Positions 1 through 64,000 are shown, counted from the first letter of the stretch. The stretch: DNA of 64,000 bases from Desulfurivibrio dismutans (GCF_029210385.1 NZ_JARGDQ010000005.1:186001-250000); one strand, 5' to 3'. Numbers and translations are program-made. The notes: generated from the letters alone by a model not told the origin.

Positions 1-13
1 ACGAAAATATCAT
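1..13 (-). CDS. Possible 5' end of the next minus-strand gene (off window)
   Basis: An ATG at 13-11 on the minus strand opens a frame that leaves the window after four codons. It lies 17 bases past the stop of xseB. In many bacteria ispA (farnesyl diphosphate synthase) follows xseB directly, so that is the contextual guess. Nothing in the few visible residues confirms it. Confidence 0.25.
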
Positions 14-30
14 CCGCAGTGGGAGCCTGG

Positions 31-261
31 TCAGGTTTGGTCGTCTTCGCTGAAGGGTTCGGCGATCACCTCGCCGTTTTTTTGCAGCAGGATTTCCACT
101 TTTTTTTCCGCTTCATCCAAGGTGTTACGGCAAAAGGCAGCCAGTCGGATGCCCTCGTCGAACCTTTTCAATGACTGCTCCAGGCTCAACTCGCCTTCCT
201 CCAGTTCCCTGGTAATCTTTTCCAGTCTGGCCATGGCGTCTTCGAAGTTCTGTTTGGCCAT
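31..261 (-). CDS. xseB: Exodeoxyribonuclease VII small subunit
   Basis: This 76-residue protein has the size and pattern of XseB: an N-terminal [11 protein letters not shown] helix, the central [16 protein letters not shown] segment, and a helical C-terminal half ending in an acidic tail. In the family, XseB binds the large subunit XseA to form the cytoplasmic exonuclease that degrades single-stranded DNA. The ATG at 261 follows an AGGAG-type site (the complement shows CTCCTTGG just upstream). The gene is transcribed away from xerC and probably heads into an isoprenoid gene beyond the window edge. No xseA is visible here. The call is confident. Confidence 0.93.
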
Positions 262-499
262 TGTTGTGTCTCCTTGGGTTAACCATGTACGTCCAGCAGC
301 ACCGCCGAAAATGGCGATTGGCCCGGCATGCTTACAGGGGGGTGCGCGGTGAGCGGAACGGCGATGCGTGCTTCAGCACCGGAGCCACTCCAATCTTGGC
401 AAGATTGTGGTGTGCCGTCACTGTTTTCCAACATACAATGAAGCACCGTCGAGGGGCAATCTCTTTCCAAAAAAACCGGCCTGTGGTAGGTTATCGGTG

Positions 500-1483
500 A
501 TGAGAAGTGACAGGGTGGCTGAGCATATCGAAGGTTTTCTGCGGTGGCTCCAGGTGGAAAAGGGGTATTCCCCCCACACGGTCAGCAGCTACCGTCGGGA
601 CCTCCATGAATTTGCGTCGCTTGATCGGGGTTTTGGCCCGGTGGAAAGCATTGCCCAACTTGATGTCCAGCGGGTCCGGGCCTTCGTCTACAGCCTGCAT
701 GGCCGTAACCGCAGTTCTTCGGTGGCCCGTAAGCTTTCCTCCCTGCGCAGTTTTTTTCGCTATTTGCAGAAAAACGGGGTAATTGCCGGTGACCCTGCGG
801 CCGCAGTGGCCGCCCCCAAGGCGGAAGGTTACCTGCCCACGGTTTTGAGCGTGGATGAGGTTTTTTCCCTGCTGGAAATGCCGGGCCTGGCCGACACCTA
901 CGCCGCCCGGGACCGTGCCATGCTGGAGTTGCTTTACTCTACCGGGATGCGGGTGGCGGAACTGGCCGCCCTGAACCTGGAGCAGGTGGACCTGGTTGAA
1001 GGTATGGTCCGGGTACGGGGCAAGGGCAACAAGGAACGCCTGGTGCCCATGGGTACTCCCGCCTGCGAGGCGGTGAAGGCATATCTGCCCCAGCGGGAAG
1101 TGCTGCTGCGGGCCGGCAACCGGGAAACACCGGACTCCGTTGAGGCGGGCGGCGGCAAAAATGGCAGGCGCGGTGGGGCCGTCAACAATGAAGAGCGCGC
1201 GCAACCGCTGCTGGTCAACGCCCGAGGCGGGCGGCTGACCACCCGCAGCATTGAGCGGCAGGTGAAAATGTACGCCGAGCGGGCCGGTATTGCCGCCCGG
1301 GTCAGCCCCCATGCCCTACGCCACTCTTTTGCCACCCATCTGCTGGAGATGGGGGCGGATCTGCGCACCGTGCAGGAACTGCTGGGCCATGCCAGCCTGT
1401 CCACCACCCAGAGATACACCCATCTCAACCTGGATCATCTCACGGCGGTTTATGACCAGGCCCACCCGCGGGCACGGGGTTGA
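500..1483 (+). CDS. xerC: Tyrosine recombinase XerC
   Basis: This 327-residue protein has an N-terminal SAM-like core-binding domain (about residues 5-95) and a C-terminal catalytic domain. The full catalytic set is visible: Arg151 (TGMRVAEL), Lys175 (GKGNKER), His271 and Arg274 (HALRH), His297 (LLGHASL) and the nucleophile Tyr306 (RYTH). The family resolves chromosome dimers at dif together with XerD or alone. The frame is open back to 368, but the ATG at 500 gives the standard N terminus. An unusual Gly/Asn-rich insert of about 25 residues (roughly 208-235) precedes the LLVNARGGRL segment. hslV and hslU follow on the same strand, the common xerC-hslV-hslU order. XerC and XerD are hard to separate from sequence alone; context favours XerC. 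Confidence 0.9.
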   Translation: MRSDRVAEHIEGFLRWLQVEKGYSPHTVSSYRRDLHEFASLDRGFGPVESIAQLDVQRVRAFVYSLHGRNRSSSVARKLSSLRSFFRYLQKNGVIAGDPAAAVAAPKAEGYLPTVLSVDEVFSLLEMPGLADTYAARDRAMLELLYSTGMRVAELAALNLEQVDLVEGMVRVRGKGNKERLVPMGTPACEAVKAYLPQREVLLRAGNRETPDSVEAGGGKNGRRGGAVNNEERAQPLLVNARGGRLTTRSIERQVKMYAERAGIAARVSPHALRHSFATHLLEMGADLRTVQELLGHASLSTTQRYTHLNLDHLTAVYDQAHPRARG

Positions 1484-1564
1484 GATCTAGCACCAGCCGT
1501 TAAAACAGCAGATTATTGGCCGTGGTGAACGGTTGCAGGATAAATTTTTAAGGAGTAAAAAGTC

Positions 1565-2095
1565 ATGAAAGTACGTTCTACCACCGTGGTGGCGGTCAGG
1601 CACCGGGATATGGTGGCCATGGCCGGGGATGGCCAGGTCACCATGGGCAACGTGGTGGTCAAGCACCAGGCTCGCAAGATTCGTCGCCTCTACCATGGCC
1701 GGGTGATCACCGGTTTTGCCGGGGCCACCGCCGACGCCTTCACCCTGTTCGACAAGCTGGAGCTGCAACTTGAAAAATACAGCGGCAACCTGCTGCGGGC
1801 GGCGGTGGAACTGGCCAAGGAATGGCGTACCGATCGCATGTTGCGTCGCCTGGAAGCCATGATGGTGGCGGTGGATGCTGAACGTTCCCTGTTACTCTCC
1901 GGCAACGGTGATGTGATCGAGCCCGATGACGGAATCCTGGCCATCGGCTCCGGCGGGCCCTACGCCCACGCCGCCGCCAAGGCCCTGGTAGCCCACAGCG
2001 GGCTGGATGCCCCGGAAATTTGCCGTTCGGCCATGGAGATCGCCGGCGGTCTGTGCATTTACACCAACGACAGTATTCACCTGGAAGTGCTTTAA
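1565..2095 (+). CDS. hslV: ATP-dependent protease proteolytic subunit HslV
   Basis: This 176-residue protein is the threonine-peptidase ring of the HslUV (ClpQY) cytoplasmic protease. After the five-residue prosequence MKVRS comes TTVVAV, so Thr6 would be the mature N-terminal nucleophile. The GDGQVTMG and [14 protein letters not shown] motifs are typical of the family. The ATG at 1565 has an AAGGAG site nine bases upstream. The gene sits between xerC and hslU. The hslV-hslU spacing is unusually long (218 bases) because a family A repeat has entered the gap, so co-transcription with hslU would have to pass through several hairpins. Confidence 0.96.
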
Positions 2096-2099
2096 GCAT

Positions 2100-2272
2100 T
2101 GATGACTAACTTCGCAAAGAGTCAGTCATCAATGCGCCCCCCGCGTCCCATGGATGGGCGCGCAAATCAATAGCTTGCCTTGAAAACTATTGATTTATAA
2201 GGAAAGCGGAAACCGCGTTTTCGCTTTCCGGGGAGCAAAGAGTCCATGGACGGATTTTTTGCGATTTCATCA
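2100..2272 (-). repeat. Dispersed hairpin-rich repeat, family A, copy 1
   Basis: The reverse complement of this stretch aligns nearly end to end with 34151-34305, and its right part aligns with 39058-39131. Read on the minus strand it is a chain of five hairpins: one with a GTCC/GGAC stem, a GGAAAGCG/CGCTTTCC stem, one built on CAAATCAATAG, a GCGCCCATCCATGGG-type palindrome (here enlarged by a few bases), and an end hairpin with TGATGAC/GTCATCA-type arms. Both outer ends read tgatga/tcatca. It lies between hslV and hslU and carries no gene. The function is unknown. Confidence 0.85.
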
Positions 2273-2313
2273 AACATTTAGGATAGCTGATTTTTTATGA
2301 CGAGGTTTATTAA

Positions 2314-3813
2314 ATGATTATACCTGTTGCCTCGAACCCCGAGCAGCCCGAGTTGGAGCACAATGGTCCGGCCGGGGCGGTAAATTCCCTCACCCCCCGG
2401 GAGATCGTGCGCCAGCTTGACGACTATATCATCGGCCAAGGGGAAGCCAAGCGCTCGGTGGCCATAGCCCTGCGCAACCGCTGGCGCCGCCGCCAGGTGC
2501 CGCCACCCCTGCGCGATGAGATCGCCCCCAAGAATATTATCATGATCGGCCCCACCGGGGTCGGCAAGACCGAGATCGCCCGTCGCCTGGCCACCCTGGC
2601 CCAGTCACCCTTTTTGAAGGTGGAGGCCTCCAAATTTACCGAGGTTGGTTATGTGGGCCGGGACGTGGAATCGATGATCCGCGACCTGCTGGAATTGGCC
2701 ATTGGCATGGTCCGTGGGGAAGAGCGGCAAAAGGTGCAGGAGAAAGCCGGCGTACTGGCCGAGGAGCGGATCCTGGATCTGCTGGTGCCGCCGCCTCCCC
2801 GGCATTCCGGCACCGCTGGTTCCACCTCGAAGGCGGCGGCATCAATAAACCTGCCATACAGCGCCGCCGAGGGTTTTGGCCAACCGGCCGCCGGGGCCGC
2901 TGCTGCCTTGGAAACCGGTACCGGCGAGAGCACCCGGGAGAAATTCCGCCGCATGCTGCGAGAAGGCAAGCTGGATGAGCGGGAGGTGGAGATCGAGGTG
3001 GAACAGCAGCAGTCCACCCCCATGTTCGATGTGTTCGCCGCCGGCGGCATGGAAGAGATGGAGGGCAACCTGCGGGAAATGTTCGGCAAGATGTTCCCCC
3101 GCAAAAGCCACAAGCGCAAGCTCAAGGTCCGCGAGGCCCGGGAGATCTTGCGCCAGAGCGAGGCGGAAAAACTGATCGACCACGAACGGGTGCTACGTCT
3201 GGCCATCCGTCGCACCGAGCAGTCGGGAATCATCTTTCTTGATGAAATTGACAAGATCGCCTCCAGGGGCGGCGGCTCCAGCCAGGGGCCGGAGGTTTCT
3301 CGGGAAGGGGTGCAGCGTGATCTGCTGCCCATTGTCGAGGGGGCCACGGTTACCACCAAGCACGGCATGGTCCGCACCGACCACATCCTGTTCATCGCCA
3401 GCGGCGCTTTTCACGTCAGCAAGCCTTCCGACCTGATTCCCGAACTGCAGGGGCGCTTTCCCATCCGGGTGGAGCTGAGTTCCCTGGGGGAAGAGGAGTT
3501 CTACCGCATCCTCACTGAACCCCAGAATGCCCTGCTCAAGCAGTACAGCGCTCTGCTGGCCACCGAGAATATCGAACTTTCCTTCACCGATGAAGCGATC
3601 CGGGAACTGGCCCGGCTGGCCGCCGAGGTCAACACCCGTACCGAAAATATCGGCGCCCGGCGGCTGCACACCATGCTGGAGCGCTTGCTGGAAAACCTGG
3701 CCTTTGAGGCCCCGGACATGACGGATCGGGAGTTCAGGGTGACCGGCGAATATGTCCGGGAGCAGCTCGCCGAGGTGGTGGGCGATGAGGATTTGAGTCG
3801 TTTTATTCTTTAA
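2314..3813 (+). CDS. hslU: ATP-dependent protease ATPase subunit HslU
   Basis: This 499-residue AAA+ unfoldase feeds substrates to HslV. Walker A is GPTGVGKT (residues 79-86) and Walker B is IIFLDEID (Asp310-Glu311). The GYVGRDVE pore segment is present and the C terminus is the family's DLSRFIL tail, which docks into HslV. The protein is about 55 residues longer than E. coli HslU. The extra length is an N-terminal extension of about 25 residues and an Ala/Gly/Pro-rich stretch inside the I domain (about residues 160-205). The ATG at 2314 has a GAGG site ten bases upstream. The family assignment is certain; the meaning of the I-domain expansion is not known. Confidence 0.96.
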
Positions 3814-3829
3814 TTCAATAGGTGGTGCC

Positions 3830-4348
3830 ATGTACGACCTGATGCTGAAATACTGCCCCTCCTGCGGCGGCGAGTTCCGGCCGGAAATTTTCACCTGCGG
3901 CGCCTGCGAGGTAACCCTGCTCTCCGGAGCCGAGATGCAGTCCCGCGACAGCGAACGCGAGGCCAAAAAAATGAGCCGCACCGGTAACTTGACCGGCGGC
4001 GAGGAAATGATCCAACTGCAGCGGGCACCGCTGGCCGATCTGCGGCACCTGGAGGCCTTGCTGGCCGAAGAGCGGATCGCGGTGCGGATCTCCGCCGAGG
4101 AGGGGGGCTGCAAGAAAGGCTGCGGGCCGCCCATGTTTGTCATGGAGGTCAGCAAGACCGACGCCCAGGATGCGGCGCGGATTGTCGAGCAGGAGTACCG
4201 CCGGCTGACCGGCCTGGACGACCACGCTCCGGTGGCCGCCGACGCCGTCTTCAACCCCGAGGCCGAAGAAACCACCTGCCCGGCCTGCGGCTTCAAGTTC
4301 CCGCCCACCACCACCGAATGCCCCGACTGCGGCCTCAATTTCGGCTGA
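3830..4348 (+). CDS. Two-zinc-ribbon protein of unknown function
   Basis: This 172-residue protein has a zinc ribbon at each end: CPSCGG...CGAC at residues 9-25 and CPACGFKF...CPDCG near residues 148-166. Between them is an alpha/beta stretch that resembles DUF2007-like signal-transducing modules (RHLEALLAEERIAVRIS ... VMEVSKTDAQDAARIVEQEY), with a further CKKGCG cluster that could also bind metal. It begins 16 bases after hslU and probably shares its transcript. I do not recognise a named family for the whole chain. A regulatory or metal-binding role is only a guess. Confidence 0.75.
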   Translation: MYDLMLKYCPSCGGEFRPEIFTCGACEVTLLSGAEMQSRDSEREAKKMSRTGNLTGGEEMIQLQRAPLADLRHLEALLAEERIAVRISAEEGGCKKGCGPPMFVMEVSKTDAQDAARIVEQEYRRLTGLDDHAPVAADAVFNPEAEETTCPACGFKFPPTTTECPDCGLNFG

Positions 4349-4380
4349 GCCCGGCCCCGTTGTTCATCAACCAGCCGGGC
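4349..4380. terminator. Hairpin between convergent genes
   Basis: A GCCCGGC/GCCGGGC stem with an inner GTTG/CAAC stem lies just after the zinc-ribbon gene and before the end of the convergent YjbQ-family gene. There is no T run on either strand, so an intrinsic terminator is possible but not well supported. Confidence 0.35.
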
Positions 4381-4403
4381 GGCCACCGGGGAAAACGTTC
4401 CGA

Positions 4404-4820
4404 TTATTCACCGATGATCTTGACCAGCACCCGTTTCTTGCGGCCGCCGTCGAATTCGCCGTAGAATATCTGCTCCCAGGTGCCGAAGTCCAGCTTGCCG
4501 CCGGTGATCGCCACCACCACCTCGCGGCCCATGACCTGGCGCTTCAGGTGGGCGTCGGCGTTGTCCTCGTAGCCGTTGTGGCGGTACTGGCTAACCGGCT
4601 CATGCGGCGCCAGCTTCTCCAGCCAGACCTCGTAGTCGTGGTGCAACCCCGATTCGTCATCATTGATAAACACCGAAGCGGTGATGTGCATGGCGTTGAC
4701 CAGCACCAGCCCTTCCTTCACCCCCGATGCCCGCAGGCATTCCTCCACCTGCGGCGTAATATTGATAAAGGCCCGCCGCCCGGGCACGTTAAACCATAAT
4801 TCCTGACGATAACTTTTCAT
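4404..4820 (-). CDS. YjbQ / UPF0047 family protein
   Basis: This 138-residue protein matches the YjbQ (UPF0047, 'secondary thiamine-phosphate synthase enzyme') family in length and in signature segments: [12 protein letters not shown]-like start, [38 protein letters not shown] and [15 protein letters not shown]. The conserved His and Asp residues of these segments are all present. The family is small and cytoplasmic; some members show weak thiamine-phosphate synthase activity and the physiological role is unsettled. The start is placed at the ATG at 4820 because an AAGGAG site lies eight bases upstream; an in-frame upstream start at 4850 has none. It is a single gene, convergent with the hslU cluster. 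Confidence 0.9.
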
Positions 4821-5241
4821 TTTCGACTCCTTTTCGGTTTGGCGAATCAACTTATTGGGGATCGCGCAGGATATCCGGCAGGGTGTTCGGGGCCTCGGCC
4901 GGCAAGGCTCTCATCCCGGCCAACTCCTTTTTACATGGCAATTTGGAGGCAGCAAGAAGTTTTTTCAATTATCGCAAACCAATTTCATCATACCATCCAA
5001 AATGCCTTTGGCTGAGACAGCTCTCGGGCCTACTCCGCCGGAGAGCATCTTTTTTTGCTTGTCAACCCCCGCCGGTTTGGCTAGCTTACACATTGTGCTA
5101 TTTTGGAAAAACGCCAAGATGGGGGAAAGTGGATGCCAATCATCGATGGTCACCGCCTTTTGTTCACCGACACCAATCTTGAGTCCGTGTTGAGAGCCGG
5201 ACAGAGAGAGTATTTAATTTGAAACCGGAGGAATTCCGCTA
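4821..5241. other. Intergenic region at the left edge of the defence island
   Basis: These 421 bases separate YjbQ from the DUF6978 gene. I see no convincing protein gene. One 29-codon frame (ATG at 5133, stop at 5220-5222) ends 19 bases before the TTG start of the DUF6978 gene and could be a leader peptide or a remnant. A possible promoter for the downstream pair is TTGTCA at 5059 with TAGCTT 17 bases further on, which is weak. The base composition is more AT-rich than in the flanking core genes. Confidence 0.4.
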
Positions 5242-5685
5242 TTGGCTGAAATTATCATGCCCCAAGCTGACGCCGATTTCTTGCTGCAAATGGAGAAAGT
5301 CGCGGCAGATGACCAAAGAAGGATTTTTCCTGATTTTGGAGGCAATCTGGAGGTGCCGTTGATTTCACGTAATCAGCGGGAAACCTTCTCTCTTGACATC
5401 AGCCGCAAAAGGATTGCCTTGACTACGAAGTACCAGGTACGAGGCCGGCAGGTCGTGGTGCTGGCGAGACTCGACTTCGGGGCGCCGCATCGAAACCCTG
5501 ATGACTCTGAAATCGGGGTGCCGCACCTGCATCTCTATCGCGAGGGGTTTGGTGACAAATGGGCTTATCCCGTCCCCGTTGGGATGTTATGTGACCTTGG
5601 TAACGCTTGGCAGTGCTTGCTGGACTTCATGCGTTACTGCAATGTTGTGGAAGAACCAAAAATTATTAGAGGGCTGTTCGCATGA
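5242..5685 (+). CDS. DUF6978-like protein
   Basis: This 147-residue protein resembles the DUF6978 family: IMPQADADFLLQMEK at the start, a central segment RETFSLDISRKRI, and GVPHLHLYREGFGDKWAYPV near residue 90. Its function is unknown. The start is a TTG at 5242, chosen because a GGAGG site lies ten bases upstream; the next ATG (5257) would be too far from that site. Its last four bases overlap the start of the DUF1828/1829 gene (ATGA overlap), so the two products are very likely translated together and may interact. The pair sits at the edge of a defence island, which suggests an antiviral or toxin-antitoxin role. That is inference. Confidence 0.65.
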   Translation: MAEIIMPQADADFLLQMEKVAADDQRRIFPDFGGNLEVPLISRNQRETFSLDISRKRIALTTKYQVRGRQVVVLARLDFGAPHRNPDDSEIGVPHLHLYREGFGDKWAYPVPVGMLCDLGNAWQCLLDFMRYCNVVEEPKIIRGLFA

Positions 5686-6446
5686 ACCAAGTCGCCAGCC
5701 TTATCGACCGTTATTATTCCTGGCTCCGGGACAAGACAGCTTGGCGTGCGATCAACAAGGATTGGGTGGAAATCACCACCCCCTACCTGGACAGGCACAA
5801 TGACTACATTCAGCTTTATTTGAAACAAGAAGGGGATAAATACGTCCTCACCGACGACAGCCATACCATTACCGACCTGATCCAGGCGGGCTGTAGTCTT
5901 GACAGTCCCAAACGGCAAAAGCTTCTCCAGATGACCATCAACGGTTTTGGCGTTCACCTGCGCGGCCAAGCCTTGGAGGTCCAGGCCACCCCGGCGAACT
6001 TCGCATTGCGCAAGCACAACTTGTTACAAGCCATACTGGCGGTCAACGATCTTTTCTATTTGGCATCTCCGACCGTGGCGAGCTTCTTCTTCGAGGACGT
6101 GGCGCTCTGGCTTGACAGCCACGACATCCGCTACACCGAACGGGTCAAGTTCGCCGGACGCAGCGGCTATGACCACATGTTCGATTTCGTTGTCCCCAAA
6201 TCGAAACGACAGCCGGAGCGAATCCTGAAAGCCATCAACAATCCGAACAAGGATTATGCCCAGGCAACCGCCTTTTCCTGGCTAGATACCCGCGAAGCCC
6301 GCTCCCCGGAGGCAACCGCCTTTGCCGTCCTCAATGACGAGGGGCGCCAGATTACTCCTTCAGTTATCGAAGCCTTGCAGAATTATGAGATCACGCCGAT
6401 GATCTGGACCAGGCGAGATGAAATGCTGGATAGGCTGGCTGCATAG
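5682..6446 (+). CDS. DUF1828 + DUF1829 domain protein
   Basis: This 254-residue protein has an N-terminal DUF1828-like half (residues about 25-120: YIQLYLKQEGDKYVLTDDSHTI, then a helical region) and a C-terminal DUF1829-like half (about 150-245: GYDHMFDFVVPKSK ... EATAFAVLNDEGRQIT). Both domains are uncharacterised families that usually occur together. The start ATG overlaps the stop of the DUF6978 gene by four bases. The DUF1829 half has the feel of a restriction-endonuclease-like fold (alternating strands with conserved Asp, Lys and Gln residues), but I cannot assign catalytic residues from sequence alone. A defence role is inferred from position only. Confidence 0.7.
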   Translation: MNQVASLIDRYYSWLRDKTAWRAINKDWVEITTPYLDRHNDYIQLYLKQEGDKYVLTDDSHTITDLIQAGCSLDSPKRQKLLQMTINGFGVHLRGQALEVQATPANFALRKHNLLQAILAVNDLFYLASPTVASFFFEDVALWLDSHDIRYTERVKFAGRSGYDHMFDFVVPKSKRQPERILKAINNPNKDYAQATAFSWLDTREARSPEATAFAVLNDEGRQITPSVIEALQNYEITPMIWTRRDEMLDRLAA

Positions 6447-6911
6447 TGGTCATTGCTAGGCGGCTTCTGACTTGCGGAAAAATGCGGAAAAATGGGGTCA
6501 GACAGAAAGCGCCGGCCAAAGCCGGCAAAGGGTAGGGGGTGTAAGTCCCCCGCATGATAAAGGCTAGCGACCAGTCATGGCCCCGAGTCATGCGTCGGCC
6601 CGTTGTAAGGCGGGCGGCGAAGCGTTGACAGGGGTACTGGCAGGCCGGGCTATTGAGCTCCGAAATCACCTCATCCGGGTTGCCGACCTTGTTGTCTGAT
6701 GGGGAAGGCAGCATGCTGGAGTGCGCTATCGCGAGTGCTTCAGTGAACCCGCGGAGTCGTAGAACCAAGGCATGTCAACACGCCCTTTGTCCGGAAGCCG
6801 GGAGATCCCGGAAGCGACCAACGTAGTCCCGCGCCTGGTCCGGCAGGGAAAGGCCGAGGCCGCACCCCCTGCGTGCACGTAACCGGGAAGTCGGACACGG
6901 AAATAGTATCG

Positions 6912-7582
6912 ATGAAGCAGACGAACAAAGGTGCACAACCAAAGAGTGGCCAACCACCGGCGGAGTCTGGGGAGAGAAGGGCCGTGGCGAGGTGTACATC
7001 GTTCGCTATTGCGATGACTTCGTGGTAGGTTTCCAGTACCGCTCCGACGCGGAGCAATTTCGGCAAGCCCTGGCGGCCAGAATGGGCCGGTTTGGCCTGG
7101 AATTGCACGATGACAAAACCCGGTTGATCGAATTCGGCCGATTTGCCATCGAAAACCGCAAGGAACGGGATGAGGGAAAGCCGGAAACATTCGACTTTCT
7201 TGGTTTTACCCACATCTGCGCGAAAAGGAAGGCGGACGGTTGTTTCACCATCCGCCGCAAGACCATAGCCAAGCGTCTGCGGTCCAAGTTGAGCTCGGTG
7301 CGTCAGGCGCTGAAACGCGGCATGCACCGCCCGCTCCCTGAGCAGGCCAAATGGCTACGGGCGGTGGTCCAAGGGCACTTCAACTATTTTGGAGTCCCCG
7401 GCAACCACCAGGCAATGGATGCCTTTCGCACCGAAGCGATCAAAGGTTGGCTGCGTGCCCTACGTCGCCGCAGTCACAAAGGGTCAAACCTGACCTGGCA
7501 ACGCTTGCAGAAATGGATAAGACGCTGGATACCGACGGCGAGAGTAACCCACCCATACCCGAATCAGCGCCTCTGCGTCTGA
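6912..7582 (+). pseudogene. ltrA: Group II intron reverse transcriptase/maturase, internally deleted
   Basis: An ATG at 6912 opens the usual N terminus of this maturase type (MKQTNKGAQPKSGQPPAES) for about 27 codons, up to about 6992. The sequence then jumps into a different frame at VYIVRYCDDFVVGF, the RT catalytic motif (family YADD, here YCDD), and continues for about 195 residues through the thumb and maturase region to a stop at 7582. RT motifs 0-4, roughly 200 residues, are missing. The first frame stops soon after the junction. No functional reverse transcriptase can be made; the C-terminal part could still be translated from an internal start. Confidence 0.88.
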
Positions 7583-7592
7583 CCCGAGGCAG

Positions 7593-7664
7593 GAGCCCGG
7601 TGCGGTAGTCCCGCACGCCGGGATCTGCGCGGGGGGTGCCGGGCAACCGGCATCCCTACCGCGA
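7593..7664 (+). ncRNA. Group II intron domains V and VI
   Basis: The stretch AGCCCGGTGCGGTAG / CCGCACGCCGGG forms the short conserved domain V hairpin with its AGC-type catalytic triad strand. The next stem, GCGGGGGGTGCC / GGCATCCCTACCGC, forms domain VI with a candidate branch-point adenosine near its 3' strand. It follows the maturase stop by ten bases, which is the standard position. Confidence 0.75.
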
Positions 7665-7885
7665 CCCCTTTTCTCCCTTGCTATTTGTCGCCCGGGATCG
7701 ATTGAAGATTCTTCAGAAGACCTTCAAGAGATTCATGGGTGGGGCATACAGAATCTTCTCCGTTTTAAAATGGTATTCGGCAAGAGAGCTTAGAACCAGG
7801 CCCATTAACCGGAGTCGGTTCACGATTGGCATACCAAATTAACTTCTCGGCCGACCCGGTGATGGCTGCGTTCAAGGAGAATAGG

Positions 7886-8575
7886 ATGATCCCCAAAGGT
7901 CTAACTTCAGTTCATTTTGAGAGTGCTGCGAAGGAGATAGATAGGGATGGCGTACCGAACGAGCGCGCTTCTGTCCATTATGATCTTGTCCTGAATGGCA
8001 AGAAGTACCCGCCGAAGTATGTGATCTCAATTGCAGCGAAGTACCTTGACGGGGAGGAGTTGTCTTCGGATAGCTTCAACGCAGTTGAGGCGAAAAATTA
8101 TTTTGTGAGCCGGGGGTATCGGGTAATTGATCGCAGAGAAGGAAAGACCGAACGGCATATAGCAATTGAAGATGATGAATCCGCCTCCCCAGAGGGCAAA
8201 GAACGTTTCCGCTTGCACCGCTTGAAGGAACGAGATGCCGCTTTCTCGAAGAAAGCTAAGGTGAAGCGTCTTAGGCAAACCGGTGCGCTTCGGTGTGAAG
8301 TCTGTAAATTTTCCTTTCTGGATGTGTACGGTGAACTTGGAGAGGGGTTCATTGAGGCCCATCACACGGTGCCTATATCGGAATTGGACGGAAAGCGAAA
8401 AACACAAATATCCGAGCTGGCATTGGTTTGCTCAAATTGTCATAGGATGCTACATCGGGAAAAGCCGGCGCTTAGCGTTGGCCAGTTGAGAAAGCGGGTC
8501 GCGGAACAAAGTGAGAGCAATGCCATTCAAGAGGGCGGCAAACCCTTCGCGAACCTACGAGTTTGCCGCCTATGA
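7886..8575 (+). CDS. HNH endonuclease with McrA-like N-terminal domain
   Basis: This 229-residue protein has a C-terminal HNH domain: CEVC near residue 135, the catalytic AHHTVPISEL segment near 165, and CSNCHRMLH near 193, giving two CxxC zinc pairs around the His pair. The N-terminal part (YDLVLNGKKYPPKYVISIA ... YFVSRGYRV) resembles the head domain of ScoMcrA-type enzymes, which cut modified DNA. The start is the ATG at 7886, which has an AAGGAG site six bases upstream; the frame is open further up without such a site. It lies just upstream of hsdM, so a restriction role against modified phage DNA is likely but inferred. The gene is more AT-rich than the core genome. Confidence 0.82.
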   Translation: MIPKGLTSVHFESAAKEIDRDGVPNERASVHYDLVLNGKKYPPKYVISIAAKYLDGEELSSDSFNAVEAKNYFVSRGYRVIDRREGKTERHIAIEDDESASPEGKERFRLHRLKERDAAFSKKAKVKRLRQTGALRCEVCKFSFLDVYGELGEGFIEAHHTVPISELDGKRKTQISELALVCSNCHRMLHREKPALSVGQLRKRVAEQSESNAIQEGGKPFANLRVCRL

Positions 8576-8644
8576 TGGCTGGCGTAAACCCGTACAACAC
8601 AGATACGAAAAACGGGCATGACGCCCAATCACAAAAGAAAAACC

Positions 8645-10219
8645 ATGCCCATAAAACAACCAACCAAAAAACCCACAAAAAGCTTCGAACAAACCCTCTG
8701 GGAAACCGCCGACCGGCTGCGGGGGACGGTGGAGTCTTCCGAGTACAAGCATGTGGTGCTCAGCCTCATCTTCCTCAAGTTCGTCAGCGACAAGTTCGAG
8801 CAGCGCAAGCGGGAGCTGATCGCCGAGGGCCAGGGGGATTATGTTGACATGGTGGAGTTCTACACCATGCAGAACGTCTTCTACCTGCCCGAGGAGGCGC
8901 GCTGGTCCACCATCCGGAAAGCGGCCAAGCAGGATGACATCGCGGTGCGGATCGACACCGCCCTGCACACGGTGGAGAAGAACAACCCGGCCCTGCGCGG
9001 CGCTCTGCCGGACAACTACTTCTCCCGCCTGGGGCTGGATGCCAGCAAGCTGGCGGCCCTGATCGACTCCATCAACAACATCGACACCGTCGCCGACCAC
9101 GAGCAGGATGTGGTGGGCCGGGTTTACGAATACTTCCTCGGCAAGTTCGCCGCCACCGAAGGCAAGGGCGGTGGCGAGTTCTATACCCCCAAGTGCGTGG
9201 TCAAGCTGATCGCCGAGATGATCGAGCCTTTCCGGGGCAAGATCTACGACCCCTGCTGCGGCTCCGGCGGGATGTTCGTGCAATCGGTCAAATTCGTCGA
9301 AAGCCACCGGGGCAGCAAGAAGGATATCTCCATCTACGGCCAGGAATACACCTCCACCACCTACAAGCTCTCCAAGATGAACCTGGCGATCCGGGGCATT
9401 GCCGCCAACCTGGGCGAAGCCCCCGCCGACACCTTCTTCAAGGACCAGCACCCGGACCTCAAGGCCGACTTCATCATGGCCAATCCGCCCTTCAACCTCA
9501 AGGAGTGGCGGGCCGCAAACGAGCTGACCGACGACCCGCGCTGGGCCGGCTACGAAGTGCCCCCCACCGGCAACGCCAACTACGCCTGGATTCTGCACAT
9601 GGTCTCCAAGCTCTCGGCAAATGGTGTTGCCGGCTTTGTCCTGGCCAACGGCTCCATGTCCACCAACACCTCCGGCGAGGGCCTGATCCGCCGCAAGCTG
9701 ATCGAAAACGACCTGATCGACTGCATGATCGCCATGCCCGGCCAGCTCTTCTACACCACCCAGATCCCGGTCTGCCTCTGGTTTATCACCAGGAACAAAA
9801 AGGCCCAGCGGATCGAAGGCCACAGCGACAGCAGCCACCGTGACCGTCGAGGCGAAACCCTCTTCATCGACGCCCGCAATATGGGCACCATGATCGACCG
9901 CACCCACAAGGAACTGACCTGCGACGACATCGCCGTGATCGCCCGCACCTACCACGCCTGGCGCGGCGAAGCCAAGGACGGCGCCTACCAGGACCAACCC
10001 GGCTTCTGCAAAGCCGCCACCCTGGCGGAGATCAAGGCCAACGACTACGTACTGACCCCGGGCCGCTACGTCGGCGCCGCCGAAATCGAAGACGACGGCA
10101 TCCCCTTCGAGGAGAAGGTGGCCGAACTAAGCCGGACCCTCTACCAGCAGATGGCCGAGTCGGAAAAGCTCGATGAGGTGATTCGCAGGAATTTGGAGGC
10201 GTTGGGTTATGGGGGGTGA
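8645..10219 (+). CDS. hsdM: Type I restriction-modification system methyltransferase subunit HsdM
   Basis: This 524-residue protein has the HsdM N-terminal helical domain (to about residue 140) and an adenine-N6 methyltransferase domain with the AdoMet site DPCCGSGGMF (about 205) and the catalytic NPPF (about 281). In the family, two HsdM and one HsdS form the methylase, and HsdR joins to restrict unmodified DNA. The ATG at 8645 is preferred over 8618 because the family begins at about this position; neither has a strong ribosome site. Its end overlaps hsdS by 11 bases. GC content is back at the core level, unlike the HNH gene before it. Confidence 0.95.
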   Translation: MPIKQPTKKPTKSFEQTLWETADRLRGTVESSEYKHVVLSLIFLKFVSDKFEQRKRELIAEGQGDYVDMVEFYTMQNVFYLPEEARWSTIRKAAKQDDIAVRIDTALHTVEKNNPALRGALPDNYFSRLGLDASKLAALIDSINNIDTVADHEQDVVGRVYEYFLGKFAATEGKGGGEFYTPKCVVKLIAEMIEPFRGKIYDPCCGSGGMFVQSVKFVESHRGSKKDISIYGQEYTSTTYKLSKMNLAIRGIAANLGEAPADTFFKDQHPDLKADFIMANPPFNLKEWRAANELTDDPRWAGYEVPPTGNANYAWILHMVSKLSANGVAGFVLANGSMSTNTSGEGLIRRKLIENDLIDCMIAMPGQLFYTTQIPVCLWFITRNKKAQRIEGHSDSSHRDRRGETLFIDARNMGTMIDRTHKELTCDDIAVIARTYHAWRGEAKDGAYQDQPGFCKAATLAEIKANDYVLTPGRYVGAAEIEDDGIPFEEKVAELSRTLYQQMAESEKLDEVIRRNLEALGYGG

Positions 10220-11456
10220 GTGGAATTCAACAACGTTAGATAAAATCGTTAACATCCGTACTGGTAAGCTTGATTCAAATCGTGCCACAAATAATGGACT
10301 TTACCCGTTCTTTACGTGTGCCCCTGATCCATTAAATATCGACGAATTTGCGTACGATGAGGATGCAATCCTTTTGGCAGGAAATAATGCCAATGGTGTT
10401 TTTCATGTCAACAGATATAAGGGAAAATTTAACGCTTACCAGCGAACTTACATAATTACAGCAAAGGATGACAAAAAAGTCTCACTTGATTTCATCTATT
10501 ACACTCTAAAAACACTTGGAAGTGCGTTTGAATCACTGTCGCTGGGAACTGCCACCAAATTCCTGACAATGAAAGTTCTCGCGCCTTTTGAAGTTAATTT
10601 GCCACTATTGGGGACACAAAAAGCCATCGCCCACATCCTCGGGTGCCTTGACGATAAAATCGAACTCAACCGCCGGATGAACGCCACTCTGGAAGCGATG
10701 GCGCGGGCGCTGTTCAAGAGCTGGTTTGTCGATTTCGATCCGGTCATCGACAACGCCCTGGCCGCCGGCAACCCCATCCCCGAACCCCTGCAAACCCGCG
10801 CCAAGGCCCGCAAATCCCTGGGCGACCAGCGCAAACCCCTCCCCGCAGCAATTCAAAAACAGTTCCCCAGCCGCTTCGTCTTCACCGAAGAAATGGGCTG
10901 GGTGCCGGAGGGGTGGGAGGTCAAAAAAATTGGAGAAATTTTGGAGCTTGCATATGGTAAGTCATTACCTGCAACAAAGCGTCGCGCAGGTGACATTCCG
11001 GTTTATGGCTCTGGAGGAATGTCCGGATTTCATAACGAAAAATTAGTGGATGGGCCTGGTGTGGTCATTGGCAGAAAAGGCACAGTTGGTTCGTTGTATT
11101 GGGTGGATGGCAATTTCTTCCCCATCGATACCGTTTTTTATGTGGTCAGCAAGATCCATGTGCCGCTTTATTGGCTATATCAGAGCCTGCAGCTAATTGA
11201 CATAAAATCCATGGGGGCGGATTCGGCTGTGCCAGGCGTAAACCGAAATGCGGTCTACGCCAGATCATTAGCGATTCCGGCCAAAGTCATATTTGATGGA
11301 TACCTGACGCAGGTTGGTGCATATAATTCGAGAAGTAAAGAATTGTCTGGCCAGAATGAAACACTTTCCGGCCTCCGCGACACCCTGCTCCCCAAAATGA
11401 TCTCCGGCCAACTCCGCGTCCCCGATGCCGAACAACTGCTTGCCGAGGTCACCTGA
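10209..11456 (+). CDS. hsdS: Type I restriction specificity subunit HsdS
   Basis: This 415-residue protein has two target-recognition domains separated and followed by conserved helices: LGCLDDKIELNRRMNATLEAMARALFKSWF in the middle and the matching helix LSGLRDTLLPKMISGQLRV at the end. Both recognition domains are AT-rich at the DNA level while the helices and linkers are GC-rich, the mosaic expected from shuffling of recognition domains. It starts inside the end of hsdM, with a GGAGG site nine bases upstream. hsdR does not follow directly: 3.2 kb of toxin-antitoxin genes lie between. Confidence 0.94.
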   Translation: MGGEWNSTTLDKIVNIRTGKLDSNRATNNGLYPFFTCAPDPLNIDEFAYDEDAILLAGNNANGVFHVNRYKGKFNAYQRTYIITAKDDKKVSLDFIYYTLKTLGSAFESLSLGTATKFLTMKVLAPFEVNLPLLGTQKAIAHILGCLDDKIELNRRMNATLEAMARALFKSWFVDFDPVIDNALAAGNPIPEPLQTRAKARKSLGDQRKPLPAAIQKQFPSRFVFTEEMGWVPEGWEVKKIGEILELAYGKSLPATKRRAGDIPVYGSGGMSGFHNEKLVDGPGVVIGRKGTVGSLYWVDGNFFPIDTVFYVVSKIHVPLYWLYQSLQLIDIKSMGADSAVPGVNRNAVYARSLAIPAKVIFDGYLTQVGAYNSRSKELSGQNETLSGLRDTLLPKMISGQLRVPDAEQLLAEVT

Positions 11457-11482
11457 CCATGACAAAGCTGCGATCTACTCGG

Positions 11483-11836
11483 CTACAGAAAGAGCCGGTA
11501 ATCCGCATTCAGGGCGGCGGCCAGTTTTCTGGCCCGCTCCTTGCCGATGGGGCGCCTGCCGTTTTCCATTTCCGAGATATGGCGCTGGGGGATACCGGTC
11601 AATTCGGCCAGTTGGGCCTGGGTAAGGTCTTCGCGATAACGGTAGCCGCGCAGGGCAACGGCCCATTCCGGCTGGCCGGTGAAATGTTTGGCGTAAAACT
11701 GATCGGCCGTGATCCCGTCTGCTCCGGTCGCGGCCGGCTCGACCGCGGCCACGAAACGCTTGATCCGTTCCACGTTGGCCGGATGAACCTTGAGCCGGAG
11801 CGTAACCAGTTCCTTGTCAGTATGGCGCTTTTTCAT
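11483..11836 (-). CDS. XRE-family antitoxin (HigA-like)
   Basis: This 117-residue protein has a C-terminal helix-turn-helix of the Cro/CI type (LTQAQLAELTGIPQRHISEMENGRRPIG, residues about 77-104). Its N-terminal part (LVTLRLKVHPANVERIKRFVAAVE) is typical of antitoxins partnered with RelE-like toxins. The start is placed at the ATG at 11836; another ATG lies four codons upstream (11848). Its beginning overlaps the toxin gene by 20 bases. In this toxin-first arrangement the antitoxin usually represses its own promoter. Confidence 0.83.
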   Translation of the reverse strand: MKKRHTDKELVTLRLKVHPANVERIKRFVAAVEPAATGADGITADQFYAKHFTGQPEWAVALRGYRYREDLTQAQLAELTGIPQRHISEMENGRRPIGKERARKLAAALNADYRLFL

Positions 11837-12092
11837 GGGTGCCGGCATAGATGATCTCCACGGTGATGGTGGCCTTGTCTTCGGTCCAAACCGCCACATA
11901 GGTCGGTTTGCCTTTCTTGAGATGGCAGTGGTGCTTGTGGGGACCCAGTTTGGAGTAATTCGGCCAGTCACCCCGAACCGGGCCACCTCGGCGGATACTG
12001 GCCATCAGCGTATAAAGCGCGGCAAGAGCCCCTTTGGGCAGCTTCAGGCTCTGCTTCTCGGCCTTCTTGGTCAGCTTGACCTGCCATCGCAT
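11817..12092 (-). CDS. RelE/HigB-like toxin
   Basis: This 91-residue basic protein has the RelE-fold pattern: WQVKLTKKAEKQSLKLPKGALAAL helices, then YSKLGPHKHHCHLKKGKPTYVAVW and ATITVEIIYAGTHEKAPY strands. In this family such proteins are ribosome-dependent mRNA interferases. It is the first gene of a two-gene operon with the XRE antitoxin and runs against the flanking hsd genes. The start codon is only two bases from a -10-like hexamer, so the message may have almost no leader. Confidence 0.82.
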   Translation of the reverse strand: MRWQVKLTKKAEKQSLKLPKGALAALYTLMASIRRGGPVRGDWPNYSKLGPHKHHCHLKKGKPTYVAVWTEDKATITVEIIYAGTHEKAPY

Positions 12093-12094
12093 AA

Positions 12095-12123
12095 TTAATA
12101 TACCTTTTATGAGTATAAGTCAA
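12095..12123 (-). promoter_or_regulatory. Promoter/operator of the first toxin-antitoxin module
   Basis: Read on the minus strand, TTGACT (12123-12118) is followed after 17 bases by TATTAA (12100-12095). Within the spacer TATAC and GTATA form an inverted repeat that could bind the HTH antitoxin. The toxin ATG is two bases further on. Confidence 0.5.
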
Positions 12124-12273
12124 GGCGCCGCCGACATGCAGCTCTTGCCGGATATACGGGATATATTCGATAGGGGGTAATAATGCAAACCGCGAATCTC
12201 CTTTTGATCGTGGTTGTATTTATGGTAAGGGTTTCAACAACCCCGATGCGGAAAAACTTGTAGCGGATGCCAT

Positions 12274-12822
12274 ATGATACGCCTGCACTGCACCAAAAAG
12301 CTGCTGGTCAAGCTGCCGTGTGATGCGGACGGGCGGCTGAAAAGCCGGCGGGGTGTGCCCCCTGCCGCCGGCGACGCGGGCGAATCCCCGCTGAGCGGCT
12401 GGCACGCCAATCTGCTTTTGCTGCAACGCCGCCAGTGCGTGCTGTTCGTCCACGATGCCACCCGTTTTCCGGTCTTTGTCCCGGCGCTCAAAAAAGATGA
12501 CCTGGCCGACCTGGACTGGTTCTTTCAGGACGGTTTCATGAACACCCTGCTCAAGGTCGGCGCCGACGACCGGCAGATGAAGGCGGCGGAAAAGCTGCTG
12601 GCGCCGCTGGTCTGCGACAACGACTGCAACCGCTCGGCCCAGGGCACCATGAACCAGATGGGACAAGACCTGGATATAATGCTGGCCTACGACCGCGCCT
12701 CGGTGATGGACCTGTCGCCCTACAAAACCGGGGCCCGGCTGGCCGAGCGCCCCTGCTCGGCAAAGGGCGCCCGCAACTACTTCTGGCCGGCACGGGAAAT
12801 GCTGGCGCTGTTGGAGAGCTGA
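12274..12822 (+). CDS. DUF6933-like protein
   Basis: This 182-residue protein resembles the DUF6933 family: MIRLHCTKKLLVKLP at the start, SGWHANLLLLQRRQCVLFVHDATRFPVFVP in the middle (split here as two conserved strands near residues 50-80), and a helical C-terminal half. The function is unknown. A second small gene follows one base after its stop, so the two are co-transcribed. Being wedged between toxin-antitoxin modules, it may be one half of such a module, but no toxin fold is recognisable. Confidence 0.62.
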   Translation: MIRLHCTKKLLVKLPCDADGRLKSRRGVPPAAGDAGESPLSGWHANLLLLQRRQCVLFVHDATRFPVFVPALKKDDLADLDWFFQDGFMNTLLKVGADDRQMKAAEKLLAPLVCDNDCNRSAQGTMNQMGQDLDIMLAYDRASVMDLSPYKTGARLAERPCSAKGARNYFWPAREMLALLES

Positions 12823-12823
12823 T

Positions 12824-13048
12824 ATGAAGGTCATCGTGAAGAAAACCGACAACCCTCACCGGGGAAGCAACTTTGACGACTTTCTGGCCGAGGAAGGCTC
12901 GCTGGAAAAAAGCACGGCCCGCGCTGTTGAAGCAACCGCTTACCTCCAGCGCCGGTCGGTTGAGCAAGGGACAGACCGGCTTTCGCCGGAAGAGCTTGAG
13001 GCAGAGATCAAGGCTGTTCGGTGTGGTAATGATGACCGTGGGGTGTGA
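12824..13048 (+). CDS. Small acidic protein, possible partner of the DUF6933 protein
   Basis: This 74-residue protein begins MKVIVKKTDNPHRGSNFDDF, a stretch that resembles the N terminus of some XRE-type antitoxins (HxGSNFDDFLxEEG). No helix-turn-helix follows. The C-terminal part (LSPEELEAEIKAVR) looks like the end of small antitoxin-like proteins. It starts one base after the DUF6933 stop. It may be an antitoxin or a truncated regulator; this is a guess. Confidence 0.55.
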   Translation: MKVIVKKTDNPHRGSNFDDFLAEEGSLEKSTARAVEATAYLQRRSVEQGTDRLSPEELEAEIKAVRCGNDDRGV

Positions 13049-13071
13049 CCTGGTGCGCCTGACCGCAAAAA

Positions 13072-13404
13072 TTAAGCCTGAGCCGCACGTTTGCGAGACA
13101 AGGGACGGCCTTGCTTGACTGGATGGACGGCCAAACGCAAACCCATGGCCTTCAATACTGCGGCCAGGCTGCTGAAGCGGGGATTTCCCTTTGGGGATAA
13201 GGTGCGGTAAAGCTGAGTTGTGTTCAGGTGCGATTCATGGGCTACCTGGGCAACTCCGCCGAACGCCTTGGTCATTTGGCGGAGGGTGATCAGCAGTTCG
13301 GCCTGGTCGCCATCCTCCAGGATGCCATTCAGTATTTCGGCGGCCAAGGTTGGATCTTCCCGCAGAATTTCTGCCATCGCTTCATCGTGGTTTCGGTCTT
13401 TCAT
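13072..13404 (-). CDS. HI1420-type addiction-module antidote protein
   Basis: This 110-residue protein has a compact helix-turn-helix (GGVAQVAHESHLNTTQLYRTLS, residues about 49-70) followed by the GNPRFSSLAAVLKAMGLRL segment, which is characteristic of HI1420/HigA2-like antidotes. It lies 15 bases after the toxin gene in the toxin-first order. The family neutralises its partner and represses the shared promoter. The N terminus is acidic. I am confident of the family and less so of the exact subgroup. Confidence 0.85.
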   Translation of the reverse strand: MKDRNHDEAMAEILREDPTLAAEILNGILEDGDQAELLITLRQMTKAFGGVAQVAHESHLNTTQLYRTLSPKGNPRFSSLAAVLKAMGLRLAVHPVKQGRPLSRKRAAQA

Positions 13405-13419
13405 GTTGTTTCCTTTGGC

Positions 13420-13740
13420 TCAATTTCTGCTCTGCCAGTCCCGCCAGAGCTCACAGGCTTTGGTTATATCTGCCGTCTGAGAGCGTTTGTCGCCACCAGA
13501 CAGCAAGAGGATAACGGTCTTTCCTGCTTGTGCGTAATAAACCCGGTATCCTGGCCCAACATCGATTTTCAGTTCCCAGACGCCATCCCGGCAAGGCCGA
13601 TGGTCGCCGAAGTTTCCCAGCTCAAGGCGGTTCACCCGACGAAAGATGGCCGCTTTTGCTCTGGTATCTTTTACCTTGCGCAGCCATTCGGTAAAAATGT
13701 CGCGACCATCAACGGTAAGGTAGTGTTTGATCTTGAGCAT
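13420..13740 (-). CDS. HI1419-type toxin (RelE/HigB superfamily, Gp49-like)
   Basis: This 106-residue protein has the pattern of phage Gp49-like RelE-superfamily toxins: FTEWLRKVKDTRAKAAIFRRVNRLELGNFGDHR, then GVWELKIDVGPGYRVYYAQ and VILLLSGGDKRSQTADITKA. The GPGYRVYY and GGDKRSQ motifs are the family's hallmarks. It precedes its antidote gene. A consensus-like promoter lies right before its ATG. Confidence 0.88.
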   Translation of the reverse strand: MLKIKHYLTVDGRDIFTEWLRKVKDTRAKAAIFRRVNRLELGNFGDHRPCRDGVWELKIDVGPGYRVYYAQAGKTVILLLSGGDKRSQTADITKACELWRDWQSRN

Positions 13741-13745
13741 GGCCT

Positions 13746-13774
13746 ATTATCGTTTATAGACGAATGTTTGTCAA
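13746..13774 (-). promoter_or_regulatory. Sigma-70-type promoter of the HI1419/1420-like module
   Basis: On the minus strand TTGACA (13774-13769), a 17-base spacer and GATAAT (13751-13746) form a strong promoter. The toxin ATG begins at 13740, so the predicted start of transcription falls on or next to the start codon. Confidence 0.65.
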
Positions 13775-13803
13775 GCGGCACCGGTCAGCTTGCCGCTGGA
13801 TAG

Positions 13804-14175
13804 TTACACGAGATCATCGATTGATACGTGAAGGGCGGCGGCTATGCGTTTGAGCGTATCGATACCGCCTTCGCGGGAGCCGGTTTCCACCTGCGACAGA
13901 TAGGAAGTGCTTATCTGCGCCGTGGAGGCCAGCTCGCGTGCCGACATCCCTCGATACTCCCGCCAGACCCGGATTTTGTTTTCGCCGTCAAGGATGCGAT
14001 CGGCCATTTCGGCGGGCAGCAGTTCCTCTTCACCTGCCGCAAGCCGGCGGTGGAATTTTTCAATTGCCGCGATATCCTCGCGATCTTCAATGGTGTCGAG
14101 CATGGCAAGGTAATCGGCCTCGGGAATTACAACCAGGCGTTCTCCTCCGGCGGTGGTGATAATCTGTTCGTGCAT
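13804..14175 (-). CDS. Antitoxin with C-terminal XRE helix-turn-helix
   Basis: This 123-residue protein joins a RelB/Phd-like N-terminal part (GERLVVIPEADYLAMLD, then a charged helix) to a C-terminal helix-turn-helix (MSARELASTAQISTSYLSQVETG, residues about 76-98). The ATG at 14175 is chosen; an upstream in-frame start at 14205 would run into the toxin gene. It follows the toxin by ten bases in the toxin-first order and probably autoregulates. Confidence 0.85.
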   Translation of the reverse strand: MHEQIITTAGGERLVVIPEADYLAMLDTIEDREDIAAIEKFHRRLAAGEEELLPAEMADRILDGENKIRVWREYRGMSARELASTAQISTSYLSQVETGSREGGIDTLKRIAAALHVSIDDLV

Positions 14176-14185
14176 GGTCTTGCTC

Positions 14186-14440
14186 CTAACTGTAAGCGCC
14201 GCCACGCGGCGCGATCTTAATGACGGCGATAACTTCGCCGTTATCCGAAAAAATCACTCGCCAGTCGCCAATGCGGAGCCGAAGATAGTCTTGTTGGCCC
14301 TTAATAGCTTTGACATTGTTGGTCAGGCTTGCCGGTTCCGCCACGTACTGTTCAAGTATTGACCGGATCAAGCGGGCGGTGTCGGCGGGCATTCGTCCCA
14401 GTGTTTTCAAGGCGTCCCGGCTGTAGGTGAGTTTCTTCAT
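14186..14440 (-). CDS. RelE-family toxin
   Basis: This 84-residue protein is a typical RelE: MKKLTYSRDALKTLGRMP, a long helix, then LRLRIGDWRVIFSDNGEVIAVIKIAPRGGAY, with the RIGDWR and RGGAY motifs that carry the conserved basic and aromatic residues. Family members cleave mRNA on the ribosome. The start could also be two short steps upstream (14449 or 14464); 14440 fits the usual N terminus and the promoter spacing. It is divergent from hsdR, with 241 bases between. Confidence 0.87.
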   Translation of the reverse strand: MKKLTYSRDALKTLGRMPADTARLIRSILEQYVAEPASLTNNVKAIKGQQDYLRLRIGDWRVIFSDNGEVIAVIKIAPRGGAYS

Positions 14441-14447
14441 GTAAAAC

Positions 14448-14476
14448 ATGGTAGCGAAAAGCAATTTTTATGTCAA
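14448..14476 (-). promoter_or_regulatory. Promoter of the third toxin-antitoxin module
   Basis: On the minus strand TTGACA (14476-14471), a 17-base spacer and TACCAT (14453-14448) are followed after seven bases by the toxin ATG at 14440. Transcription would start at or beside the start codon. Confidence 0.5.
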
Positions 14477-14681
14477 CTATTAAGTTGCAATATGCAAATG
14501 ATTAACTCGGCTTCAGGCGCTTGGTTAAAACCACCATCAGCCTAGCTCCTCCTCCACCTGTCAGCGGCAACCTATGGCTTTGTCGATGAGGCTGGAGAGG
14601 TGTGTTTTTACTTGCGGCTATGTATCGGAAACAATACGGTGCGGCATGTTGGTGGTTGCAGCAATATCGTAGGAGGTTATC

Positions 14682-17600
14682 GTGAAGTTCACCGAAGCCA
14701 AGCTGGAACAGGCGATCATCACCCTGCTGGAGGAGCAGGGTTACCCGCACTTTCGGGGCGAGGCGCTGGCGCGGCGGCCCGACGAGGTGCTGCTGCGGGA
14801 TGATCTGGGCGAGTTTCTGGCCCGTCGTTACGGCGGCGAGGGGATCACCGCCGGCGAGATTGCTTCCATCTGCCGCCGGCTGGAGCGGCTGCCCGCCCTT
14901 GATCTTTATGAATCCAACCGGACCATCCACCGGCTGGTGGCCGATGGTTTTCTGCTCAAGCGCGAGGATCGCAGCCGCAAGGATCTTTACATCCAACTGA
15001 TCGATTACGCCGGGCTGCCCGCCCAGCGCCTCCCCCGCCCCGGCGAGGTGGAGACCCTGACGGCGGAGCAGTCGCCCGCCTACCGGGCCGACGGCAATAT
15101 CTACCGGCTGGTCAGCCAGTTGGAGGTGGTCGGTCACGAAAAGCGGATTCCCGATGCCGTGCTTTACATTAACGGCCTGCCCCTGGTGGTCTTCGAGTTC
15201 AAGAGCGCCATCCGGGAAGAGGCCACCATTCACGATGCCTACGTCCAACTGACCACCCGCTATGTCCGGGCGATTCCCGAGCTGATGAAGTTCAACGCCC
15301 TCTGCGTGATCAGCGACGGGGTCAACAGCCGGCTGGGCTCGCTGTTTGCCCCCTACGAGTTTTTCTATACCTGGCGCAAGGTCAGCGGCGAGGAAACCAT
15401 CGACCAGGACGGGATCAACGCCCTCCATACCATGATCGCCGGGCTGTTCGACCAAGACCGGTTGCGCCAGGTGATCCGCCATTTCATCTACTTCCCCGAT
15501 GTCTCCAAGCGCGAGGAGAAGGTGGTCTGCCGCTATCCCCAGTTCTACGCGGCGACCAAACTCTACCGCAATATCCTGGCCCACCGGAAGCTGCCGGACG
15601 GCACCGGGGGCGACGGCAAGGGCGGCACCTATTTCGGCGCCACCGGCTGCGGCAAGAGCTTCACCATGCTCTTTCTCACCCGGCTGCTGATGAAGAGCCT
15701 GGAGTTCGAGAGCCCGACCATCGTGCTGATCACCGACCGCACCGATCTCGATGCCCAGCTCGCCCACCAGTTCACCAATGCCAAGGGCTATATCGGCGAC
15801 CAGACGGTGATCAGCGTCGAGAGCCGGGCCCGGCTGCGGGAGCTGCTCAAGGGCCGCAACAGCGGCGGGGTCTTTCTGACCACGGTGCAGAAGTTCACCG
15901 AGGATACCCGGCTGCTCAGCGACCGGGCCAATATCATCTGCATCTCCGACGAGGCCCACCGCAGCCAGGTCAATCTCGACCAGAAGGTGCGGCTGACCGA
16001 AGACGGGGTCCGGCGCACCTTCGGCTTTGCCAAGTACCTGCACGATTCCCTGCCCCATGCCACCTATGTCGGCTTCACCGGCACCCCCATCGACGCCACC
16101 CTGGATGTCTTCGGCCCGGTGGTCGATGCCTACACCATGACCGAGTCGGTGAAGGACGAGATCACCGTGCGCATCGTCTACGAGGGGCGGGCGGCCAAGG
16201 TGATCCTGGACAACGGCAAGCTCGAAGAGATCGAGGCCTATTACGCCAAGTGCGCCGAGGAGGGGGCCAGCGACTACCAGATCGAGGAGAGCAAGAAGGC
16301 CAGCGCCCGGATGCACGCCATCCTGGGCGACCCGGACCGGATTCGGGCCCTGGCGATCGATTTTGTCCACCATTACCAGCGGCGGCTGGAGGAGGGGGCC
16401 AGCGTAATGGGCAAGGCGATGTTCGTTTGCAGCAAGCGCGAGATCGCCTACGCCCTGTGGCGGGAGCTGATCGCCCTGCGGCCGGAGTGGAACCAGGCGC
16501 GGGCCGGCGGCGAAGGGGCGGAATTGAGCGCGGCCCGGCGGCGGGAGATCAAGCCCATGGAGCGGGTCAAGCTGATCATGACCCGGAGTGCGGACGACCC
16601 CAAGGAACTCTACGACCTGCTGGGCACCCCGGAATACCGCAAGGAGCTGGACCGCCAGTTCAAGCAGCCGGAGTCCAACTTCAAGATCGCCATCGTGGTC
16701 GATATGTGGCTCACCGGCTTCGACGTGCCCTTTCTCGACACCATCTACATCGACAAGCCGATCCAGCGCCACAACCTGATCCAGACCATTTCGCGGGTCA
16801 ACCGCCGCTACGCGGGCAAGGAGAAGGGGCTGGTGGTGGACTATATCGGGATCAAGAAGCAGATGAACCTGGCCCTGGCCCACTACAACCAGGCCGACCG
16901 GCAGAACATCGAGGAGATCGGCCAGTCGCTGGTGGTGGTAAGAGATCACCTCGATCTGCTGGGCCGGATCTTTCACCGCTTCGACACCACCGGCTATTTC
17001 CGGGGCAGCCCGGTGGAGCAGCTTAATTGCCTCAACCTGGCGGCGGAGTACGCGCAGATTACCGATAAGATCGAAAAGCGCTTCATGCACCTGGTCAAGC
17101 GCCTCAAGGCCGCCTATGACATCTGCAGCGGCGCAGAAGAGCTGAGCCGGGAGGAGCGCGACCGGATTCACTTCTACCTGGCGGTGCGCTCCATCGTTTT
17201 CAAGCTGACCAAGGGAGATGCCCCGGATACCGCCCGAATGAACGCCCGGGTGCGGGAGCTGATCGGCGAGGCCCTGCAGAGCGCGGGGGTGGAGGAGATT
17301 TTCAAGCTGGGGGAAGACAAGGCCGGGGAAATTGATATCTTCGCCGATGACTACCTGGCCCGGATCGAGAAGATCAAGCTTCCCAACACCAAAATCAAGC
17401 TCCTGCAACAACTGCTGGCCCGGGCCATTGCCGACTTCAAGCAGGTCAACAAGACCCGGGGGCTCGATTTTGCCAAAAAGTTCAAGACCCTGGTGGATGC
17501 CTACAACCAGCGCAAGGAAGAGGATGTGCTGGTCGGCAACGTGCTGGAGGATTTTTCCGTCGAGATCATCGACCTGATCCAGGCCCTGAAAAAGGAGCGC

Positions 17601-17924
17601 GACTCCTTCGCCGATTTAGGCATCGACCTGGAAGAGAAGGCCTTCTACGACATCCTCAAGGATCTGATGATCAAGTATGACTTCACCTACCCCGAGGACA
17701 AACTGCTCGCCCTGGCCAAGGCGGTCAAGCTGGTGGTGGACGACAAGGTCAGATACACCGACTGGAACCAGCGGGCGGACATCAAGGCCGAACTAAAGGT
17801 GGAGCTGATCCTGATCCTGGCCAAGCACGGCTACCCCCCGGTGGACCGCGACGAGGTGTACCGGGAGATCTTCGAACAGGCCGAGAACTTCAAAAAATAC
17901 CAGCAGAACCGTTTGTTGGCCTAA
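14682..17924 (+). CDS. hsdR: Type I restriction enzyme endonuclease/translocase subunit HsdR
   Basis: This 1080-residue protein has the N-terminal nuclease domain with the VVFEFKSA catalytic segment (about residue 170) and the superfamily 2 translocase: Walker A GATGCGKSF (about 320), DEAHRSQ (about 424), TGTPID (about 463) and, in the second RecA domain, the TGFDVPFLDTIYIDKP and QTISRVNRRYAGK motifs. A helical C-terminal domain binds the methylase core. The start is a GTG at 14682 with AGGAGG five bases upstream. It should work with HsdM and HsdS, although it lies 3.2 kb away behind toxin-antitoxin genes. The frame is intact. Confidence 0.95.
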   Translation: MKFTEAKLEQAIITLLEEQGYPHFRGEALARRPDEVLLRDDLGEFLARRYGGEGITAGEIASICRRLERLPALDLYESNRTIHRLVADGFLLKREDRSRKDLYIQLIDYAGLPAQRLPRPGEVETLTAEQSPAYRADGNIYRLVSQLEVVGHEKRIPDAVLYINGLPLVVFEFKSAIREEATIHDAYVQLTTRYVRAIPELMKFNALCVISDGVNSRLGSLFAPYEFFYTWRKVSGEETIDQDGINALHTMIAGLFDQDRLRQVIRHFIYFPDVSKREEKVVCRYPQFYAATKLYRNILAHRKLPDGTGGDGKGGTYFGATGCGKSFTMLFLTRLLMKSLEFESPTIVLITDRTDLDAQLAHQFTNAKGYIGDQTVISVESRARLRELLKGRNSGGVFLTTVQKFTEDTRLLSDRANIICISDEAHRSQVNLDQKVRLTEDGVRRTFGFAKYLHDSLPHATYVGFTGTPIDATLDVFGPVVDAYTMTESVKDEITVRIVYEGRAAKVILDNGKLEEIEAYYAKCAEEGASDYQIEESKKASARMHAILGDPDRIRALAIDFVHHYQRRLEEGASVMGKAMFVCSKREIAYALWRELIALRPEWNQARAGGEGAELSAARRREIKPMERVKLIMTRSADDPKELYDLLGTPEYRKELDRQFKQPESNFKIAIVVDMWLTGFDVPFLDTIYIDKPIQRHNLIQTISRVNRRYAGKEKGLVVDYIGIKKQMNLALAHYNQADRQNIEEIGQSLVVVRDHLDLLGRIFHRFDTTGYFRGSPVEQLNCLNLAAEYAQITDKIEKRFMHLVKRLKAAYDICSGAEELSREERDRIHFYLAVRSIVFKLTKGDAPDTARMNARVRELIGEALQSAGVEEIFKLGEDKAGEIDIFADDYLARIEKIKLPNTKIKLLQQLLARAIADFKQVNKTRGLDFAKKFKTLVDAYNQRKEEDVLVGNVLEDFSVEIIDLIQALKKERDSFADLGIDLEEKAFYDILKDLMIKYDFTYPEDKLLALAKAVKLVVDDKVRYTDWNQRADIKAELKVELILILAKHGYPPVDRDEVYREIFEQAENFKKYQQNRLLA

Positions 17925-18006
17925 AAAATGTTCTTACTCGTCGCGCCAAACGAATCGAGCATAGCGATGACGAATTGCTTTCTGAGATGCCTTCTAAAAA
18001 TGAATA

Positions 18007-18035
18007 TTGACCGACCTGATATTAAGCGCTAATAT
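18007..18035 (+). promoter_or_regulatory. Sigma-70-type promoter of the StbDE-like module
   Basis: TTGACC (18007-18012), a 17-base spacer and TAATAT (18030-18035) form a good promoter 48 bases before the antitoxin start codon. Confidence 0.65.
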
Positions 18036-18038
18036 ATG

Positions 18039-18075
18039 ACCATATTTTAGGACTTATTTGAAACCTATATATGGT
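18039..18075 (+). promoter_or_regulatory. Candidate antitoxin operator
   Basis: ACCATAT (18039-18045) and ATATGGT (18069-18075) are perfect inverted repeats separated by 23 bases. They lie between the promoter and the antitoxin gene, the usual place for autoregulation by a Phd/YefM-type antitoxin. Confidence 0.4.
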
Positions 18076-18082
18076 GACCAAA

Positions 18083-18334
18083 ATGAAAGCTGTACTGGCA
18101 AGCTGCTCAGCGAGCATATCTGAATTAAAACGTAATCCTACCGCCCTTATCGACCAGGCCGATGGAGAGCCGATAGCTATCCTTAATCACAACAAACCAA
18201 CTGCATATCTTATCCCTGCTGAAACGTATGAAGCTCTGCTGGACAGTATCGAGGACTACCAGCTTGGGATTATTGTAAGAGAAAGGCAAAAAGAGAAAAT
18301 TTCAGCCATCGAAGTGGATATCGATGAACTATAA
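18083..18334 (+). CDS. Phd/YefM-type antitoxin (StbD-like)
   Basis: This 83-residue protein has the Phd/YefM DNA-binding fold: SCSASISELKRNPTALIDQA, then GEPIAILNHNKPTAYLIPAETYEALLD, with an acidic toxin-binding tail. It closely follows the StbD pattern. The ATG at 18083 is preferred because GGTGA lies a few bases upstream; an earlier ATG (18071) is possible. Its end overlaps the toxin gene by 11 bases. The gene is AT-rich compared with hsdR. Confidence 0.87.
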   Translation: MKAVLASCSASISELKRNPTALIDQADGEPIAILNHNKPTAYLIPAETYEALLDSIEDYQLGIIVRERQKEKISAIEVDIDEL

Positions 18335-18617
18335 GCTGAAATTTCTCCCAACAGCCGTTAAGGAATGGAAAAAGCTCGATAACACCGTTCAAACTCAGCT
18401 TAAAAAGAAATTAAAAGAGCGGCTTAAAAATCCTCGTGTGCCATCGAGCCTACTCAGGGGCTTCGAGAATCATTATAAAATCAAATTGTTGGCAAGCGGC
18501 TATCGACTCGTGTACGAAGTTATAGATAACGAAATATGTGTCCTTGTCATTGCAATTGGAAAAAGAGATAAAAACGAAGTCTACAAAAAGGCACGAAAAC
18601 GATACTTCACCGGGTGA
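18324..18617 (+). CDS. RelE-family toxin (StbE-like)
   Basis: This 97-residue protein is a RelE/StbE toxin: LKFLPTAVKEWKKLD, the long basic helix, RGFENHYKIKLLASGYRLVYEV and VLVIAIGKRDKNEVYKKA. The GYRLVYEV and GKRDKNEVY motifs are the family's signature. It is translated from within the end of the antitoxin gene and closes the defence island. Antitoxin-first order distinguishes it from the three modules upstream. Confidence 0.9.
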   Translation: MNYKLKFLPTAVKEWKKLDNTVQTQLKKKLKERLKNPRVPSSLLRGFENHYKIKLLASGYRLVYEVIDNEICVLVIAIGKRDKNEVYKKARKRYFTG

Positions 18618-18745
18618 GGGTAATCCCCCGAAAATTAAGGGTGTCCAGAAGTATAATTTTAGCGTATTTTTTTTGAAGAGGTTCTGCATAAGCTGGCCAT
18701 GGCTCTACTTCTGGTGCCCATTAAAAATGGGGGGAATACCTACCC

Positions 18746-19549
18746 ATGAACGAGCCCAGTCCCCGTTTCTGGAAGATATTCTTTGAGGTTTATGAGCACT
18801 TGCCCAGGCAGGGACCGGGCAATCGTGATTGCGCCGCAAGAGCTCTTCGTCTCTGCGTGGGACTTCCCCGTACACCCATGATTCTGGATTTGGGCTGCGG
18901 AGTCGGCGGGCAAACGCTGCAACTCGCCGAACTGACGACCGGTTCCATCATGGCGATCGACAGCCATGCCCCCAGCATCGAGCGGCTGAAGGCGACACTC
19001 GTTGTGCGAGATCTTTCGCAACGAGTCCAGGCGCAGGTTGGTGATATGGTTCATCTGGAGCTGCCGCCGGAAAGCTTCGACCTGATCTGGTCCGAGGGCG
19101 CGCTCTACAATATCGGGATAGGGAAAGCCCTGCGCATCTGCCATGGATTGCTGCTCCCCGGCGGCTATCTTGCTTTCACTGACGCGGTCTGGCGCAAGGA
19201 GAACCCACCACCGGAGGTTAAGGCAAGCTTCGATCTGGATTACCCAGCCATGGCCACGGCCACTGACGTGGTGACGGCCATCCAGCAGGGCGGCCTTGAT
19301 TTTCTCGGTCGCTTCACCCTGCCGGATGAGGCCTGGTGGGACGACTTTTACTCGCCGATGGAACAGCGCATCAAGGAGTTGCGCGGCAAGTATGACGACG
19401 ATGCCGAGGCGCTTGCCATCCTCGACCAAATCGCGCGGGAACCCGAAATGCACCGTAGATACTCAGAATACTACGCCTATGAATTTTTCGTCGCGCGCCG
19501 TCCTGTATCCCGGAAGGCTGACAACATGAAGAGCTCGAACAGGAAATGA
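18746..19549 (+). CDS. Class I SAM-dependent methyltransferase
   Basis: This 267-residue protein has the Rossmann methyltransferase motifs: ILDLGCGVGGQTLQLA (motif I, about residue 47), the acidic end of strand 2 (MAIDSHAPSIERL) and FDLIWSEGALYNIG (motif IV, about 112). Its substrate is unknown; the family groups with small-molecule methyltransferases. It is the first gene of a seven-gene co-directional run and overlaps the next methyltransferase by four bases. A GGGGG-rich site lies ten or so bases before the ATG at 18746. Confidence 0.85.
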   Translation: MNEPSPRFWKIFFEVYEHLPRQGPGNRDCAARALRLCVGLPRTPMILDLGCGVGGQTLQLAELTTGSIMAIDSHAPSIERLKATLVVRDLSQRVQAQVGDMVHLELPPESFDLIWSEGALYNIGIGKALRICHGLLLPGGYLAFTDAVWRKENPPPEVKASFDLDYPAMATATDVVTAIQQGGLDFLGRFTLPDEAWWDDFYSPMEQRIKELRGKYDDDAEALAILDQIAREPEMHRRYSEYYAYEFFVARRPVSRKADNMKSSNRK

Positions 19550-20283
19550 AAGACACCTGCCACCTCTACACGGACCTGGCGTGGCTGTGGCCCATGTGGG
19601 GTGATGCCACCACGGAATACGCGCACTATTGCCGGCACGTCACGGCTCTGATTCGTCAGTATGCCAAGCGCCCGGCAACCACCTTGCTAAACATCGGGTG
19701 CGGGGGCGGGAAGAACGTCCTGAACCTGAAGCGACAATTCAACGTCACTGGTGTCGATCTGAGTGCCGTCATGCTTGCCCAGGCGAAGGAACTGAATCCG
19801 GAGTGCACGTTCGTCCAGGGCGATATGCGGACATGCAGACTCGGTAGGGCTTTTGATGCCGTGCTGATGGACGATGCGATCTCATACATGAGTTGCCGGA
19901 CGGATTTCGTGGCAGCGTTCCGCACCGCGCATGCCCACCTGAACCCTGGTGGCGTTCTGGTCGCCACTCCGGACGTAACAACCGAGACATTCCAGCAGAA
20001 CAAGACCAGCACCACCTCGGCCACGCGGAACGGATTGGACGTTGTCTTCGTCGAGAACGTGTATGATCCCGACCCCACGGATGAGCAGTATGAAACGACG
20101 ATCATGTATCTCATTCGCGACCACGGACGCCTTCGGATTGAGACCGATCACTGGACCATGGGGGTATTCTCCCTGGACACTTGGAGACATGTTCTGCGCG
20201 AAACGGGTTTCGAGGTGCATGAGGGACGGTACAATCCGGGAGAGGATGATTACACGGTGTTCGCCTGTGTCAAAAAAGGATGA
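19546..20283 (+). CDS. Class I SAM-dependent methyltransferase
   Basis: This 245-residue protein has motif I as LLNIGCGGGKNVLNLK (about residue 46), VTGVDLSAVMLAQAKEL (about 66), FVQGDMR and FDAVLMDDAISYM (about 105). The C-terminal half (residues 150-240) is a beta-rich lid of the kind seen in small-molecule methyltransferases. It is translationally coupled to the gene before it and overlaps the YihY gene by 17 bases. The substrate is unknown; it may act on the same molecule as its neighbour. Confidence 0.85.
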   Translation: MKDTCHLYTDLAWLWPMWGDATTEYAHYCRHVTALIRQYAKRPATTLLNIGCGGGKNVLNLKRQFNVTGVDLSAVMLAQAKELNPECTFVQGDMRTCRLGRAFDAVLMDDAISYMSCRTDFVAAFRTAHAHLNPGGVLVATPDVTTETFQQNKTSTTSATRNGLDVVFVENVYDPDPTDEQYETTIMYLIRDHGRLRIETDHWTMGVFSLDTWRHVLRETGFEVHEGRYNPGEDDYTVFACVKKG

Positions 20284-21214
20284 CAGCATCTACGACAAAC
20301 TTCCCGCTCCGGTGAGGCACTGGCTCGGCATCCTGGCTGCTGCGATCAAGTATTGGCTGGCGAGCCAGGCCTTCATTTATGCCGCAGCCCTGGCATTCTT
20401 CACCGTTTTCTCCATCGCGCCGATCCTGGTAGTGATTGTCACTCTGGTCGGGCTGGTTATTGGCGAGAGTGCTGTCAAGGGTGAACTCTTCGAGCAGCTC
20501 GAGGGGGCTCTCGGCCCGGAAGCGGCAGGTGTGGTGCAGACAGCAGTGATCAATTCGCAGATTGATCAGAGTGGCATCTGGCCGGCGTTGATAGGGATCG
20601 TCGCCACCATCGTCGGTGCCACCACGGTTTTCGCCCAGATGCAGCTGTCCCTGAATCAGATCTGGGACGTTGCGCCACGTCCTTCCAGGAGCAGCATGTG
20701 GATCTTCGTCAAGAGGCGGGTGCTGTCGCTGACCATCATCCTGGCCATCGGGTTCACCCTGTTGGTCTCGTTAATATTGTCAGTGGCTTTGCGTGGCGTG
20801 ATGGTGTTCGCGGAGGAATGGCTACCGGTTCCTGGTTGGGCGATGGTGAGCATGGAGATATTCCTGTCGCTGCTCGTGATCACGCTCCTGTTCGCGGCGC
20901 TGTTCAAGATCCTGCCCGACGTGCTGCTGTCTTGGCGAGACGTCCTGCTCGGTGCGTTCATCACTACAATGCTGTTCACGCTGGGCCGTTCCCTGATCTC
21001 CATCTATCTGGCCTATACTGCGACAACATCGGCCTATGGCGCCGCCGGTTCTCTGGCGCTGCTCCTGATCTGGGTGAACTATTCCTCCATGATCCTCCTG
21101 TTCGGGGCTGCGTTTACCCGGGCGCACCTCGAAGGCAGAGGCATGCCCGTCTTGCCCAAGAGCACGGCGGTTCGTGTGCACCGAGAATTGATCGACGAAG
21201 TGCAGGAAAGCTGA
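20267..21214 (+). CDS. YihY/UPF0761 family inner-membrane protein
   Basis: This 315-residue protein has about six membrane segments and the YihY (BrkB-like) pattern: ASQAFIYAAALAFFTVFSIAPIL at the first helix, GLVIGESAVKGEL, WDVAPRPSRS, then DVLLGAFITTMLFTLGRSLISIYL and ILLFGAAFTRAH. The family's function is not settled; exporter roles have been proposed. A GTG at 20267 is used as start because the hydrophobic family N terminus follows within 30 residues; the longer open frame upstream overlaps the methyltransferase gene. It could export the product of the cluster, which is inference. Confidence 0.85.
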   Translation: MSKKDDSIYDKLPAPVRHWLGILAAAIKYWLASQAFIYAAALAFFTVFSIAPILVVIVTLVGLVIGESAVKGELFEQLEGALGPEAAGVVQTAVINSQIDQSGIWPALIGIVATIVGATTVFAQMQLSLNQIWDVAPRPSRSSMWIFVKRRVLSLTIILAIGFTLLVSLILSVALRGVMVFAEEWLPVPGWAMVSMEIFLSLLVITLLFAALFKILPDVLLSWRDVLLGAFITTMLFTLGRSLISIYLAYTATTSAYGAAGSLALLLIWVNYSSMILLFGAAFTRAHLEGRGMPVLPKSTAVRVHRELIDEVQES

Positions 21215-21249
21215 AGTTGAGGACGTAGCTACGTTCCGCTTACGAGGAG

Positions 21250-21996
21250 ATGATGAAATCGCTGGTTCCCTTCGAGATAGCCCGTCAGCCGGATGAGATT
21301 ACCTGTGGTCCGACCTGTTTGCATGCGATCTATCGCTTTTACCGGGATCAGATCAGTCTTGAGCAGACGATTGCCGAGGTGCCGATGCTCGAAGAGGGGG
21401 GGACGCTCGCCGTGCTGCTCGCCTGCCACGCCCTGGAGCGTGGCTACCGGGCGACTATCTACACCTACAAACTGCAGCTTTTCGATCCGACCTGGGCCGG
21501 GTTGTCGGCGGCAGCGCTTGGTGAAAAACTGAAAGCCCAGGCTCGGTTCAAGCAGGATGAAAAATTGCAGGTTGCCACCACCGCCTATCTCAGGTTTCTT
21601 GAGCTTGGCGGAGAACTGCGGACCAAAGATTTAACCGGCAGAATGCTTCGCGGTTTCCTCAACCAGGGGACGCCGATCATCACCGGGCTGTCGGCAACCT
21701 ATCTGTATCACAGCGCCCGGGAATACGGGCCAAATTGCGATTATGACGATATCCGCGGGGAGCCGTCCGGGCATTTCGTCGTGCTGCACGGCTATGATCA
21801 GCAGCAGCGCATGGTGCATGTCGCCGATCCTTTGCAGAGCAACCCCCTGAGCGAATCGCGGAAATATGCAACAAGCATCGACCGGGTGATTAACTCGATT
21901 TTGCTGGGCGTGTTAACCTATGATGCCAACTTGCTGATAATTCAGCCTGCCAGGGAGAAGAAAAATGCCCAGAGCCATCCTGATCGTCGTCGATGA
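21250..21996 (+). CDS. C39-like cysteine peptidase
   Basis: This 248-residue protein carries the papain-like C39 arrangement: ITCGPTCLHAIYRFY with the nucleophile Cys near residue 19, GHFVVLHGYD with the catalytic His near residue 175, and VADPLQ with the third residue (Asp) near 196. It has no signal peptide and no ABC-transporter domain, so it would act in the cytoplasm. Two ATG codons in a row lie behind an AGGAG site. It overlaps the ATP-grasp gene by 32 bases. Next to two amide-forming ligases, it probably trims or transfers a peptide product. Confidence 0.82.
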   Translation: MMKSLVPFEIARQPDEITCGPTCLHAIYRFYRDQISLEQTIAEVPMLEEGGTLAVLLACHALERGYRATIYTYKLQLFDPTWAGLSAAALGEKLKAQARFKQDEKLQVATTAYLRFLELGGELRTKDLTGRMLRGFLNQGTPIITGLSATYLYHSAREYGPNCDYDDIRGEPSGHFVVLHGYDQQQRMVHVADPLQSNPLSESRKYATSIDRVINSILLGVLTYDANLLIIQPAREKKNAQSHPDRRR

Positions 21997-23449
21997 TCCG
22001 GCGCAGTGGCCCGTTGAAATCGCCGGTGTTGAACGGATCACGGCGCGCGCCTATCTGACCGACCCGGGGTATCAGTCACTGAAAAAGGCCGAAGTATACA
22101 ACCTTTGCCGGTCCTATCGTTATCAGAGCAGCGGTTATTATGTTTCCTTGCTGGCCGCGGCCCGTGGCCACAAACCACATCCCAGCGTCACCGCCGTCCA
22201 GGATCTCAAATCGCAGACGATCATGCGGATCGCCTCGGACGATCTGCAGGAGCTGATTCAGAAGAGCCTGGCCCATATCCAGTCCAAGGAATTCGTCCTC
22301 AGTATCTATTTCGGCCAGAATGTGGCCAAGCGCTATGCCCGACTGGCCGCCCAGCTCTTCAACCTGTTTCAGGCGCCATTGCTGCGAGCTAATTTCGTGG
22401 TTGGGGGGAAAAGCGGCAAGTGGACGCTGGCCAACCTGCGGGTTATTGGTGCCGGCGATATTAGCGAAGAGCACCGGGAATTTGTGGTGGCCGTGGCCCG
22501 GGATTATTTCTCCGGCAAACGCCGACGTGTTACCCGCAAGAAAAACCACCGCTATGATCTGGCGATCCTGGCCAATCCGGAGGAAGCCCAACCGCCATCG
22601 GATGAAAAGGCGTTGAAGCGTTTTGTTCGGGCTGCCGAGCGTGTCGGTTTCTCCACGGAGTTTATCAGCCGCGACGATTTTAGCCGGCTTGGGGAGTTTG
22701 ATGCCCTGCTGATCCGCGAGACCACCAGCGTCAATCATCATACCTACCGCTTTGCCCGCAAGGCGGTGGCAGAGGGGCTGATTGCCATCGACGATCCGGA
22801 GTCGATCCTCAAATGCACCAACAAGGTGTTTCTTGCCGAACTGATGGAACGCAACAATATTCCGGCCCCCAGGACCATGATCGTCCATCGTGACAACCGC
22901 GACCGGGTGGCCGAAGAGCTTGGCTTGCCGGTGGTGCTGAAACAGCCGGACAGTTCCTTTTCACAGGGAGTGGTCAAGGTGACGGAGGCAGCCGCCCTCA
23001 AGGAAGCGGTCAACAAACTGCTCGATAAGTCGGAACTGATCATCGCCCAGGAATACCTGCCAACCGATTACGATTGGCGGATCGGCATTATCGACCGGCA
23101 ACCGCTTTACGCCTGCCGCTACTACATGGTCAAGGGGCATTGGCAGATTATCCAGCATGACAGCAACGGGGTCAGGAATGACGAAGGCAAGTTTGAAACC
23201 CTGCCGATCGAGCACGTGCCGAGCGCCGTGGTCAAAACAGCCCTGAAGGTGGCGAACCTGATCGGCAACGGACTCTACGGGGTCGATTTGAAACAGGTCG
23301 GCAAAAAAGTCTACGTCATCGAGGTCAATGACAACCCGAATCTTGACGCTGGGGTCGAGGATCAGGTGCTTAAAGAAGAGCTCTATTTGCGGGTTATGCG
23401 GGTGATGCTGCGCCGGGTCGAGCGGCGCAAGGAGGGCTGGCCGGCATGA
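21965..23449 (+). CDS. RimK-like ATP-grasp ligase with RLAN domain
   Basis: This 494-residue protein has an N-terminal RLAN-type domain (residues about 1-180, with AEVYNLCRSYRYQSSGYYVSLL) and a C-terminal ATP-grasp domain (about 270-480). Visible ATP-grasp features are the VVLKQPDSSFSQGVVKV Lys loop, QEYLPTDYDWRIGII, and the Mg-binding GVDLKQ ... VIEVNDNPNLDAG end. RimK-type enzymes join amino acids to carboxylates using ATP. The substrate here is unknown. It is coupled to the C39 gene before it and overlaps the GCS2-type gene by four bases. Confidence 0.88.
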   Translation: MPRAILIVVDDPAQWPVEIAGVERITARAYLTDPGYQSLKKAEVYNLCRSYRYQSSGYYVSLLAAARGHKPHPSVTAVQDLKSQTIMRIASDDLQELIQKSLAHIQSKEFVLSIYFGQNVAKRYARLAAQLFNLFQAPLLRANFVVGGKSGKWTLANLRVIGAGDISEEHREFVVAVARDYFSGKRRRVTRKKNHRYDLAILANPEEAQPPSDEKALKRFVRAAERVGFSTEFISRDDFSRLGEFDALLIRETTSVNHHTYRFARKAVAEGLIAIDDPESILKCTNKVFLAELMERNNIPAPRTMIVHRDNRDRVAEELGLPVVLKQPDSSFSQGVVKVTEAAALKEAVNKLLDKSELIIAQEYLPTDYDWRIGIIDRQPLYACRYYMVKGHWQIIQHDSNGVRNDEGKFETLPIEHVPSAVVKTALKVANLIGNGLYGVDLKQVGKKVYVIEVNDNPNLDAGVEDQVLKEELYLRVMRVMLRRVERRKEGWPA

Positions 23450-24696
23450 GTCAAACGGAGTGTCTCCGTCTGTTTGCCGGCTACGGCATCGAACTGGAGT
23501 ATATGATCGTTGACCGCGATTCGCTTGATGTCAGGCCGGTGACCGACCTGTTGTTGGAGCAGGTGGCCGGTACATTGGTCAACGAGGTTGAGATGGGGCC
23601 GCTGTGCTGGTCAAACGAGTTGGTCCTGCATGTCGTGGAACTGAAAACCAACGGCCCCGCCCGGTCGCTGGACGGCCTGGCTTCGGTTTTTCAGGATGGT
23701 GTCGCCCGGGTCAACCAACGTTTGCAGGGGATGAATGCCAGGCTGCTGGGCACGGCGATGCACCCCTGGATGGACCCGCATCGTGAGACGAGGCTCTGGC
23801 CGCACGACAACAGTTCGATCTACGCGACCTACAACCGAATCTTCGACTGCCGCGGGCATGGCTGGTCGAACCTGCAGAGCATGCACATCAACCTGCCGTT
23901 CTGCGGCGACGAAGAGTTCGGTCGCTTGCATGCCGCGATCCGTCTGGTGCTGCCGTTGTTGGCGGCGCTGGCCGCCAGTTCGCCGATCTACGGTGGGACC
24001 AGGAGCGGACTGCTTGACAGCCGGCTGGAGTTCTATCGTCACAATCAGCAAAAGATTCCGCAGATCGCCGGTCAGATCGTTCCGGAGCCGGTATTCTCCA
24101 GGGCGGACTACGAACAGCGGATTCTACAGCGCAGCTATGCGGCGATTGCCCCGTACGACCCGCAGGGGATCCTGCAGGATGAATGGCTCAATTCGCGTGG
24201 CGCGATAGCGCGTTTTGAGCGTGGCGCCATCGAAATCCGGCTGCTGGACCTGCAGGAATGTCCCCTGGCCGATCTGGCCATCGCCGCCCTGGTCTGCGCG
24301 GTGATCCGCGCGCTCTGCCGCGAAACCTGGAGTCCGCTGGCTTGCCAGCAGCAGGTCGGCACCGGACCTTTGGCCGAACTGCTGGTCCGCGTGCTGCAAC
24401 ACGGCGGGGACGAGCTCATCGCCGCGCCCGACTATCTGGCTTGTTTCGGGCTGGCCTGTTTCGGGCATACCGGTGGCCCCCTGCCGGTCTCTTCGTTGTG
24501 GCAACATCTCTATACGGCGGTGGAGGCCGAGGTGGCGCCGGGGTATCATGCCCCGCTGCGGCAGATCCTCGAACAGGGTTCACTGGCGCAGCGTATACTC
24601 CGGGCTCTGCCGCAACAGTTCGGGCGGCGGGATCTTTGCCAACTGTACCGGCGGCTGGCCGATTGTCTTGAACAAGGAGTCTTGTTTGCAAGCTAG
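23446..24696 (+). CDS. GCS2-type glutamate-cysteine ligase family protein
   Basis: This 416-residue protein belongs to the carboxylate-amine ligase group (GCS2, YbdK-like). The metal-binding start GIELEYMI (residues about 14-21) and ELVLHVVELKTNGP are present, as are the SIYATYNRIF and LQSMHINLPF segments and the REYIR-like strand AIEIRLLDLQECP near 263. The family couples an amino acid to the gamma- or alpha-carboxylate of another using ATP. It sits between the ATP-grasp and amidohydrolase genes with four- and 11-base overlaps, a strong sign of joint action. Confidence 0.85.
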   Translation: MSQTECLRLFAGYGIELEYMIVDRDSLDVRPVTDLLLEQVAGTLVNEVEMGPLCWSNELVLHVVELKTNGPARSLDGLASVFQDGVARVNQRLQGMNARLLGTAMHPWMDPHRETRLWPHDNSSIYATYNRIFDCRGHGWSNLQSMHINLPFCGDEEFGRLHAAIRLVLPLLAALAASSPIYGGTRSGLLDSRLEFYRHNQQKIPQIAGQIVPEPVFSRADYEQRILQRSYAAIAPYDPQGILQDEWLNSRGAIARFERGAIEIRLLDLQECPLADLAIAALVCAVIRALCRETWSPLACQQQVGTGPLAELLVRVLQHGGDELIAAPDYLACFGLACFGHTGGPLPVSSLWQHLYTAVEAEVAPGYHAPLRQILEQGSLAQRILRALPQQFGRRDLCQLYRRLADCLEQGVLFAS

Positions 24697-25408
24697 ATCC
24701 GCTTGGCAGTTGATCCTTTCCTGCGAGCACGGGAGCAACCGGGTACCGCCGGAATATGCGGAACTGTTCGGTGCCGCCCGGGAGGTGCTTGCCACCCATC
24801 GCGGTTACGACCTCGGCATTGCCCCCTTGGCCGGACGACTGGCAGAGGTCCTTGGGGTGCCGCTCAGCCTGGCCCCGGTCACCCGGCTGCTGGTTGAACT
24901 CAACCGCTCCCCCGGTCACCCGGAGCTGTTCTCGGAATTCAGCCGGGGATTGCCGGAAAAAGAACGGCACCGGCTGATGGAGCGTTATTATTATCCCTAC
25001 CGGCAGGAAGTAACGGAGCGGATCGAGGCGATAATCGCGGCCGGCGGGGCGGTCTGCCATATCTCGTTGCACAGCTTTACCCCGGAGCTCAACGGCGAGG
25101 TGCGCCAGACTGATATCGGCCTGCTCTACGATCCCCGACGGGTTTTGGAAAGGCGTTTCTGCAGCCAGTGGAAGCACCTGCTGACAGAGCGGCAAGGGAA
25201 ATTTCGGGTGCGGCGCAACTACCCTTATCGCGGCGTAGCCGATGCCTTGGTCACCTCCTTGCGCCGACGTTTTCCCGCCTCCGCCTACCTTGGGCTGGAA
25301 CTGGAGGTGAACCAGAAATGGCCGCTGCAGGGGGGAGAGGCGTGGGTAGAACTGCAGACACTGATACAGCAGAGCCTCTCGGCGCTGCCCTTAGCCCCAC
25401 GGGCATAA
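24686..25408 (+). CDS. N-formylglutamate amidohydrolase family protein
   Basis: This 240-residue protein has the family's CEHGSNRVP start (about residue 14), the HRGYDLGIAPLA segment (about 37), ELNRSPGHP and the CHISLHSFTP motif (about 122) with likely metal-binding His residues. N-formylglutamate amidohydrolases release amino acids from N-acylated forms; relatives inside biosynthetic clusters probably cut other amides. A TTG at 24686 is chosen because AAGGAG lies six bases before it. It overlaps the GCS2-type gene by 11 bases and ends the run. Confidence 0.85.
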   Translation: MQARSAWQLILSCEHGSNRVPPEYAELFGAAREVLATHRGYDLGIAPLAGRLAEVLGVPLSLAPVTRLLVELNRSPGHPELFSEFSRGLPEKERHRLMERYYYPYRQEVTERIEAIIAAGGAVCHISLHSFTPELNGEVRQTDIGLLYDPRRVLERRFCSQWKHLLTERQGKFRVRRNYPYRGVADALVTSLRRRFPASAYLGLELEVNQKWPLQGGEAWVELQTLIQQSLSALPLAPRA

Positions 25409-25449
25409 GTTTGCTGAGAGACAAGCTGCTGAACCGAACGCGGGGAAAC

Positions 25450-28023
25450 TCAGCGGCGGGGTTTGGCGCGGGCGGTGGGTTGGGCCTGCCAGGGGTTGTC
25501 CGGCCAGTGGTGTTTGGGGTAGCGCCCCTGTAATTCCTTTTTTACTTGATGATAGCCGCTGTCCCAGAAGCCGCGCAAGTCCGAGGTGATCTGGACCGGG
25601 CGACCGGCCGGGGAGAGCAGGTGCAGCAGCACCGGCACCCGGCCCTGCACGATGCGGGGGGTGTCGGCCAGGCCGAACATCTCCTGCAGGCGGACCGCCA
25701 GCACCGGTGGGCCGCCGGGCTGGTAGCTCAGCTTGCGGCGGCTGCCGCTGGGCACCTGCAGGTGGGTGGGCACCTCTTGCTCCAGGTAGCTCTTTTGTCG
25801 GTAGTCAAGCAGGCCGGCCAGGATGGTGGTCAGGTTCAGCCGGCCAAGCTGGTCGGCGGTTCTGATCCCCGCCAGCCAGGGGGACAACCACTGCTCCAGG
25901 TTTTGTCGCAGGTACTCGTCATCCACCCGGGGCCAGTTGCCTTCCGGCTGCCACTGGCCGATGCAGGCCAGCCGGGCCTGGAACTCGCGGGCCTGGTCGT
26001 TCCAGGGCAGCAGTTGCAGGCCATGGTCGGTGACGGCCTGCAGCAGTACCCGTTGCACCGCCGCCGGGTCGGGGTTGGCCAGGGGTTCGGCGGCCAGTTC
26101 AAGCTGATCGAAAAGCCACCGTCGTTGTCCTTTGACGGCGCCGGCCTGCTGGTCCCAGTAAAGTTCGTCCCGGCTTTGCAGGCGCTGGGGGAACAGGCGG
26201 GACAGGGCCTCCGGTGCCAGGGCGGCGGCCAGGAAAATCCGGCCTTCGGTACGGCCGGCGTCCAACTCGGCCACCGCCAGGTATTCGCTGGCTGCCAGGC
26301 GGTCGTGGGGGGGCAGCGAGGCGCCGCGACCGCCGCTTAGCTTGTACTTGCCCCGCAAGGAGGGGCGTTGCCGGGCGATGCGATCCGGGTAGGCCAGGGC
26401 CAACAGTTCGCCGCTGTCCAAGGTGTTGTCGGGGCTAACGCGCCGGGGTCGGGGCAGAACACTGCGCAGTTGCCGGGCGGTACGCTCCACCCGGCGGCAG
26501 CCGGCACCGTCGATCTCGGCCGCCGCACCCGCCGATCGCTTACTCGCCGACTTGTTTCGCCGCCAGGCCTGCAGGGCCTCCAGGCGTTCATCCAGGTCCG
26601 CCGATTTGTCCCGTCCCTTGATGATATCCCGTTCCGACAGCAGGGCGGCCAGGTCGGCGGCGGTGGCCGTGGCGCCGGTTTCGTTGGCCCGGAGCAGCAT
26701 CAGGCCCAGGCGCGGGTGGACCGGCAACTGGTTGATTAGCCGCCCCTGCTCGGTGGCCCGCCCCTGCCGGTCCAGGGCGCCAAGCGCCGTCAGCAACTCC
26801 CCGGCCTGGGCCCAGGGGCCGGGCGGGGGCGGGTCAAGCCAGGTCAGTTGGGCGGGCTCATGGACCCCCCAGCAGGCCAGTTCCAGCCGCAAGGGGGCCA
26901 GGTCGGCGTTGAGGATCTCGGGTGGCTCGAAGGCCGGCCGGCTCTGCTCTTCGCCGGGGCTCCACAGGCGCAGGCAGTGGCCGGGGCCCAGGCGTCCGGC
27001 CCGGCCGGTGCGCTGGGTGGCGGCGGCTCGGGAAATGCGGCCGGTGGTCAGGCGGGTTAGGCCGCTGTTGGGGTCAAAGCGGGGACGGCGCTGCCAGCCG
27101 CTGTCCACCACGGTATGGATGCCCTCGATGGTAAGGCTGGTTTCGGCAATGGCGGTGGCCAGAATGATCCGCCGGCGGCCCGCCGGGTCCGGCTGCACCG
27201 CCGCCGCCTGGTCGGCCAGGGGCAGGTCGCCGTAGAGGGGGAAGAGCAGCGGCGCGTCGGTGGGGGGGCCTGGCAAAACACTGGCGGTGGGCGGCTGGTC
27301 GTGCAACATTTGCCGGCAGAGGCGGATTTCCCCGGCGCCGGGCAGGAAGGCCAGGATGTCGCCGGGCTGCTCGCGCCAGGCGCGGCGGATGGCGGCGGCG
27401 GTATGGCCGGCGATTTCCCGGGGGTAGGGTTGCGCCCCGGCGGGAGGCGGAAAATATTCGATGCTCACCGGGTAGCTGCGGCCGGCGGCCTCGAGCACCG
27501 GGGCGTGGTGCAACAGGGCGCTTAGCGGGGTAATGTCCAGGGTGGCGGACATCAGCAGGATTTTCAGGTCCGGCCGCAGGCCCTGTTGCGCATCCAGGCA
27601 GAGGGCCAGGGCCAGGTCGGCGTCCAGGCTGCGTTCATGGAATTCGTCGAAGATCACCAGCCCCGTCCCGGCCAGTTCCGGATCGTTTTGCAACTGCCGG
27701 GTGAACATCCCCTCGGTGAGCACCTCCAGGCGGGTGGCCTCCGAGATCCGGCTTTCAAAGCGGACCCGGTAACCAACTGATTGTCCCACCGTCTCATTCA
27801 GTTGCCGGGCCATAAAGGTGGCGACCAGCCGGGCGGCCAGGCGGCGAGGTTGCAGCAGCAGGATTTTTTGCCCGACCAGCCACTCCGCCTCCAGCAGGGC
27901 CGGCGCGGTGAGGGTGGTTTTGCCGGAGCCGGGCGGGGCGGTGATAATCACCGCCGGTTGCCGGGCCAGTTCAGCGCACAGGCGGGGCAGGATGTGGTGG
28001 ACCGGCAGGGGGAATGATGGCAT
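25450..28023 (-). CDS. hrpB: ATP-dependent helicase HrpB
   Basis: This 857-residue DExH helicase has Walker A APPGSGKTT (residues 29-37), LLQPRRLAAR (motif Ia), VIFDEFHERS (motif II, DEFH in place of DEAH), MSATLD (motif III) and ETSLTIEGI plus QRTGRAGRLGPG (motifs V and VI). Its length and its C-terminal HrpB domain match the bacterial HrpB family. The cellular role of HrpB is poorly defined; some relatives act in mRNA processing or surface adhesion. It converges on the amidohydrolase gene with 41 bases between. An isolated gene upstream of the Nudix gene by 25 bases. Confidence 0.93.
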   Translation of the reverse strand: MPSFPLPVHHILPRLCAELARQPAVIITAPPGSGKTTLTAPALLEAEWLVGQKILLLQPRRLAARLVATFMARQLNETVGQSVGYRVRFESRISEATRLEVLTEGMFTRQLQNDPELAGTGLVIFDEFHERSLDADLALALCLDAQQGLRPDLKILLMSATLDITPLSALLHHAPVLEAAGRSYPVSIEYFPPPAGAQPYPREIAGHTAAAIRRAWREQPGDILAFLPGAGEIRLCRQMLHDQPPTASVLPGPPTDAPLLFPLYGDLPLADQAAAVQPDPAGRRRIILATAIAETSLTIEGIHTVVDSGWQRRPRFDPNSGLTRLTTGRISRAAATQRTGRAGRLGPGHCLRLWSPGEEQSRPAFEPPEILNADLAPLRLELACWGVHEPAQLTWLDPPPPGPWAQAGELLTALGALDRQGRATEQGRLINQLPVHPRLGLMLLRANETGATATAADLAALLSERDIIKGRDKSADLDERLEALQAWRRNKSASKRSAGAAAEIDGAGCRRVERTARQLRSVLPRPRRVSPDNTLDSGELLALAYPDRIARQRPSLRGKYKLSGGRGASLPPHDRLAASEYLAVAELDAGRTEGRIFLAAALAPEALSRLFPQRLQSRDELYWDQQAGAVKGQRRWLFDQLELAAEPLANPDPAAVQRVLLQAVTDHGLQLLPWNDQAREFQARLACIGQWQPEGNWPRVDDEYLRQNLEQWLSPWLAGIRTADQLGRLNLTTILAGLLDYRQKSYLEQEVPTHLQVPSGSRRKLSYQPGGPPVLAVRLQEMFGLADTPRIVQGRVPVLLHLLSPAGRPVQITSDLRGFWDSGYHQVKKELQGRYPKHHWPDNPWQAQPTARAKPRR

Positions 28024-28048
28024 GAGTTAAGTGGTGTCGGAGTGGCGC

Positions 28049-28489
28049 TCAGGCAAGCTTGTAAACCCGGCGCAACAGTTCCTTCTCATCTTCGTAGGTA
28101 ATCTTTTCCAGGGCCTCGGCCGGCGGCAGCCAATGCAGTTGCTGCACCTCGCCGGAGGGCTGAAAAGCATCGGGGTCGCCAAAGGGCAACATCTTCCAGT
28201 AGAGCACCACTTTGGGCACGTCCCCGACAAAATACTGCACACAGCCGGCAAAATCACCTAAAGTGACCCGGCAGCCGGTTTCCTCGTACACCTCGCGCAA
28301 GGCGGTGGCCGGCAGGCTCTCGCCGGGGTCTTGCTTACCTTTGGGCAGGCTCAGGTCATTGTGGTAACGTTGGCGCTGCACCAGGGCGATCCGCAAATCC
28401 GGGCCCCGGCCCCGTTCGACAAGGCCGCCGGCGGCCATGATCAGGAGCTTTTCCGGCTCTTGCTCTGAAACTTTGCTTATCTTGGTCAT
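28049..28489 (-). CDS. Nudix hydrolase
   Basis: This 146-residue protein has a clear Nudix box (GKQDPGESLPATALREVYEETG, which fits the family spacing) at about residues 52-73. It follows the LPKGK strand. The overall pattern resembles diadenosine or nucleotide-derivative pyrophosphatases of the MutT type. The exact substrate cannot be read. hrpB lies downstream on the same strand at 25 bases, so co-transcription is plausible. Confidence 0.88.
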   Translation of the reverse strand: MTKISKVSEQEPEKLLIMAAGGLVERGRGPDLRIALVQRQRYHNDLSLPKGKQDPGESLPATALREVYEETGCRVTLGDFAGCVQYFVGDVPKVVLYWKMLPFGDPDAFQPSGEVQQLHWLPPAEALEKITYEDEKELLRRVYKLA

Positions 28490-28540
28490 GACCGGAATCC
28501 GGTAAAAATTTTTACAATCATAAGGGACCGCCTTTTATAT

Positions 28541-29254
28541 TCAAGGGGCCACCAGCCAGTACAACTCCTGCCGGGGGGCCACCAGGGCGGCGGGGTATTT
28601 GGCGGCCGCCGCCTTGGGGTCGGTGGTGATTTCAGTCATGATCCGTTCCTTTTCCGGGCCGCTGATCATCAGCAGCACCCGGCGGGCGCTGTTAATGGCG
28701 GGCAGGGTCAGGGTAAGGCGGGGCACCGGCGGCTTGCCGGCGGGTTTGGTTTCCGCCGCCACCAGCCGGTCCTGTTCCGCCAGCAGCGGCGAGCTGGGGA
28801 AGAGCGAGGCGATATGGCCGTCGTCGCCCATGCCCAGCAGCAGCAGGTCGAAATCCGTTACCGCCAGGTCGCGGCAAAAATCCTTGATCCGCCGCTGGTA
28901 GTCGGCGGCGGCCCGCTCGGGATCCGGGTCCTCGCCGGCCATGCGGTGGATGTTGTCCGCCGGCACCTGGCCAGGCGCCAGCAGGGTGGCGGCGGCCCGG
29001 CCGAAGTTGTTGTCCGGGTGTTCCGGCGGCAGGCAGCGTTCATCCCCCTGGAAAAGATGGGTCAACTCCCAGGGCATTTGCGCCAAAAAGGGCGGGGCGG
29101 CCAGTCGCCGATAAAGGGGCAGGGGGGTACCGCCGCCGGCCAGCACCAGAGAAAAAACACCCCGGTCGATCACCGCCGCCAGGGCACTGGTTAGCACCAA
29201 CTCGGCGGCGGCTTGGGCCATCTGGTCGGTATCGGCAAATTTTTGGATTTCCAT
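28541..29254 (-). CDS. pgl: 6-phosphogluconolactonase
   Basis: This 237-residue protein matches the DevB/Pgl type: FSLVLAGGGTPLPLYRRL (about residue 35), HLFQGDERCLPPEHPDNNF (about 66), DFDLLLLGMGDDGHIASLFP (about 127), and RLTLTLPAINSARRV. It hydrolyses 6-phosphogluconolactone in the oxidative pentose phosphate pathway. The ATG at 29254 is chosen because an AGGA site precedes it; further ATGs at 29275 and 29302 are in frame. Glucokinase lies 3 kb away, so the sugar-phosphate link is loose. Confidence 0.92.
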   Translation of the reverse strand: MEIQKFADTDQMAQAAAELVLTSALAAVIDRGVFSLVLAGGGTPLPLYRRLAAPPFLAQMPWELTHLFQGDERCLPPEHPDNNFGRAAATLLAPGQVPADNIHRMAGEDPDPERAAADYQRRIKDFCRDLAVTDFDLLLLGMGDDGHIASLFPSSPLLAEQDRLVAAETKPAGKPPVPRLTLTLPAINSARRVLLMISGPEKERIMTEITTDPKAAAAKYPAALVAPRQELYWLVAP

Positions 29255-29362
29255 TGGAGTTTCCTGCGTGCTCATGCATGCTTGTGTTGAAAAACATCTC
29301 AACTTTCACGGTCCATTCTTCCGTATAGCACAGTACAAGTGCAAACAAAAGAGTTGCCGTGC

Positions 29363-30166
29363 TTATCTTTGCTGCTGCTCCAGGCGTTCGGCCAGGCGTT
29401 CGGCGGCGAAGACCAGGGATTCCACATCAAGGAAGTCCAGAACCCGGCGATCGAACAGCACCTTGGCTTGGGCGGCGAAACCATCCTCGGGGGCGGCGGC
29501 CCAGAATAAAACGGCAAGCGGCACCCGGGGCAGCACCGGGATGATCATGGCCAGGTCGGCGGCGGCCTCGGACCACGGGCGGCCGCCCAGGTTCCGGCAG
29601 AATTCCGCCACCGCCGCTGCCGGGTGCTCGGCAAAAAGGCGGGCTAAAGGCTGTTCACAGTAAGTGGCCAAGGTTCTGACCTTGGAGATGGTATTGGGTA
29701 AACTCTCCAGCCCCACCCACTCAAGGGTTGGCGGCTCACCGCCCTGGCAGCAGACGTAGTTGTAGAGCAGAATCTGGTCCCGGTGATCGCCGGGCTCCTC
29801 CCCGGCCAGTAAAATCCCGCCCCGGCCCAACTCCACCGGCTGACCCAGATAGCTGAAGCGTAACACTTCCCCGTGGGTGTCGGTCCCGATTTCACAGCCC
29901 AAGGGTGCGGCCAGCCGAGCAAAGGAAAGAGGAGCGATTTTGCTTTGCAGGTGGGTTACCAGTTCCTGGTCGCGCTGGCGGGGCAGTTCCTCCAGGGCAG
30001 CACCTCCGCCGGCCAAAGATTCCAGGCCGCTGCTGTCCAGATCGGGACATTTTTGCCAGTCCTCGCCGCCCTTACAGACGGCGGCAGCAAAGGCCAGGCA
30101 GGTGGGGTAACCACAGCGGCCGCAGTTGGTTTTCGGAGTTTTTTTGAATAGTTCAAAAGGTTGCAT
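29363..30166 (-). CDS. DUF3786 protein with N-terminal 4Fe-4S domain
   Basis: This 267-residue protein has an Fe-S domain at the start (TNCGRCGYPTCLAFAAAVCKG ... KCP, Cys spacing as in the corrinoid Fe-S and CO dehydrogenase-linked 4Fe-4S family), at residues about 14-40. The rest is a DUF3786 domain (LLAGEEPGDHRDQILLYNY, WVGLESLPNTISKVRTL, AMIIPVLPRVPLAVLFW, LDFLDVESLVFAAERLAERL). DUF3786 proteins are found mainly in anaerobes; the function is unknown. A role in metal or C1 chemistry is inferred from the Fe-S domain only. Confidence 0.85.
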   Translation of the reverse strand: MQPFELFKKTPKTNCGRCGYPTCLAFAAAVCKGGEDWQKCPDLDSSGLESLAGGGAALEELPRQRDQELVTHLQSKIAPLSFARLAAPLGCEIGTDTHGEVLRFSYLGQPVELGRGGILLAGEEPGDHRDQILLYNYVCCQGGEPPTLEWVGLESLPNTISKVRTLATYCEQPLARLFAEHPAAAVAEFCRNLGGRPWSEAAADLAMIIPVLPRVPLAVLFWAAAPEDGFAAQAKVLFDRRVLDFLDVESLVFAAERLAERLEQQQR

Positions 30167-30261
30167 GGCAGTTCACACCAGTCCCGAATTGCGCTTCTTA
30201 AGAGCAAGGATATTGTCGGCAAGAATAATGACAACCTCGCCAAAAGTCACGCAACCGGAGA

Positions 30262-30672
30262 TTACCACGGCAGCAGTTGGTTGAGCAGGTTGGCCAGTGG
30301 CGCCAGCAGCAGCCCGCTGATCACCGCAAAGGCCATCAGCAGCGGCAGGGCCTGCCCGGCCAGTTTGGCATCGGTGCGCCGCTTGAGCAACCAGTACAGC
30401 ACCCCGGCTATTATCCCCCAAACCAGCAGGGTCAGCAGGATGCGGTATTCCAGGTACAGCGTCTGGCGGGGCAGCAGCCCTGGCACCACCCAGCAGCCCA
30501 GGGCCAGCCCCGCCGCCAGCGGCCAGCTCAAGGGCCGATGGGAATAACTCCGCCACCCCTGGTCGTTGATGGCCGTCACTCGTTCTTTGAGCTTGCGGCT
30601 CAGGACGAAATCGGTGTAAGCGATCAGGTAGATCAGCAACAGGCCGATAAAGGTGCCCAGCAAAATGTTCAT
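30262..30672 (-). CDS. Small membrane protein, unknown function
   Basis: This 136-residue protein has four predicted membrane helices: residues about 2-20, 49-68, 77-98 and 107-130, with a charged loop (SRKLKERVTAINDQGWRSYSH) after the first. I do not recognise a family. It lies upstream of the DUF3786 gene on the same strand, separated by 95 bases, and may share its transcript. Confidence 0.65.
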   Translation of the reverse strand: MNILLGTFIGLLLIYLIAYTDFVLSRKLKERVTAINDQGWRSYSHRPLSWPLAAGLALGCWVVPGLLPRQTLYLEYRILLTLLVWGIIAGVLYWLLKRRTDAKLAGQALPLLMAFAVISGLLLAPLANLLNQLLPW

Positions 30673-31022
30673 GTCTTTTCCTTAAATTACGTCAACTATG
30701 TCGATACGGCTTGCGCTTCGGCAGCCAACAGCATAACACCCTTTCAGGCGACCGGTAAAGAAGCTTTCCGGTGGGAGTCAAACAGTGCGTGTCGGGTGGT
30801 CTGCCTGCTCAACTCCACCGCCCTGAGTGACCTGTCTGTCTGGTACGATGAACCGCTTTGGGGCGCCGATTTTTTGCTTGTCACCCAAGATCATACTGGT
30901 TAGTTTCTCGAAAAATGCGCGTGTATATGGATAAATGACGATCTTGGGGGGCGACTTAAACAGGTGGAAGACGACAAGTATCGCCGCAAAATAATCGAGA
31001 AAATCGGCGTTAGGGGTGAGCG
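30673..31022. other. Divergent intergenic region
   Basis: These 350 bases lie between the minus-strand membrane gene and the plus-strand amidohydrolase-fold gene and must hold promoters for both. ACCGGTAAAGAAGCTTTCCGGT-type pairing near 30750 forms a small hairpin (stem ACCGG/CCGGT). No gene is supported. Confidence 0.4.
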
Positions 31023-32243
31023 GTGAGCGACGGGTTGAATTCTGGCCGGTCGGCGCTGATCCTGGCGGGCAACCTGGTCGATGGTAGTGGTGGCGCGGTC
31101 CAGCGCCGGGTGCTGCTTACCGTTGACAACGGGGTGATCGCCGCCATCGACGCCGGGGCTGAGGTGCCGGTTGGGGCGTCAAATTTCGTCGACCTCTCCC
31201 ATTGTACCATTGTCCCGCCTTTGGTTGATTGCAGCGTCGTCCTGGCTCGTTCGCCGTCTCTGGGTCTGATGAAAGATCAGCGGCATCTTGCAAATGGGGC
31301 GGAGCTGGAGGCCCTGCTGGCCCGCCACCTGTACGATTGCCATAGCCATGGGGTATTGGGGGTGGCCGATGGAGGTTATTCCGCCGGGCTGGTTGCTGCG
31401 CGGCGTAAGCCGATGGCGGATGATGATCTGGTTGCTATTCGCACTGCCGGTTCGGACCTGGCCGATGGCCTGGAGGTTGTCCCCGATCCGGCGGCAACCC
31501 GTGATTTTCTCAAGATTCACTATTCCTCCGACATAGAAAATGATGCCACTCCGGACGCCTTGGCCGGCAGGCTGCGCCTGGATGATTTGGTCCGGCATAT
31601 CCGGTACAAAGGCGAGTTGAAAGCGGTGGTGGTGGCCAATGGTGCCGAGGCGGTGGCCGCGGCCCTGGCGGCCGGCTGTGACGCCGTCGAGCAAGGTTAT
31701 GACATGGGAGAAGAAAATCTTCGGCGGCTGGCGGCGCGGAAGGTCTTGTGGATTCCCTCCCTGCTGCGGGCCAAAAACGCCCTGGACGGCGCTCGCGGCG
31801 GCGGCGATGTCTGCTGCCGCTTCTCCCAGCGATACGTGGCGCCGGGGAAGCCGCTGCCCGGCGGCGAGGAGCTGTGGCGGCGGGTGCTCGGTGGGCAGTT
31901 GCTCCAACTGCGCCGGGCCCGCGAGTTGGGGGTACAGGTGGCCATTGGTACCGGGGCCGGCCGGACCGGTATCCTGCATGGCGAGGCGGTGGTGGAAGAG
32001 ATGAAACTTTTTGCCAAGGCCGGCTTTCCGCTGCCCGAGACCATCCGCTGCGCTTCCGTAAACGGCGCCGAATTCTTCGGCCTGGACCATCTGGGCCAAC
32101 TGGTCCCCGGCCGCCCGGCCACCTTCCTGATAAGCCGCGGCAGCGCCGGTCAACTGCCCCGCAAATTATCCTACCTGGAAAATATTTTTATCAACGGTGC
32201 TGCCAGCAAGTCCTACCAAAAAAATCCGCTCAAGCCGGGGTAA
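31023..32243 (+). CDS. Amidohydrolase-fold protein, probably catalytically dead
   Basis: This 406-residue protein follows the amidohydrolase chain: an N-terminal beta domain, IVPPLVDCSVVLA where active relatives have a GLIDxHxH metal motif, FLKIHYS where the bridging Lys is kept (about residue 162), AGCDAVEQGYD in place of the usual ...EHG, GTGAGRTGILHG in place of the usual GTDAG, and the C-terminal GLDHLGQLVPGRPATFLI. Both HxH histidines, the later His and the catalytic Asp are thus replaced. It is in frame and complete. The GTG at 31023 has an AGGGG site. Its end overlaps glk on the opposite strand by 14 bases. Confidence 0.78.
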   Translation: MSDGLNSGRSALILAGNLVDGSGGAVQRRVLLTVDNGVIAAIDAGAEVPVGASNFVDLSHCTIVPPLVDCSVVLARSPSLGLMKDQRHLANGAELEALLARHLYDCHSHGVLGVADGGYSAGLVAARRKPMADDDLVAIRTAGSDLADGLEVVPDPAATRDFLKIHYSSDIENDATPDALAGRLRLDDLVRHIRYKGELKAVVVANGAEAVAAALAAGCDAVEQGYDMGEENLRRLAARKVLWIPSLLRAKNALDGARGGGDVCCRFSQRYVAPGKPLPGGEELWRRVLGGQLLQLRRARELGVQVAIGTGAGRTGILHGEAVVEEMKLFAKAGFPLPETIRCASVNGAEFFGLDHLGQLVPGRPATFLISRGSAGQLPRKLSYLENIFINGAASKSYQKNPLKPG

Positions 32244-33378
32244 GCAGCAAGCGGGCCTTGATGGCGGCCCCCCAGAGGCCGCTGTTTTCGGCGTTGATCA
32301 GGTGGACCGGGATTGTTTGCAGCAAACCGTCCATGGTGGGCGAGTGCTGGAACTCCCGGGCGAAGGCGGGGTGGGTGAGCAGTTGCGGGTTTTTGGCGGC
32401 GACTCCGCCGGCGATGAACAGGCCGCCGGTGGCTAAAGTCTCCAGGGCGTAGTTGCGGCAAACCCGGGCGTAGAAACGGGCGGCCCAGGCTAAAGTCTCC
32501 GACTCCGGGGTGAAGGTGGCGGTGACCGCCGCCGGCTCCAGCTTTTGGCCGGTGAGGAAGTGGTGCAGGTAGCTCAAGCCCCGGCCGGAGACCACGGTGT
32601 TGCCGCTGATCCGCTCCTCACCCCGTTGTTTCAGCAGAAACTCCAGGTAATCCCGTTCCCGGCCACCGGCAAAAGGGAAATCGGCATGCCCCCCCTCGGA
32701 GGGGATTACCAGGGGAAGGGCCTGCCCGACGGCCGAGCTCGGGGCCGGAGGAGTTGCCGAGGCCGGAGCCGGAGGAGTTGCCGAAGCCAGGGGCAAAGGA
32801 GTTGCCGGGGCCAGGGCCGGGACCGGGGAAAAAAAGGCCGCCCCGCCGGGCAGTAACAGGGCTTTGCCCAGGCCGGTGCCGGCCCCGATAATGGCCAGGG
32901 GGGCGTTTGGGTCCTTGGGGTCGGGGCCACCCGGCAAAATCTTTTGCGCCTTTATCCCCGGCGGGGCCAGCACCGCCAGGGCCTGGGCGGTGAAGTCGTT
33001 GATCAGCAGGGCGCGGGGGATGGGAAAATAGTGTTCAACCAGGTCCAGGTCCACCTCCAGGCCGACTAAGGGCAGCTTGCTGTAGCGCCCCCGCCGTTGC
33101 ACCGGCCCGGCCACCGCCAGCACCGCCAGGTCGGTCTGCTCCGGGGGCAGAGGAAAGCCGCTGGCGTAAAGCTTGCGTAACTGGTCGTTGATGCTTTTCC
33201 CCGGGTCGGTGTCCAGCCATTGTTCGGCCTCCAGTTGCAGGCCGTGGTGCCAGTTTTGCGGGCTTGCCGGCCCGGTCCCGCTGTCGTCCGCCACTGTCAG
33301 GGTAAAAAAGGCCCAGCGGCTGTTGGTGCCGCCAATATCGGCGCAGAGCAGCCGGTATATCCGCCGTCCGTCGTTCAT
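32230..33378 (-). CDS. glk: Glucokinase
   Basis: This 382-residue protein is a Glk-family (not ROK) glucokinase: CADIGGTNSRWAFF (ATP phosphate-binding, about residue 13), LLINDFTAQALAV (about 132), IIGAGTGLGKALL (about 172), SEGGHADFPF (about 235) and GLFIAGGVAAKN (about 326). It phosphorylates glucose with ATP. It is some 60 residues longer than usual because of a Pro/Ala/Ser/Thr-rich insertion at about 190-225 made of eight-residue repeats. It overlaps the cooC stop by four bases. The family is certain. Confidence 0.92.
   Translation of the reverse strand: MNDGRRIYRLLCADIGGTNSRWAFFTLTVADDSGTGPASPQNWHHGLQLEAEQWLDTDPGKSINDQLRKLYASGFPLPPEQTDLAVLAVAGPVQRRGRYSKLPLVGLEVDLDLVEHYFPIPRALLINDFTAQALAVLAPPGIKAQKILPGGPDPKDPNAPLAIIGAGTGLGKALLLPGGAAFFSPVPALAPATPLPLASATPPAPASATPPAPSSAVGQALPLVIPSEGGHADFPFAGGRERDYLEFLLKQRGEERISGNTVVSGRGLSYLHHFLTGQKLEPAAVTATFTPESETLAWAARFYARVCRNYALETLATGGLFIAGGVAAKNPQLLTHPAFAREFQHSPTMDGLLQTIPVHLINAENSGLWGAAIKARLLLTPA
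32744..32815 (+). repeat. 24-bp tandem repeat inside glk
   Basis: Three units of 24 bases (32744-32767, 32768-32791, 32792-32815) share the GGAGTTGCCG core. On the minus strand they encode repeats of the type ASATPPAP inside the glucokinase, so the number of units can change without breaking the frame. Confidence 0.8.
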
Positions 33379-34133
33379 GGCCGACTTTCCAGTTTGGCCG
33401 CCAGCTCACCGGTGCTTTGGGCCACCGATTCGAGGGCGGTGACCACCGCCTCGCCCCGGCGCTCGGTTTGGCGAATTTCTCGGGAATCGGGGAAAAAGGC
33501 GATGGGTTCTTCGCCCAGCCCCGCAGTCAAAAACCGGCGGTCATCCTCGTCCTGGACCAGGTTGCCCACGTAGGAAATATTTTTGATTCGGCACTCCTCG
33601 GCCAGCTTCCTGATCTTGAGCGCGGTGCGGATACCCGATTGCGAAGGGATCACCACGATCAGCAGGCGGTCCACCCCGGCGATGGTGCCCCGGCCCAGGT
33701 GCTCCACTCCGGCCTCCATGTCCAGCAGCACCACCTGGGCGGGCTTGAGCAGCATGGTGGTCAGCAGCCTTTTGAGCACCGTGTTTTCCGCACAGGCGCA
33801 TCCGCTCTCGGCACTTTGAATCGCCCCCAGCACCATCAGCCTGATGCCGCCGGCCTCCAGGGTGAAACGTTCCGCCAGGTCGCCCACCTGGGGGTTGATG
33901 TTGTAGAAGGCGGAACCTTCCACCCGGCCGGAGCGTTCCCGCAGCAGGTCTTTCATTTCCGAAATGGGGCGGATTTTTTCCGGCTCCTGTACTCCCAGGC
34001 TCTGGGCCATGTGGGGGCTGGGGTCGGCGTCGATGACCAGTACTTCCTTGCCCATCTCCTTGAACTGGCGAGCCAGAAGTGCCATGATGGTGGTCTTGCC
34101 TACCCCGCCTTTACCGCTGATGGCTATTTTCAT
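33375..34133 (-). CDS. cooC: CooC-type nickel-insertion ATPase
   Basis: This 252-residue P-loop NTPase has the deviant Walker A GKGGVGKTT (residues 7-15), the VIDADPSPHMAQSLG segment, LLDMEAGVEHLGRGT as switch II and the CxC motif Cys112-Cys114 (GCACAEN), which in CooC binds metal at the dimer interface. CooC inserts nickel into carbon monoxide dehydrogenase. No CO dehydrogenase gene is seen in the window, though the DUF3786 Fe-S gene lies 3 kb away. glk follows with a four-base overlap, an odd partnership. Confidence 0.88.
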   Translation of the reverse strand: MKIAISGKGGVGKTTIMALLARQFKEMGKEVLVIDADPSPHMAQSLGVQEPEKIRPISEMKDLLRERSGRVEGSAFYNINPQVGDLAERFTLEAGGIRLMVLGAIQSAESGCACAENTVLKRLLTTMLLKPAQVVLLDMEAGVEHLGRGTIAGVDRLLIVVIPSQSGIRTALKIRKLAEECRIKNISYVGNLVQDEDDRRFLTAGLGEEPIAFFPDSREIRQTERRGEAVVTALESVAQSTGELAAKLESRP

Positions 34134-34150
34134 CTCGTGTTTCCTATCAT

Positions 34151-34305
34151 TGATGAAGTCGCAAAAAGTCCGTCCATGGACTTTTTGCTCCCCGGAAAGC
34201 GAAAACGCGGTTTCCGCTTTCCTTACAAATCAATAGCTTACAGAGCAAGCTATTGATTTGCGCGCCCATCCATGGGCGCGTTGATGACTTCTTGCGAAGT
34301 CATCA
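34151..34305 (+). repeat. Dispersed hairpin-rich repeat, family A, copy 2
   Basis: This copy has the clearest structure: GCAAAAAGTCC/GGACTTTTTGC (11-bp stem), GGAAAGCG/CGCTTTCC, CAAATCAATAGCTT/AAGCTATTGATTTG (14-bp perfect stem), CGCGCCC/GGGCGCG, and TGATGACTTC/GAAGTCATCA (10-bp stem). It is the inverted counterpart of 2100-2272 with most bases identical. It lies between the divergent cooC and NamZ-like genes and therefore in their promoter region. Confidence 0.88.
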
Positions 34306-34426
34306 TTATTTTCTGGGCGTGATTTTTCGCCGCCTTCGGGGTAAGTTTAGCGGTGAGCTTAATCAGTCTGATATTTTCATAAGTGTAACCAAAGGCGGTA
34401 AAACCGCAATCAAAAAGGAGCTTGGT

Positions 34427-35596
34427 GTGGCCATTATCAGCCTGGGTCTTGAACGTCTGCTGCAGGATCCCCCGCCTTCCCTGCAGGGTAAACGGTTGGG
34501 GCTGCTGTGCAACCAGGCCTCCACCGACCGCCGCCTGCGTCACGCCCGTGACTTGGTGCATGGGCGTTTCGGCCCCCGGCTGTGCTGTCTCTTTTCCCCC
34601 CAGCACGGTTTTTTTGCCGAAAAGCAGGACAACATGATCGAATCCGGGCACATGACCGATCCGGTCACCGGCCTGCCGCTGTTCAGCCTCTATGGTGAGG
34701 TGCGCAAACCCACCCCGGCCATGCTGGAGCACTGTGATGTGCTGTTGGTTGATCTGGTGGATGTGGGCACCAGAGTTTACACCTTTCTCTATACCCTGGC
34801 CTACTGCATGGAAGCGGCGGCGGAGCAGGGCAAGCAGGTGGTGGTGCTGGACCGCCCCAACCCGGTTGGCGGCCTGGCTCTCGAAGGCAATTTGCTGCAG
34901 CCCTCCTGCCGCTCTTTTGTGGGGCTGTATCCGATTCCCATGCGGCACGGCCTGACCATGGGCGAGCTGGCCCTGATGCTCAAGGGGGAATACGGACTGG
35001 ACTGCGACCTGGAGGTGATCCCCATGGCCGGCTGGCGGCGAGAGATGCTCTTTGCCGACACCGGTCTGCCCTGGGTCTTTCCCTCCCCGAACATGCCCAC
35101 GCCACAGACGGCGCTGGTCTACCCCGGCCAGGTGATCTGGGAAGGCACCAATATCTCGGAAGGGCGGGGCACCACCCTGCCTTTTGAGCTGTTCGGCGCC
35201 CCCTTCTGGCGCCATGACGAAATGCTGGCGGAACTGGCCGCCACTCCGCTGCCGGGCTGTTATCTGCGGCCCCTGGTCTTTGAGCCGGTGGCCGGTAAGT
35301 GGGCCGGTAAGCCTTGTGTCGGTTACCAGTTGCATGTTACCGACCCGGTAAGCTTTCTGCCTTTCCGTACCACCCTGGCCCTGTTGCAGGCGACGGCCCG
35401 CCGTCACCAGGAATTTGCCCTGAAGTCGCCGCCCTACGAATATGAGTATGAAAAAACGCCCATTCACCTGATCCTTGGTGATGAAGGTCTTTGGCCCCGG
35501 CTGCAGGCCGGGGAACCGCTGTTGGAGTTGGAGGCCGGCTGGCAGGTGGAGTTGGATGACTTTGCCCGGCGCCGCCAGGATTACCTGCTGTACTGA
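34427..35596 (+). CDS. DUF1343 protein, NamZ-like exo-N-acetylmuramidase
   Basis: This 389-residue protein matches DUF1343: RLGLLCNQASTDRRLRH at the start, LFSPQHGFFAEKQDNM (about 60), DVLLVDLVDVGTRVYTF (about 104), VVVLDRPNPVGG, and the PHELFGAPF-like FELFGAPFWRHDEM. Members include NamZ, which removes N-acetylmuramic acid from peptidoglycan fragments. No signal peptide is seen with the chosen GTG start at 34427, which has AAGGAG six bases upstream; so it may act on recycled fragments in the cytoplasm. The transferase gene follows by 12 bases. Confidence 0.85.
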   Translation: MAIISLGLERLLQDPPPSLQGKRLGLLCNQASTDRRLRHARDLVHGRFGPRLCCLFSPQHGFFAEKQDNMIESGHMTDPVTGLPLFSLYGEVRKPTPAMLEHCDVLLVDLVDVGTRVYTFLYTLAYCMEAAAEQGKQVVVLDRPNPVGGLALEGNLLQPSCRSFVGLYPIPMRHGLTMGELALMLKGEYGLDCDLEVIPMAGWRREMLFADTGLPWVFPSPNMPTPQTALVYPGQVIWEGTNISEGRGTTLPFELFGAPFWRHDEMLAELAATPLPGCYLRPLVFEPVAGKWAGKPCVGYQLHVTDPVSFLPFRTTLALLQATARRHQEFALKSPPYEYEYEKTPIHLILGDEGLWPRLQAGEPLLELEAGWQVELDDFARRRQDYLLY

Positions 35597-35608
35597 GCCC
35601 GTTTACCC

Positions 35609-36319
35609 ATGCGTGACTACCTATTTGACATTGCCGCCGAATGCCCCTACGGCTTGCAGAGCCGGGCGGTGTACCGCCAGGCCCCATGTCCGCCCCTGGG
35701 CGGTGAGATGTTTGAAAAATTCCTGCAGGCCGGGTTTCGGCGCAACGGCAACGTGATGTACACCATGGCCTGTCCCGGTTGCCAGGCCTGTGTGCCCATC
35801 CGGCTGGCGGTCAAGGATTTCAAGCCCAACCGCAACCAGCGCCGGGTCTGGCAGCGCAATCAGGATGTGCGGGTCAGCCAGGGTCCTTTGCAGCTGAGTG
35901 CCGACAAGCTGGATTTGTGCGAACACTTCCTGGCCTGCCGCTATCCCGACCAGGACAGTGTGCCGGGGGCGGAGGGGATAGACGGCCGGGCTGTCGACTA
36001 TTACGGCGGTTTTTTTCTCAACTCCATTACCGAAACCTGGGAGGTCGTCTATCGGGTTGAGGGTCGGCTGCTTGGTTTGGCGGTGGTGGATATCGCCCCC
36101 ACGTCCTTGAACGCGGTCTATTTTTATTTTGATCCCGACCAAGGCCATCGCAGCCCCGGGGTGCTCAATATTCTCTCGCTCGTTGAACTGTGCCGCCAAG
36201 CCAATCTGGAACACCTTTACCTGGGCTACTGGATCGAAAATGCGCCGGCCATGAGTTACAAGTCCCGTTTCAAGCCTCACCAGTTGCTGATCGATGAGCA
36301 GTGGCGGACTGTGGCGTGA
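35609..36319 (+). CDS. Aspartate/glutamate leucyltransferase or arginyltransferase (Bpt/Ate family)
   Basis: This 236-residue protein has the family's CPYG-type start (AAECPYGLQSRAVYRQ), the FLQAGFRRNGNVMYTMACPGCQACVPIRL Cys-rich segment (split at about residues 40-68), and the C-terminal VYFYFDPDQGHRSPGVLNILSLVELC ... LYLGYWIENAPAMSYKSRF. The enzymes move an aminoacyl group from tRNA to the N terminus of proteins destined for ClpAP. Leucyl versus arginyl specificity cannot be decided by eye; bacterial members of this length are mostly leucyltransferases. Confidence 0.88.
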   Translation: MRDYLFDIAAECPYGLQSRAVYRQAPCPPLGGEMFEKFLQAGFRRNGNVMYTMACPGCQACVPIRLAVKDFKPNRNQRRVWQRNQDVRVSQGPLQLSADKLDLCEHFLACRYPDQDSVPGAEGIDGRAVDYYGGFFLNSITETWEVVYRVEGRLLGLAVVDIAPTSLNAVYFYFDPDQGHRSPGVLNILSLVELCRQANLEHLYLGYWIENAPAMSYKSRFKPHQLLIDEQWRTVA

Positions 36320-36465
36320 GTGTTTTCCCCGCTTTCGCCGCCATTGATTTCGAGACCGCCAATTACCGCCGCGACAGCGCTTGCGCCGTGGGGGTGGCGG
36401 GGGTAGCGTATACTCCCCAAGCCAGGGCCCATGAGCTCAGTTATGATGCTGCTGGCGGTGTCTAA
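36316..36465 (+). pseudogene. N-terminal remnant of a DnaQ-like 3'-5' exonuclease
   Basis: A GTG at 36316, overlapping the transferase stop, opens a 49-codon frame that reads FAAIDFETANYRRDSACAVG. This is the exonuclease motif I of the DnaQ (DEDD) superfamily with its DFE catalytic pair. It is followed by about 20 unrelated residues and a stop at 36463-36465. The remaining 100 or more residues of such an enzyme are missing. The fragment runs four bases into the end of the convergent DUF255 gene. Confidence 0.7.
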
Positions 36466-38624
36466 TCCAGCAGTTGCGCCAGTTCTTCCGGTTCGTTAAC
36501 CGGCCGGTGGCAGTGAAAATCCTGGCAGAGATAAGCGGTGGGGCGGTCATTCAGCCTGCCGGTGTCGTTGAGCAGTGGCAGGCGCTGGGCCAGCCACTGC
36601 TGCCCGGCGCCGTCGTCGGCCAACATTACCTGGGTGTTGGGGAGGTAGCGCCGCCGGATGACGGCCAGCATTTGCCGGCAGCCCTCCTCCGCCGGGGTGC
36701 CAGCTATGACGATCTGGCGCGGTGGGTTTGCCGCGCAGCTTTGGGCCACCAGCATTTGCGGCAGAGCAGAAGGGTATTCCTGCAGGCGAGGGGAAAAGGC
36801 GCCAATGGTGTCCACGGCCAATTGCCGCCACTCCGGTTTATTGATGAAACCGGCCAGCCGCAGCAGGTTCATGGCCGCCACCGAGTTGCCGGCGGGCTCG
36901 GCGCTGTCGTAGTCGGACTTAAGCCGCAGCGGGATGGTGTTGTCCCCCTCGGGGGCATCAAAAAAACCGCCGTTTTGGGGGTCGTGAAAAAGGGCTATTT
37001 GGTTCGCCGTCAGCTTTTCCGCTTCGGCCAGCCAGTTGATCGCAAAAGTAGTTTCATAAAGATCCAGCAGACCCTGGACCAGAAAGGCGTAATCGGCCAA
37101 CTGGCCCGGCAGGCCGGCCCGGCCGTTGCGGTAGCGGCGGAAGAGCCGGCCGGTGGCGGAATCACGTAGTTTGCTGAGCAGAAAGTTGGCGGCCCGGACG
37201 GCGGTATCCCGGTATTCCGGCCTCTCCAGGATCTGGAAGCCTCGGGCCAGGGCGCTGATCATCAGGCCGTTCCAGGAGGTGATGATCTTGTCGTCCAGGT
37301 GGGGCCGGGGCCGCTTGGTGCGGGTCGCCAACAACCTTTGGCGGGCGGCGGTCAGTTGGTCGGTGGCGGCCTCCACCGGCAGGTCACAGGTGGCGGCGGT
37401 GGCGGCCACGTCGGCGGCCTGGTAGAGAATATTTTTGCCCTGGAACTCCCCGTGGGGGTCGGCCAGGGCGTTGCCCTCCTGACGCACGCCGTAATGGCGA
37501 CAGAACAGCTCGCCGCTGACCGGGTCCAGCAGTTGCCGGATTTCCGTCTCGCGCCAGAGGTAAAACAGCCCCTCTCCATGTTTCTCTGGATTGGCCGGCT
37601 CTTCCGGATCGAGGCTGTCGGCGTCTTCGGCGGAGTAGAACGCCCCTTCCGGCGCCTGCAGATCGCGCAGCACATAGGCGAAAATATCCGCCGCCACTTT
37701 GGCGTGGCGGGGGTTGCTGCCGAGCTGATAGGCCGACAGATAAAGCGCGGCCAGTTGGCTCTGGTCGTAAAGCATTTTTTCAAAATGGGGCACCCGCCAC
37801 TGCTCGTCCACCGAATAGCGATGAAAACCGCCCCCCAGGTGGTCGTATATCCCCCCGGCGGCCATTCTGTCCAGGCTGAACAAAACCATCTGGAGAGCCG
37901 CCTGTTCGCCGCTCTGCCAGTGATGATGCAAAAGAAAGTTGGACAGCACCGGCCGGGGAAATTTGGGAGCCGCGCCGAAGCCGCCGTGGGTGGCATCAAA
38001 ATCGCCTGCTGTCATGGTGTAGGCGCGAGCGGCCAGCTGGTCGCCCGCCTCGATTTTTTCCGGAGGGGAGACATTTTTGCTCAGGTGGTCGATAACCCCG
38101 GCGGCCACTTCCATCACCTTGTCCCGCCGCTCCTGCCAGAGATTGCTGATCAGTTCCAGCAGTTGCTTGAAACCGGGCAGCCCGTGCCGGGGTTGGGGCG
38201 GGAAGTAGGTCCCGGCGTAGAAGGCTTGTCCTTCGGGGGTGAGGAAAACCGACAGGGGCCAACCGCCACCGCCGTTTAAGGCCAGGGCTGCGGTCATGTA
38301 GAGGTGATCCACGTCGGGTCGCTCTTCCCGGTCCACCTTGACGGGGATAAAATGATGGTTGAGAACGGCGGCGGCGGCCGGGTCGGCAAAAGACTCATGG
38401 GCCATGACATGGCACCAGTGGCAGGTGGAGTAGCCGATGGAGAGGAATACCGGCTTGTCTTCCCGCCGGGCCCGGGCAAGGGCCTCCTCCCCCCAGGGCA
38501 GCCACTCCACCGGGTTGAAGGCGTGCTGCAGCAGGTAGGGGCTTTGCTCGTCGATCAGGCGGTTGGGCTTTTTGCCCTGGGCCAGTTGCTGCTCGACGAA
38601 GTGGGCGGCGGTGTTGTTGCTCAT
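36462..38624 (-). CDS. DUF255 thioredoxin-like protein (YyaL/SPATA20 family)
   Basis: This 720-residue protein has an N-terminal thioredoxin-like domain with [18 protein letters not shown] (CHWC at residues 68-71) and a C-terminal (alpha/alpha)6 glycosidase-like domain ([17 protein letters not shown] at about 435, GFFDAPEGD at about 540, [15 protein letters not shown] at about 570). The role is poorly known; a redox-linked function is inferred. The ATG at 38624 is preferred because GGAGG lies seven bases upstream. A single complete gene. Confidence 0.93.
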
Positions 38625-38645
38625 GGGCAACCTCCTCGAGAGAGG

Positions 38646-39044
38646 TTAGGGTTGATGCAACAGGGTGACAAAGGCCAGGGCGTATTGTTTTTCATCACTG
38701 AGCGATAAAAGGCCGCGGCCAATACCCTGGTTGCGGCAGTACGCGGCGGCGGCGGCGTGGAATTCCAGCCCCGGACAGCCCAGCCGGTCGTGAACCACGG
38801 CAATATCGGCCAGGGTGATGCCCTGGCTGAAGCCGGTGCCAAGGGCCTTGGCGGCGGCCTCCTTGGCGGCAAATCGTTTGGCCAGAAAGGCTGCCGTGGC
38901 TTGTGTTCGGTGGTGGGGCAGAGCCAGGTATTCTTGCCACTCGTCGGGAGCCAGGATGCGGCGGGCAAACAGGTCGCCATGGCGGGCCAGGGCCGATTCA
39001 ATCCGGCGAATGCTGACGATATCGGTACCGATCCCGTAAATCAT
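38646..39044 (-). CDS. acpS: Holo-[acyl-carrier-protein] synthase
   Basis: This 132-residue protein matches AcpS: MIYGIGTDIVSIRRIE with the Mg-binding Asp8, RFAAKEAAAKALGTGF with the conserved Glu (about residue 62), and SLSDEKQYALAFVTL at the end. It moves the phosphopantetheine arm from CoA to acyl carrier protein. The ATG at 39044 has an AAGGA site. Upstream on the same strand, a family A repeat fragment separates it from gph. Confidence 0.93.
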   Translation of the reverse strand: MIYGIGTDIVSIRRIESALARHGDLFARRILAPDEWQEYLALPHHRTQATAAFLAKRFAAKEAAAKALGTGFSQGITLADIAVVHDRLGCPGLEFHAAAAAYCRNQGIGRGLLSLSDEKQYALAFVTLLHQP

Positions 39045-39057
39045 GGTGTTCCTTGCT

Positions 39058-39131
39058 TGATGAATCCACAAAAAGTCCTTCCATGGACTTTTTGCTCTCC
39101 GGGAAGCGAAAACGCGGTTTTCGTTTGCTTG
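39058..39131 (+). repeat. Dispersed hairpin-rich repeat, family A, partial copy 3
   Basis: This stretch repeats the first 75 bases of copy 2: the tgatgaa end, the AAAAAGTCC/GGACTTTTT hairpin and the GGGAAGCGAAAACGCGGTTTTCG hairpin. It stops before the third hairpin. It lies between acpS and gph, both on the minus strand. Confidence 0.82.
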
Positions 39132-39139
39132 GTCGGCGG

Positions 39140-39799
39140 TTAATGGTCCAGCAGTTGCAGCAGTTCGAGGGGCCGGCTGATCAACCTGTCGGCCCCGTTG
39201 GCCAGCAGCTCTTCCGCCTCACGAAACCCCCACCGCACCCCCACGGCAAACATTCCGGCCCCCCTGGCGGTTTGCATGTCGATACCGCTGTCGCCAACAT
39301 AGCAAAAACTCTCCGGCGGCAGTGCCAGTTGGGCCGCCACCGCCAAGGCTCCGGCGGGGTCGGGCTTTTTGGGGGTATCGGGACGGGCGCCGCGCACTAC
39401 GGTAAAAAGTTTGTGATCCAACAGGTTGGCTACACATTTCCTGGTGAAATCATCGGGTTTGTTGGAAAGAATAGCAAGCTTGAAATGTTGTCCGGCCAGG
39501 GTTGAGAGCAGTTCCGGGATATCATGGTAAGGCCGGGTTTGGCGTTGCCAGTTGCGGTGATACTCACGGCGCATGGCGTCCAAGGCTTTGGCCACGGTGG
39601 TTTCAGGAACCTGTTGAGGAGGCAGGGCTCGGCGCACCAGGGTTTCCATGCCGGAGCCGACAAAATAGCGGTACTGGACGTGGGGATGGGTGGGCAGGTT
39701 CAAATCGGCCAGCACCTTGTTCATGGAATCGGCGATATCGGCCAGGCTGTCGAGCAGGGTGCCGTCCAGATCAAACAGTACGGCCTGATATTTGCGCAT
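39140..39799 (-). CDS. gph: HAD-family phosphatase, phosphoglycolate phosphatase type
   Basis: This 219-residue protein has HAD motif I VLFDLDGTLLDS (Asp nucleophile at about residue 10), LAILSNKPDD (motif II), KKPDP (motif III Lys) and FCYVGDSGIDMQTARGAGM (motif IV). The helical cap and sizes fit Gph, which dephosphorylates 2-phosphoglycolate. Related sugar phosphatases cannot be excluded. The ATG at 39799 has AGGAG seven bases upstream. It follows tsaB by four bases. Confidence 0.85.
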   Translation of the reverse strand: MRKYQAVLFDLDGTLLDSLADIADSMNKVLADLNLPTHPHVQYRYFVGSGMETLVRRALPPQQVPETTVAKALDAMRREYHRNWQRQTRPYHDIPELLSTLAGQHFKLAILSNKPDDFTRKCVANLLDHKLFTVVRGARPDTPKKPDPAGALAVAAQLALPPESFCYVGDSGIDMQTARGAGMFAVGVRWGFREAEELLANGADRLISRPLELLQLLDH

Positions 39800-39803
39800 G
39801 GGC

Positions 39804-40571
39804 CTACTCCTGGGGTTTGGCGTCGGCGGAACGAACGTAGATGGGGGTGACGCGGCCGGGATCGACCAGATTGCCGCGCCGCCACTGTTCCTGGGCCAGC
39901 CAGCCGATGGCGGTGGCCCGGGCAAAGCAGCTTTGGGGCGGGGCGAAAAGGGCCTGCTGCGCCAGTTTTTCTGCTAAAAGTTTCCGGTACAGTTCGGCGC
40001 CGCTGCCCAGCAACAGGGTTGGCTGCCTGATCAGGGTGACCAACTCGGCGGGCGGCAGGGCAAGATAGGGGCTGGTGCGGGTCAGTGGCCCGATTTGCTC
40101 TTCCCCCCCTGCCTGGTTGTGGTCTGACTCCTTGTCGGTCGGCCGGTAAAAGGCGGCAAAGACCTCCTGCTTGCGGGCGTCGATCAGGGCGCAAACCGGC
40201 AGGGAGCAGGCAGGGAGGGCTACCGCCTGGGCGGCCAGGCCGTCCAGGGAGCTGACGCCGATCAAGGGTTTGCCGGTGGCCAGGGCCAGGCCCTTAACGC
40301 TGCTCAGGCCGATGCGCAGACCGGTGAAACTCCCCGGTCCCAGTCCCACGGCCAAGGCGTCCAGATCCTGCCAGGCGGTGTCGCTTGCCATCATCAGATG
40401 TTCCACCGCCTCCAGCAGCCGCCGGGAATGGGTGCGACTGGACTGCAGGGAGTACTCGGCCCGGCACCCCCGGCCGTCCACCAGAGCCACGCTGCCGCAA
40501 CTCCCGGAAGTCTCCAGGGCCAGAATCAATGGCGGCGAGGGAGCCGGAGAGGTGGAAATTGGTTTGGCCAT
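39804..40571 (-). CDS. tsaB: tRNA threonylcarbamoyladenosine biosynthesis protein TsaB
   Basis: This 255-residue protein has the TsaB (YeaZ) pattern: ILALETSGSCGSVALVDG (about residue 17), SRTHSRRLLEAVEHLM, and DLDALAVGLGPGSFTGLRIGLSSVKGLA (in two conserved blocks around 72-98), then IDARKQEVFAAFY. It partners TsaD in forming the t6A modification of tRNAs that read ANN codons. The ATG at 40571 is preferred over a TTG at 40604. A family B repeat separates it from rseP. The C-terminal half is the variable linker region. Confidence 0.92.
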   Translation of the reverse strand: MAKPISTSPAPSPPLILALETSGSCGSVALVDGRGCRAEYSLQSSRTHSRRLLEAVEHLMMASDTAWQDLDALAVGLGPGSFTGLRIGLSSVKGLALATGKPLIGVSSLDGLAAQAVALPACSLPVCALIDARKQEVFAAFYRPTDKESDHNQAGGEEQIGPLTRTSPYLALPPAELVTLIRQPTLLLGSGAELYRKLLAEKLAQQALFAPPQSCFARATAIGWLAQEQWRRGNLVDPGRVTPIYVRSADAKPQE

Positions 40572-40607
40572 AAAATTATCTGACAGGATTAAGGTTGATA
40601 TCAAACC

Positions 40608-40716
40608 GGTAAACGGGCAGCAGTGCCGCAGGTTGCGGCAAGCAGGACGGCGCCGCGTACATCAGTGCGCAAGCCGGCCTGATCGCCGCTAGATGCGGTG
40701 CTGCTGCCCGTTTACC
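40608..40716 (+). repeat. Structured dispersed repeat, family B, copy 1
   Basis: The ends form a 16-bp perfect stem (GGTAAACGGGCAGCAG / CTGCTGCCCGTTTACC), extending as tandem U-G, G-U wobbles and CCGCA/TGCGG. Inside are TGCCGCA/TGCGGCA, a CAGGaCGGC / GCCGGCCTG stem capped by GCGTAC-atca-GTGCGC, and a CCGC/GCGG hairpin. The right end overlaps the rseP stop codon (40712-40714). The plus strand, antisense to rseP, is the one on which the wobbles pair. Confidence 0.9.
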
Positions 40717-41785
40717 CATTAAGCAGTCGCATTATGTCGTTGTAGAAGACAAAAAACATCAGGGCCAGCAGCAGCAGAATGCCGACCTGCTGGGCCACTT
40801 CCCGGACCTTCATGCTCACCGGCCGGCGGGTGATGGCCTCCACGGTAAAAAAGACCAGGTGGCCGCCGTCCAGCACCGGGATCGGCAACAGGTTTAAAAT
40901 GCCGAGGTTGATGCTGATCAGGGCGATAAAGTAGACAAAGTTGATCCAACCCACCTCCATCTGCTGCCCCGCCAGTTGGGCGATCAGGATGGGACCACCC
41001 AGTTCGGTGGCAGGGATGATCTGCTGGATCATCTTGACAATGGCCACCAGGGTCAGCCAGATCAGGCCCCAGGTCTGGGAGAAGCCGGCACCAAGGGCCT
41101 CAAATAGGGAAATGGACCGGTATTCCACCTCGCTGCTGCGGGTGACCCCCAGCATGTAGCGCTGGCCCACCACTTCCCCGAAGATGTTTTTTACTTCCTG
41201 TTGTTCCGGGGTGCTGGTTACCTGCAGAACATCACCATTACGGTGGATATCCAGGGTTACCGGCCGCCCTTCGCTGTCCCGGATCAGCCGGGAGACATCC
41301 TCCCAGTCTTCGGTGGCCATGCCGTTGACCGTCAGGATGCGGTCCCCGGCGAGCAGGCCGGCCTCAGCGGCGGGAGAATCTGGCGCCACTTCGCCGATCT
41401 TGGTGCCCGGCACCGGCTGCGGCAGGCCCACCAAGGCGTAGATCAGGAAAAAAAGCAAAACGGCAAAGCCCAGGTTGAAAAAAGGCCCGGCAGCGACAAT
41501 CAAAAAGCGCTGCCATAAGGGTTTGCCGGAAAATGAGCGCTCTGTATCATCATGGTCGGTGGTTTCTCCGGGATTTTCCCCCAGCATGTTGACATAGCCG
41601 CCCAGGGGCAGGGCGCTGACCTGGTAGTCGGTCTCGCCGATGCGGCGGCCGAACAGCCGAGGGCCAAATCCCAGAGAGAATTTCAGCACCTTGACGTTGA
41701 ACAGCTTGGCCACAATAAAATGCCCAAATTCATGGACAAAAATAAGTATGCCTAAAACAACGATAAAGGAAAGAATGGTATTCAT
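40712..41785 (-). CDS. rseP: RIP metalloprotease RseP
   Basis: This 357-residue inner-membrane protease has HEFGH at residues 18-22 (zinc ligands and catalytic Glu), one PDZ domain (GEVAPDSPAAEAGLLAGDRIL, about 124-145), and the third zinc ligand in the IPVLDGGHL motif (about 300-308). Four membrane helices are visible. RseP cuts anti-sigma factors such as RseA within the membrane. It lacks the second PDZ domain of the E. coli protein. It overlaps dxr by four bases, and its stop codon is inside the family B repeat. Confidence 0.94.
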   Translation of the reverse strand: MNTILSFIVVLGILIFVHEFGHFIVAKLFNVKVLKFSLGFGPRLFGRRIGETDYQVSALPLGGYVNMLGENPGETTDHDDTERSFSGKPLWQRFLIVAAGPFFNLGFAVLLFFLIYALVGLPQPVPGTKIGEVAPDSPAAEAGLLAGDRILTVNGMATEDWEDVSRLIRDSEGRPVTLDIHRNGDVLQVTSTPEQQEVKNIFGEVVGQRYMLGVTRSSEVEYRSISLFEALGAGFSQTWGLIWLTLVAIVKMIQQIIPATELGGPILIAQLAGQQMEVGWINFVYFIALISINLGILNLLPIPVLDGGHLVFFTVEAITRRPVSMKVREVAQQVGILLLLALMFFVFYNDIMRLLNG

Positions 41786-42981
41786 GGGGTAACCTTGTTT
41801 CTTTTTTGTTTGGCCTTAATCATCAATGATTCCACCACCGATTCGGCCATCATCCGGGCGGCCAGGTCAACAGCCAGCACGGTGGCGATGCGATCCACCG
41901 GCTTGTGCTCGATCCGGTTCACCGTTTCCGTCACCACCAGGGCGATTTCCGGAAAGCGGATCTTGCCTTGCAGAAAGGCCTCCACCGCCACCTCGTTGGC
42001 GGCATTCAGCGCGGCCGGCCGGGTGCCGCCTCGCTTGCAGGCCTTGTAAGCCAGCTCCAAAGCGGGGAAGCGGGTAAAGTCCGGCGGGAAGAAGCTAAGA
42101 TTGGCGGTTTTGGTCAGGTTGAGCCGGGGCAGGTCCAGGCGCAGGCGCTCAGGGTAGGAAAGGGCGTAGACGATGGGGACTCGCATGTCGGGAATCCCCA
42201 TCTGGGAGATCACCGAGCCGTCAATATACTCCACCATGGAGTGGACGATGCTCTGGGGGTGAATCAGCACCTCGATCTTCTCCACCGGGACGCCGAACAG
42301 CCAGTGGGCCTCAATCACCTCCAGACCCTTGTTCATCAGGGTGGCCGAATCGATGGAGATTTTACGACCCATGGACCAGTTGGGGTGATTAAGGGCCTGT
42401 TCGGGAGTGACTTCCCACAGATCCCGGGTAGACTTGTCCCGGAAGGGACCGCCGGACGCGGTGAGAATCAGGCGGTGGATGTCCTGGTGGCGGCCAGCGC
42501 TCAGGGATTGGGCGATGGCGTTGTGTTCGCTGTCGATGGGCAGCAGTTGTACCTGCTTCCGCGCCACGGCGTTCATCACCAGTTCGCCGGCCATCACCAG
42601 GGTTTCCTTGTTGGCCAGGGCGATATCTTTGCCGGCTTCGATGCCGGCCATGGTGGGGGTCAGGCCGGCGGCGCCGACGATGGCTGAGACCACCAGGTCA
42701 GCCTCATCAAGGGCGGCCACTTCTTCGTTGCCGGCCCGGCCCACCAGTACCCGCTCCCCCCAGCCCGGCGGCAGGCTCTGGATCAGCTCCCCGGCCACGG
42801 CGTCGTCGGCCACCGAAACCAGCAGCGGGTGGAAAGCCTCGATCTGTTCCCGCAGCAGCCGGATATTACCACCCGCTGCCATTCCCACCACCCGGAAGCG
42901 ACCGGGGTACTGACGCACCACGTCCAGCACGTTACAGCCAATAGAGCCGGTGGAGCCCAGCAGGGAAATGTTTTTGGTCAT
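41782..42981 (-). CDS. dxr: 1-deoxy-D-xylulose 5-phosphate reductoisomerase
   Basis: This 399-residue protein is DXR of the non-mevalonate isoprenoid pathway. Seen are the NADPH-binding ISLLGSTGSIGCNVLDVV (about residue 4), LANKETLVMAG (about 122), PIDSEHNAIAQSL (about 149; Asp and Glu bind metal), LTASGGPFRD (about 174) and WSMGRKISIDSATLMNKGLE (in two blocks from about 205). The ATG at 42981 is preferred to the GTG at 42996. It is coupled by four bases to rseP. Confidence 0.96.
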   Translation of the reverse strand: MTKNISLLGSTGSIGCNVLDVVRQYPGRFRVVGMAAGGNIRLLREQIEAFHPLLVSVADDAVAGELIQSLPPGWGERVLVGRAGNEEVAALDEADLVVSAIVGAAGLTPTMAGIEAGKDIALANKETLVMAGELVMNAVARKQVQLLPIDSEHNAIAQSLSAGRHQDIHRLILTASGGPFRDKSTRDLWEVTPEQALNHPNWSMGRKISIDSATLMNKGLEVIEAHWLFGVPVEKIEVLIHPQSIVHSMVEYIDGSVISQMGIPDMRVPIVYALSYPERLRLDLPRLNLTKTANLSFFPPDFTRFPALELAYKACKRGGTRPAALNAANEVAVEAFLQGKIRFPEIALVVTETVNRIEHKPVDRIATVLAVDLAARMMAESVVESLMIKAKQKRNKVTP

Positions 42982-43074
42982 GATCTTTGCCGTCACTCAA
43001 AAAGTAAAAAAATGCTGAACAGTTACGTGCCAGAATGAACTGGATAGTTACAAAATCCGGCCGGTTGCCGGCGA

Positions 43075-43875
43075 CTAAAACATGTCGCCGGTCAGCAGCA
43101 GGTAATAAAGCAGCGGGGCGGCCAGCAGCAGGGAGTCGATGCGGTCCAGAATACCGCCGTGCCCCGGCAGCAGAGTGCCGGAATCTTTGACCCCGGCCCC
43201 GCGCTTGAGCAGAGACTCGGCCAGATCACCGGCCACACTCAGTAGTGAAAGGATAAAGGTAAAAAGCAGCGCTTGCAACAGGTTGATGGCCGGGAAAAAC
43301 ACCATCACCGCCAGCCCCACCACCAGCAGGGCGGTAGCCACCCCGCCGAGCAGTCCTTCCACGGTTTTGCCGGGGCTCAAGGCCGGGCAGAGTTTATGGC
43401 GGCCCAGATGGGTGCCGACATAATAGGCGCCGCTGTCGGCCGACACGGTGATCAGGCTGACAATGATCAGCCAGTGCCGACCGTTCTCAAGGTTAATCAG
43501 CAGCGGCAGGTGGGCCATCAACAGGCCCAGGTAAAAAATGCCGAAGGCGGCGGAAAACAGAAAAAACAGCGGCCGTTCCAGGCTGCCATAGCGAAAAACG
43601 GTGAGCAGCAGCAGACCTGTCAAGGCGATAACCAGGGCTCCGACCATCAGGGTGTGACTGGCCTGGCCGGCCGCCAGCACCGGCAACAGGCCAAAGGCCA
43701 GCAAGGCCGGTCGCAGAGGTGGTTCGCCGCCTTTTACCAGCAGCATGTTGCCGTATTCATGCAGGATCAATAATGTCAGCAGGCCGACCGTCAGCCAGAA
43801 GAGCCAGAAGGGGGCGTAGAGCAGCAGCAAGAGCCAGGCCACGCCGGTGCATATGCCGGTCAGTATCCTCTGCAT
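43075..43875 (-). CDS. cdsA: Phosphatidate cytidylyltransferase
   Basis: This 266-residue membrane protein makes CDP-diacylglycerol from phosphatidate and CTP. It has about eight hydrophobic segments and the family's C-terminal signature region LSLLSVAGDLAESLLKRGAGVKDSG...LPGHGGILDRIDSLL (two blocks around 208-250, with the Asp residues that bind metal). KLCPALSPGKTVEGLLGG is also present. The ATG at 43875 lies 11 bases after the uppS stop; the frame extends upstream into uppS. Confidence 0.92.
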   Translation of the reverse strand: MQRILTGICTGVAWLLLLLYAPFWLFWLTVGLLTLLILHEYGNMLLVKGGEPPLRPALLAFGLLPVLAAGQASHTLMVGALVIALTGLLLLTVFRYGSLERPLFFLFSAAFGIFYLGLLMAHLPLLINLENGRHWLIIVSLITVSADSGAYYVGTHLGRHKLCPALSPGKTVEGLLGGVATALLVVGLAVMVFFPAINLLQALLFTFILSLLSVAGDLAESLLKRGAGVKDSGTLLPGHGGILDRIDSLLLAAPLLYYLLLTGDMF

Positions 43876-43885
43876 GGCGGCCTGT

Positions 43886-44620
43886 TCAGGTGTCCGCCGG
43901 CGGTTCGTTGACCCGGCCAAAGCGGCGCTGGCGCTGTTGATAGTCGGTCAGGGCGGCCAGGAACTGTTCCCGCCCGAAATCCGGCCAAAGAGTTTTGGTG
44001 AAATAGAGTTCGCTGTAGGATAGTTGCCAGAGCAGAAAATTACTCAGCCGCCGCTCGCCGCCGGTGCGGATCAGCAGGTCGGGGTCGGGCAGCTCGGCGC
44101 TGTCCAGCCCGGCGGCCAGGGTTGATTCGTCGATTTGCTCGGGGGTCAGTTCCCCGGCCGCTACGCGGGCGGCCAACTGCCGGGTGGCCCGGACCAGTTC
44201 ATCGCGACCACCGTAGCTTAAGGCCAGGTTGAGGATCAGGCCGTCGTTGCCGGCGGTTTCCCGGATGGAGTTTTCCAGGATCCGCCGGACCTGATTGGGT
44301 AAACGATCGATCCGGCCGCAGGTTCGCAATCGCACACGGTTTTGGACCAGTTGCTCGAGCTGATTTTCCAGGTAGGTCTTGAGCAGCCCCATCAGGCCTT
44401 CCACCTCGGGGCCCGGCCGTTGCCAGTTTTCGGTGGAAAAGGCGTACAGGGTCAGGGCATCAAGGTTCAGCTCTCCGGCGCACCGCACCACCGCCTGCAC
44501 TGAACTGACACCGGCCTGGTGGCCCATGATGCGGGGTTTCCCCTGCTGATGGGCCCAGCGGCCGTTGCCGTCCATGATGATGGCGACATGACGGGGCAGA
44601 TTGGCCGGGTCATGGCGCAT
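43886..44620 (-). CDS. uppS: Isoprenyl (undecaprenyl diphosphate) synthase
   Basis: This 244-residue cis-prenyltransferase has VAIIMDGNGRWA with catalytic Asp17, GHQAGVSSVQAVV, LTLYAFSTENWQRP (about residue 64), LNLALSYGGRDEL, and DPDLLIRTGGERRLSNFLLWQLSYSELYF (blocks around 192-220). It makes the C55 lipid carrier for peptidoglycan synthesis. Its ATG shares a base with the frr stop. Confidence 0.95.
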   Translation of the reverse strand: MRHDPANLPRHVAIIMDGNGRWAHQQGKPRIMGHQAGVSSVQAVVRCAGELNLDALTLYAFSTENWQRPGPEVEGLMGLLKTYLENQLEQLVQNRVRLRTCGRIDRLPNQVRRILENSIRETAGNDGLILNLALSYGGRDELVRATRQLAARVAAGELTPEQIDESTLAAGLDSAELPDPDLLIRTGGERRLSNFLLWQLSYSELYFTKTLWPDFGREQFLAALTDYQQRQRRFGRVNEPPADT

Positions 44621-45174
44621 CAGACTTCCATCATCTCTTTTTCTTTGTCCGCCATGATGGTGTCGATCTGCTTGATAAAACGATCGGTCTCCTGCTGGGC
44701 TTCATCCTGGAGGCGGAAAAAGTCATCTTCGGGCAGTTGTTTGTCGTTTTTCAGTTTTTTCAGGGCGTCGATGGCGTCTCGGCGGGAATTGCGGATGGCC
44801 ACCCGGTACTCTTCGCTGATCTTTTTGACCTGTTTGACCATTTCCTTGCGGCGTTCTTCGGTAAGCTGGGGAATGACCAGGCGGATCACCTTGCCGTCGC
44901 TGTTGGGGGTCAGGCCGAGGTCGGAACCATGAATGGCTTTTTCAATGGCGCTAACCTGCTGGGTGTCCCAGGGTTGGATCACGATCATCCGGCTTTCGGG
45001 AATGGTCAGGGTGGCGACCTGGTTCAGCGGCATGCTGGAACCGTAGGCTTCGACCTTGATCCCGTCCAGCAGGTTGAGTGAGGCCCGGCCGGTGCGAATC
45101 CTGGCCAACTCCCGGCGATAGGCTTCGATGTTTTTTTCCATCTTGTCGGACATTTCCAGAATTACTTCATCCAT
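44620..45174 (-). CDS. frr: Ribosome recycling factor
   Basis: This 184-residue protein has the RRF length and sequence: MEKNIEAYRRELARIRTGRAS, VEAYGSSMPLNQVATLTIPE, TPNSDGKVIRLVIPQLTEERR and the C-terminal helix. It splits post-termination ribosomes with EF-G. The frame is open to 45249, but the ATG at 45174 has GGGAGG right before it and gives the family N terminus. The additional 75 bases upstream lie largely in the palindrome of 45201-45268. Confidence 0.96.
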   Translation of the reverse strand: MDEVILEMSDKMEKNIEAYRRELARIRTGRASLNLLDGIKVEAYGSSMPLNQVATLTIPESRMIVIQPWDTQQVSAIEKAIHGSDLGLTPNSDGKVIRLVIPQLTEERRKEMVKQVKKISEEYRVAIRNSRRDAIDALKKLKNDKQLPEDDFFRLQDEAQQETDRFIKQIDTIMADKEKEMMEV

Positions 45175-45200
45175 GGCTGCCTCCCTACGTTTTTTTTTGG

Positions 45201-45268
45201 TGGGGGGGTCAAGTCTTGACATGGCAGTTTGGCTTGACCGAACTGTCATGTCAAGACTTGACCCCCCA
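45201..45268. repeat. Palindromic element between pyrH and frr
   Basis: Two 27-28-bp arms (45202-45229 and 45241-45268; core GGGGGGTCAAGTCTTGACAT) are inverted with one mismatch and an 11-base loop. The outer end lies inside the pyrH frame and brings its stop codon. The sequence resembles the palindromic units scattered by REP-associated (Y1-type) transposases in related bacteria, which is inference; no transposase is in the window. Confidence 0.88.
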
Positions 45269-46019
45269 CGTCGCCGATCAGGGTGCCGACCTGCTCGCCG
45301 GATACCGCCTTGCGCATGTTGCCGGCCACCATCATGTCGAAGACCATAATGGGGGTGGTGTTGTCCATGGCCAGGGAAATCGCCGCCGAGTCCATCACCT
45401 TGAGCTGCCGGTTGAGCACATCTCTGAAAGTTAAGTGTTCGAAGCGTACGGCATCGTCGTGGTGCAGAGGATCTTTGTCGTACACCCCGTCCACCCTGGT
45501 GGCCTTGCAGACCAGATCGGCCTTTATTTCCAGTGCTCGGAGCATGGCGGCGGTATCGGTGGTGAAATAAGGGTTGCCGGTGCCGGCGGCAAAAATTACC
45601 ACTCGTCCTTTGGCCAGATGATGAAAGGCTTTCTGGCGGGAATATGGTTCACAGACGGTGGGCATGGCCAGGGCGGAAAGAACCCGGGCCGGAACGCCAT
45701 GGCGCTCCAGAGCGTCATGCAGGGCCAGGGCGTTGATCACCGTGGCCAGCATGCCCATGTTGTCGGCGGTGCTCCGGTCCATGCCGGAAGCGGAGCCGGC
45801 CATGCCGCGAAAGATGTTGCCGGCACCGATCACCAGGCCGGTTTCCACCCCGACGGCGGTAACTTCGCGGATTTCCTCGGCCAGATAATCAAGCACGGCC
45901 GGGTTGATCCCGTGGGATTGCTCACCCATCAGCGCTTCGCCGCTGAGTTTGAGCATCACCCGGCGGCACTTTTTACCGCCGGGGTCATGGTCGCTGTTGC
46001 TGGCAGTTGGATCACTCAT
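45246..46019 (-). CDS. pyrH: Uridylate kinase
   Basis: This 257-residue UMP kinase of the amino-acid kinase fold has [12 protein letters not shown] (about residue 21), IGAGNIFRG (about 64), [15 protein letters not shown] (about 85), and [13 protein letters not shown] (about 145). It makes UDP from UMP. The last nine residues (GDVGGQVLT) and the stop codon are written by the palindrome at 45201-45268; the family normally ends near GTLI. A 15-residue N-terminal extension is also seen. The core is intact. Confidence 0.94.
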
Positions 46020-46033
46020 TATAAATAACCGCT

Positions 46034-46627
46034 TCAGGCGCCAACCTGAAAACGGGCAAAACGCTTGATGGAGATGTTCTCTCCCAGGGTAGCGATTAGC
46101 TCGTTGAGCAGGTCCTGAATGGAAAGATCCGGGTTTTTGACGTATTTTTGCTCCATCAGGCAGACTTCTGCGTAATATTTGTCAATTTTACCGTCAATGA
46201 TTTTTTCCACGATATTCTCCGGCTTGCCGGAGTCCAGGGCCTGCTGCTTGTAGATATTGCGTTCACGCTCTAAAGAGTCGGCGGGAACATCTTCCCGGCG
46301 AATGGCGATGGGGCTGGCGGCGGCGATGTGCATGGCGATATTTTTGGCGAAATTCTGAAAATCGCTGTTCTTGGCCACAAAATCGGTTTCGCAGCCTACT
46401 TCCACCATCACCCCGAGTTTGCCGCCGGCGTGAATGTAGGTCTCAACCACCCCTTCGCTGGTGGCGCGGTCGGCCCGTTTGCGGGCAACCGCCAGGCCTT
46501 TCTGGCGCAGCAGGTCGACGGCCTTTTCCATGTCGCCGTCGGTTTCATTAAGGGCCTTCTTGCAATCCATCATCCCCGCGTTGGTTTTGTCGCGGAGTTC
46601 CTTGACCATCTGGGAAGTAATCTGCAC
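46034..46627 (-). CDS. tsf: Translation elongation factor Ts
   Basis: This 197-residue protein is a short-type EF-Ts. It has the UBA-like start [21 protein letters not shown] (about residue 9), [17 protein letters not shown], and [11 protein letters not shown] (about 78, the TDFV motif that displaces Mg from EF-Tu). The coiled-coil second half is reduced compared with E. coli (283 residues). It follows rpsB with a 185-base gap that holds a strong hairpin. Confidence 0.96.
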
Positions 46628-46757
46628 GGTGTCACCTTTATCTGGTTAGCAAATATTTAGATTAAAGCCTTGGTTTTAGCTGGTGTTTGGCACAAAAAAA
46701 CGAGCCACTTAAGCCCGGAACAGGCAGGTGGCATCGGCAGGGGCCCGCATGGGAACG

Positions 46758-46791
46758 ACGGTCTTCGAACGGTTTGTCCGCCGAAGACCGT
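46758..46791 (-). promoter_or_regulatory. Hairpin in the rpsB-tsf gap
   Basis: ACGGTCTTCG (46758-46767) pairs perfectly with CGAAGACCGT (46782-46791) around a 14-base loop. No T run follows on the minus strand, so it is not a standard terminator. It could lower tsf expression or stabilise the rpsB message. This is inferred from position alone. Confidence 0.5.
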
Positions 46792-46812
46792 ACGGAACAG
46801 GCCAGTAAGCAA

Positions 46813-47586
46813 TCAGGCGGCGGTCGGCGCTGCCTTTTCTTCTTTGTCGGCGGCGGCTGCTTCGCTTTCCTGTTTGTCAGCGGCGGCCTGCTGGGCAGCC
46901 GCATGGCTTTCCTTACCGTCTAAAATGGCGTCGGCCAGTTTGGCACTGACCAGGCGAATGGACTTGATGGCGTCGTCGTTGCCGGGAATCAGGTGGTTGA
47001 TGCCGTCGGGGTCGCAGTTGGTGTCGGCGATGGCGATCACCGGGATCCCCAGACGGTTGGCCTCGATTACGGCGATGCTCTCCCGCTTGGGGTCGATGAC
47101 GAAAACGGCCGCCGGCAGGGTTTTCATTTCCTTGATACCGCCGATGTTGCGCTCCAGCTTGACGGTCTCTTTCTGGATCATCAGGATTTCTTTTTTCTTG
47201 TACCGGTTGACGCTGCCGTCTTCCTGCATGCTGGTGTAGTTCTTGAGGCGTTCCACGCTCTTTTTGATGGTCTGGTGGTTGGTGAGCATGCCGCCCAGCC
47301 AGCGGTGATCAACGTAGAACATGCCGCAGCGGGCCGCCTCTTCCCGGACGATCTCCTGGGCCTGGCGCTTGGTGCCGACAAAGAGTATGCTGCCGCCTTT
47401 GGCGGCGATATCGCGTGCCACATCGCAGGCCTTGTTGAACAAGGGCAGGGTTTTGTCCAAGTTGATGATGTAGATGCCGTTTCTGGCCCCGAAGATGTAG
47501 GGTTTCATCTTGGGGTTCCAGCGGCGGGTCTGGTGGCCGAAGTGAAGACCGGCTTCGAGCATTTCCTTCATGGATACGTGGGACAT
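46813..47586 (-). CDS. rpsB: Small ribosomal subunit protein uS2
   Basis: This 257-residue protein has the S2 segments [59 protein letters not shown] and the [15 protein letters not shown] block. The C terminus is a low-complexity Ala/Glu/Lys tail. The ATG at 47586 follows an AAGGAG site; the frame is open further up without one. It heads the rpsB-tsf-pyrH-frr cluster. Confidence 0.97.
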
Positions 47587-47770
47587 GGTTTCTCCTTGCA
47601 ACTGATTTTGGTTAATCCTCCATCCCTTGTTCCCCACCCGGTTAACTGTGATTCCGGGCACCAGCGGGACATTCGGGGCAGCGACCGAAAAAGGCCGGAC
47701 CCGTCAGGGATGTGCGTAGTAATTAAGTGTTCACAAGAACCCCCGCAAAGCTGTCGCTAGAACGGGGCTG

Positions 47771-47875
47771 TAAACGTGCAGCAGTGCCGCAGATTGCGGC
47801 AAGTGGTCCGGTGCTGCGTACATCAGTACGCAAGCCGGGCCGATCGCCGCCAGATGTGGTGCTGCTGAACGTTTG
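47771..47875 (+). repeat. Structured dispersed repeat, family B, copy 2
   Basis: The outer arms are AAACGTGCAGCAG and CTGCTGAACGTTT (one mismatch). The inner stem TGGTCCGGT / GCCGGGCCG pairs with three U-G wobbles on the plus strand, and the cap is GCGTAC-atca-GTACGC. It lies in the 364-base gap upstream of rpsB, about 75 bases after the end of the coiled-coil gene. Confidence 0.88.
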
Positions 47876-47950
47876 CACGTAGTTGTGAAACCCGCTGACG
47901 ATACATTAAGGCGAGTAAATTTGCAAGCGGGAATAAGATGGAAAGGGGGG

Positions 47951-48277
47951 TTAGACCAAGATGTTGATCACCGCGCCTCGGTTACGACCCTGGCCGGCGT
48001 TGACCACGTCCATGTGCTCGGCCTGGGCCTCACGCAGGCGGCGGGCGGCCTTCTGCTCATCGGCTCGGGCCTGGCGCAAGCGCTCCATGGCCTGTTGTTT
48101 CTGGCGCTGGGAGCGGCGCACCTCATGTTCGGCCTCCTGGCGCCGGCTTTCCGCTTGGCGTACCTGGCGCCCGGAGCGCAGGGTGTCGTCATCCCCGGCG
48201 GGTTCCCGGCGGTGCACCAGAGCCTGGGTGACTTCCGGCGCCGAGGCCGGGGTATGGGTGCCGATTTCCAGGGCCAT
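47951..48277 (-). CDS. Small coiled-coil protein, unknown function
   Basis: This 108-residue protein begins MALEIGTHTPASAPEV, runs through a long charged coiled coil (residues about 30-88, rich in Arg, Gln, Glu and Ala) and ends in a hydrophobic tail GAVINILV. I do not recognise the family. The ATG at 48277 has a GGAG site five bases upstream. It precedes rpsB on the same strand, but a family B repeat lies between. Confidence 0.6.
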   Translation of the reverse strand: MALEIGTHTPASAPEVTQALVHRREPAGDDDTLRSGRQVRQAESRRQEAEHEVRRSQRQKQQAMERLRQARADEQKAARRLREAQAEHMDVVNAGQGRNRGAVINILV

Positions 48278-48409
48278 GGGGTCTCCGTGTGCAACTTGAT
48301 GGACGGTGATACTTTCCAATATCACAGGCGGGCACGTTTTGGCAAGTTTTCCGGCCCCCCACACCGGTGCCAAAACCGATGACTTTGATGGATCCCTGGT
48401 GAATGGTTG

Positions 48410-50182
48410 CTATTCCACTCCTTGCAGCATTTCGTCAATCACCTGCAGGCCGCCGGCCCAGAAGGCCGGGTTGTCCAGGTCAACCCCGAAGGGGGCCACC
48501 AGTTCGTAGGGGGTGGCGGAACCGCCGGCCTTGAGTAGTTCCAGGTACTTGGGCACAAAATCCGCCGGGTCCTGCTGGTAGAGCTTGAACAGGGCCAGCA
48601 CCAGCAGCTCGCCGAAGGCATAGGAGTAAACATAGCCCGGGGTGCTGAGGAAATGTGGAATGTAAGACCACCAGCTGTGGTAATCCTCGGTCAGCTTGAC
48701 GCTGTCGGCAAACATCTCCTCCTGACTGGCCCGCCAGTGGGCGGAGATCTGCTCACTGCTCAACTCTCCTTCCCGGCGGCGGGCGTTGTGCACCCGATCC
48801 TCGAAACGGTTCATGGCGATCTGCCGGAAAACAGTGGCAAAGATCGATTCCAGCTTTTGGCAGGTAAAGGCTCGCCGGGCCTCGGGGGTTTTGATCAGGC
48901 CAAGCTGGCGCTGGAACAACAGCAGTTCGGCGAACACCGAGGCGGTTTCCGCCAGCACCAGGGTGGTGGAGCTGTTGTAATAACCTTGCCTGGCGGCCAG
49001 GTACTGATGTACTCCATGTCCCAGTTCATGGGCCACGGTGGAGATGTCCCGCAGGTTGCCGGTGTAGTTGATCATGATGTAGGGGTGCACCTCCGGCACC
49101 GCCGGGTGGGCAAAAGCTCCCCCCCGTTTACCTTCCCGCAGGGGGGCGTGGATCCACCGGCGCTGGAAGAAGAGTTCGGCGTAATCGGCCATTTCCGGAC
49201 TGAAGTCGTGGAAAGCCTGCAGGACCAGTTCCCGGCATTGCGACCAGTCGACGGTGGTGGTGGGCAGGTCGGGCAGTGGGGCATAGCGGTCGTAGTCCAG
49301 CAATTCATCCAGCCCCAGTATTTGCCGTTTGAGCCGGTAATAACGCTGGGGGATGTCGTAACGGGCGGTTACCGCTTTGGTTAGGGTTTCCACCGTGGGG
49401 TCGTTAAGTTCGTTGTAGAGGTTCATGGAACTGAGCCAGTGGGGGTAGCGGCGCTGGCGGTCATCGATCATCTTGTCGGCCAGCAGAGTGTTGAAGGTGT
49501 GGGTCAGCACGTGTAACTGGCTGTTAAGGCCGGTGGTCAGTTCGGCGGCGGCCCGACGGCGCCGGTCACGGTCCGGCAGGTAGAGATCGCTCAGCACCTC
49601 CTCTTCGCTGCGCCCATCTTCACCAAAACGCAGATGCCCCATCACCTTGTCAAACAGGGTGGTCCAGCTGCTCCGGCCGGCGGGGGCCCGTTCGATGAGC
49701 AGGGCCTCTTCGGCGTCACTGAGCAGGTGCGGGGCGTAACGGCGCAAAGCGGCCAGGTAATGGCGGTATTCAGCCAGTTCCGGGGCGGCCAGCAGTTGTT
49801 CAGCGGTGGCGGCCGCCAGCCGGCTCCATTCCAGTTCGAAAAAGACCGTTTCCTTGCTGATTCGGCTGCCGGCCTCCCGGATTTTCTGCAGCAGGGCGCC
49901 GGCGGCGGCATCTTTGGTTTGGGTGGCGAAATTAAGGTAGGCGTAGGTGGCGGCCCGGCCCAGGCGGGCTTCCAGGCTTTCCAGGCGCCGGATCAGATCG
50001 AGCAGGCCGGCGGCCTCCAGTTCGGCCAAACGGCCGGCAAATTCGGCCCGGATGGCCCCGGCCTCTTCTTCACAGGTGGCAAGATTGGCGGTCAGTAAGG
50101 GATCTTCGGCCCCCTGATAGAGGTCTGTCAGTTGCCAGATAACTTCCGTGGTGCCCAGTTTGGTGTTCAGATCTTCGCTCAT
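48410..50182 (-). CDS. pepF: M3-family oligoendopeptidase (PepF-like)
   Basis: This 590-residue zinc peptidase has the active site HELGH (His385, Glu386, His389), inside ISTVAHELGHGVHQYL, and a downstream ETASVFAELLLF segment with the third zinc ligand. The N-terminal region is helical, typical of the family. It cuts short peptides in the cytoplasm. AAGGAG lies eight bases before the ATG. It is divergent from parE. Confidence 0.93.
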   Translation of the reverse strand: MSEDLNTKLGTTEVIWQLTDLYQGAEDPLLTANLATCEEEAGAIRAEFAGRLAELEAAGLLDLIRRLESLEARLGRAATYAYLNFATQTKDAAAGALLQKIREAGSRISKETVFFELEWSRLAAATAEQLLAAPELAEYRHYLAALRRYAPHLLSDAEEALLIERAPAGRSSWTTLFDKVMGHLRFGEDGRSEEEVLSDLYLPDRDRRRRAAAELTTGLNSQLHVLTHTFNTLLADKMIDDRQRRYPHWLSSMNLYNELNDPTVETLTKAVTARYDIPQRYYRLKRQILGLDELLDYDRYAPLPDLPTTTVDWSQCRELVLQAFHDFSPEMADYAELFFQRRWIHAPLREGKRGGAFAHPAVPEVHPYIMINYTGNLRDISTVAHELGHGVHQYLAARQGYYNSSTTLVLAETASVFAELLLFQRQLGLIKTPEARRAFTCQKLESIFATVFRQIAMNRFEDRVHNARRREGELSSEQISAHWRASQEEMFADSVKLTEDYHSWWSYIPHFLSTPGYVYSYAFGELLVLALFKLYQQDPADFVPKYLELLKAGGSATPYELVAPFGVDLDNPAFWAGGLQVIDEMLQGVE

Positions 50183-50520
50183 TATTGACTCCTTGCACTG
50201 GTCGGTGCGGTTGGGGCGCTGTCGGCGGGTTTGGTTATTTGATTGGTTGGTAAAGCGAAAACAGGCAGTTACAAGTCGTGCCCCGTCGGCGCCGCCGTTT
50301 TTGCGGCGCCGATAATTTTGTATGTGACGGCAAAGCTGAATGGATAGGAAAATATCCGGCGGCGGTCAAGTGAATAGTGTCGGTCCCGACAAAATCTGAT
50401 TGCACGGAAAGGGCAGGCGCGATATACAAGGCAGTCATTTGACTTTGGCCGGTCGTTATTGCCGGCGGTCGCCCATAGGTCTTAGTCTCCCGTTTTTTGA
50501 AATTTTCCCCCACATTGCCC
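50183..50520. other. Divergent promoter region between pepF and parE
   Basis: These 338 bases hold no gene. A strong GC hairpin (TCGGCGCCGC / GCGGCGCCGA, 50286-50312) is followed by TAATTTTG on the plus strand, and a smaller TGTCGG/CCGACA palindrome lies at 50379-50392 next to AAAA. They may be terminator-like or regulatory structures in the leader of parE or pepF. Confidence 0.4.
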
Positions 50521-52350
50521 ATGACCTCTAATACCGCTGCCGTGTACGATGAAAGCAAGATAAAAACTTTAAGCTCGCTGGAGCATATCCGCATGCGGCC
50601 GGGGATGTATATCGGCCGCCTGGGGAACGGCAGCCACCCCGATGACGGGATTTATATCCTGCTTAAAGAGGTCATTGACAACGGGGTGGACGAGTTTATC
50701 ATGGGGGCCGGCAAGACCATCGAAATCGCCGTGGGCGAGGACGGAACGCTGATGGTGCGGGATTACGGCCGGGGGATCCCGCTGGGCAAGCTGGTGGAGT
50801 GCGTGTCGGTAATCAATACCGGCGCCAAGTACAACACCGACGCCTTTCAATTCTCTGTGGGCCTCAACGGGGTTGGGACCAAGGCGGTCAATGCCTTGTC
50901 CAGAAGTTTCGAGGTGACCTCCTATCGTGATGGTGAATTCGCCCGGGCGGTGTTTGTGGCCGGGGAACTGCAGGAAGAGGAAAAAGGTTCGACTGGGGAG
51001 AAAAACGGCACCCTGGTGGAGTTTAAGCCCGATCCGGCGATGTTTCCAGATTACTCATTTAACCGCGAATTTATCCGCAAACGACTCAAGCGTTACGCCT
51101 ATCTTAACGCCGGTTTGCATCTCGATTTCGACGGTGAAAGTTTTTTTTCGGAAAATGGCCTACTGGATCTGCTGGAAGCCGAAACCAGCGGTACCCAGCT
51201 TTATGAGCCCATCCATTTTCGCGACAAGACCATCGAGTTCGCCTTTGCCCATACCGACAACTACGGAGAAACCTATTTTTCTTTTGTCAACGGCACCTAT
51301 ACCAACGAGGGCGGCACCCATCTGTCGGCCTTCCGTGAAGGTCTGTTAAAAGGGATCAACGAGTTTGCCGGCAAGAAGTTCGACGGTGAAGATGTCCGGG
51401 AGGGAGTGGTGGGTGCCGTGGCGGTCAAGGTGCGGGAGCCGATTTTCGAGTCCCAGACCAAAAACAAGCTGGGTAACACCGATATTCGGGCCGGCATCGT
51501 GGCCGTGGTGCGCGATGAGGTCAGCGCCTTTTTATACAAAAACACCGAGCTGGCCGAACTGGTTATTGAAAAAATCCAGCAGAGCGCCCGGGTCAGAAAG
51601 GAGTTGCAGCACGTCCGCAAGGAGGCCAAGGCCAAGGCTCGCAAGGTGGCCCTTAAAATCCCCCAGCTCAAGGACTGCAAGTATCACCCGACCCCGGGCA
51701 AGCCTTCCCCGCCGGGCAAAGAAAATATGGTATTCCTTACCGAGGGCCAGTCCGCCTCCGGTTCCATTGTCAGTGCCCGCGACCCCATGACCCAGGCGGT
51801 TTTTTCCCTTAAGGGCAAGCCTTACAATGTCTATGGCCAGCCCCTGGCCACTTTGTACAAAAACGATGAGATGTACAATATCATGCGGGCTCTGGATATT
51901 GAAGATTCCATCGGTCGGTTGCGTTTTGACAAGATCATCATCGCCACCGACGCCGACGTGGACGGGCTGCATATCCGCAACCTGATCCTGACCTTTTTTC
52001 TTCATTATTTTGAATCATTGGTCAAACGGGGCCATATCTACATCCTGGAAACCCCTATTTACCGGGTGCGGACTAAGGAAGAGACGATTTACTGCTATTC
52101 TGACCGGGAACGAGCCGAGGCGGAGAAAAAGCTGGCCGGCCGGGGTAAAAAAAGCCGCCCGGTGGAAATTACCCGTTTCAAGGGGTTGGGGGAGATCTCT
52201 CCCAAGGAGTTCAAGCAGTTTATCGGCTCAGAAATGCGCCTGCAGCAGGTGGATATCGATACCTTAAGCGAAGTACCCCGGATTCTGGAATTTTACATGG
52301 GCAAGAATACCCCTCAACGCCGCGACTACATTATGGCGCACTTGGTGTAA
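50521..52350 (+). CDS. parE: DNA topoisomerase IV subunit B
   Basis: This 609-residue GHKL-type ATPase has LEHIRMRPGMYIGRLG (about residue 22), KEVIDNGVDEF (ATP-site Glu and Asn), the GRGIP and GLNGVGTKAVNALS loops, and the toprim motifs TEGQSASGS (about 406; EGQ instead of the usual EGD) and ATDADVDGLHI (about 474). In the family, ParE drives decatenation with ParC. It lies immediately before parC with only a family B repeat between. The ATG at 50521 is used; the frame extends 24 bases upstream to a TTG. Confidence 0.9.
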   Translation: MTSNTAAVYDESKIKTLSSLEHIRMRPGMYIGRLGNGSHPDDGIYILLKEVIDNGVDEFIMGAGKTIEIAVGEDGTLMVRDYGRGIPLGKLVECVSVINTGAKYNTDAFQFSVGLNGVGTKAVNALSRSFEVTSYRDGEFARAVFVAGELQEEEKGSTGEKNGTLVEFKPDPAMFPDYSFNREFIRKRLKRYAYLNAGLHLDFDGESFFSENGLLDLLEAETSGTQLYEPIHFRDKTIEFAFAHTDNYGETYFSFVNGTYTNEGGTHLSAFREGLLKGINEFAGKKFDGEDVREGVVGAVAVKVREPIFESQTKNKLGNTDIRAGIVAVVRDEVSAFLYKNTELAELVIEKIQQSARVRKELQHVRKEAKAKARKVALKIPQLKDCKYHPTPGKPSPPGKENMVFLTEGQSASGSIVSARDPMTQAVFSLKGKPYNVYGQPLATLYKNDEMYNIMRALDIEDSIGRLRFDKIIIATDADVDGLHIRNLILTFFLHYFESLVKRGHIYILETPIYRVRTKEETIYCYSDRERAEAEKKLAGRGKKSRPVEITRFKGLGEISPKEFKQFIGSEMRLQQVDIDTLSEVPRILEFYMGKNTPQRRDYIMAHLV

Positions 52351-52352
52351 CG

Positions 52353-52457
52353 TAAACGAACAGCCGCACCCACCTTCGGGCGGATCAGCCAAGCTCACGT
52401 ACGGGGGGACGCGGCGCTTGGCTGCTTGCCCGAATCTGGGGCACGGGTGTTCGTTTG
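52353..52457 (-). repeat. Structured dispersed repeat, family B, copy 4 (inverted)
   Basis: The reverse complement aligns along its whole length with the other copies but differs by paired changes: outer stem AAACGAACA/TGTTCGTTT in place of AAACGGGCAG/CTGCCCGTTT, and inner stem AGCCAAGC/GCTTGGCT in place of GACCCGGC/GCCGGGTC. The tandem U-G, G-U wobble (CCGTGCCC / GGGTGCGG) is kept. It starts three bases after the parE stop. Confidence 0.85.
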
Positions 52458-52511
52458 CAGCTCGTTAAGCCAACAATTTGTTGGTCCTCGTGAACGATTA
52501 CGGTGTAACCG

Positions 52512-54494
52512 ATGGAAACAGCGAAATACGGCAATTTACATAAAATGTTCGATGAAAATTTCATCGACTACACCTCCTATGTAATCAAAGAGCGGGCCAT
52601 CCCCGACGTGGCCGACGGGCTTAAGCCGGTGCAGCGGCGACTGCTCCAGACTCTGCACAACGTCGATGACGGCCGTTTTCACAAGGTGGCCAATGTGGTG
52701 GGTGAGACCATGAAGCTGCACCCCCATGGGGACGCCTCCATTTTCTCGGCCCTGGTGAACCTGGCCAACAAGGGTTACCTTATTGACCGGCAGGGCAATT
52801 TCGGCAACATCTACACCGGCGATTCGGCCTCGGCGGCTCGCTATATAGAGTGCCGCTTGACCCCGCTGGCCCGGGAGACCATGTTCAACCGGGAGCTTAC
52901 CGAATTCACCGACTCTTACGACGGCCGGATGAAAGAGCCGGTGATCCTGCCGGCCAAGCTTCCGCTGCTGCTGCTCCAAGGGGCCGAGGGGATTGCCGTG
53001 GGCATGGCCACCAAAATCATGCCGCACAATTTTTGTGAGTTGCTGGAGGCGCAGAAAAAGATCCTCCATGGTGAAGAGTTTGTGGTTTATCCCGATTTTT
53101 ACCAGGGCGGCCTGCTGGATGTTGCCGCCTATGACGACGGTAATGGCCGGCTGCGCTGCCGGGCCCGCATCGAGGAGAAGGACGACAAGACCATTATCAT
53201 TCGGGAAATCCCCTTTGGTACAACCACCCAGGGGTTGATTGAAAGTGTCGAGAAGGCGGCCCGGGCGGGCAAATTCAAGATTCTCTCCATCAACGACTAC
53301 ACCGCCGAGGAGGTGGAGATCGAAATCAAGCTGGCCCGGGGAATCAAGGCCGAGGAGACCATCAAGGCGCTTTACGCCTTCACCGACTGCGAGCTTGCCA
53401 TCAGTCCTAACCTCACGGTAATCCGCGACCATAATCCGGCGGTTTTATCGGTGAGTGAGGTGTTGCGGGAAAATACCAGCCGTCTTTACTACCTGCTGGA
53501 AAAGGAGTTGCAGTTGGAACTCAACCGCCTCCAGGAGCGGCTGCAATCCCATCTGTTGGAGCGTATTTTCATTGAAGAGCGGCTGTATAAAGAGATCGAG
53601 GAATGTCCCAGCTTTGAACTGGTGATCAAAACCGTTGATGAGGCTTTAAAACCTTATGCTGCCGACCTGGTGCGGCCGGTTAGCCGGGAAGATATTGAAA
53701 AACTGCTGGAGATCAAGATCAAACGGATCTCCCGCTACGATATTGAGCGCAAGAAGAAAGAGGTTAAAGCCACTCAGCGGCAGATCAAGGAGGTGGAGAA
53801 AAATCTCAGGGACATGACCGGTTTCTGTATCCGTTTCCTTGATGATCTGCTGACCCGTTACGGCCAGGATTACCCCCGGCGCACCGAGTTGGCCACCTTT
53901 GCCGAAGTCCAGGCCAGCCAAGTGGCTCTGACCAATCTAACCCTGGGCTATGATCGGGAAAGCGGTTTTTTCGGCACCCAGGTCAAGGCTGGAGCGGAGA
54001 GCTCCCTGGCCTGCTCGGAGTACGATAAGATTATGCTGATTGACAAAAGCGGGTGGTACAAGGTAGTCAACGTGCCGGAGAAGATCTTCATCGGCCACGA
54101 TCTGCTCTGGTGGGGGCGGGTGGCTGATAAGCAGACCTTCAACGTGGTCTACCGCGATGGCAAACAGAACCTGTGCTACCTGAAACGCTTTGTAACTCCC
54201 AAGTTCATTGTAGACAAGGAATACCGGCTGTTTGAAGAGCACCGGCGCTCGGAGATTATTTTCTTGAAGACCGGGGCAGGGATCAACCTCCGTGCCCATC
54301 TTTCGCCGTCACCCCGGACCCGGAGAAACCGGGAGGTTTTTCGTTGTGACGATTTTTTGATCAAGGGAGCGGCGGCCATCGGTAAACGCCTGGCGCCGCG
54401 GCCCATCCGCCGGGTGGAGGAGATCAGTGACGCGGTGGCGGCCAAGGCCGAAGAGGAAAAAAACCCGCAAACCCAGTTGTTTGACAAAAAATAA
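52512..54494 (+). CDS. parC: DNA topoisomerase IV subunit A
   Basis: This 660-residue breakage-reunion subunit has [24 protein letters not shown] (two blocks around residues 22-45), [18 protein letters not shown] (about 70), and the catalytic Tyr111 ([10 protein letters not shown]). A coiled-coil arm (about 420-440) and a short C-terminal region follow. The lack of a full set of C-terminal blades and the company of parE favour topoisomerase IV over gyrase. It is well supported. Confidence 0.9.
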
Positions 54495-54512
54495 GACCGC
54501 CTTGGCGGTCTT
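54493..54512. terminator. Bidirectional intrinsic terminator between parC and the cyclophilin gene
   Basis: AAGACCGC-cttg-GCGGTCTT forms a stable hairpin that overlaps the parC stop codon. On the minus strand it is followed by TATTTTTTG, a good T run, so it can end transcription from the cyclophilin gene. On the plus strand the T run (TTGTCT) is weaker. Confidence 0.75.
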
Positions 54513-54575
54513 GTCTGGGCGGCTGCGACTGGCTACCGCCCGGAGTACGTCTATCTTCTATGGTTTCCGTCGGCC

Positions 54576-55154
54576 TTAACGGCTGTAAGCCTTGATTATT
54601 TTGACCTCCTTTACCGGTACGTCCTGGAAAAAACCCTTACTGGTGGTGGGTTGAGCGGCGATCTGGTCCACCACATCCATACCTTCGATTATCTTTCCGA
54701 AAACGGCATAACCATAGGCATTGGGGCTGGTGCCCCGGTGATCCAGATTGGCGTTATCGCTGAGGTTGATGAAAAACTGGCTGGTGGCGCTGTCCACTAC
54801 TCCGGTCCGGGCCATGGAGAGGGTGCCGCGCAGATTCTTCAGGCCGTTGTCGGCTTCGTTTTTGATCGCCTCACGGGTGGGGCGCTGCTCCATGTCCGGG
54901 GCAAAACCGCCGCCCTGGATCACAAAACCGGGGATCACCCGATGAAAAATCAGCCCGTCATAAAAACCGTCCTGGACGTATTGCAGAAAATTGGCGGTTG
55001 TAATGGGGGCCTCAGGGGTGAACAGCTCAATGGTCAAATTGCCGGCGGTGGTTTCCATGGTTACCCGGGGTCGGGGGTCGGCGGACTCGGCCATCGCTTT
55101 GCCCTGGGCGGTCAACAGCAGACAGAAAATGGTTGCAAGCAGCAGCAGTTTCAT
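54576..55154 (-). CDS. Cyclophilin-type peptidyl-prolyl isomerase, exported
   Basis: This 192-residue protein has an N-terminal signal peptide (MKLLLLATIFCLLLTAQGKA, cleavage probably after AMA) and a cyclophilin domain: FYDGLIFHRVIPGFVIQGG (about residue 65), NLRGTLSMARTGVVDSATSQFFINL (about 108-132) and YAVFGKIIEGMDVV. The catalytic Arg and the Phe and Gln of the family are in these segments. It assists folding in the periplasm. The terminator downstream is shared with parC. Confidence 0.93.
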   Translation of the reverse strand: MKLLLLATIFCLLLTAQGKAMAESADPRPRVTMETTAGNLTIELFTPEAPITTANFLQYVQDGFYDGLIFHRVIPGFVIQGGGFAPDMEQRPTREAIKNEADNGLKNLRGTLSMARTGVVDSATSQFFINLSDNANLDHRGTSPNAYGYAVFGKIIEGMDVVDQIAAQPTTSKGFFQDVPVKEVKIIKAYSR

Positions 55155-55323
55155 TTTTTCTCTCCTTTTTGGTCAATGGCTCAATGGCCGCGTAAGGCCG
55201 GTTTTGCAGTTGATGCAGGTTTGTGTTACTATATTGACGTTTGTTTACAAGCTGCGGGGCACGGTCTGCAGTATGAAACCGTAAACAGATGTCACCTTCA
55301 ATAAAATGCAATTTGGTGGATAG

Positions 55324-56364
55324 ATGACAGGGACGGACAGCATAGCAGATCGGGAAGGTTGTTGCCACTATTTCGGCCAAAGAGCGGTGGATCCTGATTA
55401 TACCAGATTTGTGGTCGGTTTGGCGATGTTGCTGGTTTTGCTGATTCTGGGCGCCGTCAGGCTACCTTGGGTCGATGGTGCCGATTGGACAACCCTGGAG
55501 CAGGACAAGTCGTATGTTACAATGATTGAGGCCAGTGATAGCCGGGCTGTAATCGATTTTCTGCGGTCGGAAGGGATGTGGGAGATGGATGCCCAAAAGC
55601 CTCTGCCACCGCTGGTTTTTACCTCTTTTCCGGTCGATATGGGCCAATTGCGGGCGTCGACCCGCAAACGCCTTTTCCTGCACACCCTGGCGCCCACCGC
55701 CATGGTTGCCCTGGCGGAAGTGGCCCACGAGAGAGCCGAGTTGTTGCGGGTGGTGGGCCGCATGGATTTTGCCGAGTGCACCCTGGAAAAACTTATCAGG
55801 GAGGAAGTTTCTTACCAGGATTGCGGTCTGGTCAGCGCGGAGGCCGATTTTCTGCGGCTCTTGAGCGCCAAATATCGCACGGCACGAATGGATGTCTTGC
55901 TAAACCGGGTCAACGTGATACCGTTGAGCCTGGTGCTGGCGCAAGCGGCCATGGAGTCGGCTTGGGGGGGGTCCCGTTTTGTTCAGGAGGGTAACAACAT
56001 CTTTGGCGTCTGGACCTGGGGCAGTGAGGGGATGGTCCCGGCCAACCGGGCTCCCGGGATGACCCATCGGGTGGCCATTTATGACTCCCTGCTGGATTCC
56101 GTGCGGGCCTACCTGTTGATGCTCAACCGGGTTTCCGCCTACAGCACCTTGCGGGAAATTCGGCGTGAGTCCATGGACTCCCTGGCCCTGGTTAACGGCT
56201 TGCGTTATTATTCGGAAAAAAGAGAGCGCTATGTTGATGACTTGCGCCGGCTGATCAAAACCAACCAGATGCAGCGTTATGATATCCTGACCATTTCCCT
56301 GGAGCCGGCGGAAGTACAAAAACAGTTGTCTACGGAGTCGTTTCGGCAAACCAGACTTGATTGA
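55324..56364 (+). CDS. Bax-like glucosaminidase-domain protein
   Basis: This 346-residue protein has one membrane helix near the N terminus (FVVGLAMLLVLLILGAV, residues about 29-45) and a glucosaminidase-type domain at 190-340: IPLSLVLAQAAMESAWGGSRF with the likely catalytic Glu, then EGNNIFGVWTWG and YDSLLDSVRAYLLMLN. The Bax family is predicted to cut peptidoglycan. The anchor places the domain in the periplasm. The polysaccharide deacetylase gene follows by 62 bases. Confidence 0.87.
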   Translation: MTGTDSIADREGCCHYFGQRAVDPDYTRFVVGLAMLLVLLILGAVRLPWVDGADWTTLEQDKSYVTMIEASDSRAVIDFLRSEGMWEMDAQKPLPPLVFTSFPVDMGQLRASTRKRLFLHTLAPTAMVALAEVAHERAELLRVVGRMDFAECTLEKLIREEVSYQDCGLVSAEADFLRLLSAKYRTARMDVLLNRVNVIPLSLVLAQAAMESAWGGSRFVQEGNNIFGVWTWGSEGMVPANRAPGMTHRVAIYDSLLDSVRAYLLMLNRVSAYSTLREIRRESMDSLALVNGLRYYSEKRERYVDDLRRLIKTNQMQRYDILTISLEPAEVQKQLSTESFRQTRLD

Positions 56365-56426
56365 GCTTGAACCGGCGAAGAAGTGTTTAGCCACTTGTGA
56401 ACGGTAGTGCCAAAAGAGGTGAGACC

Positions 56427-57494
56427 ATGTTTTATCGATGTCGATTGTTTTTAGTTTTCATGCTTATGCTGGCGGTACCGGCGGGGTTGCCGGTGGTGAC
56501 AGCCGCGGAGGCGCCGCGCGGTGATGCAACGATCTTTATTTACCATCATTTTGGTGACGACCGCTACCCCACCACCAATGTGAGCATGGAACAGTTCCGA
56601 GAGCAGATGGCCTACCTGGCGGCTCATGACTATAACGTTATTCCTCTGGCGGAGCTGGTCGAGATGCTGCGTGATGGTATTCCCCTGCCGCCCCGGACGG
56701 TGGTTATTACCGTCGATGACGGTTACCGGACCACTTACACCAAAGCCTGGCCGGTTTTTAAAGAGTACGATTTCCCCTTCACCGTCTTTATCTACGTCGA
56801 GGGGCTGGAGAGAAGATACTCCAACTACATGACCTGGGATCAAGTGGAGGAGATGGCCGCCTCCGGGGTGGACTTTCAGGACCACAGCTACTCCCATCAC
56901 CGTTTGGCCGACTGGCCCCAAGGGCAGAGTGAGGAAGAATACCGTCGCTGGATTCGGGAAGATCTGCGACAGGGGCGGGAGATTCTGACCCGACGGCTGG
57001 GTGAAGAACCCCGTTTTTTTGCTATTCCCTACGGGGAGTACAATCACATCGTTCTGGAGGAAGCGCAGAAATTCGGCTATGAGGCGATTTTTACCCAGGA
57101 TGCCGGCTCGGTGAGCGACGACACCGAGCTGTTCATGATCTCCCGGGAGCCCATCTTGGGCACCAACTGGTCGACCCTGGATCATTTTCAGGAAGTGCTC
57201 CAGCGGGTGGACCTGCCTTTCACCGACCATATTCCGGGGCTGCAGCCCCTCCAGGAGAATCCGCCGCCCCGGATCGGCGCTCGCCTGCTCTATCCTGAGC
57301 GCTACCGGCCGGGCACTTTCGGGATATTTGTCAGTGAACTGGGTTGGCAGCCGGCCAAGGTTGACGGCGATTTTGTTTATATCGACAACGACACCGTGCT
57401 GGAGCGACGCATCAATCGGGTGATGATCAGCGCCCGGGAAAAGGATACTGGCCGCACCGCGTTGCGCTTCTGGATGTTAACTCGGCCCCATTGA
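56427..57494 (+). CDS. Polysaccharide deacetylase (NodB domain), exported
   Basis: This 355-residue protein has a signal peptide (RLFLVFMLMLAVPAGLPV) and a NodB/CE4 domain: IFIYHHFGDD at the start (about residue 40), VVITVDDGYRTT (about 93; the Asp pair), the DHSYSHH zinc motif (about 155) and FAIPYGEYN (about 204). It would remove acetyl groups from a cell-surface glycan. The ATG at 56427 has AGAGGTGAG upstream; an upstream GTG at 56397 is less likely. A C-terminal region of about 100 residues is unassigned. Confidence 0.9.
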   Translation: MFYRCRLFLVFMLMLAVPAGLPVVTAAEAPRGDATIFIYHHFGDDRYPTTNVSMEQFREQMAYLAAHDYNVIPLAELVEMLRDGIPLPPRTVVITVDDGYRTTYTKAWPVFKEYDFPFTVFIYVEGLERRYSNYMTWDQVEEMAASGVDFQDHSYSHHRLADWPQGQSEEEYRRWIREDLRQGREILTRRLGEEPRFFAIPYGEYNHIVLEEAQKFGYEAIFTQDAGSVSDDTELFMISREPILGTNWSTLDHFQEVLQRVDLPFTDHIPGLQPLQENPPPRIGARLLYPERYRPGTFGIFVSELGWQPAKVDGDFVYIDNDTVLERRINRVMISAREKDTGRTALRFWMLTRPH

Positions 57495-57553
57495 CAACTT
57501 CATTGGCACCGAAAGAGCCAATGAAGTTGGCGGCCATCCATGGGCCGGCCGCC
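57495..57553. terminator. Double hairpin between convergent genes
   Basis: CAACTTCATTGGC / GCCAATGAAGTTG (13-bp stem, 57495-57529) is followed at once by GGCGGCC / GGCCGCC with an inner CCATCCATGG loop (57529-57553). It sits between the deacetylase gene and the histidine kinase gene, which converge. The CCATCCATGG loop also occurs in family A repeats, so it may be a distant relative of them. Confidence 0.6.
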
Positions 57554-57566
57554 AACAGCTCGTTTT

Positions 57567-59309
57567 TCAAAGGGCTGTTAACTCGATGCTGAAGGTGGTG
57601 CCCCGGTCGGGGGTGCTGGTCGCCCGGATGCGGCCGCCATGGCCTTCGATGATCTGGTGGACGATGGCCAGGCCCAGGCCGGTGCCCTCCTGGCGGGTGG
57701 TGAAATAGGGGTCGAAGATCCGGTCCAGAACCTCCTGGGAGATGCCCTTGCCCTGGTCCTGGATACGGATGGTAACCCCTTTCTCCCTGTTATCATTGTC
57801 AGAGTGAAAGGTCTCCACCCGGCAGGTTATCTCCCCGCCGGTGGGCGTGGCCTGGCAGGCGTTGCTGAGCAGGTTGAGCAGCACCTGCCGCATTTGCTCC
57901 CGGTCGGCCCAAATTTCCAACTTTGCAGGTATCCCGCCGGTCAGTCGGTGGCGTTCGGTACAGTCCGGGATTTGGCGGATCAGGGCGGCGCATTCCTCCC
58001 ATAGGTCATTCAGGTTAAAATATTGTTTTTGCGGGCTTGAAGGCCGGCAGAAGAGCAGAAAATTGCTTACCGCCGCTTCCAGGCGGTCGCACTCCCGGGT
58101 GATGATGGTCAGCAGTTTTTCCTGGCCGGGGTGGTTTCGCAAGCGTTGGGCTAAAAGCTGGCTGGAACCAGAGATGGCGGCCAGCGGGTTGCGGAATTCG
58201 TGGGCCACCCCGGCGGCCATTTCCCCCACCGCCGCCATCTTTTCACTTTGCCGCACCCGGGCTTCCATTTCCCGGATCAGGCTGAGATCCTGCAGGGAAA
58301 GAATGGCGCCGCCGTCCTCTTCCCGGTGGGTGCCATACAGGCGGCTCCAGGAGTAGCCCACCGGGATTTTTTCGCCGTTTTTGCGGGTCAGCTCACTTTC
58401 CGCCCGGCCTTTGGTGCCCGGTTCCAGGCCGGACTTGATTTCCGGCATGATCTCCTCCGCCTTGCGGCTCCTAATCTCATCGGCCGACCAGCCGCTGATG
58501 CCTTCCGCCGCCCGGTTGCAGGAAGTAATGCGGCCTTGGCCGTCGACGGTGATAATGCCGGTGGTGATATCATCGAAGATCTGTTTGTAGAGGTTGCTCA
58601 GGCGGTCATAATGGGAGGCGGTCCGCGACAGGGCGGCTTCGGTGCGGTAAAGACGCCCGGCCAGCGTGCCGGCCAGGGCCGCGACCAGAAAAAAGGAAAG
58701 GCCGTTGATGGCAAACAGGTTGAGCAGCCGCTCCAGACTGACTTCGGCTCGGGGGCCGATGGTCAGCAGATTGAAATCATAGTGGCTGTATTCCAGCAGC
58801 AGCAGAAAACCGTAGGCAAAGGTGCAGAGGGAGGCCATCAGCAGGGCGCTGCGCTTAAAGAGCATGAAAGCGGCGACGATGATGGGCAGAAAATAAACCA
58901 CCGTAAACAGCGATTGACTGGTGCCGGAAAACAGGACCAGGCAGGAGATCAGCAGGATGTCGATGCAGATCTGCAGAAAGGCGAAACGTTGCGTGTTTTT
59001 TATCCGTGCCAGCAGGGTGGCGGAGATAATGGTAAACAGGTAAAACCCGGCGACAAACAGCAGGGGATAATGGTACAGGTCGGTGGTCAGCCGGTGTCCG
59101 CGGGCCTCCAGAACCGCGGTGATGCCAAGGATGAGGGTAAGAAAGGTGACCCGCAGGAGAAAATACCAGGCCAACTGTTTTTTTAATAACCGGCCGGGGT
59201 CGGCAGGTTCGGAGTCTGGTGCAGGTAACTGCGCCAGTGGCTGAGGGTGGCTCCCCTCGTGGCTTACCGGGGGTGTACTGGCCGGAAATTCGGGCTGTTG
59301 ACTGCTCAT
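57567..59309 (-). CDS. Membrane sensor histidine kinase (PilS/NtrB-like)
   Basis: This 580-residue protein has six predicted membrane helices (about 45-215), a PAS domain (about 245-350; IFDDITTGIITVDGQGRITSCNRAAEGISG), the dimerisation helix with the phosphorylated His in AAGVAHEFRNPLAAI (about 373), and the ATPase boxes QVLLNLLSNACQATP, IRIQDQGKGI and GTGLGLAIVHQIIEGHGG. A PilS-type sensor of six membrane helices fits. It is paired with the regulator gene just upstream (overlap of four bases). The signal is unknown. Confidence 0.9.
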   Translation of the reverse strand: MSSQQPEFPASTPPVSHEGSHPQPLAQLPAPDSEPADPGRLLKKQLAWYFLLRVTFLTLILGITAVLEARGHRLTTDLYHYPLLFVAGFYLFTIISATLLARIKNTQRFAFLQICIDILLISCLVLFSGTSQSLFTVVYFLPIIVAAFMLFKRSALLMASLCTFAYGFLLLLEYSHYDFNLLTIGPRAEVSLERLLNLFAINGLSFFLVAALAGTLAGRLYRTEAALSRTASHYDRLSNLYKQIFDDITTGIITVDGQGRITSCNRAAEGISGWSADEIRSRKAEEIMPEIKSGLEPGTKGRAESELTRKNGEKIPVGYSWSRLYGTHREEDGGAILSLQDLSLIREMEARVRQSEKMAAVGEMAAGVAHEFRNPLAAISGSSQLLAQRLRNHPGQEKLLTIITRECDRLEAAVSNFLLFCRPSSPQKQYFNLNDLWEECAALIRQIPDCTERHRLTGGIPAKLEIWADREQMRQVLLNLLSNACQATPTGGEITCRVETFHSDNDNREKGVTIRIQDQGKGISQEVLDRIFDPYFTTRQEGTGLGLAIVHQIIEGHGGRIRATSTPDRGTTFSIELTAL

Positions 59310-60718
59310 GGCCGGTCGGCGTCGATGCCGTATTTTTTGATTTTGTAGCGCAGGGAGCGGAAGCTGGTGCGCAGCAATTCGGCGGCCCTGGTCTTGGAGT
59401 TGCCGGCTTTTTCCAGGGCGCTGACGATCATCTCCCGTTCCAGATCGGCCAGGGTCGGCTCCAGGCCGCGGCTGAAAACCTCTTCGGTGATGGCCTGGCG
59501 GTCGCCGGTGGCGGTGACGGCGGTGCCGGTTGTGGGGGATGTTGTCTGGCTGCGGCGATGGCCAGCCAGGGTAAGGCTTTCCGGCAGGATGATCTGGGAG
59601 TTTTCCATGGCCACCCCGCGCTCGATGATATTTTCCAGCTCCCGCACGTTACCGGGAAAATCGTAGTCCAGCAGCACCTGCATGGCATAGGAGGAGATCC
59701 GGTGGATGTCCTTGTCGAACAGGCGGGCGTACTTGGCCAGGAAATGCTCCACCAGCAGCGGCACATCCCCCTTGCGTTCCCTCAGCGGCGGCACCCGGAT
59801 GGGCACCACCGCCAGGCGGTAGAAGAGGTCTTCCCTGAAGCGGCCGGCCATGACCTCCTGTTCCAGATCCTTGTTGGTGGCCGAAATCACCCGGATCTGA
59901 ATGCGCACGTTTTCCGTGCCGCCCACCCGCTTGATTTCCCGCTCCTGCAGCACCCGCAGCAGTTTGGTCTGGATAATGGGGGGCAACTCCCCGATTTCAT
60001 CAAGAAAGGCGGTGCCGTGATTGGCCTGTTCGAATAGTCCGGCCCGGCTGCTGGAAGCACCGGTGAAAGCGCCCTTGGTGTGACCGAACACCTCGCTTTC
60101 AAAAAGGCTTTCCGGAATGGCGCTGCAGACGATGGGGACGAACTCATGGTTGGTGGCCGGACTCAAGCGGTGAATGGCCCGGGCCACCAGTTCCTTGCCG
60201 GTGCCGGATTCGCCCTGGATCAGGATGTTGGCCCGGGTGGGGGCCACCCGGGTAATAATATCATAAATTTTGCGCATTTCCGGGCTGCCGCCGATAATGC
60301 CCTCGAATTCGCTGACCGTCTCAAGGTCGCCCTCTCCGTGCACGGCCGGAACAGGCTGTTGGCTGTGCAGGGCGGTGCCGACGATATCCTTGATTTCGCC
60401 GACCTTGAAAGGTTTGGTGATATAGTCAAAAGCCCCGTTTTTCATTGCGCTCACCGCATCATCCGGCGAGGCGAAGGCGGTGACCAGGACCACCGGCAGT
60501 TCGGGCCTGATTTCCTTGATCCGGGTCAAAAGCTCAAGTCCGTCGGGCGGCGGCATGCGGATATCGGAGATCACCAGGTCATAATCTTCCGCCGTCAGCC
60601 GCTCCAGCGCCGCCACCCCACCGTCGGCGCAACTGACCGCATAACCCTCCTCTTCCAGCAGGATCTTCAGAAACTCCCGCATGCTCAACTCATCATCAAC
60701 CACCAGAATCCGTTTCAT
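59306..60718 (-). CDS. Sigma-54-dependent response regulator (NtrC/PilR-like)
   Basis: This 470-residue protein has an N-terminal receiver domain (RILVVDDE; phospho-acceptor Asp52 in [10 protein letters not shown]), a sigma-54 AAA+ domain ([15 protein letters not shown] at about 168 and the [17 protein letters not shown] loop at about 227, which touches sigma-54) and a C-terminal Fis-type helix-turn-helix ([25 protein letters not shown]). Phosphorylation by the partner kinase would activate sigma-54 promoters. The ATG at 60718 is chosen. Targets cannot be read from the window; a type IV pilus role is suggested only by likeness to PilR. Confidence 0.92.
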
Positions 60719-60828
60719 AACCAGACTATAACGCGGATGCAAAAAACAGAAAACAGAAAACGGTAATCACAAATCAGGGGTCAGAGAACCAGAAACAAAG
60801 ACCAGAGAACAGGAAAGGAAAGAGAAAC

Positions 60829-60885
60829 GGGAAACGGGAAAAGGGAAAAGGGAAAAGGGAAAAGGGAAAAGGGAAAAGGGAAAAG
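60829..60885 (+). repeat. GGGAAAA tandem repeat (polypurine tract)
   Basis: About eight 7-bp units (GGGAAAC, then GGGAAAA) lie within a longer purine-only stretch from about 60741 to 60890. It is upstream of the response-regulator gene and beside a terminator. Such tracts can form triplex or four-stranded DNA and slip during replication. Confidence 0.88.
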
Positions 60886-60891
60886 GAGAAC

Positions 60892-60938
60892 AAAAAAAGG
60901 GGGGGACGTGCCGCCAGGCAACGTCCCCCCAAAAAAAA
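60892..60938. terminator. Bidirectional intrinsic terminator after the symporter operon
   Basis: GGGGGGACGT (plus strand) pairs with ACGTCCCCCC around a GCC-rich loop, flanked by seven or eight A residues on each side. On the minus strand this reads as a stem followed by TTTTTTTG, ending the symporter transcript. On the plus strand it also has a downstream A-run, not T, so the minus direction is the main one. Confidence 0.85.
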
Positions 60939-60953
60939 GGAGCAAAATGAAAA

Positions 60954-61060
60954 TTAAACGGTCAGCAGTGCCGCAGGTTGCGGCAAGCGACCCGGCGCCG
61001 CGTACTCCTGTACGCAAGCCGGGTCGATCGCCGCAAGATGCGGTGCTGCTGCCCGTTTAA
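60954..61060 (+). repeat. Structured dispersed repeat, family B, copy 3
   Basis: The outer stem TTAAACGGtCAGCAG / CTGCTGcCCGTTTAA has one mismatch. The inner stem CGACCCGGC / GCCGGGTCG is perfect and capped by GCGTAC-tcct-GTACGC. Flanking hairpins are TGCCGCA/TGCGGCA and CCGCA/TGCGG. The right end contains the stop codon of the symporter gene (61057-61059). Confidence 0.92.
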
Positions 61061-62832
61061 TGGTCGTAAGCGCTGCTGGAGCCGCGGGGATAGCGGATGC
61101 TCTCCACCATGTCCTGTACCTCCTGGGGCGGCGGGGGGGTCAGGCGGGAAACCACCACGGCGGCGATGAAGTTGATGGCCATGCCCACCGCACCGATGCC
61201 TTCCGCGCTGATGCCCAGGAACCACGGGGCCGCACCCATGAAGTTAACATGGATGATGTAGAAAAAGGTGAAGCCCATCCCCAGGATCATGCCGGTGATG
61301 CAACCTTCGCGGTTAGTCCGTTTGTCGAAGATCCCCAGCACGATGATGGGGAAGAACGACGAGGCGGCAAGGCCGAAGGCGAAGGCCACCACCTGGGCCA
61401 CGAAGCCTGGCGGGTTAATCCCGAAGTAACCGGCGATCATCACCGCCACGCCGATCATCACCCGACCCACCAACAGTCGCTGGGCCTCGGTGGCCTGGCG
61501 ATTGATCATCCGGTAATAGAGGTCATGGGAAATCGATGACGACACCACGATCAACAGCCCCGAAGCGGTACTAAGAGCCGCTGCCAGGCCACCGGCCGCC
61601 ACCAGGGCGATGATCCAGGCCGGCAGGTTGGCGATCTCCGGGTTGGCCAGCACCATGATATCGCGGTCGATGAACATCTCGTTGGCGTTGTCGGTGATGG
61701 GGTTGCTGACCAGGCGCTGGCCGAACTCGCCGGTTTCACCGGTGAAGCTGGGGCGGCCCTCAAAAGCGTCGCCGGGGGCGTAGTGCATGATGCCGTCGCC
61801 GGTCTTGTCCACCCAGGCGATCAGCCCGGTTTGTTCCCAGTTCCGCACCCAGGAAGGGGCTTCGCTGTAAGGGGTTTCATGCAGGGTGTTGATCATGTTG
61901 TAACGGGCAAAAGAAGCCACGGCCGGGGCGGTGGTGTAGAGCAGGGCGATGAACAGCAGGGCGTAACCGGCGGAGATCCGGGCACCGCGCACGCTGGGTA
62001 CGGTGTAAAAACGGATGATCACGTGGGGCAGACCGGCGGTACCCACCATCAGGGCCAGGGTGATGCAGAAGACATCCAGCATGCCCTTGCTGCCGGGGCC
62101 GAAGGCCTGGGTATACTCGGAAAAGCCCAAATCACGGTGCAGGGCGTCGATGGTTTCCAGCAGGTACTTGCCGGTGTCCGGGCCGGAGGTGATCACCGAG
62201 CCGAAACCGATCTGGGGAATGAAATGGCCGGTGATCATTATCGAGATGGCCACGGCGGTGATCACGTAAGCAAAAATCAGCACCACATACTGGGCCACCT
62301 GGGTGTAGGTGATGCCCTTCATACCGCCCAGGGCGGCGTAGAAAAAGACGATGGCCATACCGATCATCACCCCGGTGTTGACATCCACCTCCAGAAAGCG
62401 GCTAAACACGATGCCCACGCCCCGCATCTGGCCGGCGACATAGGTCAGGGAAACAAATATGGCGCAGATCAGGGCCACCAGCCGGGCGGTGTCCGAGTAG
62501 TAACGGTCACCGACAAAGTCGGGCACGGTGAATTTACCGAATTTCCGCAGGTAGGGGGCCAGAAACAAGGCCAGCAAAACATAACCGCCGGTCCAGCCCA
62601 GCAGGTAGATGGAACCGCCGTAACCCATGAACGAGACCATGCCCGCCATGGAGATAAAGGAGGCGGCGCTCATCCAGTCGGCGGCGGTGGCCATCCCGTT
62701 GGCCAGCGGCGAGACGCCGCCGCCGGCCACGTAAAAGCCCTTGGTGGTTTTTACCCGGGCAATCCAGGCAATACTTAGATAAAGACTGAAGGTCAGAAAG
62801 ACCATGATGTAAGTCCAGGCCAGAATCGACAT
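61057..62832 (-). CDS. actP: Sodium/solute symporter, acetate permease type
   Basis: This 591-residue protein is a sodium:solute symporter (SSS family) with about 13 membrane helices: residues about 6-28, 50-75, 78-100, 122-145 and onward. Segments such as VAGGGVSPLANGMATAADWMSAASFI, YVAGQMRGVGIVFSRFLEVD and TASGLLIVVSSSISHDLYYR are typical of the ActP-like acetate branch. The ATG at 62832 has a GAGGAG site. A DUF4212 gene lies upstream, the usual partner. Acetate as substrate is inferred from the family. Confidence 0.9.
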   Translation of the reverse strand: MSILAWTYIMVFLTFSLYLSIAWIARVKTTKGFYVAGGGVSPLANGMATAADWMSAASFISMAGMVSFMGYGGSIYLLGWTGGYVLLALFLAPYLRKFGKFTVPDFVGDRYYSDTARLVALICAIFVSLTYVAGQMRGVGIVFSRFLEVDVNTGVMIGMAIVFFYAALGGMKGITYTQVAQYVVLIFAYVITAVAISIMITGHFIPQIGFGSVITSGPDTGKYLLETIDALHRDLGFSEYTQAFGPGSKGMLDVFCITLALMVGTAGLPHVIIRFYTVPSVRGARISAGYALLFIALLYTTAPAVASFARYNMINTLHETPYSEAPSWVRNWEQTGLIAWVDKTGDGIMHYAPGDAFEGRPSFTGETGEFGQRLVSNPITDNANEMFIDRDIMVLANPEIANLPAWIIALVAAGGLAAALSTASGLLIVVSSSISHDLYYRMINRQATEAQRLLVGRVMIGVAVMIAGYFGINPPGFVAQVVAFAFGLAASSFFPIIVLGIFDKRTNREGCITGMILGMGFTFFYIIHVNFMGAAPWFLGISAEGIGAVGMAINFIAAVVVSRLTPPPPQEVQDMVESIRYPRGSSSAYDH

Positions 62833-63070
62833 GGTGTATTCTCCTCTTCGGTTATGGTCGGGACGGCCGCGGGCCGGGTCGCCGACTGTCAACGATTGAT
62901 GACAATTGTCTTTTTGCCAGCCGTGGCGGGCTTGTCGGGCGCAGCTTTTTGGGACCCAACTTGCCGGTGGCGGGGCCGACCGCGAGGTCAGGTGCCCGGC
63001 GAACCGCTAGCTGATTGTTTTTTCGATGGTAAAGCGAGACTGTTTGAAAATGCTAAAGAACAGAAGGAGC

Positions 63071-63322
63071 TTATTCGTTGACGTCAAACTCCCGGTCCAG
63101 TTTCTGCATCAGAAAATAGTAGACGAAGATCAGGACCACAAAAACATAGATGGCACCCTGTTGCGCAAACCAGAACCCCAATGGAAAGCCGCCCAGGTAA
63201 AAATTGTTGAGTTGTTCGACAAAAAAGATGCCGAAGCCATAGGAAACCACGCCCCAGATGGTGAGGAGAATCACCATGTAGGTAAGGTTCTTCTTCCAGT
63301 ACATCGATAGGTCTTTGGTCAT
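63071..63322 (-). CDS. DUF4212 small symporter-associated membrane protein
   Basis: This 83-residue protein has two membrane helices (about 15-35 and 50-70), the short DUF4212 pattern MYWKKNLTYMVILLTIWGVVSYGFG and WFAQQGAIYVFVVLIFVYYFLM, and a charged tail. It regularly precedes SSS-type acetate symporters and is taken to be their small subunit. The gap to the symporter start is 238 bases, longer than usual. Confidence 0.92.
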   Translation of the reverse strand: MTKDLSMYWKKNLTYMVILLTIWGVVSYGFGIFFVEQLNNFYLGGFPLGFWFAQQGAIYVFVVLIFVYYFLMQKLDREFDVNE

Positions 63323-63488
63323 TTCTCTCTCCTCGCAGTAAGCTGGCGAGCACGTGTCCGAAACCCCCGTTTCCGTGACGTGCTCAATTTTTTAGTGTAC
63401 CGGAACCTGAACAGCACGGCACTCTAAGCAAAGCACGAAAAAAAATCAACTGGAAAATTTACCCTCTTTGATGTGTTACAATGTGGTA

Positions 63489-64000
63489 TCAGAAAAGGTT
63501 GCGCCAGGCCTGGCCGGCGCTGAAGATATCCCTTAGTGTGACGATCCCTTTGGAGCGCATTTGCTTAATCAGAAAAACAAACAGGTAGGCGGTTTGCAGG
63601 GCGTCTTCGTAGGCGTCGTGGAGGGTGAAGTCGGGCAGACCGTATTCCCGGCCGAGTGCGGCCAGATTATAGGCGACATCCATACGGAAACGGTCATGGT
63701 ACTGTTGCCATTGCATTTCGGTGTAGGTCTGGGCCAGGCGCATGGTGTCCAGGCATGGGTTGGAGACCGGCGCCCCGTAATGACGGCGACAGGCCCGGTT
63801 GAGAAAGGCCACGTCCAGCCCGACATAGTGCCCCACCAGCAGGGCCTGGCCACAGAAAGAGATAAAATCCGGCAACACTTCGGCCAGCCGTGGGGCCTGG
63901 TCGATCTGCTGCGGGGTGATCCGGTGGATCAGGGTGCTGTTCTTGGGCAGGGGGCGGGAAGGCTTGACGTAAACGTGGAAGGTTTCTCCCACCATGATCT
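63489..64000 (-). CDS. DnaQ-like 3'-5' exonuclease, N terminus cut by the window edge
   Basis: The visible 168 or more residues carry the DEDD-family motifs II (LLVGHYVGLDVAFLNRAC) and III (LHDAYEDALQTAYLF). Motif I (the DxE pair) would be off the right edge. It could be a proofreading-like or general exonuclease. A stand-alone N-terminal fragment of this superfamily lies at 36316-36465, but the two do not match each other closely. Confidence 0.85.
   Translation of the reverse strand, partial: IMVGETFHVYVKPSRPLPKNSTLIHRITPQQIDQAPRLAEVLPDFISFCGQALLVGHYVGLDVAFLNRACRRHYGAPVSNPCLDTMRLAQTYTEMQWQQYHDRFRMDVAYNLAALGREYGLPDFTLHDAYEDALQTAYLFVFLIKQMRSKGIVTLRDIFSAGQAWRNLF

Follow-up and report, generated by a model that had tools for sequence, protein, structure and literature searches.

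Within the 64,000-nucleotide stretch of the Desulfurivibrio dismutans genome analyzed here (the window), we identified a four-enzyme module (positions 21250-25408) that we judge, at roughly even odds (about 0.5), to make and turn over a small non-ribosomal capped peptide. The conserved unit consists of a C39 peptidase, an RLAN–ATP-grasp ligase and a GCS2 ligase, with or without an FGase-type amidohydrolase, and the window appears to hold the GCS2 form of a system for which a GNAT form is the alternative. The module is a further case of the predicted RLAN amidoligase kind. Systems of this kind, including the RLAN/GCS2 context, were reportedly predicted by Iyer, Abhiman, Burroughs and Aravind in 2009; Iyer and colleagues are said to have tied RLAN ligases to papain-like peptidases, GNAT and GCS2, with peptide synthesis as the predicted role. 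The Pfam text for RLAN (PF14401) reportedly gives a GNAT–papain fusion as the usual, not universal, companion and likewise ties the domain to papain-like peptidases. The window shares with these systems the fusion of RLAN to a RimK-like ATP-grasp, the linked papain-like peptidase and GCS2, whereas the usual GNAT–peptidase fusion is absent. The C39 protein of the window has no GNAT domain by Pfam, a GCS2 gene being present instead, and DUF3335, the GNAT-linked C39 type, was found nowhere in the genome that holds the window. Gene content in the present survey shows the alternation of GCS2 and GNAT, the limitation of FGase to the GCS2 form and the occurrence of RLAN–GCS2 fusions. Literature searches on the gene combination returned nothing on function.

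A sequence-only reading of this DNA had described seven same-direction genes that overlap or nearly touch, and ORF coordinates and spacings confirmed this layout on the + strand between 18746 and 25408. The domain names it had given were all correct, each being backed by Pfam matches (Table 1). MT1 and MT2 (Methyltransf_11/25, 2.2e-14 and 7.7e-17, respectively) overlap by 4 nt, and MT2 overlaps the membrane protein gene by 38 nt if the latter begins at ATG 20246, its likely start. A gap of 35 nt separates YihY from C39, followed by overlaps of 32 nt between C39 and RLAN and 4 nt between RLAN and GCS2. The FGase gene likely starts at TTG 24686, with AAGGAG upstream. In the RLAN protein, PF14401 covers residues 27-175 and PF08443 residues 286-461.

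Table 1. Genes of the locus, with positions counted from the first letter of the window.
Gene product	Coordinates	Strand	Pfam and other matches	Remark
MT1, class I SAM methyltransferase	18746..19549	+	PF08241	Outside conserved module
MT2, class I SAM methyltransferase	19546..20283	+	PF13649	Outside conserved module
YihY/BrkB membrane protein	20246..21214	+	PF03631 8.9e-46; TIGR00765 above cut-off	Outside conserved module
C39-type papain-like cysteine peptidase/transferase	21250..21996	+	PF13529 7.8e-10	248 aa
RLAN domain + RimK-like ATP-grasp amide ligase	21965..23449	+	PF14401 1.2e-47; PF08443 7.8e-10	494 aa
GCS2-type carboxylate-amine ligase	23446..24696	+	PF04107 1.6e-26	416 aa
FGase-type (N-formylglutamate amidohydrolase family) metal-dependent amidohydrolase	24686..25408	+	PF05013 1e-25	

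In order to separate conserved partners from local neighbors, RLAN loci were sampled from named genomes (80 loci) and from 120 further stretches, of which relatives and the phylum supplied 40, Pseudomonadota 60 and Planctomycetota 20. Deduplication left 197 loci, the window included. Gene calls at these loci relied on profiles derived from the seven proteins of the window locus together with domain boundaries. The module was found in Desulfobacterota, Bacteroidota, Balneolota, Planctomycetota, Verrucomicrobiota, Pseudomonadota and others. The order C39, RLAN, GCS2 held in nearly all GCS2-type loci, with C39 adjoining RLAN in most of them and FGase coming next in 72/120. Close spacing of C39, RLAN and GCS2 was seen in more than 110 loci across many phyla, and the module gene pairs lay no more than 100 nt apart in 110/116, 109/118 and 66/72 cases.

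The four genes have also been inherited together. Pairwise protein distances correlated at 0.63-0.80 for all six gene pairs, a level that none of 500 permutations reached and that partly reflects shared species history. Among 97 relatives, 35 carried both RLAN and this GCS2 subtype, 4 RLAN only, 2 GCS2 only and 56 neither (Fisher 1.6e-19, a value uncorrected for phylogeny). The two GCS2-only relatives were partial matches, and all four RLAN-only relatives had a GNAT gene adjoining RLAN and no GCS2. FGase of this subtype occurred in 13/97 relatives, 11 of them with RLAN; in one that lacks RLAN, FGase and GCS2 share a contig. Moreover, RLAN–ATP-grasp and GCS2 are fused in single ORFs of 988-1022 aa in two planctomycetes. 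Conserved order, co-inheritance, gene fusion and the genome-wide co-occurrence profile together argue that C39, RLAN, GCS2 and FGase work jointly, which strongly supports the earlier proposal that two amide ligases and the amide-cutting enzymes act together. The window copy itself looks transferred, since its RLAN protein is closer to copies from a Desulfuromonas MAG (80% identity) and a Krumholzibacteriia MAG (70%) than to a same-genus copy (59%).

The survey gave a different picture of the three upstream genes, which the sequence-only reading had joined to the others as one cluster and had taken for an added layer of methylation and export. MT1, MT2 and YihY adjoin RLAN in only 1/197 non-redundant loci, the window itself, and none is a conserved neighbor; neither grouping was borne out. 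No RLAN-linked homolog of MT1 or MT2 was detected in the other 196 loci. The only close MT1 homolog among 58 relatives, 70% identical, lies in a complete same-genus genome at 2.27 Mb, 1.9 Mb away from the module at 0.36 Mb. In relatives, the YihY homologs lie on separate contigs or at a distance from the module, as in one genome with YihY at 0.20 Mb and the module at 2.46 Mb. Because they are absent beside RLAN elsewhere, and because the MT1 and YihY homologs of relatives are unlinked, MT1, MT2 and YihY are chance or strain-specific local neighbors. Being rare neighbors elsewhere, which had been offered as grounds for giving up the seven-gene idea, thus applies to these three genes, whereas C39, RLAN, GCS2 and FGase are recurrent neighbors. 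A locus-specific biosynthetic cluster of all seven genes, to which methylating and exporting the product were added locally, would account for the overlaps and the 35-nt gap, which suggest one transcript, and a single transcript for all seven genes is plausible in this genome. However, the unique arrangement, the unlinked homologs and a toxin-antitoxin and restriction region upstream make such a cluster very unlikely.

Clustering of neighboring genes by sequence revealed no further conserved partners, the shared families being common to close relatives only. Arginine-pathway-like genes in Pontibacter loci and MiaB-, citramalate-synthase- and aspartate-kinase-like genes in the family of the window are of this sort. 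A search within 800 nt of the 120 GCS2-type modules likewise revealed no small ORF, precursor or carrier, that is shared more widely than among close relatives.

The 197 loci comprised 120 of the GCS2 form, 45 with GNAT fused to C39, 24 in which GNAT alone was detected and 8 unclassified, that is, 69 GNAT-type loci versus 120 with GCS2. GCS2 was never found together with a GNAT–C39 fusion (0/197 loci); by a looser count, a GNAT-like gene lies unfused, three genes away from RLAN, in a single GCS2 locus. The C39 domains of the two forms are related (hhalign probability 95). By this distribution, RLAN has GCS2 and GNAT as alternative, exchangeable partners. The two forms make up two well-supported blocks plus stragglers on the RLAN tree, with about two changes in all, so the repeated exclusion of one by the other carries little statistical weight. 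The tree instead indicates an old exchange, close to a single historical swap.

FGase behaves differently, in that all of its occurrences fell within the GCS2 form, with 0/77 among the other loci. Within that form, its presence switches 24 times or more along the RLAN tree, although the calls are profile-based and some changes may be missed detections. With so many changes and no occurrence with the GNAT form, FGase is a recurrent partner of GCS2, and its lack in 48/120 GCS2-type loci indicates that it is an optional rather than an essential one. Replacement by another hydrolase where FGase is missing was considered and rejected, the sampled downstream genes being mutually unrelated. Those downstream genes include a transporter, MscS, GH57, GH97, a sigma-54 regulator, a class II amidotransferase and others.

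Conserved residues and predicted structures were then used to judge what each protein may do. All four module proteins look like working enzymes, the residue roles given below being those predicted from their families. The FGase keeps E12/H13, H36, D40, H123, H127, E203 and E205 (alignment numbering) and aligns to Atu2144 (2odf) at 1.9e-37 with the conserved residues in register; together with a match to 2q7s and the PF05013 assignment, this places it, by homology, in the N-formylglutamate amidohydrolase family.

In C39, the catalytic set Q13, C19, H175 and D193 (numbered from ATG 21250) is invariant in 45 relatives, and the best PDB sequence matches are leader peptidases of bacteriocin exporters. 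Such matches would be expected if the ligases crosslinked a ribosomal precursor as in graspetides, with C39 cutting the leader, YihY exporting the product and the methyltransferases decorating it, and MT2 does have a weak match to a daptide RiPP methyltransferase (62 bits versus a cut-off of 175). However, this C39 carries no attached ABC exporter, the small-ORF search around the 120 modules gave no conserved precursor, and the methyltransferases and YihY are not conserved neighbors; a ribosomal product is therefore extremely unlikely.

The GCS2 protein keeps E16xE18, H106-P107 and E263xR265 as invariant columns and lines up with YbdK, so that both the ExE metal motif and the E-x-R core of the fold are present. 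Its predicted structure (pLDDT 94.5) matches YbdK best in the PDB, with plant GCL next and PafA and Dop after it. A GCS-fold ligase followed by an ATP-grasp ligase is the logic of glutathione synthesis (GshA/GCS2 type plus GshB), and the ATP-grasp of the RLAN protein is weakly similar to glutathione synthetase (NF009110 9.1e-11; 1gsa 8e-4). The two ligases could accordingly be read as producing glutathione or a closely related gamma-glutamyl-thiol, in which case C39 would play the part of a phytochelatin synthase. Nevertheless, GCS2 scores 61.4 bits against a cut-off of 176.4 for TIGR02050 (YbdK) and 31.9 bits against 249 for TIGR02048, far below the gshA cut-offs, and the RLAN protein scores 41 against a glutathione synthetase cut-off of 408. 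The ATP-grasp also differs in being RimK/LysX-like with an extra RLAN domain, and the GNAT form has no gamma-glutamyl step. We consider a glutathione-type thiol quite unlikely. Assignment of GCS2 as a canonical glutamate–cysteine ligase or YbdK was likewise not supported, the protein sharing about 15-16% identity with YbdK and plant GCL (about 16% with YbdK) and scoring far below the NCBIfam cut-offs.

The RLAN protein keeps D441, E453 and N455 (metal) and K326, all invariant across the alignment. The best PDB matches of its predicted structure (pLDDT 88.9) are ArgX, LysX, Ddl and RimK, the ATP-grasp part dominating these matches. The resemblance of both models, ATP-grasp and GCS2, to peptide/amide ligases favors the capped peptide, while LysX and ArgX (carrier LysW) and RimK (ribosomal protein S6) stand against it by acting on carrier or ribosomal proteins; since they do, a protein substrate encoded elsewhere also fits. 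In that case a target or carrier protein would receive amino acids from RLAN, at its C-terminal carboxylate or on a side chain; GCS2 would add or cap, and C39 and FGase would remove the tag. Consistent with this are the PafA and Dop matches of GCS2 and the precedent of RimK/RimB, a ligase–peptidase pair acting on a protein (PMC12239564). The window shares with RimK/RimB and LysX/ArgX–LysW the ATP-grasp fold and, with RimK, the pairing with a peptidase, but it differs in having an extra RLAN domain, a peptidase of a different clan and no LysW-like small ORF nearby. The lack of a conserved small carrier or substrate ORF within 800 nt at the 120 loci speaks against protein modification, although a carrier gene may lie farther away. 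The closest fold matches of GCS2, YbdK and GCL, are small-molecule ligases, and a swap of GNAT for GCS2 is more readily understood if a small molecule receives a different cap. We therefore regard protein modification as somewhat unlikely, and it is the capped peptide that we develop below.

The two RLAN forms mirror the designs of glutathione and N-acetylglutaminylglutamine amide (NAGGN), and for this reason we propose that capping of an amino acid falls to the partner, GCS2 or GNAT, and extension to RLAN. By analogy, the GCS2 form may resemble glutathione synthesis (GCS, then ATP-grasp) in its logic and the GNAT form NAGGN synthesis (GNAT plus ligase). With ATP, GCS2 would activate a glutamate-like acid at its side-chain (gamma) carboxylate and couple it to an amino acid, which thereby gains a gamma-acyl cap, while in the GNAT form the same position would be capped with acetyl from acetyl-CoA. 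The RLAN ATP-grasp could then activate the capped amino acid at its free carboxylate and attach the next residue. The papain-like C39 enzyme may trim, transpeptidate or degrade the product, and FGase would remove or recycle an N-acyl-glutamate-type piece, being needed only with a GCS2-derived cap. Reaction order, substrates and the view of the product as a free small molecule are all inferred.

In the NAGGN pathway, Ngg, a GNAT-family ligase, is paired with the AsnO amidotransferase, and the operon also encodes a putative aminopeptidase (PMC8070244). Its genes (PA3459-PA3461) parallel the GNAT form in combining GNAT, an amide ligase and a peptidase with a small capped peptide. The likeness is one of analogy, and the pathway is not known to include an RLAN domain, GCS2 or FGase.

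Tentatively, and at somewhat less than an even chance, RLAN may make a widespread class of capped peptide metabolites in hundreds of species, the first step being interchangeable between gamma-glutamyl-type capping by GCS2 and acetyl capping by GNAT. If so, the RLAN-made molecule would be a new functional analog of glutathione or NAGGN. One type of ligase with two capping enzymes predicts two related molecules that differ exactly in the cap, and the exchange of GCS2 and GNAT together with the RLAN–GCS2 fusion therefore makes the question of the product testable. A scan with six RLAN peptide patterns over one genome per species identified at least 559 encoding stretches, and RLAN matches were present in 65 of the 246 planctomycete genomes sampled.

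The module comprising the C39 peptidase, RLAN ATP-grasp, GCS2 ligase and FGase genes (window positions 21250-25408) looks horizontally acquired on sequence comparison, as its nearest copies lie outside its own genus, one in a MAG of Desulfuromonas and one in a MAG of Krumholzibacteriia (comparison with the RLAN loci L044, L045 and L124). The region upstream of the module looks like a variable, defence-rich stretch because it carries a type I restriction subunit and a toxin-antitoxin pair. GC content falls to 40% in the stretch with this pair versus approximately 55-58% in its flanks. The class I SAM methyltransferase gene MT1 is located immediately downstream of the pair (18083-18617).

Features of the upstream region and fused RLAN-ATP-grasp ORFs
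Feature	Location	Strand	Remark
HsdR, type I restriction subunit	window 14682-17924		
Phd/YefM-type antitoxin	window 18083-18334		overlaps ParE-type toxin gene
ParE-type toxin	window 18324-18617		overlaps Phd/YefM-type antitoxin gene
RLAN-ATP-grasp and GCS2 in single ORF	L300:3670-6738	-	planctomycete genome
RLAN-ATP-grasp and GCS2 in single ORF	L301:2391-5357	+	planctomycete genome

Besides the two planctomycete fusions, several more RLAN ORFs of about 1000 residues were noted. Apparent arginine-pathway genes adjoin the module in Pontibacter (L078, L084, L089, L090, L091, L097 and L118), with identities read from the sequences as argininosuccinate lyase-like, M20 deacylase-like and acetylglutamate kinase-like; such neighbours are restricted to the Pontibacter group of Bacteroidota.

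In L148, L153 and L155, from three members of one family in the window's order, a stand-alone GNAT comes after RLAN together with a gene of approximately 200 codons, which in L148 encodes a SET-domain protein. A SET methyltransferase adjoining a RimK-like ligase is an unexpected pairing.
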